From positions 1 through 32,671 of the forward strand of contig WRBO01000014.1 of the NCBI GenBank assembly GCA_009784555.1: DNA of 32,671 nt, written 5' to 3'. Shown piece by piece: positions 1 to 32,671 of the stretch. Source of the stretch: Bacillota bacterium (GTDB lineage Bacteria; Bacillota; Clostridia; Christensenellales; UBA1242). Positions within the stretch are counted from its first letter, which is position 1; the number at the start of each line of letters is the position of its first letter. The notes beneath the pieces were generated by a model that did not search any database, was not told where the DNA came from, and saw only the letters and a list, made by a program, of their open reading frames with translations. The position numbers and the translations under genes were made by a program.

Positions 1-597
1 CATTGTGATGCGGTCCAGGCATTTTGCAAATTCGATTTTGACGTGATGGATTTGGGGTTTGATACTGTGACAATATCGGCACACAAAATCAATGGGCCAA
101 AGGGCATCGGCGGATTGTGGATTCGGCGCGGAGCAAACTTGCGGCCAATCATGTACGGGGGCAGTGGCCAAGACTTTCGCCCTGGAACGGACAATAATGC
201 GGGGATTGTCGGTTTTGCCCGTGCGGTCGAGAGCTTTAACACGGCCGAGTCCTTTGCGCATGTTGTGGCTTTGCAAGAACGGCTAATTGCGGGATTGCCA
301 TCTGGATGCACGTTGACCGTTGGCTCTGCGGGAAACAATCCGTATATTACTAACATCATGCTTCCTGGGGTGTTTGGAAATACTGCGATGAATGCCTTGT
401 CGGCAATGGGAATCTATGTTGGATTGGGCTCGGCATGTTCATCGCGTGTGGCAAAGAACCGTACGCTCTTGGCAATGGGAATTTCCGAATCAAAGAGCAA
501 GAATGTCCTGCGGGTTAGTTTCGGTATATACAACACCATCGCCGATGTTGATGCTTTTAACGAGGCCCTAAAAGAAGTTCTTGCAGATTTGAAATAA
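1..597 (+). CDS. Cysteine desulfurase (NifS/IscS family), C-terminal part
   Basis: This PLP enzyme of the aminotransferase class V fold takes sulfur from L-cysteine and passes it on as a persulfide for Fe-S clusters or thiolated tRNA. The gene runs in from outside the window, and frame 1 is open from base 1. The opening residues HCDAVQAF match the conserved H-x-D-x-x-Q segment. The PLP-binding lysine lies in SAHKINGPKGIG (Lys codon at 85-87). The catalytic cysteine lies in the flexible loop GLGSACSS (Cys codon at 436-438). The stop is TAA at 595-597. About 198 codons are present, roughly the last half of a 380-400 residue enzyme. I cannot assign IscS, NifS or SufS subtype. The downstream promoter at 581-609 sits inside its last codons. 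The family is secure; the physiological partner is unknown. Confidence 0.93.
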   Translation, partial: HCDAVQAFCKFDFDVMDLGFDTVTISAHKINGPKGIGGLWIRRGANLRPIMYGGSGQDFRPGTDNNAGIVGFARAVESFNTAESFAHVVALQERLIAGLPSGCTLTVGSAGNNPYITNIMLPGVFGNTAMNALSAMGIYVGLGSACSSRVAKNRTLLAMGISESKSKNVLRVSFGIYNTIADVDAFNEALKEVLADLK

Positions 598-609
598 AGG
601 TTATATAAT
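581..609 (+). promoter_or_regulatory. Predicted sigma-A promoter of the rimP-nusA-infB operon
   Basis: TTGCAG at 581-586 and a perfect TATAAT at 604-609 are separated by 17 bases. The -35 lies within the last codons of the upstream cysteine desulfurase gene. Transcription should start near 616, only about 13 bases before the terminator hairpin at 629. The match is by eye and no start site has been mapped. Confidence 0.72.
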
Positions 610-628
610 AAAATATCCATAATCAAAT

Positions 629-650
629 GGGCGCACGCGCCCGTTTTTTG
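629..650 (+). terminator. Intrinsic terminator / leader attenuator ahead of rimP-nusA
   Basis: A GC-only stem (GGGCG, loop CACG, CGCCC; or six pairs around a two-base loop) at 629-642 is followed by G and six T residues at 644-649. It lies downstream of the promoter at 581-609 and upstream of the rimP ribosome-binding site. It can therefore end read-through from the cysteine desulfurase and also truncate transcripts of the nusA operon itself. NusA-stimulated termination in the nusA operon leader is a known autoregulatory scheme in Bacillus subtilis. Its use here is an inference. Confidence 0.75.
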
Positions 651-668
651 TGAAAGGGGGAGGGGCAT

Positions 669-938
669 ATGTCAATCATTGAAAAAGTGACAGAGTTGTG
701 CAAGGAAACCGTCGAAGGATGTGGGGTATCATTGTGCGAGGTTACGCTTGTGACCGAGGATGATGGAACACACTTGACGTTCTTTATCGACAAGGACAGC
801 GGTGTGACGCTTGACGACTGCGAGAAGGTGTCAAAAGCCGTTGACCCAATACTCGATGCCGCTGGAATTGACATAGACCATCTGGATGTAAGTTCTCTGG
901 GAGTTGACCATCCATCGAAAATTAAAGGAGGAGAATAA
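669..938 (+). CDS. rimP: Ribosome maturation factor RimP, short single-domain form
   Basis: RimP assists late assembly of the 30S subunit. The 89-residue product matches the RimP N-terminal domain: an opening helix (IIEKVTELCKETVEGCG), strand pairs LCEVTLV and HLTFFIDKDSGVTLDDCEKVSKA, and the motif DHLDVSSLGVDHPSK, which corresponds to the family's L-x-V-S-S-P-G-x-x-R-P. The protein stops three residues after that motif. It therefore lacks the usual C-terminal SH3-like domain (typical length about 150 residues). A strong purine-rich ribosome-binding site (GGGGGAGGGG, about 656-665) precedes the ATG. The stop is one base before nusA, so no room remains for the missing domain. First gene of the translation cluster; position and motif support the call. 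Confidence 0.85.
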   Translation: MSIIEKVTELCKETVEGCGVSLCEVTLVTEDDGTHLTFFIDKDSGVTLDDCEKVSKAVDPILDAAGIDIDHLDVSSLGVDHPSKIKGGE

Positions 939-939
939 C

Positions 940-2025
940 ATGTTTCAAAGTAAAGAGGCTTTTGCCGCGCTAAACCAAATGGCGGGCGAGCGTAACATGA
1001 CACGGGAGGAAATCAAAGCCACATTGGAAGAGGCCATGGTTCCCGCATTGAAAAAAATCTATGGCGAGGGCAGTAACGTTCGACTCGAGTTGAACTATGA
1101 CCGTAACCAGGTTCGTTGTTTTGAATTCAAACACATCGTCGAAGATGTCGAAGATTGGGACAGCCAAATCTCTCTGGAAGAAGCACAAGAAATCAACCCA
1201 AAGCTAAAAGTTGGGGATATTTTGGAGAATGAAATCAACCTGAAGGAATTTGGTCGTGTGTTCGCAATAACAATGAAACAAGTTCTGAATCAAAAGGCAC
1301 GTGACCGTGCCAGGGACAAAGCGTTGGAGGAAATCAACGCACGTGCCGACCAAATCGTTACCGCCAAAATCAACAAGATTGACCGTGACACGTACTATCT
1401 TGAAATACCTGGCTCTAACCTAGAAGGTATCTTAAACATGCGCGGACAAATTCCTGGCCAAGTACACAAAGAAGGTGACTTCCTCAAAGTCTATATCAAC
1501 CCAGTTGTCGATGACCGTCGCGGCGAGATTTACTGTACTCGTTCATCGCCGCAATTTGTCCGTGCGCTCTTTGACCTAGAGGTTCCTGAAATCGGACGCG
1601 AAGAAGTTATCGTCAAGGCAATCGCCCGTGAGGCCGGCTATCGTACAAAAATTTGTGTACACAGCGAAGTTCCAAACATCGACCCAATCGGTTCATGTGT
1701 GGGCAACAAGGGCAGTCGTATACAAAACGTCTTGGCGGAAATTGGACCGGAAAAAATCGACCTTATTCCATGGAGCGATGACCCGCTTGAATTCATTGCC
1801 GCATCGTTGTCACCATCACCTGTTCTGCGTGTCGAGGCAAACGAGGCCGAGCAACGCGCTCGTGTTATCGTTCCAAACGACAAATTGTCATTGGCAATAG
1901 GAAGAAGTGGCCTGAACGTACGTTTGGCCGCGAAACTGACTGGTTGGAAAATCGACGTCAAGAGCGAGGAAAAAGCCGCGCAAGAAGACGCCGACAACAT
2001 GGAATCATTTACACTTGGTGGATAA
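940..2025 (+). CDS. nusA: Transcription termination/antitermination factor NusA
   Basis: NusA binds RNA polymerase and nascent RNA and modulates pausing, intrinsic termination and antitermination. The start at 940 is chosen because it follows AAAGGAGGAG with good spacing; an upstream in-frame codon at 904 lies inside rimP without support. The 361-residue product shows the N-terminal RNAP-binding domain (residues 1 to about 125, ending near KQVLNQKARDRARDKA), an S1 domain (about 130-200, with LEGILNMRGQIPGQ), and two KH domains (about 205-345). The KH GxxG loops are seen as GNKGSR (about residue 255) and AIGRSGLNVRLAAKLTGW. It ends soon after KH2, as is usual for Gram-positive NusA, and lacks the acidic repeats of proteobacterial forms. 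Its stop overlaps the ylxR start (TAATG). Confidence 0.96.
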   Translation: MFQSKEAFAALNQMAGERNMTREEIKATLEEAMVPALKKIYGEGSNVRLELNYDRNQVRCFEFKHIVEDVEDWDSQISLEEAQEINPKLKVGDILENEINLKEFGRVFAITMKQVLNQKARDRARDKALEEINARADQIVTAKINKIDRDTYYLEIPGSNLEGILNMRGQIPGQVHKEGDFLKVYINPVVDDRRGEIYCTRSSPQFVRALFDLEVPEIGREEVIVKAIAREAGYRTKICVHSEVPNIDPIGSCVGNKGSRIQNVLAEIGPEKIDLIPWSDDPLEFIAASLSPSPVLRVEANEAEQRARVIVPNDKLSLAIGRSGLNVRLAAKLTGWKIDVKSEEKAAQEDADNMESFTLGG

Positions 2026-2276
2026 TGAAAGAAAGAATATGCTGTGTCTGTCGAAAAAAAGGTGCCGCCAATACACGCATTCGTGTGGGGCGGGAAAAGC
2101 TTTCCGACGGAACGCACAGGTACTTTATAGACAAAGAGGGAAATGCCAACGGACGCGGGGCATATGTGTGTTATGCTTGTATTGATGTCGCCGTAAAGAA
2201 GCGTGCGCTTAACCGCAGTTTCAAATGCAACATCCCAAGCGAGATTTACGAGGAGTTGGTAGGTATACGGGGGTAA
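2025..2276 (+). CDS. ylxR: YlxR family protein (DUF448; RnpM-like RNA-binding protein)
   Basis: Small conserved protein always found next to nusA in Bacillota. It has been linked to nucleic acid binding and, in B. subtilis, to RNase P modulation (RnpM). The 83-residue product has the family signature: an N-terminal ICCVCRKKG resembling R-x-C-x-x-C-R, a central NGRGAYVCYAC with the conserved GRGAY-x-C, and AVKKRALNRSFKCNIPSEIYEEL near the end. The start ATG at 2025 shares a base with the nusA stop, giving translational coupling; an earlier in-frame start at 1944 lies within nusA and is discarded. The four cysteines may form a metal or structural site, but this is not demonstrated. Confidence 0.92.
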   Translation: MKERICCVCRKKGAANTRIRVGREKLSDGTHRYFIDKEGNANGRGAYVCYACIDVAVKKRALNRSFKCNIPSEIYEELVGIRG

Positions 2277-2279
2277 CTA

Positions 2280-2873
2280 ATGAAAAAACTAGTGATGGTT
2301 ATCATTATCCTGATACTACTTGTTGGGTCGGGTGTATCCATCCCGTTTTTGGCGGGAAACAATCCACCACCTCCGGAAAACGAAAATGGCGGATACGAAA
2401 ACGGTGGTAATGGAGGTTATGAAAATGGCCCCGACCCAACCCCAGAGCCACCGCCAGACCCAGAACCTGAACCCGACCCCGAGCCAGACCCTGACCCAAT
2501 CGTACACAATGTCGTGGGTCTATGGAGAATATCTAGGGTAGAGGTTGGCACCCGTACATGGCAACCTACGCACACAACTACATTTGCGCTAGGCAGCATC
2601 ACTTTTGCCGACGGCGGCTCCATGTTGGTGGACAAAAGTAACGACAGCTTGGTTATGGTTCCGCTCTATGCGTTTTTCAACCCAGGGATGAATATTAATT
2701 CTTTGGGGGATATTGTGAATTTGAACCCACAATCATTTGAAAATTCATCGTGGATTCGCAACGGTGATACGATGACTGTCGGGGATGTCTTGGTGTACAA
2801 TATCGTCTTTGACGGGGACAACAGGTTGAGGCTATATAATAATGAATCCAGGATTGACTTGGTTCGGGGGTAG
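2280..2873 (+). CDS. Membrane-anchored protein with Pro/Asp/Glu linker and lipocalin-like domain
   Basis: The function is unknown. The 197-residue product starts with a short basic end (MKK) and a hydrophobic segment (about residues 4-25), with no lipobox cysteine, so it is probably an uncleaved or signal-peptidase I type export signal. Residues about 28-75 are a low-complexity linker rich in Pro, Asp, Glu, Asn and Gly (repeats of PEP and PDP). The remaining 120 residues begin VVGLWRISRVEVGTRTW and contain ITFADGGSM and RNGDTMTVGDVLVYN. This alternating-strand pattern is typical of small lipocalin-like or DUF4923-like beta domains. It lies between ylxR and ylxQ, which are normally adjacent. 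Spacing is three bases after ylxR and one base before ylxQ, so it is in the operon. Outside the signal it has one lysine and no cysteine. Confidence 0.8.
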   Translation: MKKLVMVIIILILLVGSGVSIPFLAGNNPPPPENENGGYENGGNGGYENGPDPTPEPPPDPEPEPDPEPDPDPIVHNVVGLWRISRVEVGTRTWQPTHTTTFALGSITFADGGSMLVDKSNDSLVMVPLYAFFNPGMNINSLGDIVNLNPQSFENSSWIRNGDTMTVGDVLVYNIVFDGDNRLRLYNNESRIDLVRG

Positions 2874-2874
2874 T

Positions 2875-3177
2875 ATGGACAGCAATCAAAAAATGAAAGG
2901 ATACATTGGCTTGGCAATTCGTGCAGGCAAGGTTGTGTTTGGTGCGGACAATATCATCGAATGGCGCAAAAAAAATTACGGCATCATCATGTGCGATTCG
3001 GCATCCGACAACACGAAAAAAAGAATTCACGACTTTGCCGCATCGCGAAATTTGTCGGTTCATGTCCTGCCCCCAGGGCTATCTTTGGTCGAACTAGTTC
3101 ATCGTGAAAAAGTAAAAGTCATTGCCTTTACGAACAAAAGTCTATATACTAGTACGGTAGGTAGTATGCCTGTGTAA
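2875..3177 (+). CDS. ylxQ: YlxQ-like L7Ae/L30e-family RNA-binding protein
   Basis: Small ribosomal-protein-like member of the L7Ae/L30e/S12e family, which binds kink-turn RNA. The 100-residue product contains GYIGLAIRAGKVVFGADNIIEWRK, where L-A-x-R-A-G-K-x-x-x-G is the family hallmark. Next comes IIMCDSASDNTKKRI, then a second helix region ending in VIAFTNKSL. The start at 2875 follows GGGGG at 2866-2870 and gives the natural family N terminus. Longer in-frame starts at 2842 fall inside the preceding gene. The product is encoded immediately upstream of infB, the standard location in Bacillota. Exact RNA partner unknown. Confidence 0.88.
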   Translation: MDSNQKMKGYIGLAIRAGKVVFGADNIIEWRKKNYGIIMCDSASDNTKKRIHDFAASRNLSVHVLPPGLSLVELVHREKVKVIAFTNKSLYTSTVGSMPV

Positions 3178-3185
3178 GGAGTAGA

Positions 3186-5918
3186 ATGTCTGTTGCAGCC
3201 AAGCCAAGTGGAAAACTTGACAATATCAAAAACATCAAAGACCACGTCGATACGGTGAATGGTCTTATTTCTCGTGTGCGTGAATCGCGTGGCACGGTCG
3301 AGGCCGTGTTGCTTTCTCTTCGCACCGCTGCCCGCGACTTGGTCGCTGGACGGGAAGAAGAAGTTCGCCGTGCCGAGAAACAAAAGCAATATGACGGGTT
3401 GCGAAAGCAACGTGAAGAGGAACGTAAAACCGCCGAGGCCATTATCGACCAAAGGTCAGAGGAACTTGCCAAAGCACGTACCGAGGCCAAAGAGGCAAAG
3501 GCAAAAAAAGAATCAGAGGCCGCTGCAAAAGCTACAGAGGTTACTCCTGCGCCAAGGGCAGACCATATAACAAAACCACAACCGCCAATGCACCCGCGCG
3601 GGGCTGAACCGGTTAAATTCCCATCTCGCACGGAATTCCCAAGAGGAACCAGCGACCGTCCGCCATTCGGACAACGTGGGGGGCAACAGGGTGGACAACA
3701 ACGAACATGGACACCAAGTCAATCAACTGGTGCTTATGGCCGTGGCTTGGGTCGACCTGAAAATCCAAACGTAGGCCGTCCTGGTTACGCACCTCGGCCT
3801 GGCGGCCCTGGCGGATATGGGCCACGCCCAGGGGGGCCTGGTGGCTTTGCGCCGCGGCCTGGATTTGGCCCGCGACCGGGCGGTTTGGGTGGCGCCCTAG
3901 GCGCGCGTCCAGGGGGGGCAACTGGCCCAACCGAAAAATTTGTTCCAAAAACAAACACGTATGATGCACGCGGCAAGAAAAAATTTGACGGGGAAAAGAG
4001 CGGGGGTATGGACCGCCGCGCCTTGCTTCGCCGTGGAATAATCGAAGAACAAGACATCGAGGAACGAATGCTCACTCGTGTCTTCCGTAACAAAAAATCA
4101 AAAGAAAACGCCCGCGGTCAAACCAAGATAGATTTAAGTGTCGTTAAAATCAACTCGACAACTATAACGGTCAAAACCCTGTCCGAAAAAATCGGAAAGA
4201 CGGCAACCGAGATTATCAAGCAACTTATGGTTCTGGGTGAAATGTGTACTATAAACAGCACCATCACCTTTGAAATGGCTGAACTGGTGGCGGCAGAATT
4301 CGGGATAACCCTTGAACTGCATGCCGACAAAACATTCGAGGAACAAATGTCCGACCGTCACAGCGGGACAGAAGACGAGGCCGACCTGGTCGCACGACCT
4401 CCTGTTGTTACCGTCATGGGTCACGTTGACCACGGTAAGACAACGCTTTTGGACACACTCCGCAAAACCAAGGTCACCGCGTCCGAGGCTGGGGGTATCA
4501 CACAACATATTGGTTCTTACCAGGTCGAATTAAAAGGCAAGAAAATCACATTTATCGACACTCCTGGTCACGCCGCGTTCGACAAAATGCGTGCACGGGG
4601 TGCAAAGATTACTGACATTGCTATCCTTATTGTTGCGGGTGACGATGGTGTCATGCCGCAAACGGTCGAGGCAATCAAACACATCCAGGGCCAAGACCTG
4701 CCTATGGTTGTTGCCGTCAATAAGATGGACAAGCCTGAATTTAACTTGGACCGCGTGAAACAACAACTGTCCGAACATAACGTCATACCCGAAGAATGGG
4801 GCGGCAACGCAATCATCGTTCCAATTTCTGCACACAGTGGCGAGGGCACCGACAAATTGCTTGAAATGATTCTGTTGGTGGCCGACATGAATGGGTATCG
4901 TGCAAACCCTAACAAAGAAGCCAGTGGTTCAATCATCGAAGCCCAACTTGACAAAACCCGTGGCCCGGTTGTTACTGTGTTGGTTCAATCTGGAACCCTA
5001 AAGGTCGGCGACACATTGCTGGCTGGTACAACATATGGAAAGGTCAAGACCATGACTGACGAGAACGGCAAGAAAATGCGCAAGGCTGGGCCATCTACAC
5101 CGGTTCAGGTGCTTGGTTTCAGTGAAGTTCCAAAAGCTGGTGACATGGTTTATGTCGTCGATGAAAAACTCACCAAACAAGTTGTCGAGGAACGACGTGA
5201 CAAAGAAAAAGTCAAAAAGACGAAACAGTTATCTACAACTGACTCCGAACATGCGTTCGAGGTCATGCAAGAGGCCGAGAAAACTCAACTCAATGTTATC
5301 GTCAAGGGCGATGTGGCGGGTTCTGTCGAGGCCATTATTCAAACACTGCACACAATCACCAGTGACGAGGTCAGCGTAAATGTCATCAGCAGCGGTGTCG
5401 GTAACATCAACGACAACGATGTCGCGTTGGCGGATATGGCCGATGCGCGCTTGATTGCATTCCAAACAAAAATTACGGCAACGGCAAAAGACCGTGCAAA
5501 AAAGGCAAAGGTCACAATCCACGAATTCAAAATCATCTACGAAATTTTTGACTTTGTTACAAATGAAATGGTCAAACTATTCAAACCAAAATTCATCGAC
5601 AAATACTTCGGAAAGGCCGAGGTTCTGCAAATCTTCCGTTCATCGGCGGTTGGCATCATCGCTGGTTGCCGAGTAATTGACGGCAAGATTTACCGAAACA
5701 ATGCGCGGGTCAAACTTCACCGCGGGGGCGATGTTCTGGGCGAATTCAAGATAGAAAGTCTCAAAATAAAAACCAACGACGCAAAAGAAGTAGCCAGCGG
5801 TCACGAATGTGGTATACGATTAGATGGGGCTCCACCGGTTCAACCTGGCGACATATTTGAATGTCTGGGCCAAGAACAACTGCCAATAATGTTCAACGGC
5901 AGGAAATACGAATTTTAA
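3186..5918 (+). CDS. infB: Translation initiation factor IF-2
   Basis: GTPase that delivers fMet-tRNA to the 30S subunit and promotes subunit joining. At 910 residues it is long for a Bacillota IF-2. The N-terminal part comprises a helical, charged region (about 1-115) and a Gly/Pro/Arg-rich linker (about 150-260; repeats such as RPGGPGGYGPRPGG). A conserved IF2_N module (about 315-375; TVKTLSEKIGKTATEIIKQL) follows. The GTPase domain has G1 GHVDHGKTT (about 412-420), G3 DTPGH (about 458) and G4 NKMD (about 512). Domains II-IV follow, ending GDIFECLGQEQLPIMFNGRK. AAGGAG at 3177-3182 supports the ATG at 3186. The coding sequence sits eight bases after ylxQ. Confidence 0.97.
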   Translation: MSVAAKPSGKLDNIKNIKDHVDTVNGLISRVRESRGTVEAVLLSLRTAARDLVAGREEEVRRAEKQKQYDGLRKQREEERKTAEAIIDQRSEELAKARTEAKEAKAKKESEAAAKATEVTPAPRADHITKPQPPMHPRGAEPVKFPSRTEFPRGTSDRPPFGQRGGQQGGQQRTWTPSQSTGAYGRGLGRPENPNVGRPGYAPRPGGPGGYGPRPGGPGGFAPRPGFGPRPGGLGGALGARPGGATGPTEKFVPKTNTYDARGKKKFDGEKSGGMDRRALLRRGIIEEQDIEERMLTRVFRNKKSKENARGQTKIDLSVVKINSTTITVKTLSEKIGKTATEIIKQLMVLGEMCTINSTITFEMAELVAAEFGITLELHADKTFEEQMSDRHSGTEDEADLVARPPVVTVMGHVDHGKTTLLDTLRKTKVTASEAGGITQHIGSYQVELKGKKITFIDTPGHAAFDKMRARGAKITDIAILIVAGDDGVMPQTVEAIKHIQGQDLPMVVAVNKMDKPEFNLDRVKQQLSEHNVIPEEWGGNAIIVPISAHSGEGTDKLLEMILLVADMNGYRANPNKEASGSIIEAQLDKTRGPVVTVLVQSGTLKVGDTLLAGTTYGKVKTMTDENGKKMRKAGPSTPVQVLGFSEVPKAGDMVYVVDEKLTKQVVEERRDKEKVKKTKQLSTTDSEHAFEVMQEAEKTQLNVIVKGDVAGSVEAIIQTLHTITSDEVSVNVISSGVGNINDNDVALADMADARLIAFQTKITATAKDRAKKAKVTIHEFKIIYEIFDFVTNEMVKLFKPKFIDKYFGKAEVLQIFRSSAVGIIAGCRVIDGKIYRNNARVKLHRGGDVLGEFKIESLKIKTNDAKEVASGHECGIRLDGAPPVQPGDIFECLGQEQLPIMFNGRKYEF

Positions 5919-5935
5919 TCAAGGGGGAAACTATA

Positions 5936-6301
5936 ATGAGCAACGTAAAAGTACAAAGAACAAACAGCGACATCCTGCGGGTGGTCACAACAACAATCCA
6001 ACAAAAATTGGGTAACGACGCATTGGTCGGTGTGCATGTACTGGGCGTAGACACAAGCAGCGACTTCTCCGTCGCACGCATCAGTGTCGAAATCCCTGGT
6101 GACGATGCGGCAAAACGCCGCGGTATACAAGAGCTCGAACGGGCTTCTGGCTTTATCCGCAATGAAATTGCCAGTCGAGTTCAACTGCGCCAAACACCAC
6201 AACTGCGCTTTATTCTTGACCGCGGTGCTGAAAACGCATCACGTGTAGAAGAGCTACTACAACAAATAGGAAAAGGTACCGAACGGAGTGAGGATGAGTA
6301 A
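5936..6301 (+). CDS. rbfA: Ribosome-binding factor A
   Basis: RbfA binds the 30S subunit near the 16S 5' helix and is needed for maturation and cold adaptation. The 121-residue product has the single KH-like domain: NSDILRVVTTTIQQKL at the start, a beta strand SVARISVEIPG, and the closing signature GFIRNEIASRVQLRQTPQLRF followed by RVEELLQQI. AAGGGGGAAA at 5921-5930 precedes the ATG at 5936. An in-frame start at 5861 lies within infB and is rejected. It overlaps the start of nrnA by eight bases, so the two are likely translationally coupled. Confidence 0.95.
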   Translation: MSNVKVQRTNSDILRVVTTTIQQKLGNDALVGVHVLGVDTSSDFSVARISVEIPGDDAAKRRGIQELERASGFIRNEIASRVQLRQTPQLRFILDRGAENASRVEELLQQIGKGTERSEDE

Positions 6302-7340
6302 AGACAAGACTGTGCCCGATGCATTGTCGCAAACTTGCAGGATGAACAATAGTTTCGCAAAAATGCACCAAACCCTTTCCGAGGCACAGAGCGTTGCAAT
6401 AACAATGCATGTGCGGCCGGATGGGGACTCATTGGGTTCTTCGGCGGCTCTGCGTATGATGTTACTTTCAATGGGCAAACGTGTGGATGTTTTCTTCGAT
6501 GGCGAGGTTCCTAACAACCTTCTATATATAGAGGGCGTCGAAACATTCATCCCCGCGGGCACGGATTTCGACGATTCCACAATTTACGACGTTTTGATTG
6601 TACTGGACACTAACGAAGCCGCTCGCATTGGGGCATGGCAGACATTGTTGGACAGGGCAAAGCGGGTCATCGTATTCGACCATCACTTGAACCCAACGTT
6701 GGATGCGTATTTACTAATTACTAATCCATTGCGGGCATCGGTGGGCGAGATGATGTTTGAATACATGACCGACCAAAAGGTTGAAATCACAACTCCAATG
6801 GCCGAGGCATTATACACGGCCGTTTCATCCGATACGGGATGCTTTCTTTTTCCTAACACAACATCATACACACACCATGTTGCCAGTGAACTGATGAAAA
6901 CCAATATAAATGTAGCAACTATTAATTATAGTAATTTTAGGGAATACGACCCAAAACAAATCTCGGCTCTCATGGAAGTTCTTCGCCAAATAAAATTCTT
7001 GGCGGCTGGAAAAATTGCCGTAACATACCTTAATTACAAAATGGTCAAAAAATACAAATTTGACCACGAAACGCGCCACCGATTTCAACGATATGCAACA
7101 GACGCCCAAGGTGTCCGTGTTTCAATTTTCCTAACCGAAATGGAACGCGATGTCTTCAATATAAGCCTACGCAGCCACGGCAACGTCAATGTCGCCGAAA
7201 TTGCCGCGACCTTTGGCGGGGGTGGCCACAAAAACGCGGCTGGGGTAACAATGGAAGGCCGTTATAAAAACGTAATTAAAAAGCTGGTCGAACGTGTCGA
7301 ATTGGAACTCCGCCGTTGCTCAACGGTTGGCGAGGAATAA
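6294..7340 (+). CDS. nrnA: DHH/DHHA1 phosphoesterase NrnA (nanoRNase / pAp or cyclic dinucleotide phosphodiesterase)
   Basis: Family members degrade very short RNA oligonucleotides and pAp, and some cleave linear or cyclic dinucleotides. The 348-residue product shows the DHH metal-binding motifs: MHVRPDGDSLGS (motif I), VLIVLDTNE (motif II), VIVFDHHLNP (about 124-134, motif III) and SSDTGCFLFPNT (motif IV). The DHHA1 domain ends with ATFGGGGHKNAAG (about 306-318), the substrate-binding glycine loop. The ATG at 6294 is preferred because GGAG at 6285-6288 is well placed; a GTG at 6288 would add two residues. Location between rbfA and truB is standard in Bacillota. Substrate cannot be decided from sequence. 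Confidence 0.93.
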   Translation: MSKDKTVPDALSQTCRMNNSFAKMHQTLSEAQSVAITMHVRPDGDSLGSSAALRMMLLSMGKRVDVFFDGEVPNNLLYIEGVETFIPAGTDFDDSTIYDVLIVLDTNEAARIGAWQTLLDRAKRVIVFDHHLNPTLDAYLLITNPLRASVGEMMFEYMTDQKVEITTPMAEALYTAVSSDTGCFLFPNTTSYTHHVASELMKTNINVATINYSNFREYDPKQISALMEVLRQIKFLAAGKIAVTYLNYKMVKKYKFDHETRHRFQRYATDAQGVRVSIFLTEMERDVFNISLRSHGNVNVAEIAATFGGGGHKNAAGVTMEGRYKNVIKKLVERVELELRRCSTVGEE

Positions 7341-7344
7341 AACA

Positions 7345-7998
7345 ATGGATGGGATTCTTGTCATCAACAAACCAAAGGGGCCAAGTTCCTTTTATTACAT
7401 GAAAAAAATCCAGCGTAAACTGGACATAAAAAAGGTCGGACATTTGGGAACTCTGGACCCTAATGCATCTGGTGTTTTGGTTTTGATGTGCGGACGGGCG
7501 ACCAAGTTGAACGAAAGATTAAGCGGCGGGGCAAAGGTCTATCAATCTCTATTCACATATGGAATTGAAACGGATACTCTTGACCCCGAGGGCAATGTAA
7601 TTACCAAGTCCGAAATCATCCCAACACCTCAACAAATCAAAGCGGTACTGCCATCTTTGGTCGGTGATGTTGAAATCGAAATCCCCAAATTTTCCGCCGT
7701 TCATATCAACGGGGAGCGGGCATACGACTTGGCCCGTCGCGGGGTAGAGTTCCAGGCACCAAAAAAGGTGGTAAAGGTCGAACGGTTTGAATTACTCCCT
7801 AACGGTTGGGTTGAAATTGAATGTCAAACTGGCACATATGTACGGTCGTTGGCTAAACTGGTCGCACAAAAACTGGGAACGGTTGCAATTGCATCGGAAA
7901 TTACCCGCACTCGTGTAGGGAATTTCAAACTTGAAAACGCCAAAACACTCGAAGACGTAACGCTCAATGACTTAATCCCGATTGAAAATTTCCATTAA
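7345..7998 (+). CDS. truB: tRNA pseudouridine-55 synthase, short form
   Basis: TruB converts U55 of the tRNA T-loop to pseudouridine. The 217-residue product begins MDGILVINKPKGPSS and contains the catalytic motif HLGTLDPNASGVL with the nucleophile Asp38. It also has VYQSLFTYGIETDTLDPEG and the C-terminal core motif ECQTGTYVRSLAKLVAQKLG. Typical TruB has about 290-310 residues. Here the C-terminal PUA-like region is missing and the protein ends with IPIENFH soon after the catalytic core. The start at 7345 gives the canonical N terminus; an in-frame alternative at 7294 lies in nrnA. The last 27 bases overlap the convergent endonuclease IV-like gene. Confidence 0.93.
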   Translation: MDGILVINKPKGPSSFYYMKKIQRKLDIKKVGHLGTLDPNASGVLVLMCGRATKLNERLSGGAKVYQSLFTYGIETDTLDPEGNVITKSEIIPTPQQIKAVLPSLVGDVEIEIPKFSAVHINGERAYDLARRGVEFQAPKKVVKVERFELLPNGWVEIECQTGTYVRSLAKLVAQKLGTVAIASEITRTRVGNFKLENAKTLEDVTLNDLIPIENFH

Positions 7999-8820
7999 TC
8001 GAACCGCATCTTGGGCCATGATGGAATCACTCTCACATATGATTACGGGCGTCATGCCTTTTTTCTTTATATAATCACGAAAAGGTTCAAAAGGAAAATT
8101 CCAATCTGCGGCATCCAAGGTATGATGCTTGCGCTCGCCCTTTTCGTTGTATTCAACCGCCGCCCAATGAACATGCAGGATTTTCAACTTCTCCTCACCT
8201 ATCTCGTTTCCAATGTAATCCAACACTTCGGCAAATTTATCTGGGTTTCTGGATAACTCACCCTGCATTAAACAATTCATATGACCAAAATCCACGGTTG
8301 GGATTATCCGTGGGTCGATTTTGCAAAACTCACAAATTTCTTTGTAATCCCCAATTTCACGGTACTTGCCCATTGTCTCGGCACACAATAAAAACTCTGA
8401 AAGCCCCTCTGCATCCAATTGCTCAACAACACGTTTCAGGTTCTTTGCGGTATTTGAAAGGGCAACATCTCGGTCTAATTGACCTTGCGATGCCAAATGC
8501 ACAACCAATCGCCGCCCGCCCATAGCACGAAGAAGAACCAAGCTATCCCGTATCCATTTATAATTCTTGTCATACGCTTCGTCATTCGCCAAATTGATGA
8601 AATATGGGGCATGGGCGCTGGGCTCTATCCCATATTTTCGACATTCTTCGCCGATTGCCGCGGCGGTTTCCATCGACATTCTGGCACCATGACCAAAGCT
8701 GTATTCATATGCCGTCAGGCCAAATTGCGACAACCATTTCGGCGCATCCAAACTCCTCTTTAACCCCTCGTCATAAAATGCCTTGTCATTGCCTGACGGC
8801 CCAAATCGTATCTTTTCCAT
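7972..8820 (-). CDS. nfo: Endonuclease IV-like TIM-barrel AP endonuclease
   Basis: Zinc-dependent enzyme that incises DNA at abasic sites in base-excision repair. The 282-residue product has the xylose-isomerase-like TIM barrel. Metal-ligand segments appear in order: SAHAPYFINLA (His), LVVHLAS (His), LLCAETMG (Glu), TVDFGHMNC (Asp, His), ILHVHWAAVEY (His) and VIICESD (Glu). The segment aligned to the usual D-R-H ligand pair reads EKGERKHH. This resembles the archaeal-type branch (E-K-G-E-K-x-H) more than E. coli Nfo, so biochemical activity may differ. The N terminus MEKIRFGPSGN is natural for this branch. No Shine-Dalgarno is visible and a TATAAT ends six bases before the ATG. It converges with and overlaps truB. 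Confidence 0.85.
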   Translation of the reverse strand: MEKIRFGPSGNDKAFYDEGLKRSLDAPKWLSQFGLTAYEYSFGHGARMSMETAAAIGEECRKYGIEPSAHAPYFINLANDEAYDKNYKWIRDSLVLLRAMGGRRLVVHLASQGQLDRDVALSNTAKNLKRVVEQLDAEGLSEFLLCAETMGKYREIGDYKEICEFCKIDPRIIPTVDFGHMNCLMQGELSRNPDKFAEVLDYIGNEIGEEKLKILHVHWAAVEYNEKGERKHHTLDAADWNFPFEPFRDYIKKKGMTPVIICESDSIMAQDAVRLMEIFNRD

Positions 8821-8826
8821 GCATCA

Positions 8827-8832
8827 ATTATA
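8827..8832 (-). promoter_or_regulatory. -10 element abutting the nfo start (leaderless start predicted)
   Basis: On the minus strand a perfect TATAAT is followed by TGATGC and then the ATG at 8820. With six bases between the -10 hexamer and the start codon, transcription would begin at the A of ATG. There is no purine-rich ribosome-binding site and no convincing -35 hexamer at 16-18 bases. Confidence 0.6.
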
Positions 8833-8906
8833 CAGGATTCATGCGGGTTTTGCGTGTTTTGTGATTTTCTATACCTGCTATAGCATATCTTTTCCAGCGA
8901 AACTGT

Positions 8907-8936
8907 TTGCAAGATTTTTTGCCATGTGTTTATAAT
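8907..8936 (+). promoter_or_regulatory. Predicted sigma-A promoter of the giant surface-protein gene
   Basis: TTGCAA (8907-8912) and TATAAT (8931-8936) are 18 bases apart. Transcription would start near 8943, giving an 80-base leader. The leader contains a small hairpin GGGT-CTAA-ACCC (8964-8975) and a second imperfect stem between CTTTTCG and CGAAAG just before the ribosome-binding site GAGGAG (9011-9016). The 202-base gap 8821-9022 holds this promoter and the divergent nfo -10, and nothing else I can identify. Confidence 0.75.
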
Positions 8937-9022
8937 AGGACTATAGGATAAAAAGGGCGTATTGGGTCTAAACCCGTTTACGTCTTTTCGCGGACGAAAG
9001 AAGTACAAAAGAGGAGACAGGG

Positions 9023-12000
9023 ATGGCGACAGCAAAACAAGTCAGAAGGCGCACGATGGTGGGATTACTCCTGGTCGCAATTATTGCGGTGGGTTTGGTC
9101 GGCTATATCGCCCTGGGACGGACATATACCGTCAGCTTCAATACACGCGGTGCGGAATATGTCCGCTCAATAAGTGTGTCTCCGCGACACCATCAAAACC
9201 TTGATGACGTGATTCCAATTAACCCTGGATACGTCTTCATGGGATGGATGCCCACAGAGACGAGTTACGGAACATACGTCAGCAACACGTCAGAACTAGG
9301 CAGCACCACCACACTCTTCGCCCATTGGGTGCCCGAAAATTTCCTGGCGCGGCTCTACGTCGACGGGATAAATTACCGCAACATCAATCTAATAGCAGGC
9401 CAGCATCTCGGCCACCTACCTAACGAAGATTGGTTTATCGAGGTCGACAGTCGTATGGCCTTTTCCCAATTTCTGGGGTGGGAGTTTTTTGATATCTTGG
9501 GCAACCGCAGTGAACTGCGCTGGACGGACGAATTCGAGGGGCCTCGCATGTGGGTATTGCACAGTAACTTGACATGGGACCAAATGACCCAACAATATGT
9601 GCCTGAACGTTCGCACGCAATCACCCCCGCTGAACCATTCCGTCCTGAACTGTACGACATGACATTCAATGCAATCGTCCAATGGCGTGATGTTGCATTG
9701 GTGTTCGAGGGTGGCGCAACCCAACCAATTACCGCATTACAATTCAACGACGAAATTGCTATGCCACGTTTCGTAAACACGATGCAACCAAACTTTGCGG
9801 GATGGCGCATGACACGCGTGAACAACGACCTGCACACCATGGGTACCGACAACTTGACTGGCTCGATTACATCTATCGTAAAACCGGGGCACACTTCGGG
9901 CTATGCTGGCACCGTGCGCGACTTGCGTAATCTTAACGAGATGTTTACACGCATCTATTCCGAGTTCGAGGTTCTAAACATCGACTCATTGCTTTACTAT
10001 GTTTCCCGACCATTGGCGGGTTTCCCAACAACACGTGCAATTCACTTCGAGCCTGTGTTCTGGAATGCTGACCGCGTTGTGGATTCCGACGACCCTCTTT
10101 ACAATCGCTCCATCACTCACTCGGCTCAATTCCTTATCCGTGGTTTGGATGGTGGTTTGACCGAAATCCCAACAACTACGGATGGTGACGCCCACCCAAG
10201 CACAACCAGCATCCCTGCACGCCTTGAACCTGGTGCCCGCGTCGTCCTGTACCGTCCGGCAACTGTTGCGGGACGTACATTCCGCTACTTCCAATATTTC
10301 GACGGCCAAGGCAACCTAATTCGCCTTGACGACACGGCGATGAGCTGGGGTATCTACCTACCGGGTCACACCGATTCCATTCTGCACCCAACACACGCAA
10401 CAATTTTCGAGGCTGTGTGGGACATCGCCGACCAAATCACAATAACGTTCGACTACGGTCGCACGGAATTTGGTACGGGCCTACGATTCATTAACTACAT
10501 TGAAACTGAACAAGGCTCCACAATAGGAACCCCGGTCGAGAACGAAACTGACGTGGTGACCAGCGTCACTCAATACATCGGCCAAGAAATAATTCTGCCT
10601 TCCGTTGCGATGTTCGCAATGGCAAACAGGAGCTTCTCTCACTGGGAAGACCCTAATGGTAACTTTGTTGGGGTTGCTGGACAAATCCACGTGGTGGCGG
10701 GCGACCTCATCGACCCTGAAACTGGTGGGTACACATTGGTCGCACGTTGGGTGGACAACCGTGCGAATTTTGCATTTGATTTGAACGGCGGCCGTGATTT
10801 CGCGCCGGACGTTTCCATCATGCGCGGAACTCCTGGACAATCAGTCAACATGCCCGAGGGTCAACCTATCCGCTACGGCTACAACTTTACTGGCTGGATG
10901 TTGGGCGACACTGTGGTCGGTCAAACGGTCACAATTCAAAACCGCCGCCAGGTTATCGTTGCTCAATGGGCACCGCGACCTGTAACAATCAATCTGAACT
11001 ACACATTTGTGGAAAACGGCATGGTGCGCGAGCGTCCGATTTCCATCAATGTCCCATTCGACAGCACAATTCAACTACGCCGTATTACAACTCCTGAATT
11101 TACCCAAAGCGCCCAACTGGTTGGATGGCGTTTCACCGACCGTTTGAACACACGTAATATGGACTTTGCACCAACGCAATCTCTGCGTATTGACGAGGCA
11201 TTCGCCGTGCGTGCAACTGGCTCGTTCGACGACACCGACTTGTTCACACGCGATAACGGAGTTATCAACGGCCGCGAGATTAAAGAAGGCCGTGACTTCG
11301 ACGTCACATTCTTCGGCGACATGGGTGAACACGTTGTGGGCGACAACTTCCACAATGGCACGGGCAACGTTCAACTGCGTTTCATGACACAACAATGGCG
11401 TGGGGGAATCCCTGGTCCTGATGGTGAACCTGGCTCTGGCCGTTCAAACACCGTATCACGTCAACAAATCTACACAATGATTAACAACACCGCGGGCGAA
11501 ACATTTGAACACTATCGTCGCCTGCAAATTACTCACGAACTTACCGGAGTTCTATTCATTCCTGACGCACTTGCGGGCTCAATGCTCTCAAATGCTGCTG
11601 GATGGACTTCTGTCTTTAACCCAAATACGGGTGACTTTACTGGCGGCTCATTGGGTCTGCCAAGCATCCACCACGACTTCACCCGCGACGGTGACGGCAA
11701 CACCGTTAACCTGCGTCTGTACCTGTGGAACGAAAACATGCGAATTTACCCCGTGTGGACTCCGCGAGAGGTCGAGGTCGAGGTCGTTCTGCCGCCTGTT
11801 CCAAATGGCGTAGACGAGGTCACTCCAACCATCCCATCAACATTCACGGGCGACCGCCGCGAACACGCATCCCTGATGTACGAACCTCTCTTCCGCGTGG
11901 CAACCGACCCAATCGAGAGCATCAACCCTGACACAGGTGCAACCGAAACACGTTTCCGCTTCAGCACCTGGAGCGCGCGCTTTGAATTCCGTCACCCAAC

Positions 12001-15000
12001 ACGTATGGTTGGTGGCGAGCGCGAATTACTGCACTACTTTGAACGCTCATGGACTCCTGACCGCTCTGGAACATTGTCCGCCACCGAACGAAACTGGTTC
12101 TTTAGTGTGTACAACGCCGCACCATGGGAATATGTCGGCGATGACGGTACATTGGTCGGGTTGGCTTTCCCTGTAACACGAATTGTTCTGACACGTGTCG
12201 TCCAAGACCTCACAACTTTCGTCATGCGCGTGGAAGACAGTGCCAACATGCACCCAACGCGTAACTACTTTGGTGTGGCAACAATGCCGTTCCAAGGGAA
12301 CGAGTCACTTCCAAACTACAGCCCATTTGGTTACACCGACGGTATTGGTTCGTTGTTCCCAAACATCCGTAACGAGGACAACATGGTCGACTTCCGCATC
12401 GGTGGGGTATTGCCGCGTCCTGACCTTGGCCCTAACGAGTACGAGGAATTCACTCCTGGCATGCGTGGCCTTCAAATTGATAACGACTTGCGTGCCGCCG
12501 CACAAACACGCGGACAACGTGTAAGCCACTTCCGTACTGCTGACGGTCAAATCTTCTTCCCAACAAACGAAAACACCCCTGTGATGGAAGTTCGCCTTCA
12601 CGGTGGTAACCCTGCTGGCGGCATCGTTGGCCCGGGTGCTGGTTTCCCAAACCTGCCTATCGTTGGTCACGCGGTCGAGGATGAACATGGCGTAATCCGC
12701 GACCACAGCGGCAATGAAATTGACCCTGACAACGTTCCTGCGGGCTTGCTTGCATTCATTAACGCTGACGTACTGGGCTCGGTTACATTGCAACCTGTCT
12801 TTACTGCGCTGTACTACCACGTCTTCATCTACTTTGAAACCGACGGCTCAAACATGCCGACCGATGTGCGCGAACGTCTGATGGACAACCCACACACCGA
12901 ATCCGTGCCAAACACCAACTACTTCCGCGTACGCGTTCCTGGCCGCTTTGGTGATGCTGGTACACCTGCTTCCGCTCCTGGTCTGAACAACATTGTCTTG
13001 AACACACCTGGCTTCACGGGTGCCCCTGGTTCCATTACTGGGCCTGGAACATTGTGGCGTGACATGCTGCAATCCCACTTCGGACACTTTGCACAACTAA
13101 ACATGCCAAACGTCGGCCCACGTGTTGACGGTACGGTCGTTCCAATGTTCGCATTGAACAGCAACCATTCGTTCAACATCGGCTCTGGAACTGGTCCTGG
13201 CCCTGGCTACACCCAACTCGACTTCAACTGGGCAACTGGTGCAAACTTCAACGAAATTCACCTCCACCTTGACTGGCGCCCACAACAAATCCAGGCACGC
13301 TTCCACTGGCAGAGCAGTAACGCTATCCAAATCTCACCTGCGACAAACATCGGATACTTTGGCTCAAACGTTAACCTCTGGGGTGACGACGACTTCCCAA
13401 CCAGTCCTCGTCGCCTTGGCTACACCCTCGAGGGATGGACAACCAACTCCACATTTGATGCACGCTTCGGATTTGTCGGCGCGTTAGGCGGAACGGTACA
13501 TGCTGGTGACCAACCTGGCGGAACTCCGCAAATCGGCAACTTCTACATGAACCCGCCTGCATTCGCCGAAGTCAACAGCACTTTCCTCAACGTCGACCTG
13601 TACGCCGCGTATCTGGGTCTACCAATGCCTGTCCAATTCATTCTGGTGGATGTGGATAACGCCGCCGCACGTCCGACATATGTACACAACGACGCATTCA
13701 GCACCGAAAACCGCTTCGGCCTTGCCGACCCGACCGAGGGGCCTGACTCCGCACGTAACGTGTTTACACCACAAAACATTTCGGGGATGGGAACTGGTCT
13801 TTGGGCTCTGAACCTGCCTGATGCACGTTTCGGCGACCAAATCAACCTTGACGAACGTCCAACCGCGTTCCACCACGGTGTCTCCGCCAACATCTTCTTC
13901 CAATACTGGTACTACAACACGTTCGAGGCCGAGGGCTCCGGATTTGTCCAGGTTCCTCGCCGTATCGTCCCAACATCTGCGGGATTGATATTCAACTTGA
14001 ATGACTTAAGTTTGATTGACCCAATCACAAACACATGGCGCAACAACCCATCGGTCTTCCAAATCCACTCACGCTTTACCCAAGGCGACACCCCATTCTT
14101 CGCCTTCGACACCAGCAACGCAATCACAGGCCGCGCCCGTAACAACGGCACGGTAGGGGGGACCAGTGTCTGGAACGAAGAACAACTAGGAAACAGTGTC
14201 AGCCAAATGCAAAACGGGGAAGACGGATTGCTGCGTGACATTCTCAACCTGCACGTTGCACCGGGCGATTACTTTGTTCCTATGATTGACCGTGCCGACC
14301 CAACGGGGTACACGGGCGACTACATCTTCCACGTCAACGACCGCGGAACAACACCAACACAACCGGGCGGGGCCGACGACTGGGCATTGCCATTCCACGT
14401 TAACGCTGAACGTACCGAACGTGTTGCAAACATCGACGTCACCGACGGGTTCAACATTCGCACAATCAACAACCCAATGAACCTGTACCAAACCCTGATT
14501 TACAACAGCAACCCTGCCTCTGGCCCTGTTGTGGATAACCGTTTCATCCGTTTCGGTTACGAACTAATAGGTTTCAGCGCAGTCACAAACGCTGGTCATG
14601 TGACCGACGAACACATCCGTGAAAGATACTTCTTCAGTCCAGCATTCATCACCAGTGTCGAGGGTGCGCAATTCTCGGCCGCTATGAACATTCCAACATT
14701 GACGGTGTCAAACAACACTTTGTTCCGTCACGCATTCATTCGCGCGGACGGTACGGGAATGGCTCCATCGGTTGTCCTACGTCCTATCTGGCGCGCGATG
14801 AACGTTGAATTGATGATGTTCATGGGCGACACAACGTTGGAACACACCGAACTGACAAACTGGCCACGTGATGTACTGGGAATGCCAACCTCTGCGGGCC
14901 AGCCTAACTGGACTGGGTTCCCATCCCAAGGTCGTCTTGTAACCACCTTCGAGGACGTAATCAATCTGCCACTACTTGACGTAGCGGCCGAGGACAGCGG

Positions 15001-18000
15001 TTACTTCCACACTGGATTCCGTTGGGCCGAAACACAATGGTATCTGAACAACACCCCTGGGTTCCCAATTGAATGGAACAACTTCCGTGATTACTTTGTT
15101 CGTCCGCTTGACACCGAACTTGCCCGCCGTGACTACAACCACGGCCTGCGCGAGAGCTGGCCAAAAATCTGGTTCGAGGCTCAATGGCAAGAAACCTTCA
15201 GTGTCACCGTCAACTTCCACATGGCACACCGTGACTTGGATACGGGCGACATGATTTTCACAAACCCTAACGAACTGCCGTCCGAGGCCCTCGAAACACG
15301 TATCGTCTCTATGGCACCAACACGAATTAACGTCGGTACGACCGCCAACCCTGTGTGGGAATGGAAAACACAATTAGTAGGCAGCTCGCTCTTCCTCATC
15401 ACCGAATTCCGCTTACCAAACTTGGATGACCTTGACCTCGATAACGGTCCCGACCTATACGGTCTGACATCACGCGGTTGGTACAGCCACCGCGGCCTGA
15501 CCGACGGCTTCCGCCTGGGGGCCGAGGGCGACATGCTACGTTTCCGTAACGGTGACCGTCAAACGGCATGGAACAACAACACTCCTGTGACATTCATTCC
15601 TGGCGGAATGGGCGGGGTAGTTCCATTTGAAACTGACCTATACCTCTTATATGACTACGCGCGCGGACACATTGAATTCCGCTCCGAGGGCGGCCCTGGC
15701 ACCCTCGTACCTCCACCAAGACAAAACGTACTCCAAGGCGAAGAAATCTTCTTCAATACCCAGGCCGAAACATCAATCATCCGCTACGGCCGCTCATTCC
15801 TTGGATGGCGCTTTGCTGGACACTTGACACCTACAACCGCGGGCACATCGGTCGTTGTTCCGTACCAACCATACTTGGATTGGGTCGCGGCAAACACATC
15901 ATCACACCACTCGCTGGAATTCCCATTCCCAATCTATACCGCGGTTAACCCATTCACCGTCCAATTTACCGCACTGCCGGTAATGGTTGTGAACGAAACC
16001 ACGGGCGAACTGGAACAACTCACCGACGGAAACGGTGACCCTGTATACCGCTTCCAAGACGGTGCAATCATCATCATGCAAGCCGTATGGCACGAGGTTC
16101 TGGTTCCAATCGTTTTCCACAACGATGCATCAATCCCTGGGGTAATCCAAGGCGACTTTGACGGCGTATCCGTTCTTTACGGAACACGTTTCCTTGACGC
16201 TGATGTTGACGGAAATGCTGACTTCCTGCCGTTCCTTCAAAACAACCACCCAATTCGTGCGGGCCACAGGTTCGAGGGTTGGTACTTCACACCAACCGCG
16301 TTCATGCCGAACCCAGTTGTTCAAAACCACCACGACGTTCAGTTATTTAGTGCCATTGACCCATCACGTAACGTGGTCGACGGGCCGAACTACCACCACA
16401 TGGTAGACAGCCAAGTTGCGGTAAATCTGCACGCCCGTTTCGTTCCAAACCACTTCAGGTTTAACTTCAACGCAAACCACAACGATGCAACGTTCCCGGC
16501 TGGAAACTCACGCCCAACTGCTACGGAAACTCTACCTGCATTCCCTGGTACTGGGTTTGAACGCGCCTACACATTCGGTTCACGTATCGACAACCTGCTG
16601 GATATCCAAATCGTTAACCCAATGGCACGTTTCGTTGGTTGGTCTCTGACTACTGACGATGTATCAAACGTCATGAACCCTGCATTGGGCGTGTCCGCCG
16701 TTCGCTTGGGCTCATCAAACGCCGCAACCTCGGACGAGTTCATCTTGGACGTTGACACGGCAATGCGCGCTGGAACGCCAATCGGAACAAACCCTGACGG
16801 CTCCTTGGTATTTGAAATCACCCTTCACGCAATCTGGTCCCAAGAAGAGGTCATGATTTCCTACATCGCGGGTGCTGGCGCAACCGGGGCAACAGTAGCC
16901 CAGGCCGCCTACCTCTTCGTCGACGGTATTCGTCACATTGTTGGCGGTGACAACGCAATGACCATCGGTGCTAACGCAATCGACCACCGCACATACGGTG
17001 TCATGGTCGTTGACGCAACTGGATTTGACCGTCCTGGTTACAACTTCTTGGGATGGCTCCCAACCCAGGCCGCTCGCGTCGTCCCTGGTACAAACCCATT
17101 GGGCAGATTCTTGGGGCACGGGACACTCGACCGAATTTTCTTCCCTGGCGAATTCCTGCCTTCAATCCGCGAGAGTATGACAATGGTCGCCGTATGGGTT
17201 CCACACGGGCCATTGACTGCAACACCTACATTGATTGCATCTAACGTATCTCTGGACGGCCTGGCCGAAAATTCAAAGAGCATCCACTCCATCGCCGCAA
17301 TCACCACACCAATCACAACCGCCGCACAAATCGTCTTGGTACCGCGCGGTGCGGAATTGGCTCGCAGTACAATCGTCGCAACAAACGCTGTCCACGTTGG
17401 ATTGCCTGCGCCATTAACGCGTGGGGGGGAAAGTGCCCGCCTTGCTCCTGGCGCAATCATCACCGCCGCATTGGAATGGGTATTCATCAACGATGGTCTG
17501 GTCGGATTTGACGGCCCAGTTGTTGGAAACATCATTACTGGCTCGGTAAACCCACACACAGGCGCGGTAATAAGTGCATTCCGCGAATACATCGTCGCCC
17601 AAGGTAACTTGGTACTAACATTCATGGACGGCAGCACAACTAACGTCGACACGGACGTGCCATATGTCTTCACACACCGCACGACAAAATACCGCTTCGA
17701 CGCTTACGGACAAACATGGGGCATCTTGTATACTGCGGGCTCAACTCGAACTCTGCTCGGGTTCCCATCCGCACGTGCTTCGGATGCTGTCGGAACAATC
17801 GGCCCTGTTGAAATGGCTGGCGTGACTGCATTGGCACCGTACGCATTCGCTTACTTGAACTCTGGCATTACAACAATCAATGTGACTGGCGTACAAACAA
17901 TTCCGTCACGCGCGTTCTACAACATCAACAACGTTGCGACTCTGCGCCTGCCTAACAACCCTGACTTGGTAATCGCACACGACTTTGTCGCTGGTTTCAA

Positions 18001-21000
18001 CCCTGCATTGGCCAGTGTACGCTTCGGCACAACAAACGAAGAAGTTCTCGAACTCAACGGCGACCGCACAATCGAAACATTTGAATTCATGGGCGTCCCA
18101 AGCATGTTGGTCGAAACAATCGACGGCGACATCAGTCGCATCATCTACACATTGACCAGTGCCGATTTCATGACAACAGAGGTCAACATGGACTTCACAA
18201 CGGGCGAGGTTCAAATCAATGAATACGCTCTGTGGAACTTCGTGCCAATTCAAATGACCGAATTGCGTATCGGCGGCTTCACACCACTCCTGGGAACCCA
18301 GGAAGGTCTGCGCCGCGCGCACTTCTTCGGAACGGCATACGCGTACTTGATGGCCTCATTGCCACACACACTCCAAGAAATCTTCGTGGGCGAAAACATC
18401 CGCGAACTTGACTGGACACTGGTCGCATCGCTGACATTGCCGCGCGGTATGACAATTGAATACGACCCAACGGCATCACGTATTCGCTTGGCTGGACACG
18501 CTGGCATCCTGTCGGTCGTCGGCGGGGCAAACGGTTTCCCTGTCTTCCTGTCTACCTTGGCATTGGCAAACACATACCAAAACGCCACGGCATCTAACCT
18601 CGCACGTATCGAAGGGAACAGCCGTTTCCAAACACGCGCAAAGACTCTCACATTCAACAGCGGCGACTCAAACGACGAATTCGCTCTTGGTGCATTGGAA
18701 TTCGAGCACATGACCGCATGGGGAATGCCATTCACGTTCCCTGCACCGCGTGCTGACTTTGTTCGCCCTGGCTATGCATTCATCGGATGGAAATTGGTAA
18801 TGAACGCCGACCAAATCGCGGCTGGCACACCGCCATACATCATCTTCCCGCGCGGCGACACACGCACATTGGCCATGACATTCACAAACACAACAATGTA
18901 CGTCCAAAGCACGGCAACATTCATCGCTCAATGGCGTGTTGTCTACGCCGAATTCATCGGCCTAGAACGTGTCAGCCAAGCCTTTGAAATGTTCGACGAA
19001 ATAGAGGTCAACGCAAACATCGGTATCGCAAACGCCGCTGGCGACGACGTGACACGCATGTCATCGGGCCACAGCGCAGACATGAGCATCCACGGAACAC
19101 GTTTCTTCATGGCACACACTGACCAGGGTTTCATCGGGCCGTCTGGACACCACTATGGAATCGTCGGCTGGACAACGGTTGCCCGTTCCGCAACATTCGA
19201 CATTGACGAATGGATGTGGGACAACGCGGCTGACGCCACACGCATCATGCCAATCCACCCACAACACATGACACCTGCACAACGCCTTGCATGGTTGCAC
19301 ATCTTGGACGAGGACAACTTCGTAACCTTCTACGCGCTGTATGGTCGCCGCTCGCCTAACATCGAATTCGTGGCAAGTACAATGACCCACGACATCGGCA
19401 CAATGGTAATTAACGGTGTCGCCGCACAAAGGAACACAACGATAGAGTTCGAGCAAAACGGCCACATGACAATCCCTGCCTGGGGCCCATACATCCCTGC
19501 GGGTCAAAACGCGGGCTTCCTGCGCCCTGTGGTAGAGGTTGCTGCACGTGGCTTCATGATGACCGCTGGCATGTTGACGGGGGACATCTACATCGGTGAA
19601 CACGTCCGCGCCATCCGCGAGAGCGCGTTCGAGGAAACCCACGCAAGCAGCCTGACCTTCGCAATCAACGAAACTCGCTTCGATGCACACCGTCAAAACC
19701 CTGCAACACCAAGCTTCGTTATCGAACAAAACGCATTTGCGCGTAACGTGGTAATGGGCGGGGAAATCATCATCCCATCACACACAGAGGTCATCAGTCA
19801 ACGTGCCTTCATCGAAAACCACGCCGTAACGGCGATAGGGATGAGTTCGGGCACTCCACGCCTAACAACAATCGGTGCCTCTGCGTTCGAGGGCAGCTAT
19901 CTTATCCAAGAATTCTTTGTCCTGCCGCGCACCCTGCACACAATTGGACTGTTCGCGTTCACGCTGACAAACATCTCCGCGTTTGAAACCGAAAACGACA
20001 TCGACGACATGGCCGCCGCGGCATACCACTTCCGTTCTGGAATTGGGGCATACGACGGTATGGCAATGTTCGCCGTTGACGGCCACTTGGTAATCCACGA
20101 GGAAAGCAACGACCGCTTCTCCCTGATGCTCTACGCTCCGGGCGCACAAGACGCTGTCTTCAACGTCGGTACACTATGGAACACATTGCCTGAACTGACA
20201 CACATAGGCAACTACGCATTCAGCCGCCACGAATGGGTACGCTCAATCGTCCTGCCTGACGCAATCACATTGGGCCACGGTGTCTTCGCCTACGCATTCT
20301 CGCTTCTGCACGTCTACGTTGAACACGAAAACCCAATTGGCTCTGGCGGATTGCTGACAAATGTAACGTCCAGTATGAACGCATTCTACGGCCTGCCAAG
20401 TGTCTCAATCCGTCTGGTAACAATCGAGGACCCATTGGTCGCAATGCCGCGCATCTTCCTGCCGCTCGACATCTCCAACGTCCACAACTGGCGTATCTTC
20501 CTGGCCGAACAAATGATGCTCGACCCAACATATGTCCAAGTCGTCAATGCGGGCGTCGGCCGTCACCCTGACCACGTCGCCCTTGATATGGCCGCCGCTC
20601 AAATCGTTATCAACATGATAACGGCTCTGGGGCCTGCCGCTGACCTGACAATCGGCGATGCCGCGGCCGTCGCCGCCGCGCGCGATGCCTTCGACGATCT
20701 CACCACCTTCCAACAAGACCACGTTACAAACATCGCATTCCTCCTTGCCGCTGAAATGCGCATCATGGAACTGGTGCTAGAGGGTATCCAAGCCGATGTC
20801 GACGCCGTCGTTGCTATGGTCGCCGCATTGTACGACCGCGTATTGACCCTGGCTGACGAGGCCGATGTCATCGCCGCCCGTGCCGCGTTCGATGCACTAC
20901 CGGAAGAAGCAGGCCTACTGGTAAACCTCGCGGGCCTTGACCTTGTCATCACAATCGCCGAGGGTCAAATCCAAGCTCTCCATGACCAGGCCGCCGCCGA

Positions 21001-21961
21001 CCTCGTCATCGCAATGATTGATGCAATCGCGGACTATGCCGACATCATGGACGCTGACCTTGCGGGCATCCGCGCCGCGTTCAACGCTCTAACACCTGCA
21101 CAACGCGCTCTGGTCACAAACCTCGCTGACCTTGTCGCGGCCGAAGAAAACGTCAAGGAACTCTATGACCAGGCCGCCGCTGACATCGTCATCGCCCTCA
21201 TCGATGGTATTGCTGACTACGCAAACATCACCGATGCTGACTTGGTTGCCATCCGTGCCGCATTTGATGCGCTGACGGACGCACAACGCGCCCTGGTTGC
21301 GAACATAGATGACCTATACGCGGCCGAGGAACTGTACTACGACACAACCCGCGCAAATGCCGTACTGAACCTGATTATGGCTCTGGACCGCAACGACTTG
21401 ACCATCGCCGACCTTGACGACATTCTGGCCGCTCGCGCCGCGTTCGATGCACTGACCACTGAACAACTTGAACTCATTGACGCAACCATGCTTCTGGGCA
21501 TCCTTGCAACCGCCGAACAATACGTCCAAGACTTGTACGACACGGCCGCCGCTGACATCGTCATCGCTATGATTGATGACATTCTGGATGCTGACGATGA
21601 CGACTTCTTGGACGCCGTTGTCGCCGTCCGCGCCGCCTTTGACGCACTAACCGACGACCAACAGGCCCTGGTTACAAACATCGACCTGCTCATCGCAATA
21701 GAAGAAACTATCGAGGAACTCAACCACGCCCTCGCCGTCGCACTTATGATTGCCGACCTTGAACGCGTTCTGACGGCCGACGATGTGGACGAAGTTCTTG
21801 CCGCCCGTGCCGCATTCGATGCACTGAACCAACTGCAAATCGACTTCCTCATCGACCTTGACCTGTTCGATTTATTAGAGGCAACTTTGATTGACGCCGA
21901 AGAACAAATTGCCGACTACATCGATGACAACGGGGACGACGATGACGGGGACGACGACTAA
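9023..21961 (+). CDS. Giant exported InlB B-repeat / leucine-rich-repeat surface protein, 4312 residues
   Basis: Probable cell-surface adhesin or scaffold; no specific ligand is recognisable. Order of parts: basic start MATAKQVRRR and a hydrophobic segment (about 13-31) for export or anchoring. Next is a long array of InlB B-type (Listeria-Bacteroides) repeats, residues about 33-2728. These show the GY-x-F-x-GW motif (GYVFMGWM about 69, GYNFTGWM about 619, GYNFLGWL about 2672) and closing x-A-x-W strands (IVAQWAPR, MVAVWVPH). BspA-like leucine-rich repeats follow at about 2927-3156 and 3443-3800, separated by another B-repeat (GYAFIGWK). Seven helical repeats at about 3846-4300 carry the motif AARAAFDALT. 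The tail is almost only Asp. I see no LPxTG, SLH, dockerin or choline-binding module. Lysine is almost absent (about ten) and cysteine is absent. GAGGAG at 9011-9016 supports the ATG. Confidence 0.92.
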   Translation: MATAKQVRRRTMVGLLLVAIIAVGLVGYIALGRTYTVSFNTRGAEYVRSISVSPRHHQNLDDVIPINPGYVFMGWMPTETSYGTYVSNTSELGSTTTLFAHWVPENFLARLYVDGINYRNINLIAGQHLGHLPNEDWFIEVDSRMAFSQFLGWEFFDILGNRSELRWTDEFEGPRMWVLHSNLTWDQMTQQYVPERSHAITPAEPFRPELYDMTFNAIVQWRDVALVFEGGATQPITALQFNDEIAMPRFVNTMQPNFAGWRMTRVNNDLHTMGTDNLTGSITSIVKPGHTSGYAGTVRDLRNLNEMFTRIYSEFEVLNIDSLLYYVSRPLAGFPTTRAIHFEPVFWNADRVVDSDDPLYNRSITHSAQFLIRGLDGGLTEIPTTTDGDAHPSTTSIPARLEPGARVVLYRPATVAGRTFRYFQYFDGQGNLIRLDDTAMSWGIYLPGHTDSILHPTHATIFEAVWDIADQITITFDYGRTEFGTGLRFINYIETEQGSTIGTPVENETDVVTSVTQYIGQEIILPSVAMFAMANRSFSHWEDPNGNFVGVAGQIHVVAGDLIDPETGGYTLVARWVDNRANFAFDLNGGRDFAPDVSIMRGTPGQSVNMPEGQPIRYGYNFTGWMLGDTVVGQTVTIQNRRQVIVAQWAPRPVTINLNYTFVENGMVRERPISINVPFDSTIQLRRITTPEFTQSAQLVGWRFTDRLNTRNMDFAPTQSLRIDEAFAVRATGSFDDTDLFTRDNGVINGREIKEGRDFDVTFFGDMGEHVVGDNFHNGTGNVQLRFMTQQWRGGIPGPDGEPGSGRSNTVSRQQIYTMINNTAGETFEHYRRLQITHELTGVLFIPDALAGSMLSNAAGWTSVFNPNTGDFTGGSLGLPSIHHDFTRDGDGNTVNLRLYLWNENMRIYPVWTPREVEVEVVLPPVPNGVDEVTPTIPSTFTGDRREHASLMYEPLFRVATDPIESINPDTGATETRFRFSTWSARFEFRHPTRMVGGERELLHYFERSWTPDRSGTLSATERNWFFSVYNAAPWEYVGDDGTLVGLAFPVTRIVLTRVVQDLTTFVMRVEDSANMHPTRNYFGVATMPFQGNESLPNYSPFGYTDGIGSLFPNIRNEDNMVDFRIGGVLPRPDLGPNEYEEFTPGMRGLQIDNDLRAAAQTRGQRVSHFRTADGQIFFPTNENTPVMEVRLHGGNPAGGIVGPGAGFPNLPIVGHAVEDEHGVIRDHSGNEIDPDNVPAGLLAFINADVLGSVTLQPVFTALYYHVFIYFETDGSNMPTDVRERLMDNPHTESVPNTNYFRVRVPGRFGDAGTPASAPGLNNIVLNTPGFTGAPGSITGPGTLWRDMLQSHFGHFAQLNMPNVGPRVDGTVVPMFALNSNHSFNIGSGTGPGPGYTQLDFNWATGANFNEIHLHLDWRPQQIQARFHWQSSNAIQISPATNIGYFGSNVNLWGDDDFPTSPRRLGYTLEGWTTNSTFDARFGFVGALGGTVHAGDQPGGTPQIGNFYMNPPAFAEVNSTFLNVDLYAAYLGLPMPVQFILVDVDNAAARPTYVHNDAFSTENRFGLADPTEGPDSARNVFTPQNISGMGTGLWALNLPDARFGDQINLDERPTAFHHGVSANIFFQYWYYNTFEAEGSGFVQVPRRIVPTSAGLIFNLNDLSLIDPITNTWRNNPSVFQIHSRFTQGDTPFFAFDTSNAITGRARNNGTVGGTSVWNEEQLGNSVSQMQNGEDGLLRDILNLHVAPGDYFVPMIDRADPTGYTGDYIFHVNDRGTTPTQPGGADDWALPFHVNAERTERVANIDVTDGFNIRTINNPMNLYQTLIYNSNPASGPVVDNRFIRFGYELIGFSAVTNAGHVTDEHIRERYFFSPAFITSVEGAQFSAAMNIPTLTVSNNTLFRHAFIRADGTGMAPSVVLRPIWRAMNVELMMFMGDTTLEHTELTNWPRDVLGMPTSAGQPNWTGFPSQGRLVTTFEDVINLPLLDVAAEDSGYFHTGFRWAETQWYLNNTPGFPIEWNNFRDYFVRPLDTELARRDYNHGLRESWPKIWFEAQWQETFSVTVNFHMAHRDLDTGDMIFTNPNELPSEALETRIVSMAPTRINVGTTANPVWEWKTQLVGSSLFLITEFRLPNLDDLDLDNGPDLYGLTSRGWYSHRGLTDGFRLGAEGDMLRFRNGDRQTAWNNNTPVTFIPGGMGGVVPFETDLYLLYDYARGHIEFRSEGGPGTLVPPPRQNVLQGEEIFFNTQAETSIIRYGRSFLGWRFAGHLTPTTAGTSVVVPYQPYLDWVAANTSSHHSLEFPFPIYTAVNPFTVQFTALPVMVVNETTGELEQLTDGNGDPVYRFQDGAIIIMQAVWHEVLVPIVFHNDASIPGVIQGDFDGVSVLYGTRFLDADVDGNADFLPFLQNNHPIRAGHRFEGWYFTPTAFMPNPVVQNHHDVQLFSAIDPSRNVVDGPNYHHMVDSQVAVNLHARFVPNHFRFNFNANHNDATFPAGNSRPTATETLPAFPGTGFERAYTFGSRIDNLLDIQIVNPMARFVGWSLTTDDVSNVMNPALGVSAVRLGSSNAATSDEFILDVDTAMRAGTPIGTNPDGSLVFEITLHAIWSQEEVMISYIAGAGATGATVAQAAYLFVDGIRHIVGGDNAMTIGANAIDHRTYGVMVVDATGFDRPGYNFLGWLPTQAARVVPGTNPLGRFLGHGTLDRIFFPGEFLPSIRESMTMVAVWVPHGPLTATPTLIASNVSLDGLAENSKSIHSIAAITTPITTAAQIVLVPRGAELARSTIVATNAVHVGLPAPLTRGGESARLAPGAIITAALEWVFINDGLVGFDGPVVGNIITGSVNPHTGAVISAFREYIVAQGNLVLTFMDGSTTNVDTDVPYVFTHRTTKYRFDAYGQTWGILYTAGSTRTLLGFPSARASDAVGTIGPVEMAGVTALAPYAFAYLNSGITTINVTGVQTIPSRAFYNINNVATLRLPNNPDLVIAHDFVAGFNPALASVRFGTTNEEVLELNGDRTIETFEFMGVPSMLVETIDGDISRIIYTLTSADFMTTEVNMDFTTGEVQINEYALWNFVPIQMTELRIGGFTPLLGTQEGLRRAHFFGTAYAYLMASLPHTLQEIFVGENIRELDWTLVASLTLPRGMTIEYDPTASRIRLAGHAGILSVVGGANGFPVFLSTLALANTYQNATASNLARIEGNSRFQTRAKTLTFNSGDSNDEFALGALEFEHMTAWGMPFTFPAPRADFVRPGYAFIGWKLVMNADQIAAGTPPYIIFPRGDTRTLAMTFTNTTMYVQSTATFIAQWRVVYAEFIGLERVSQAFEMFDEIEVNANIGIANAAGDDVTRMSSGHSADMSIHGTRFFMAHTDQGFIGPSGHHYGIVGWTTVARSATFDIDEWMWDNAADATRIMPIHPQHMTPAQRLAWLHILDEDNFVTFYALYGRRSPNIEFVASTMTHDIGTMVINGVAAQRNTTIEFEQNGHMTIPAWGPYIPAGQNAGFLRPVVEVAARGFMMTAGMLTGDIYIGEHVRAIRESAFEETHASSLTFAINETRFDAHRQNPATPSFVIEQNAFARNVVMGGEIIIPSHTEVISQRAFIENHAVTAIGMSSGTPRLTTIGASAFEGSYLIQEFFVLPRTLHTIGLFAFTLTNISAFETENDIDDMAAAAYHFRSGIGAYDGMAMFAVDGHLVIHEESNDRFSLMLYAPGAQDAVFNVGTLWNTLPELTHIGNYAFSRHEWVRSIVLPDAITLGHGVFAYAFSLLHVYVEHENPIGSGGLLTNVTSSMNAFYGLPSVSIRLVTIEDPLVAMPRIFLPLDISNVHNWRIFLAEQMMLDPTYVQVVNAGVGRHPDHVALDMAAAQIVINMITALGPAADLTIGDAAAVAAARDAFDDLTTFQQDHVTNIAFLLAAEMRIMELVLEGIQADVDAVVAMVAALYDRVLTLADEADVIAARAAFDALPEEAGLLVNLAGLDLVITIAEGQIQALHDQAAADLVIAMIDAIADYADIMDADLAGIRAAFNALTPAQRALVTNLADLVAAEENVKELYDQAAADIVIALIDGIADYANITDADLVAIRAAFDALTDAQRALVANIDDLYAAEELYYDTTRANAVLNLIMALDRNDLTIADLDDILAARAAFDALTTEQLELIDATMLLGILATAEQYVQDLYDTAAADIVIAMIDDILDADDDDFLDAVVAVRAAFDALTDDQQALVTNIDLLIAIEETIEELNHALAVALMIADLERVLTADDVDEVLAARAAFDALNQLQIDFLIDLDLFDLLEATLIDAEEQIADYIDDNGDDDDGDDD
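9119..17206 (+). repeat. InlB B-repeat (Flg_new-like) array, protein-level repeat
   Basis: These roughly 2700 residues contain many diverged beta-grasp units of about 70-200 residues. Each unit ends in a strand with a buried Trp: FAHWVP, AIVQWR, FEAVWD, VARWVDN, IVAQWAPR, YPVWTPR, LRPIWRAM, FEAQWQET, IMQAVWHEV, LHAIWSQEE and MVAVWVPH, among about fourteen I could mark. Many units have longer loops than the classic Listeria repeat. The repeats are diverged at the DNA level, so recent duplication is not evident here. Confidence 0.8.
17801..18490 (+). repeat. BspA-like leucine-rich repeat block 1
   Basis: Within the giant protein, residues about 2927-3156 contain LRR_5-type units: VTALAPYAFAYLNSGITTIN, VQTIPSRAFYNINNVATLRL and VIAHDFVAGFNPALASVRF. 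The I/L-x-x-x-A-F pattern is typical of BspA-type repeats found in surface proteins of gut and oral bacteria. Confidence 0.72.
19350..20420 (+). repeat. BspA-like leucine-rich repeat block 2
   Basis: Residues about 3443-3800 of the giant protein. Recognisable units include VRAIRESAFEETHASSLTF, TEVISQRAFIENHAVTAIGM, LTTIGASAFEGSYLIQEFFV, LHTIGLFAFTLTNISAFE and LTHIGNYAFSRHEWVRSIVL. Spacing is about 22-25 residues, with inserts. Confidence 0.78.
20560..21920 (+). repeat. Seven alpha-helical repeats of 60-66 residues (AFDALT repeats)
   Basis: The signature R-x-A-F-D/N-x-L occurs at about 20681, 20880, 21070, 21253, 21435, 21629 and 21806, that is 60-66 residues apart. It is flanked by A-A-A-D-x-V-I-A-x-I and by L-V-T-N-x-x-x-L-x-x-A-E. 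Copies 3, 4 and 6 begin with nearly the same DNA: 21172-21195 and 21544-21567 are identical over 24 bases, and 20989-21012 differs at two. Similar A-Y-D-A-L-T repeats occur in stalks of other Bacillota surface proteins. Their likely role is as a spacer. Confidence 0.8.
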
Positions 21962-22494
21962 TGCAAATCATCTCTGGCAAATACCGCGGTAAAAAATTGA
22001 TGAATATCTTTAACGACACAACGCGCCCGACAACCGGGCGCGTTCGTGAAAATGTATTCAACATAATTGCTGAACGAATACGCGATGCTACTGTGCTCGA
22101 CCCCTTTGCTGGAACTGGGGCAAACGCGGCCGAATGCATTTCCCGTGGCGCGAAAACCGTAATCGTCAACGACAGCAACCCTGTGGCGGTTGATGCGATA
22201 AACAAAAACATGAAATCCATCGGCGGCCCTGCGGCAACTCAAATGGATGCAATTGATTTAATTCACAAACTACGCGACATGAAATTCGATATCGTCTTCC
22301 TCGACCCGCCGTATGACGGCAATATGGGCCCGCGCATCATTGAACTTCTAACAAAATTCGACATGGTTCGCAACGGCGGGGTAATCGTCTTTGAAACGGA
22401 CTCCGCACACGAACCTATCACCTTCGACCACTACAACGTTCGCGAAAAAACATACGGACGCGCAAAAATCTACTTCCTACACAAACCCAATTAA
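21961..22494 (+). CDS. rsmD: 16S rRNA m2G966 methyltransferase RsmD
   Basis: SAM-dependent methyltransferase that modifies G966 of 16S rRNA in the assembled small subunit. The 177-residue product has the diagnostic N terminus MQIISGKYRGKKL and TRPTTGRVRENVFNII. It has the SAM-binding loop VLDPFAGTGANAAECISRGA (about 44-63) and the catalytic DPPY motif in FLDPPYDG. Length is normal (180-190). The ATG at 21961 overlaps the stop of the giant gene (TAATG). A GGGG at 21947-21950 is the only weak ribosome-binding site, so translation is probably coupled to the upstream gene. It overlaps the convergent ylbJ-like gene by 18 bases, with no terminator between them. Confidence 0.94.
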   Translation: MQIISGKYRGKKLMNIFNDTTRPTTGRVRENVFNIIAERIRDATVLDPFAGTGANAAECISRGAKTVIVNDSNPVAVDAINKNMKSIGGPAATQMDAIDLIHKLRDMKFDIVFLDPPYDGNMGPRIIELLTKFDMVRNGGVIVFETDSAHEPITFDHYNVREKTYGRAKIYFLHKPN

Positions 22495-23382
22495 CAACAT
22501 CCCAACCAAAACCGACAAAACGGTGTGCGTAAACTTGAACAACAAATAAAATCGAAATCGCATGCCTAATTTCCCCAAAAACAAAAACCCCTGCATCCCA
22601 ACACACAACCCACCGAACGACAAAAACGCAACCGCCAACAAAAACTGATGGGTCAATGGAATTGCTAGATTTGACGCCTTAAACACACCCGCCGTCATCT
22701 CCAAAAATCCCGACAAAACCGTATCGGCAATATGTGCCAGGGAAAACAACACATCCAACTGATTCCCAACGACAAAGAATATAACAATCAACCCACCAAC
22801 CGACAGGACAGAGGCTATCGCCGACTGCAACGCAACCGAAATAACGGAATCTGGAACCTTCCTCTGAATGACGGCCGCCTGTATGGGGGGATGTTTTTTG
22901 AAAAAGACCAAACCATTCAACAACCCTCCAATAATCGTGGATAATAAAATTATCCACCCCAGCCGTGTGTCACCAAACAAAACTGTACCAACGGTGGCAA
23001 TCACAAAAATCGGCCCGGGGGTGGACGTAAACGTCGCGGTATGAATCGCGCGCTCACGGCTCATCTCGCCGCGCTCGACTAACTCCAACAACATCCGCGA
23101 ACTGGTCGGATACCCCCCCAACAAACTCAATCCCCACACCGCCAACACGGGATTGCGCCTGCCGCTAAAAAATCCAGACACGGTAAGCAGGGAAGTAATA
23201 AAAAAAAACGGGAATAATACGGGCATCACATTGCGGCCGAACAACATGACCCCGCGCCACGATGCGTCAATAAAACCCTCTACATCAACAAAAACCAAGG
23301 CAACAAACCCAAAACTCATAAACGGCCCCAACCACTTTTTCACACCTATGTGTACGATAACATTTGCCAAAAAAGCCGCCAT
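22477..23382 (-). CDS. ylbJ: YlbJ-like nucleoside-recognition (Gate) domain membrane protein
   Basis: Polytopic membrane protein; YlbJ is required for sporulation in B. subtilis and its transport activity is unknown. The 301-residue product has about seven to eight hydrophobic segments. The recognisable stretch is VMPVLFPFFFITSLLTVSGF, then LSLLGGYPTSSRMLLELVERG and FTSTPGPIFVIATVGTVLFG. This matches the YlbJ pattern of P-F-F-I, S-G-Y-P and T-N-x-x-G-P-x-F-I. The start is uncertain: ATG at 23382 gives a family-like N terminus, while ATG at 23409 would add nine residues. Neither has a clear ribosome-binding site. Presence alone does not prove sporulation. It is divergent from the phosphorylase gene and converges on rsmD. 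Confidence 0.75.
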   Translation of the reverse strand: MAAFLANVIVHIGVKKWLGPFMSFGFVALVFVDVEGFIDASWRGVMLFGRNVMPVLFPFFFITSLLTVSGFFSGRRNPVLAVWGLSLLGGYPTSSRMLLELVERGEMSRERAIHTATFTSTPGPIFVIATVGTVLFGDTRLGWIILLSTIIGGLLNGLVFFKKHPPIQAAVIQRKVPDSVISVALQSAIASVLSVGGLIVIFFVVGNQLDVLFSLAHIADTVLSGFLEMTAGVFKASNLAIPLTHQFLLAVAFLSFGGLCVGMQGFLFLGKLGMRFRFYLLFKFTHTVLSVLVGMLLIGFV

Positions 23383-23402
23383 CGTGCTACATTTGGTACC
23401 AA
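23364..23402 (+). promoter_or_regulatory. Possible promoter and palindromic operator between ylbJ and the phosphorylase
   Basis: TTGCCA (23364-23369) and TACATT (23388-23393) are 18 bases apart on the plus strand. A perfect ten-base palindrome TTGGTACCAA (23393-23402) covers the expected start site. It is also just upstream of the minus-strand ylbJ start. Promoter strength is modest by consensus and the operator role is inferred. Confidence 0.35.
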
Positions 23403-23435
23403 CCAACATATTAAAAAAGGACAGAGGTATAAAAC

Positions 23436-24215
23436 ATGTTAAGAAAAAGCGACTTCCCAATCTTGGAATACGATGCGGTATCCGCCCCAATCGTGACCCC
23501 CGACCACTACATTGAAAAGGTCGAAAACTGGCGCAAAATCACGCGCTGTGTTATTACATACTTTTCGGATATTGTGGAACTGCTGGAACGGGCCCAAGTC
23601 ATTAACCAGGTCTTCCGCCTACGAACCGAGGGCTACCGTCCCCGTATCTACGAAATGAAGGTCGGCAACGAATACGTATTCGTCATGGCGGCACCCGTGG
23701 GCGCGCCCCAGGCCGCTCGCATCGTGGAATGTCTGGCTGCAATGGGCGTCAAAAAATTCATGATAAGCGGCGGCGCGGGAACCATCAACGACGATGTGAC
23801 CCGTGACTATGTCCTGGTGCCGGCGGCGGCAACAAGGGACGAGGGGACAAGCTACCATTACCTCCCACCATCACGCGACGTCCAAATGAACCCGCGCGTG
23901 CTTTCCTCAATCGAAAAAACTCTCACGGCCGAGGGTGTTAAATTCGTCAAAATCAAAACCTGGACGACCGACGCTATCTTCCGCGAAACAATTGACAAGG
24001 TCGAATTGCGCAAGGCCGAGGGCTGCTCAACCGTTGAAATGGAATGTTCCGCATTCTACTCGGTCGCGGCGCACCTGGGGTTTCTTTGCGGTCAACTCTT
24101 GTATGCGGGTGATAAATTAACAAAAGAAGGTTGGGATTACCGTGACTGGCACACCCGCGGCGACAAACGCACAATGCTCTTTGACCTTTCGGTCAAATGC
24201 TTGATGAATCTATAG
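23436..24215 (+). CDS. Nucleoside phosphorylase (uridine/purine nucleoside phosphorylase family)
   Basis: Salvage enzyme that splits nucleosides with phosphate into base and ribose-1-phosphate. The 259-residue product belongs to the PNP_UDP_1 fold. It has FVMAAPVGAPQAARIVE near the phosphate site, KKFMISGGAGTIN (the conserved G-x-x-G-x-I-N), VPAAATRDEGTSYHYLPPS, WTTDAIFRET (about 176-185) and STVEMECSAFYSVA (about 199-212). In that last motif the M-E-x-E/C segment contacts ribose. These motifs are closest to uridine phosphorylase, but base specificity cannot be fixed. AGAGG at 23423-23427 is a plausible ribosome-binding site. The gene is divergent from ylbJ, whose Gate domain is also a nucleoside-recognition type, a suggestive pairing. 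Confidence 0.85.
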   Translation: MLRKSDFPILEYDAVSAPIVTPDHYIEKVENWRKITRCVITYFSDIVELLERAQVINQVFRLRTEGYRPRIYEMKVGNEYVFVMAAPVGAPQAARIVECLAAMGVKKFMISGGAGTINDDVTRDYVLVPAAATRDEGTSYHYLPPSRDVQMNPRVLSSIEKTLTAEGVKFVKIKTWTTDAIFRETIDKVELRKAEGCSTVEMECSAFYSVAAHLGFLCGQLLYAGDKLTKEGWDYRDWHTRGDKRTMLFDLSVKCLMNL

Positions 24216-24230
24216 TCTTTGTGTTATACT
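24201..24230 (+). promoter_or_regulatory. Predicted promoter of the DUF1828-like gene
   Basis: TTGATG (24201-24206) and TATACT (24225-24230), spaced 18 bases, have an upstream TGT giving an extended -10. A perfect inverted repeat TTGACC-TTTC-GGTCAA (24181-24196) lies five bases upstream of the -35 inside the phosphorylase coding end and could be an operator. Confidence 0.6.
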
Positions 24231-24267
24231 GTTTGAACAGGAAAGTTATGCACAGGGGAGGCCAAAC

Positions 24268-24636
24268 ATGAATCAACTGGAAGAGGTATTCAAAAAAAGA
24301 ATCCGCGTCGCTGACACGGGTGACGGGCGTTTCGCCATCAGCTTTCCTATGTACAAAATCGAGGGCGGTCTTTACGAAATCTACCTGGTTCCAAACGGCA
24401 TGGGCGGCTACAGCTTAAGTGACGAGGGCGCCACGCTCGAGGAACTGGACAAAATCTTTGAACTGGGCGAACCTGACGTTATCAAAAACTTGGTCGCTAT
24501 CCTGCGCCAATACGGATGTAAAAAGGTCGGTAACGCATTCCAAATCGACTGCACGCCGCGCGACGTCCACATCAAAATGTCATTTCTTATCCAGGCCATT
24601 TCATTCATGCTTAACATGAAAATATTCTACGTATAG
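24268..24636 (+). CDS. DUF1828-domain small protein
   Basis: A 122-residue cytoplasmic protein without signal or membrane segment. The central pattern IEGGLYEIYLVPNGMGGYSL, then SDEGATLEELDKIF, matches the DUF1828 signature, in which a short beta sheet leads into D-x-G-x-T-x-x-x-L. The C-terminal part has IDCTPRDVHIKMSFLIQAIS. No catalytic residues are evident. Function of the family is unknown; relatives occur in prophages and near toxin-antitoxin genes, but nothing mobile is visible here. AGGGGAGG at 24254-24261 is a good ribosome-binding site and the gene has its own promoter. It stands alone between the phosphorylase and folC. Confidence 0.7.
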   Translation: MNQLEEVFKKRIRVADTGDGRFAISFPMYKIEGGLYEIYLVPNGMGGYSLSDEGATLEELDKIFELGEPDVIKNLVAILRQYGCKKVGNAFQIDCTPRDVHIKMSFLIQAISFMLNMKIFYV

Positions 24637-24640
24637 AACA

Positions 24641-24669
24641 TTGCGGACACACTATTAAAATGCTAAACT
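24641..24669 (+). promoter_or_regulatory. Predicted folC promoter, leaderless-type spacing
   Basis: TTGCGG (24641-24646), 17 bases, then an extended -10 TGC-TAAACT (hexamer 24664-24669). The chosen folC ATG at 24675 follows the hexamer after five bases. No ribosome-binding site precedes either candidate ATG. Confidence 0.5.
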
Positions 24670-24674
24670 GGTAC

Positions 24675-26003
24675 ATGAATTATTACGACTTCATGGGCCA
24701 GTTTTTTATTGGCACCAAAAACCCAACACTCGCTCACATCGAATTCTTTATGGAACGCCTGGATAACCCGCACAAAAAATTCAAGAGTGTCCATGTCGCG
24801 GGCACAAACGGCAAGGGCAGTGTTGTCGAAACCCTCTACGCCGTCATGAAATCGGCGGGATATAAAACGGGCAAATTCATCAGTCCCTATTTAACCAAAT
24901 TCAACGAATACATAACGGTTGGCGATGACCTAATCGCGGACAACGAAATCGAAGAACACCTGGCAATTCTTAAACCTCTGATACAGGAACTCCAAAACGC
25001 GGGCGGCAACCCAACCTACTGGGACATCCTCGTAACCATGACGTACATGCACTTTGCCAAACACAGGGTGGACATCGCTATTGTAGAGGTCGGTATGGGC
25101 GGCATCTGGGACGCAACAAATGTCATAACACCTCTGGTGTCGGTCATCACAAAAATCGACTTCGACCACAAAGAACACTTGGGCCATACGATAGTGGAAA
25201 TCGCGGGTAACAAAGCCGGCATCATCAAACAGGGCGTCCCGTGTATTACCTGCAACTACTCAACGGCTCTACGGGTAATAGAAGACCGGGCCCGTGAAAT
25301 GGAAACCACCGTGACCCGCGTAATGTCAAAAGACGTAGAAGTTCGTGGCTTCACCGTCGGACAAAAAATGAAAATCGCTTACCGCAACCGTGATTACACG
25401 GTGTCACTCCGTGGTCGGTTCCAAGGCGTCAATATCGCAATGGCACTAGAGGCTATTGACATCTTACGCACCCGCGGCTACACAATCACTGACGAAATGT
25501 TAAACCACGGACTGGAAAATATAAACCACCCCGCACGATTTGAAATACTATCTAAAAAACCTCTGGTTATATTCGACGGCGCACACAACGCCGACTCGGT
25601 TCGCGTGTTCATGGAAATGCTACGCGACTACTTCCCGCGTCGCGACCAAAAACGCGTGTTCATTATCTCCATGTTAAAAAAGAAAGACGCGGACGAGGCA
25701 ATGGAAGTAATCGCCAAACACCTCCCACGCGGCACGGCAATATACTTCACCGACGGCTGTAACTCGGACGAATTCCACACCGCCGACACTCTGCAAAAAT
25801 CCTACATGAAATTCGACGGGAAACAGGACGAAAAAACCGCAGGCACCACAACCAGACGTACCCACAGCACAACTCACCAATCAACATTCGATGCCGCCAT
25901 TGAAACCGCCCTGCAAACGGCCGTATCGCCGAACGTGGCGGTGTTCGTGGTAGGCAGCTTCAAAACCTACACCCGCGCAAAGGAGCTCATATGCCAAAGA
26001 TAA
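24675..26003 (+). CDS. folC: Folylpolyglutamate synthase / dihydrofolate synthase
   Basis: ATP-dependent Mur-ligase family enzyme that adds glutamate to dihydropteroate and/or folates. The 442-residue product shows the P-loop FKSVHVAGTNGKGSV, the FolC signature KTGKFISPYLTKFNEYI, IAIVEVGMGGIWDATNVI, ITKIDFDHKEHLGHTIVEIA and the C-terminal domain entry HPARFEILSKKPLVIFDGAHN. These account for both the ATPase and the glutamate-ligase halves. I prefer ATG 24675 because of the adjacent extended -10; ATG 24660 would add five residues (MLNWY) and also lacks a ribosome-binding site. Its 3' end overlaps recX by 13 bases, so folC-recX-acpS are one unit. A short variable insert (about 390-410; DEKTAGTTTRRTHS) precedes the last helix. 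Confidence 0.95.
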   Translation: MNYYDFMGQFFIGTKNPTLAHIEFFMERLDNPHKKFKSVHVAGTNGKGSVVETLYAVMKSAGYKTGKFISPYLTKFNEYITVGDDLIADNEIEEHLAILKPLIQELQNAGGNPTYWDILVTMTYMHFAKHRVDIAIVEVGMGGIWDATNVITPLVSVITKIDFDHKEHLGHTIVEIAGNKAGIIKQGVPCITCNYSTALRVIEDRAREMETTVTRVMSKDVEVRGFTVGQKMKIAYRNRDYTVSLRGRFQGVNIAMALEAIDILRTRGYTITDEMLNHGLENINHPARFEILSKKPLVIFDGAHNADSVRVFMEMLRDYFPRRDQKRVFIISMLKKKDADEAMEVIAKHLPRGTAIYFTDGCNSDEFHTADTLQKSYMKFDGKQDEKTAGTTTRRTHSTTHQSTFDAAIETALQTAVSPNVAVFVVGSFKTYTRAKELICQR

Positions 26004-26725
26004 CCGCCTTAACGGCACAAAAGGGAAACAAAGACCGCATCAACGTCTTCGTCGATGACGAATTTTTCTGCGGAATTTCTCTGGACTCCGCCGTCCGCTT
26101 TCGTGTCGTTGCTGACAAAGAAATGACGGACGAGGAATTGAGTCTTCTACTGGCCGAGAGCGGCGAGAACGAACTCTACGTCCGTGCCTTGGACTATATA
26201 TTAAAAAGCCCCCGCACCGAACGCGAAATAACCCGCTATCTCTACCGCCGTGACGCTTCCCCCGAAACGGCAACGCGAATAATCAAACGTCTCAAAACAA
26301 TGAATTATATCAATGACGAGGCCTACGCCAAAATGTTCGCCGAACAAAAATCTGGAAAACTGGGAATATCAAAAATCCGCACCAAACTATTCGGGCGGGG
26401 GATTGACCTAAACTTAATTGAACAATCCCTAGATATTGTCGAGGACGAAACCCAAGAAGACCTCGCCCGCCGCGTCGCCGACAAATTCTTACGCAACCGC
26501 GAACGCGACCACATAACAATGCAAAAGCTATATCGGCATCTGGCGACAAAGGGTTTTGACTTCGACCTCTGCGGCAAAATTGTCGAGGAATTCAAAAAAC
26601 AAGACGAAGAAAAAATGGAAGAATACATGGACAAGTGGCAGGAATACCGAAGGGCCAAGGACGAGGCAAAACAAAAAAAAGCCGAACTCCGTGAACTGCG
26701 CCGCAAATTGATGGAGGACGAATGA
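25991..26725 (+). CDS. recX: Regulatory protein RecX
   Basis: RecX binds RecA filaments and modulates (mainly inhibits) strand exchange. The 244-residue product has an N-terminal beta region (NVFVDDEFFCGISLDSAV). Then come tandem three-helix repeats: ALDYILKSPRTEREITRYL with RLKTMNYINDEAYAKMFAEQ; KIRTKLFGRGIDLNLIEQSL; and KLYRHLATKGFDFDLCGKIVEEF. The end (about 205-244) is a charged, Lys/Glu/Arg-rich helix that extends beyond the usual RecX core. AAGGAG at 25980-25985 supports the ATG. No recA is present in the window. The stop overlaps the acpS start (ATGA). Confidence 0.9.
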   Translation: MPKITALTAQKGNKDRINVFVDDEFFCGISLDSAVRFRVVADKEMTDEELSLLLAESGENELYVRALDYILKSPRTEREITRYLYRRDASPETATRIIKRLKTMNYINDEAYAKMFAEQKSGKLGISKIRTKLFGRGIDLNLIEQSLDIVEDETQEDLARRVADKFLRNRERDHITMQKLYRHLATKGFDFDLCGKIVEEFKKQDEEKMEEYMDKWQEYRRAKDEAKQKKAELRELRRKLMEDE

Positions 26726-27057
26726 GGATAGGAATAGACATCATCGAAACTACGCGCATGAAAAAACTCATCGGCACCGACCGTATTGCTCGTATCTTCA
26801 CCGTTTCCGAATGTGAATATCTCAAAACAAAAAACTGGGCCCCCCAATCGGTGGCGGGCATCTTCTGTGCAAAAGAAGCCTACTTCAAAGCCCTCGGCAC
26901 GGGCATCCACCACGGCAAACTCCTCGATATCGAAATCATCCACGACGACATGGGTGCCCCCTCATACAACATCAAAAACGCAACCCTCAAACACAACGCA
27001 ACCCTCTCCATATCACACACCCGCACCACGGCCGTGGCGGTATGTATAATCTTTTAG
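26722..27057 (+). CDS. acpS: Holo-[acyl-carrier-protein] synthase
   Basis: Transfers 4'-phosphopantetheine from CoA to apo-ACP, activating fatty-acid synthesis. The 111-residue product is slightly short of the usual 118-126. It has the metal-binding MRIGIDIIE (Asp6), RIFTVSECEYL, AGIFCAKEAYFKALGTGI (the glutamate ligand lies in KEA) and the terminal SISHTRTTAVAVCIIF. GGAGG upstream of 26722 inside recX is a good ribosome-binding site. It is translationally coupled to recX through ATGA. Confidence 0.94.
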   Translation: MRIGIDIIETTRMKKLIGTDRIARIFTVSECEYLKTKNWAPQSVAGIFCAKEAYFKALGTGIHHGKLLDIEIIHDDMGAPSYNIKNATLKHNATLSISHTRTTAVAVCIIF

Positions 27058-27059
27058 GA

Positions 27060-27087
27060 GATTCGGTCGAATCTTCGTATATATGTT
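27060..27087 (+). promoter_or_regulatory. Possible dnaG promoter region with inverted repeat
   Basis: A TATGTT hexamer (27082-27087) ends six bases before the dnaG GTG at 27094, and no ribosome-binding site is present. Just upstream is a perfect inverted repeat GATTCG-GT-CGAATC (27060-27073), possibly an operator. An additional TATAAT at 27045-27050 lies within the acpS end. No convincing -35 is seen for TATGTT. Confidence 0.3.
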
Positions 27088-27093
27088 TTAATT

Positions 27094-28890
27094 GTGGCAC
27101 ATCAACAATCAAAACTATTACCCCAAGAATTCATTGACGAGGTCAAACTCGCCAATAATATCGTGGGCGTTGCATCCCGTTACATGCCCCTAAAACAAAA
27201 GGGCCGCCAACATTGGGCATGCTGTCCCTTCCACTCGGAAAAAACCCCCTCATTCGCAATCAACGATACACAACAATTCTACAAATGCTTCGGATGCGGG
27301 GCGGCTGGTAACGTCATATCACTGGTCAAACAACTGGAATCGGTCGACTTCATGGGCGCGATTGAACTGCTGGCAAAATGGGCAAACCTCACCATGCCAA
27401 AACTCGCCGCCGACCCCGATTATGCAAAGCGCAAAGAAAAAAAAGAACGCATGTTTGAAATGGTCGAATGCGCGCGTGCCTACTACTGCGAAACCCTCTA
27501 CCGTCCCATCGGCCGCGATGCATTGAATTACCTACACGGCCGCGGAATTACCGACGAATTAATCAAGACCTTTAACATAGGCTTAAGCCACGACTGGGAC
27601 GCCCTCATCGGCTACATGCGGAAAAAAGGGTATAGGGACGAAGAACTAATCGAGGCGGGAATTGCTGCCAAGAGTGAGCGCAGTGGCCGCATATACGACG
27701 CAATGGCCGAACGTATAACATTCGCAATCTTCGACGTGTACGGCTCATGTATCGGCTTTACTGGTCGAACTCTATCGGACAAGGCCGATATTGCAAAATA
27801 CCGCAACACCGCGCAAACAATGCTCTTTGACAAATCGGCTATCGCATACGGTATCGACGTACTGAAAAAAAACAAACAATCGAATTTTGTCGAATCACTA
27901 ATAGTGGTCGAGGGAAACGTAGACGTAATAACAATGGTCGGCGCGGGCTTTATCAACACGGTCGCCTGTATGGGTACCGCGCTGACACAATTCCACGCGC
28001 GTGTATACAAACGTTTTGCACAAAATATATTACTGCTCTTTGACGGCGACAACGCGGGACAACGGGCCGCAATGCGTGCGGTGGACATTCTGGACGCCGA
28101 GGGACTATCGGTAAAGGTCATCGAATTACCGCCCGACACCGACCCGGACACCTTCGTCACCAAACACGGCAAATTGGCGATGGCGGGACTTATCCAAGAC
28201 GCGAAACCAATGATGGACTTCAAACTCGACCACTTGGAATCCGAATCCGACCTCTCCGACAACGCGGGCCGAACAAAATACCTGGACGCGGCAACCGAAA
28301 TGCTCAAACCGCTTGCCAACCAACCGCAACTGGAACTCTACATACCAAAAGTCGCGAAACTGGCAACCGTCTCGTACGAGGCCGTGGAAAGAAAAGTAAA
28401 CCAGGCCCCGCCAAAAACAAAAGAACCATCTCTGGAACCTCCGCCGCCCGAACGAATCTCCAACAAATACACGGCCGCCCTCGACTTCATCCTCTGGGCC
28501 GCCGTCACCGACCAACCATACGCTACGACCGAAACACTATTGACTTTGCACATTCAAAATGGGATATTAAACCGAATCTTGCAAAATGTGATGGCACGGC
28601 GCGAACGGGGCTCACGGGTGAACGTTGGAATGCTACTCGGCGAACTGGGGGAAATCGACCATGAAGAGGAAAGCGACAAACTACGCGCAATAGCCGGCAT
28701 GGACTTCACCCACATGGATACCCGCGGCCAAACCGAACACTTCGCAAAATGTGTCGCAACAATAAACGAAACCCTCATCAAAAAACAAACGGACGACCTA
28801 ATGGAAAAATTCCGTCAAACGGACGACAGCCTGCAACGAATGGAAATACTACAACAAATTGAAACCCTAAAGAAAAAAGGAGCAAAATAA
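27094..28890 (+). CDS. dnaG: DNA primase DnaG
   Basis: Makes RNA primers at the replication fork. The 598-residue product has the CHC2 zinc finger [11 protein letters not shown] (Cys44, His47) with [11 protein letters not shown] (Cys65, Cys68). The primase core follows, with [11 protein letters not shown] and [19 protein letters not shown]. The TOPRIM domain shows [11 protein letters not shown] (catalytic Glu about 272; the usual E-G-Y/P-x-D reads EGNVD) and [14 protein letters not shown] (about 313-326). A C-terminal helicase-interaction helical domain (about 450-598) is preceded by a Pro-rich linker. The start codon is GTG at 27094; I see no alternative and no Shine-Dalgarno. rpoD follows four bases after the stop, the classic dnaG-rpoD pair. 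Confidence 0.96.
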
Positions 28891-28894
28891 GAAA

Positions 28895-30379
28895 ATGGCA
28901 CGCAAGGAACTCGTAAAACGCGCATCAAAAAACCCCATCGCCGAGACAGAGGCAAAGGCGGAAAAATCTGTCCCTGTCAAAAAGGCTCCTGCAAAGGCTC
29001 CCGCCCCAAAAAAGGAGGAGGCTGTAAAAACCCCCCCCAAGAAAAAACAAGAAAAGAAAACCCCCCCCCAAGGCGTTGCCCTCGGGCCAAACGCTCGGCC
29101 TGCGGCCTCGGCCCGAACTATTACGAATAAATCCACCCAAGAAAAAAAAGTGGCGGTAAAAAAAGAACCCGCCCCAAAAAAGGTCGCCGAGAAAAAACCC
29201 GCCCCTAAAAAAGAAGTAAAAAAACCCGAACCAAAAAAAGAAGTTGCCGCAAAGAAAGAAAAACCAACCACCGCCCCAGTAACCGAAACCCCACAACCAA
29301 CCTGCGAATTCGGCTTCTCAAAACCTGACCTCTCAACCCTCTTGCGCCGTGTAATAGACGTTTCTCGGGTAAAGGGCCATGTGGACGGGGACAAGGTCTT
29401 CATCGGCTTCATGGAAAAGGGCGCGGATGCCGAGGATATCCAAAGGGTTCGCGACGCGCTAGAGGCCGCAAAGATTAAAATCAAACAGGGCGACGACGCC
29501 TCAAAAACAAAAGAAGAAGACGTCGAAAAGATTATAGCAGCCGCCAGCGTAGACGACAGCGTCAAAAGCTACCTGCGCGAAATCGGCCGCGTGCCGCTTT
29601 TAACTAGTGAAGAAGAAGTCGAGGTCGCCAAAAAAATGATGGAAGGATGCGAGGACGCTAAAAAACGCCTTAACCAGGCCAACTTGCGTCTGGTCGTCCA
29701 CATCGCAAAACGCTACACGGGTCGAACGTCATTACACTTCCAAGACCTCATCCAAGAAGGGAACATCGGACTCATGCGCGCCGTGGAAAAATTCGACTAC
29801 CGCCGCGGCTTCCGTTTCTCAACATACGCGACCTGGTGGATTCGCCAATCTATAACGCGCGCAATCGCGGACCAGAGTCGTCTTATCCGCATCCCCGTCC
29901 ACATGGTGGAAACGATTAACCGCCTGACTAAAACCAGTCGCATGTTGCAACAGGAATTCGGCCGCGAACCAACCACCGCCGAAATCGCCGAGGCCATGGG
30001 CGTAACCGAAGCCAAGGTCGAAGAAATCCGCAGGATAAGCCAAGACACAACAAGCTTGGACAGTCCCCTGGGCGAGGACGGCGACGGTGTTATTGCCGAC
30101 ACATTCAAAGACGAGAATATCGAGGACCCTTCAACCCGCGCCCAACTGATAATGTTGCGCAATCAATTGAAAACGGTAATAAACAGTCTGACTCCCCGCG
30201 AACAAAAAGTAATCCTTCTGCGCTACGGAATCGACGACGGAAAACCCCGAACTCTGGAAGAGGTCGGCAAAGAATTCCAAGTCACCCGTGAGCGTATCCG
30301 TCAAATCGAGGCAAAGGCCCTACGCAAACTCCGCAACCCAATGAGGCTCCGTCTACTGAAAGACTTTACAGAGGAGTGA
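28895..30379 (+). CDS. rpoD: Primary sigma factor RpoD/SigA with long Lys/Pro/Ala-rich N terminus
   Basis: Directs RNA polymerase to housekeeping promoters. The 494-residue product has region 1.2 ([19 protein letters not shown], about 210-228). Region 2 is the clearest part: [31 protein letters not shown] and [20 protein letters not shown]. Region 3 begins [13 protein letters not shown]. Region 4 contains [14 protein letters not shown] and the helix-turn-helix [20 protein letters not shown]. Residues about 1-130 are a basic, low-complexity extension (K/A/P-rich) that includes C8 and C9 tracts (29031-29038 and 29061-29069). It precedes a small region-1.1-like domain (about 140-190). GGAG at 28878-28881 precedes the ATG. 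The last codons hold the -35 of the next gene. Confidence 0.95.
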
Positions 30380-30393
30380 CCCTAGGGTATACT
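30365..30393 (+). promoter_or_regulatory. Promoter of the zinc-ribbon gene, leaderless-type
   Basis: TTTACA (30365-30370), 17 bases, TATACT (30388-30393), six bases, then ATG at 30400. Arms TAGGG (30383-30387) and CCCTA (30396-30400) form an inverted repeat that brackets the -10 and could be an operator. There is no Shine-Dalgarno within 15 bases of the ATG. Confidence 0.72.
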
Positions 30394-30399
30394 GTCCCT

Positions 30400-31107
30400 A
30401 TGATTAAATCCCTTATTGCATACCAAGACAAAGAAAAAGAAAAACTGGCACTGGTCTACTCGGTCGAGGCTGGCAAAACAAAACGTGAACTAACCGAGAG
30501 TCTTAACGCCATGGAAGTCGCGAAAAAAGCCGTACTCGAACTGGACTCCGAGGCCAAAAACATCACCCTAACAATTGACGGCCTAAAGAGGCAACTTGAC
30601 GAAATCGCGTCAAAGGTCACGGACGTAAACAAATCAAAAACGGACGCATCCGAAGACGAATTAAACAGCGCGATTGCCCTCGCATCTATGGTAGCCTCAC
30701 GACTGGTCGCATACGAAAACCAACTGGTTGAAATCGGCAAAAAGATAAACGAAAAATCAACACAATTCGAGGCCGCAAAACAAAAAGCCGCCCGCGCACA
30801 AATGGCCGAAAAGAAACTTTCCCCCGAATACGAAAGGGAAAAGGCCGCCATAGCGGAGCGGGTCACCGCGCTCGAGGCCGAACTTAAAAAAATGGAACGC
30901 GACGTCGACGCCAAATTACTGGAACGCTACAAAAAACGCCGCGCCAATGACCGTGGCGGCAAACCATCCGACATCGTCGTGCCTCTGGTCGGCGACCGTT
31001 GCGGCGGATGCCACTTTGAACTTGCGCTCTCCCAAACCCACAAAATCGGCGTAGACGGGTACATAGTCTGCGAGGAATGCGGTCGTATCATCTATAAGCA
31101 GGGGTGA
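30400..31107 (+). CDS. Coiled-coil protein with C-terminal C4 zinc ribbon (zf-RING_7/DUF164-like)
   Basis: A conserved bacterial protein of unknown exact role. The family has long helical hairpins resembling nucleic-acid or tRNA-handling proteins and a C-terminal zinc ribbon. The 235-residue product is nearly all helix from residue 5 to about 180, with heptad-like spacing (LVYSVEAGKTKRELTESL; YENQLVEIGKKINEK; ALEAELKKMERDVDAKLLERY). The ribbon is RCGGCHFELA (about 196-205) with VCEECGRIIY (about 223-232), that is two CxxC pairs. Start ATG 30400 follows a promoter with six-base spacing; an in-frame start at 30376 overlaps rpoD and is less likely. A hairpin spans its stop codon (31098-31114). 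Confidence 0.82.
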   Translation: MIKSLIAYQDKEKEKLALVYSVEAGKTKRELTESLNAMEVAKKAVLELDSEAKNITLTIDGLKRQLDEIASKVTDVNKSKTDASEDELNSAIALASMVASRLVAYENQLVEIGKKINEKSTQFEAAKQKAARAQMAEKKLSPEYEREKAAIAERVTALEAELKKMERDVDAKLLERYKKRRANDRGGKPSDIVVPLVGDRCGGCHFELALSQTHKIGVDGYIVCEECGRIIYKQG

Positions 31108-31114
31108 CCCCTGC
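31098..31114 (+). other. Hairpin across the stop codon of the zinc-ribbon gene
   Basis: GCAGGGG (31098-31104), loop TGA (the stop codon), CCCCTGC (31108-31114): a perfect seven-base stem. It is not followed by a T-run, so it is not a standard terminator. It may protect the 3' end of a processed transcript or affect ligase expression. Confidence 0.5.
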
Positions 31115-31157
31115 ACCCGGTATGTCTTGGCTGTGAGAGTTTTTGGGAGGATTAATC

Positions 31158-32513
31158 ATGGACGTTCTAGAGAGATTCACGCACCTGGTACAACAACTTC
31201 AATCAACAACTGGTCGCCTGGAAAAGGAGGCCTTTTTAATTGAATACCACAATGATGCCGAGGTTAAATCCGTCCTCCATTTTCTATTTAATCCGTATAT
31301 AGTAACGGGCATCAGCAAAAAGAAACTCGCCAAAGACGTTTCCATGGAGGGTGTCGAAACGCCAACTGACTTACTGGAACTACTTGAATACTTCAAAACA
31401 AACAACACGGGCCGCGATATCGACGTCGCCGTATTAAAATCATTCGGCAACGAACTTGTAAACGAACTGGTTAAAAAAGACCTCAAACTGGGCGTCCAAG
31501 AAAAAACTCTGAACAAGGTCTTCGGTGCGAAATTCATCCCCGTAATGGATGTCATGTTGGCCGAGAGCTACTTTGAAAACCAATCATACCTCGATGGCCG
31601 AGAATTCGTCGTCACCCAAAAACTTGACGGTGTGCGGGCCATTATGATGGTCCGACCATCGGGAGGACCCGAGACTGGTCAGTCAGGTTTGGGTAATGAT
31701 GCATTGCCGCCCCAGGCAGACCGTGAGGGCACCCCCGTTTTCTACACCCGCGGCGGTCGCGTGATAGAGGACTTGGTGGAACTAACCGAAGAGGGGCGCA
31801 AACTCGACCCCCTATACGTCTACGACGGCGAACTACTCCTAACCAACCCGCCCGCAAATGCAACTACTGCCGAGATATACCGCCTAACGGTAAAAATAAC
31901 AAACAGCGACGACATCAAACGGGGCGTTGACTTCAACGTATTCGACCGCGTATTGCTTGCGGATTTTGTCGATGGTATATCGCATGTGGGCGCACGCGAA
32001 CGAAAGGCGGCTCTGACTGCTGAACTTAACAAACTTGGTCTAACGCATATCCGTGATGTCGGCGTGGTCTATGACGGCGGGGATGTTTCGGTTATCGCGG
32101 GACTGCTTGACCAATACACCGCAAACGGTGAAGAGGGACTTATGATTAACCCCGCCGACTCACCGTACGAATGCAAACGAACCAAAAACCTGCTAAAGGT
32201 CAAAAAATTCCAAACCGCCGATGTGCGGGTCATATCGGTAGAAGAGGGCAGCGGGGCCAACCGCGGCAAACTCGGGGCCGTGCATGTCATCTTCCTTGGC
32301 CCTGACGGACGCGAACACACCTGCAAGGTGGGCAGTGGCTTCTCAAAAGAACACCGCGAACACTACTGGAAAAACCAACACGAAATCATCGGCAAGATTA
32401 TCGAAATCGGATATTTTGAACTCTCAAAAAACCAACGCGACGACGAATACTCTCTGCGCTTCCCAACGTTCAAAGACATCCGCCCCGACAAAGACGAAAT
32501 CTCAATGCACTAA
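31158..32513 (+). CDS. ATP-dependent DNA ligase
   Basis: Seals nicks using ATP. The 451-residue product has the adenylation-domain motifs: motif I TQKLDGVRA (nucleophile Lys155), motif Ia/III YVYDGELLL, motif IV EEGLMIN and motif V LLKVKKFQ. An OB-fold domain follows, with IGKIIEIGYFELSKN and LRFPTFKDIRPDK. The N-terminal part (about 1-145) is helical (DVLERFTHLVQQLQ; ELLEYFKTNNTGR). A Gly/Pro-rich insert (about 168-195) lies between motif I and III. The start at 31158 follows TGGGAGG at 31144-31150. Phage T4/T7-like and Clostridia chromosomal ligases share this layout. The essential bacterial NAD ligase would be elsewhere, so this is probably an accessory repair ligase. Confidence 0.93.
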   Translation: MDVLERFTHLVQQLQSTTGRLEKEAFLIEYHNDAEVKSVLHFLFNPYIVTGISKKKLAKDVSMEGVETPTDLLELLEYFKTNNTGRDIDVAVLKSFGNELVNELVKKDLKLGVQEKTLNKVFGAKFIPVMDVMLAESYFENQSYLDGREFVVTQKLDGVRAIMMVRPSGGPETGQSGLGNDALPPQADREGTPVFYTRGGRVIEDLVELTEEGRKLDPLYVYDGELLLTNPPANATTAEIYRLTVKITNSDDIKRGVDFNVFDRVLLADFVDGISHVGARERKAALTAELNKLGLTHIRDVGVVYDGGDVSVIAGLLDQYTANGEEGLMINPADSPYECKRTKNLLKVKKFQTADVRVISVEEGSGANRGKLGAVHVIFLGPDGREHTCKVGSGFSKEHREHYWKNQHEIIGKIIEIGYFELSKNQRDDEYSLRFPTFKDIRPDKDEISMH

Positions 32514-32529
32514 AATGTCAGCAACCCTC

Positions 32530-32562
32530 TTTACATACAAAAAACTTGTGTTACCATAAACT
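32530..32562 (+). promoter_or_regulatory. Possible promoter upstream of the edge RNA
   Basis: TTTACA (32530-32535), 16 bases, then extended TGT-TACCAT (hexamer 32552-32557). The overlapping TAAACT (32557-32562) is an alternative -10 that repeats the folC hexamer. Start would be near 32564-32569. Confidence 0.45.
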
Positions 32563-32563
32563 G

Positions 32564-32671
32564 CAAAGGACTCGGCTGCCTACGGGATGCTGGTTTTTGC
32601 TCTTCTGCGGATACACTGTGGATGTTACATACTGTAGGTGTACCAGTCCTCGAAGACAAAAACCACATCCC
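32564..32671 (+). ncRNA. Candidate rod-like structured RNA, cut by the window edge
   Basis: The last 90 bases form a nested self-complementary rod. GGGATG (32584-32589) pairs with CATCCC (32666-32671). GGTTTTTG (32592-32599) pairs with CAAAAACC (32657-32664), and TCTTC (32601-32605) with GAAGA (32652-32656). GG-TACAC (32609-32616, one bulge) pairs with GTGTACC (32638-32644). Small bulges and one asymmetric loop separate the stems. GGACT (32568-32572) could pair with AGTCC (32645-32649) as a pseudoknot or alternative fold. The shape recalls 6S RNA, but I find no decisive 6S, SRP, tmRNA or RNase P signature. An inverted repeat of a mobile element is another possibility. Confidence 0.4.

Follow-up and report, generated by a model that had tools for sequence, protein, structure and literature searches.

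Lysine has been purged from the whole exported proteome, not from one protein only, in the genus that yielded the window (the complete stretch of 32,671 nucleotides analysed here), and the membrane itself is the boundary of the purge. We hold with moderate confidence that the extracytoplasmic proteins of this genus lost their lysines, mostly to arginine, through life in surroundings that are both strongly alkaline and chemically reactive, an alkaline compartment of an invertebrate gut being the most likely.

Composition of the giant surface protein

The initial annotation had counted about ten lysines and no cysteine in the 4312 residues of a surface protein, with a lysine-free run of about 1290 residues between codons 754 and 2048. 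Our count returned exactly 10 and 0, with lysine at codons 5, 287, 754, 2048, 2115, 2752, 2889, 3207, 3257 and 4045, and a gap of 1293 residues (Table 1). The probability of finding 10 or fewer lysines in this protein is about 1e-123 at the lysine frequency of the genome's cytosolic proteins, and about 1e-70 at the cytosolic K:R ratio. From the position-specific base frequencies of the gene itself, about 111 lysines and about 72 cysteines are expected, whereas the number of arginines, almost all of them encoded by CGT or CGC, is close to the 238 expected from the same frequencies. With lysine and cysteine far below this expectation and arginine in agreement with it, the avoidance is specific to the two residues. 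A-rich codons other than those for lysine are plentiful (AAC, 230; GAA, 143; CAA, 119), and lysine makes up 5-12% of the cytosolic neighbours, so that the earlier view of the deficit as something other than a genome-wide base or codon effect is upheld by both the base-frequency expectation and the neighbouring genes.

Table 1. Features of the giant surface protein and of the second exported protein in the window
Feature	Position	Strand	Description
Giant exported surface protein	9023..21961	+	Open ORF, 4312 aa, 10 Lys, 0 Cys, 243 Arg
N-terminal signal/anchor of giant	9023..9118	+	Hydropathy; one hydrophobic segment from residue 7; Lys5 in cytoplasmic n-region
Listeria-Bacteroides (InlB B-type) repeat, PF09479	9125..9325	+	Profile match; another at 10772-10933
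Longest Lys-free stretch in giant	11285..15163	+	Residues 755-2047, 1293 aa
BspA-type leucine-rich repeats, PF13306	19721..20023	+	Profile match
C-terminal acidic helical repeats, then Asp-rich tail	20600..21958	+	Translation read by eye; e.g. AAADIVIAMIDAIADYADI...DALTPAQRALVTN
Second exported protein of window	2280..2873	+	Lys 2, 3 (signal) and 119 only; 0 Cys

The matches of the giant to its two repeat profiles score 63.8 bits for PF09479 (curated cut-off, 27) and 56.1 bits for PF13306 (curated cut-off, 27.7). Further giants of the parent genome are similar, one of 3850 aa having 14 Lys, 241 Arg and 0 Cys and one of 2515 aa having 5 Lys, and the single lysine noted earlier outside the signal of the second exported protein is Lys119. 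Four other observations were made in the window and its parent genome: (i) the stop codon of the giant and the ATG of an RsmD-like gene overlap by one base (TAATG) at window position 21961, an arrangement that suggests translational coupling; (ii) a YlbJ-like sporulation membrane protein, scoring below its curated cut-off, is encoded at window 22477-23490 and, in a 1.1-Mb genome, suggests that sporulation is either retained or decaying; (iii) RpoD (window 28895-30379; 12% Lys overall) is extended at its N-terminus by about 140 residues rich in Lys, Ala and Pro; and (iv) a 929-aa anchored protein of the parent genome (L026:3127-5916) consists almost entirely of RCC1 repeats (PF25390/PF00415), which is unusual for a bacterial surface protein.

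Extent of the purge in the genus and across the membrane

The comparison of lysine and arginine in exported and cytoplasmic proteins that had been proposed at the outset was carried out on the window together with about 360 kb of its 1.12-Mb parent genome (G000), on the four available genus-mates (the genus thus being G000-G004) and on relatives, all of them draft MAGs that were partly sampled and in which genes were called by a simple codon-score script. With exported proteins assigned by hydropathy in place of a trained signal-peptide predictor, which can be wrong for individual proteins while the group differences are large, the exported proteome proved to be depleted throughout: (i) the median K/(K+R) of the strict exported set is 0.10 in the parent genome and 0.07 in the four genus-mates, as compared with 0.54-0.62 for the cytosolic proteins of the genus, (ii) in the other genera of the family the exported median is 0.74 and no protein falls below 0.2, (iii) values below 0.2 are found for 11/15 exported proteins of the parent genome and 13/14 of the genus-mates, against 0/24 in the family outside the genus and 0/8 in the order outside the family, and (iv) the cytosolic medians of all groups compared lie between 0.54 and 0.71. 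The exported proteins of the parent genome therefore do not have the normal lysine content that had been named as counting against selection. Its cytosolic proteins contain 7.3% Lys, while the mature parts of its solute-binding proteins, subtilase, RCC1-repeat protein, CotH-like protein and most of its lipoproteins contain 0-1.3% Lys and 4-9% Arg. Orthologous SBP_bac_3 proteins have 0-0.4% Lys and 3-7% Arg in the genus, and 3-10% Lys elsewhere in the order in most of those read cleanly. Solute-binding proteins of Oscillospiraceae were considered as further cases and set aside, several being low in lysine but low in arginine too, which is a different pattern. A search of the genus for prophage, intended for a comparison of virion proteins, found no portal protein.

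Exported lysine is normal in the sister genera G007 and G017. The RpoD tree puts them, weakly supported, beside the genus or inside it, and the purge may accordingly have arisen once they had split off or have been reversed later. As a separate feature of this small-genome family, LysA is absent nearly throughout the sampled genomes (G000-G021), and the only complete one in the genus (G004:C18) is possibly a contaminant.

In nine membrane or anchored proteins, including SecD, RseP, an FtsX-like permease and two single-pass surface proteins, the cytoplasmic segments (957 aa) contain 79 Lys and 69 Arg and the outside segments (2764 aa) 20 Lys and 198 Arg (Fisher p 9e-21); in SecD, RseP and the single-pass surface proteins, lysines occur on cytoplasmic segments only. 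Columns that hold lysine in the penicillin-binding protein (PBP) of the family turn mainly to arginine in the genus, while the lysines of the SxxK and KTG motifs are invariant. Signal peptidase I has one outside lysine in 203 residues, located in the motif ffvKRmiamdgD, which we take to be the catalytic position expected of LepB-type peptidases. As these lysines are kept and the others lost, lysine has been removed wherever removal was possible.

Most of the apparent lysine-rich exceptions among exported proteins turned out to be mis-started cytosolic genes. Those that do still bear lysine include a class A PBP, a D,D-carboxypeptidase, a polysaccharide deacetylase (G000) and a few lipoproteins. 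The class A PBP, with 7-9% Lys, is encoded beside a SigK-like sporulation sigma factor gene (L360:9266-11662 in G002 and L363:8456-10837 in G004), and the D-alanyl-D-alanine carboxypeptidase (S11; L364:4916-6196 in G004), with 33 Lys and 14 Arg, is possibly a sporulation (DacF-like) enzyme. Sporulation members of these three enzyme families act between forespore and mother cell, away from the surroundings, and exceptions of this type would fit a rule of exposure. A lipoprotein-like gene beside the PBP gene (L018:2476-3411 in G000 and L356:18897-19655 in G001), with 5-7% Lys, 9% Arg and no clear family, conforms to no rule that we know.

Proposed alkaline surroundings and a second purged lineage

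Compared with the family and normalised to the cytosol, the outer proteins shift (log2) by -1.9 for Lys in the parent genome and -3.0 in the genus-mates, and by -1.4 and -1.2, respectively, for Cys; in the genus-mates, Asp (-0.7), Glu (-0.5) and Tyr (-0.2) decrease as well, and Arg (+1.0), His (+1.0), Gln (+0.5) and Asn (+0.4) increase, with some loss of Asp, Glu and Tyr and a gain of Arg and His in the parent genome too. The high-alkaline M-protease of alkaliphilic Bacillus KSM-K16 is lower in Asp, Glu and Lys and higher in Arg, His, Asn and Gln (PMC8153356), and other alkaline enzymes have gained Arg and lost Cys and Tyr (PMC3059134). All seven alkaline signs (Lys, Asp and Glu down; Arg, His, Asn and Gln up) are seen in the genus-mates, Gln being flat in the parent genome. 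High pH alone does not force the purge, since the plasmid-borne proteins of Bacillus (Alkalihalophilus) pseudofirmus OF4 are shifted only mildly (median K/(K+R) 0.55 outside versus 0.64 inside) and most of its exported proteins keep 2-5% Lys. The Mrp antiporter subunit MnhB is common in alkaliphiles; it was found in 0/5 genomes of the genus, which counts against reading these bacteria as alkaliphiles, in 0/12 of other genera of the family, and in 4/5 of the purged lineage of the termite MAG described below.

An alkaline cause predicts the purge in an unrelated bacterium that lives in an alkaline place, and this prediction was put to the test. The P1 hindgut compartment of termites is termed highly alkaline in the paper describing the MAGs concerned (PMC7024585), and the paunch of soil-feeding termites reaches up to pH 12 (PMC8124324). 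Emb289P1bin94 (G060; L169), recovered from this compartment of the hindgut of Embiratermes neotenicus, was among the RpoD matches in named genomes, the best of which share about 55% identity with the protein of the genus along most of its length; its habitat had decided the choice before any of its proteins was inspected. Most of its exported proteins contain 0-1% Lys and 4-9% Arg, with 6.1% Lys in the cytosol, and K/(K+R) is below 0.2 in 8/10 of its exported proteins versus 0/9 in two other named Clostridia, Mobilisporobacter and Eubacterium MSJ-21; in addition, at least seven further genomes near it have PBPs whose K/(K+R) is at or below about 0.2. Well-supported branches of the RpoD tree separate this lineage from the genus of the window, and on this tree the purge arose separately in each. 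With one named case, the link to habitat is suggestive, and an alkaline or termite habitat for the genus itself, whose records carry no habitat, would follow by analogy with this MAG as the model.

The lysine side chain has a pKa of about 10.5. Outside the membrane at high pH, lysine would be largely unprotonated, losing its charge and becoming able to attack quinones, carbonyls and humic matter as a nucleophile; cysteine, as thiolate, would carry the same liability, and arginine would stay charged and inert. A pH-controlled cytoplasm would spare cytosolic proteins as well as those parts of membrane proteins that face inwards. Alkaline humic guts also hold phenolics, which an alkaliphile in the laboratory does not encounter; under alkaline conditions, phenolics become oxidised to quinones and bind protein nucleophiles (PMC6272983, PMC12692759). 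The depletion of both lysine and cysteine is as expected if nucleophilicity matters. Charge loss and chemical reactivity would jointly constitute the selected harm, the two halves not being separable here, and we favour this joint explanation because OF4 is only mildly shifted and both residues are depleted. More tentatively, outer proteomes may repeatedly evolve to be nearly lysine-free, with cysteine avoided too, as a defence in guts that are alkaline, humic or rich in quinones and where unprotonated amines would be chemically modified, catalytic lysines and sheltered proteins (perhaps those of the forespore intermembrane space) being exempt; if so, K/(K+R) of the outer proteome would be an indicator of such habitats that needs nothing but sequence.

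Maintenance of charge at high pH alone, with lysine giving way to arginine because it is uncharged above about pH 10.5 and with no reactive chemistry involved, would likewise account for the seven residue shifts, which match single-enzyme alkaline adaptation in sign, for the convergence of the termite P1 MAG and for the mild shift of OF4 in the same direction. We nevertheless judge it rather unlikely, as the loss is nearly absolute, even where lysine is tolerated elsewhere, cysteine falls too, and OF4 retains its lysine in most exported proteins.

Other explanations and comparison with known systems

Selection against lysine outside the cell, first proposed from the giant, is strongly supported by an effect that spans the proteome, follows topology, sets this genus apart from the rest of its family and has arisen convergently. 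Of the causes then listed, chemical modification of amines survives as part of the preferred explanation; sortase-type amine cross-linking does not, given that no sortase (PF04203) was found in the five genus genomes (incomplete MAGs), and sortase pilins and wall anchoring were rejected on the same ground; Lys-directed proteolysis found no positive evidence and is disfavoured as leaving the joint shift of Cys, Asp/Glu, Arg and His unexplained. More broadly, a Lys-specific protease or amine-modifying enzyme outside the cell, whether the bacterium's own, a host's or a neighbour's, would select against exposed lysine in a manner specific to the outer face and to Lys over Arg, and a secreted subtilase is encoded that would be a candidate if it cut at Lys. 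Such an enzyme is an improbable cause: the genus is without sortase, buried or near-wall lysines should be spared and yet the SecD and RseP ectodomains are purged, neither the loss of Cys, Asp and Glu nor the gain of His is predicted, and the same enzyme would be required in two unrelated lineages.

Evasion of ubiquitination by bacteria that live in eukaryotic cytosol without exposed lysine could draw on the lysine deserts known from ubiquitin and Pup systems (PMC10665810) and on the small genome of 1.1 Mb. It is very improbable, as equally small genomes of the family have normal exported lysine, the loss of Cys and the gain of Arg, His and Gln are left unexplained, and the convergent purge was seen in a MAG of 3.5 Mb that derives from a gut-lumen metagenome. 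Still harder to credit is economy, whereby a lysine auxotroph would omit lysine from exported proteins that it cannot recycle: LysA is missing in 4/5 genus genomes, but equally so in the rest of the family, where exported lysine is normal. In the genus, cytosolic lysine is unreduced (7-8%), and lysine is plentiful in the cytoplasmic segments of the very polypeptides that are purged outside. Auxotrophy was rejected, the family-wide loss of LysA not tracking the purge. An artefact of base composition or codon bias, in favour of which nothing was found, can be dismissed, since the base frequencies of the giant gene predict about 111 lysines where 10 are present, the cytosolic genes on these contigs show nothing unusual, and the purge is equally strong in genus-mates at 38-45% GC and in the window at 51%, so that GC is not the driver.

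Our full-text literature searches found no paper reporting a lysine purge of the outer proteome. That one amino acid can be nearly removed from one side of the membrane, across a proteome and within a single genus, and again elsewhere, makes this a natural experiment in how external chemistry shapes proteins. The external environment of uncultured cells would become simple to read from their genomes, the topology of membrane proteins would gain a natural marker, and the Lys-to-Arg changes would form a catalogue from which to build enzymes resistant to alkali or amine reagents.

Four known systems bear a likeness to the purge. In the positive-inside rule, basic residues likewise favour the cytoplasmic side, but the rule applies to Lys and Arg together, whereas here Arg is raised outside and Lys alone is excluded. 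Single alkaline enzymes (M-protease, alkaline cellulases and mannanases) change in the same direction, with Lys, Asp and Glu down and Arg, His, Asn and Gln up (PMC8153356, PMC3059134), although modestly and one enzyme at a time, while here the removal of Lys is near-complete, extends to the whole outer proteome and is limited by topology. The lysine deserts of the ubiquitin and Pup systems share long Lys-free stretches with Arg retained (PMC10665810), but are cytoplasmic or nuclear and tied to tagging, whereas those described here lie on the outer side of the membrane, and nothing implicates a tagging system of this sort. Finally, the giant resembles InlB B-repeat and BspA-LRR surface proteins in its PF09479 and PF13306 matches, its large size and its N-terminal signal/anchor. 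Loss of lysine as a property of the B-repeat fold was rejected, because many unrelated exported families share the loss and because B-repeat proteins are not depleted regardless of host, an outcome that had been considered at the outset: members in other hosts have lysines, Listeria InlB in the B-repeat itself. The depletion belongs to the host lineage rather than to the B-repeat or BspA-LRR families.

Follow-up and report, generated by a model that had tools for sequence, protein, structure and literature searches.

A giant B-repeat and leucine-rich-repeat surface protein of a Clostridia genome with almost no lysine and a probable N-terminal membrane anchor

B-repeats (PF09479, List_Bact_rpt) and BspA-like leucine-rich repeats (LRRs; PF13306, LRR_5) are known as building blocks of bacterial surface proteins. 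The composition of such exported proteins can vary with the organism: in secreted proteins neutrophiles favour lysine over arginine and Bacillus halodurans shows the reverse (PMC9110029, section 8 and Figure 5c), and the consulted part of PMC3059134 describes alkaline proteases and cellulases as having lost Asp and Lys and gained Arg, His and Gln. Whether the Lys/Arg ratio of secreted proteins reflects Sec transport or the chemistry outside the cell is a live question. Here we describe a protein that carries both repeat families in an exported context and differs from the described members by its sparse and divergent B-repeats, its probable N-terminal anchor, its length of 4312 residues and its almost complete lack of lysine. 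Judged by its domains it is ordinary, a very large new member of known surface-protein families.

The gene lies in a contig of 32,671 nucleotides, the whole of which was analysed and is called the window below. The initial annotation, which spoke of a 12.9-kb surface-protein gene, was right in this respect: the open reading frame is intact, runs from an ATG at 9023 to a stop ending at 21961 without internal stop, and follows a probable ribosome-binding site. Its stop codon overlaps the next ATG by one base (TAATG).

7972..8820, minus strand: upstream neighbour, deoxyribonuclease IV-like (match below the family cut-off)
9011..9016, plus strand: GAGGAG, probable ribosome-binding site, read directly
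9023..21961, plus strand: giant surface-protein gene (4312 aa, 10 Lys, 243 Arg, 0 Cys)
21961..22494, plus strand: RsmD gene, conserved neighbour (NCBIfam TIGR00095, 129.7 bits, cut-off 117.5)

A small open reading frame further downstream (24268-24636) matches DUF1828 (E 4e-6), and similar frames lie downstream in two of the homologous loci described below (L033 and L035).

Among the Pfam and NCBIfam profiles, only B-repeats (E 1.5e-17, 63.8 bits, cut-off 27) and BspA-like LRRs (E 4.5e-15, 56.1 bits for the whole protein, cut-off 27.7) were found. The Pfam B-repeat profile matched three stretches, and an independent HMM, trained on other proteins, matched eight places between residues 36 and 3258, mostly partially; this HMM returned 0 domains in 20 shuffles and in the reversed protein.

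9128..9322, plus strand: B-repeat, residues 36-100, the sole full-length copy found (Pfam and independent HMM)
10775..10930, plus strand: B-repeat, residues 585-636 (profile and independent HMM)
13337..13471, plus strand: partial B-repeat, residues 1439-1483 (profile and independent HMM)
15671..15829, plus strand: weak B-repeat, residues 2217-2269 (independent HMM, i-E 0.027)
16241..16297, plus strand: partial B-repeat, residues 2407-2425 (independent HMM)
16565..16672, plus strand: weak B-repeat, residues 2515-2550 (independent HMM, i-E 0.011)
16988..17068, plus strand: partial B-repeat, residues 2656-2682 (independent HMM)
17837..17959, plus strand: first LRR_5 block, weak, residues 2939-2979 (E 0.0053 alone, below cut-off)
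18734..18796, plus strand: partial B-repeat between the LRR blocks, residues 3238-3258 (independent HMM)
19721..20020, plus strand: second LRR_5 block, best stretch residues 3567-3666 (Pfam profile)

The "about 2700 residues of B-repeats" of the initial annotation are therefore an overstatement, since the repeats are sparse cores in mostly unassigned sequence. As to its two LRR blocks split by a further B-repeat, the one that follows the last B-repeat is unambiguous, and the first is weak and below the cut-off when taken alone. A BLAST of the protein against itself gave only the trivial full-length match and no repeats, and a sequence search of the PDB with the whole protein gave no match.

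Residues 1-1000 were used to search 60 genomes. Long matches (E 3e-125 to 1e-86) were obtained in three of the four other genomes of the genus, and the fourth (G004, 65% complete) had no match to this part of the protein. The three congeneric homologues measure 3738-3848 aa (3738, 3771 and, once its start is trimmed, 3832), are 33-36% identical to the window protein and end just past the last LRR; all four proteins share LRR blocks, thinly spread B-repeats and a membrane helix at the N terminus. RsmD lies near the giant gene in all four loci and at the corresponding site of a sister genus (G007) as well, and frames similar to the upstream deoxyribonuclease IV-like neighbour also occur at the homologous loci and in G007. 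G007 has an RsmD-like gene (111.6 bits, slightly below the cut-off), and the frame that separates it from the upstream-neighbour-like gene encodes a protein of 687 aa. This protein contains a helix and three B-repeats, has a normal lysine content of 7.7% and no acidic stalk or tail, and matches residues 65-218 and 422-748 of the window protein (best E 3e-12). A likely history is that a short protein grew about sixfold in the genus and subsequently gained a stalk in one species. In one congeneric locus (L035, G002) a 315-aa exported frame with 6.67% Cys (15250-16197) sits between the giant gene and RsmD; its neighbours are Cys-poor. Still larger open frames are present in relatives, 7750 aa in L053 (G082, contig 35) and 6591 aa in L039 (G030, contig 12), both with repeats like those of the window protein and, in the parts read, ordinary lysine.

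For retention at the cell surface, the initial annotation had left a choice between an N-terminal segment that stays in the membrane and an unrecognised device such as a metal-bound acidic tail. The hydrophobic N terminus on which the former depends was borne out, as 22 residues free of D, E, K, R, N, Q, H and P follow the sequence KQVRRR.

9023..9052, plus strand: residues 1-10, basic n-region, presumed cytoplasmic
9053..9118, plus strand: residues 11-32, uncharged stretch (helix 3-31 in the model), with a possible signal-peptidase site ALG/RT at its end

A basic N terminus with one membrane-length helix is found in the window protein, in the three congeneric homologues and in the 687-aa protein of the sister genus, and this helix is the only membrane device that they share. 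As first annotated, the C terminus of the window protein has no LPxTG motif with hydrophobic and basic tail, the end being acidic instead, and inspection and profile search gave no SLH, dockerin or choline-binding domain in the protein; a recognised anchor domain, the find proposed earlier as an argument against the annotation, did not turn up in the profile search. Sortase was found in none of the five genus genomes, which are 65-91% complete, with the control positive in 3 of 14, and SLH was absent from the window genome, the one genome tested and itself incomplete. The N-terminal segment is the better supported of the two alternatives, and an uncleaved signal anchor with the N terminus inside and the C terminus outside is probably the better reading.

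Alternatively, cleavage of the signal behind residue 32 might release the giant protein, unanchored, into the wall space or the gut fluid. Signal peptidase I occurs in all five genus genomes, no C-terminal anchor was found and, by a simple -3/-1 rule, ALG/RT at residue 32 of the window protein, with Gly at -6, is a possible site. However, this rule, applied as the site prediction that had been suggested, gave a possible site at the helix end in only one other family member (L034) and none in L033, L035 or the sister-genus protein. Moreover, the uncharged stretches of the family, with 21-29 residues, are longer than those of three of the four exported controls (16, 16 and 18; the fourth has 26). 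Structure prediction, likewise suggested earlier, gave poor models both of the stalk (mean pLDDT 42.3) and of the N-terminal 960 residues (mean pLDDT 37.7), the latter being usable, at moderate confidence, only about residues 11-100; there, helix 3-31 is followed with hardly a gap by the first B-repeat strand, at residue 35, which also argues against cleavage. We consider secretion of the cleaved protein unlikely, though it retains some weight, and prefer the uncleaved anchor.

The most unusual property of the protein is its composition, with 10 Lys against 243 Arg in 4312 residues. The four homologues keep 7-10 lysines each (0.19-0.23%), and a lysine content of 0.2% held across 35% identity points to a strong constraint. 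Two lysines are present in all four proteins in their alignment and are possibly functional, an isopeptide bond or a salt bridge being candidate roles.

11282..11284, plus strand: Lys754
17687..17689, plus strand: Lys2889

The window genome encodes a second giant (L009, 5265-12812), a lipoprotein-like B-repeat protein of 2515 aa with 5 Lys, two of them in the signal.

The composition of exported proteins was surveyed in sampled stretches rather than genome-wide, 28 from the five genus genomes and 28 from other genera of the family; L009-L011, L033-L035 and L055 among the former and eight of the latter (L039-L045 and L056) were chosen for their matches to the window protein, not at random. Open reading frames were the longest non-overlapping ones of at least 200 aa, taken without a gene caller, and exported candidates were assigned by a hydropathy rule. 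Multi-span and unclear frames were dropped, and three large proteins of the window genome (G000), including the window protein, fail the rule and stand outside the count. Per genus genome, K/(K+R) was 0.58-0.63 for cytosolic frames versus 0.15-0.23 for exported candidates. Values below 0.25 were found for 33 of the 47 exported candidates of the genus, some of which are clearly cytosolic or mis-started with normal lysine and were kept in the count, versus 1 of 167 cytosolic frames (Mann-Whitney p 2e-17); in the other genera of the family none of 35 exported and none of 143 cytosolic frames fell below this value, and the two classes did not differ (p 0.89). The exported-minus-cytosolic difference in K/(K+R) ranged from -0.35 to -0.48 in the five genus genomes and from -0.21 to +0.14 in 15 others with both classes. 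Order-level genomes (G062, G063, G074, G080, G082, G086 and G088), which are outside the per-protein test, gave exported values of 0.36-0.67. Lysine is scarce in the sampled exported proteins of this genus and not in those of its sister genera. The contrast tracks the membrane even within single proteins, one having 12 Lys in the 86 residues before its membrane helix and 4 in the 2270 after it, and another 8 Lys in 178 residues and 0 in 94. A mutational GC cause of the lysine loss was rejected, because the cytosolic genes of the same stretches are lysine-rich.

Other residues shift as well. The exported candidates of the genus have medians of 0.38 for Tyr/(Tyr+Phe), 0.11% for Cys and 2.91% for His, compared to 0.58, 0.54% and 0.83% in the other genera, and within the genus Tyr/(Tyr+Phe) is lower in exported than in cytosolic proteins (0.38 versus 0.43, p 0.007). 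NG dipeptides occur at 0.91 of expectation, compared to 1.30.

A SpoVD-like penicillin-binding protein, aligned over 30 genomes (those of 38 matching genomes for which the locus was returned), served as a control. Its ectodomain contains 11-16 Lys in all five genus members versus 24-45 in all 25 others, and 39-48 Arg versus 5-29; one of these 25 proteins has only 407 residues, the rest 528-593. At the 76 alignment cells with Lys in the two closest other genera, the window genome has 30 Arg and 20 Lys, and at the 45 cells with Arg it has 34 Arg and 2 Lys. Columns in which all 25 others carry lysine keep it in all five genus members. Tyr/(Tyr+Phe) is 0.42-0.48 in the genus versus 0.53-0.71 outside. 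Together with the fall in Lys, this ectodomain shows a rise in Arg, His and Gln in the genus, the groups overlapping for His and Gln. This pattern is shared with the alkaline enzymes of PMC3059134, described there, in the part consulted, as single enzymes, whereas here it extends to many exported proteins of one genus; in addition, those proteases and cellulases lose Asp, whereas the window protein keeps an unlowered 6.75%.

The three congeners with homologues are the MAGs Lab288P1bin95, bin73 and bin46 (G003, G001 and G002). In termite MAGs the sample code gives host and gut compartment, according to the available text of PMC7024585, so that Lab288P1 would denote the P1 hindgut of the soil-eating termite Labiotermes labralis. 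This compartment is called highly alkaline in the accessible portions of PMC7024585 and PMC10018900, and for soil feeders that of PMC8784593 gives values above pH 12 in the anterior hindgut. From its kinship with these three congeners, the window genome would also come from an alkaline termite hindgut. Mrp subunit B (PF04039) was found in none of the five genus genomes, which does not help an alkaliphilic reading; Mrp antiporters are typical of alkaliphilic bacilli, though not universal, and composition and habitat therefore have to carry the case for alkaliphily. As is the alkaliphile pattern, the exported proteins of the genus favour Arg over Lys. Among the possible causes of the near absence of lysine, a habitat of very high pH seems the most likely. 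It seems fairly probable to us that the genus inhabits a gut compartment with a pH near 12 and has remodelled its outer proteome, nearly excluding lysine, and less so Tyr and Cys, from the outside, the cytoplasm remaining ordinary.

The B. halodurans secretome (PMC9110029, section 8) likewise favours Arg over Lys in exported versus cytosolic proteins. In the present genus Lys drops to about 0.2% in proteins several thousand residues long, apparently an extreme form of this bias. Section 8 of that paper credits transport, and the same cause could apply here: under an inverted pH gradient, which provides no outside re-protonation ratchet, lysine would be lost on account of Sec function rather than of protein chemistry at high pH. 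However, arginine is reported there as the slowest residue in Sec assays, and Arg is not lowered here (5.86% exported versus 5.28% cytosolic). Moreover, an effect of transport on lysine alone would predict neither the decrease of Tyr relative to Phe and of Cys nor the increase of His in the same proteins, even if the low Cys is in part an ordinary trait of exported proteins (0.54% versus 1.45% in the other genera); the Tyr and His shifts point to the environment. We regard Sec function as an improbable cause. Because Tyr, Cys and His shift here too, this natural extreme is useful for telling transport and outside chemistry apart. Among titles and opening lines of abstracts, we found no further report of a proteome-wide effect.

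Lysine might also be avoided to escape a lysine-directed agent, such as a specific protease, host-cell ubiquitin or amine-reactive humic quinones. The retention of Arg while Lys is lost would fit, and the alkaline, humic gut contents may make quinone-amine chemistry plausible. Such an agent by itself predicts neither fewer Tyr nor more His, and the analysis gave no sign of residence in host cells, which makes it a decidedly unlikely cause compared to high pH.

The C-terminal end of the window protein is very acidic (75 Asp and 24 Glu in 462 residues) and comprises two elements.

20579..21886, plus strand: seven helical repeats, residues 3853-4288, with no counterpart in the three congeneric homologues
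21923..21958, plus strand: Asp-rich tail, the last 12 residues (9 Asp, 2 Gly, 1 Asn)

The seven repeats of the initial annotation were confirmed, as each scores 26.8-67.8 bits in leave-one-out tests versus 6.3-12.4 for the best of 1000 shuffles per repeat; its "Asp-only" tail was nearly correct, nine of the twelve residues being Asp. The repeats have no Pfam match and, by sequence, no solved relative in the PDB (three matches only, E 0.25-0.51). They resemble what we take to be a Firmicutes surface-protein pattern, V..I..L...T..D...V.AAR.AYDALT.EQ..LV.N, and differ from such repeats in lysine, the copy in G074 having 22 Lys in 293 aa and the window stalk 1 in 462. In a search of 99 genomes, the stalk matched in the window's own and in four order-level genomes and in none of the four congeners; the repeat HMM matched proteins in G074, G088, G086 and G082. 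The absence of stalk and tail from all three congeneric homologues marks them as a late gain that does not serve as the family's anchor. Retention by this acidic stalk, e.g. via wall-bound metal ions, is very improbable and was rejected as a general anchor, since stalk and tail are missing from the three homologues, which stop after the last LRR, from all four congeneric genomes and from the short sister-genus protein.

Taken as a whole, we lean towards a giant protein oriented N-in/C-out, which would be held in the membrane by its basic N-terminal residues and a single hydrophobic helix that stays uncleaved. The long, presumably beta-rich stretch with sparse B-repeats may span the wall and expose the LRR blocks on its far side, for binding to a putative ligand and for adhesion, and in the window species seven helical repeats and an acidic tip would have been added at the free end. 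The part after the helix would face very alkaline gut fluid, with lysine there nearly all replaced, largely by arginine, a loss that would be the same as in the other exported proteins of the genus. If so, proteins of several thousand residues keep fewer than 10 lysines outside, of which some are invariant and hence probably have a function, and lysine content would read out both membrane topology and external pH, a marker that needs sequence only and lends itself to a test with the termite MAGs of P1, P3 and P4.

The window genome also contains a diversity-generating retroelement (L010, contig C4; 2546-3673, 3779-3910 and 5135-5266), of which the reverse transcriptase matches RVT_1 (E 1.5e-20). 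Its template and variable repeats, of 132 bp, differ at 17 positions, all 17 at template adenines, and the variable repeat corresponds to residues 284-328, at the end of a DUF6273-like domain, of a membrane-anchored B-repeat protein of 2382 aa.
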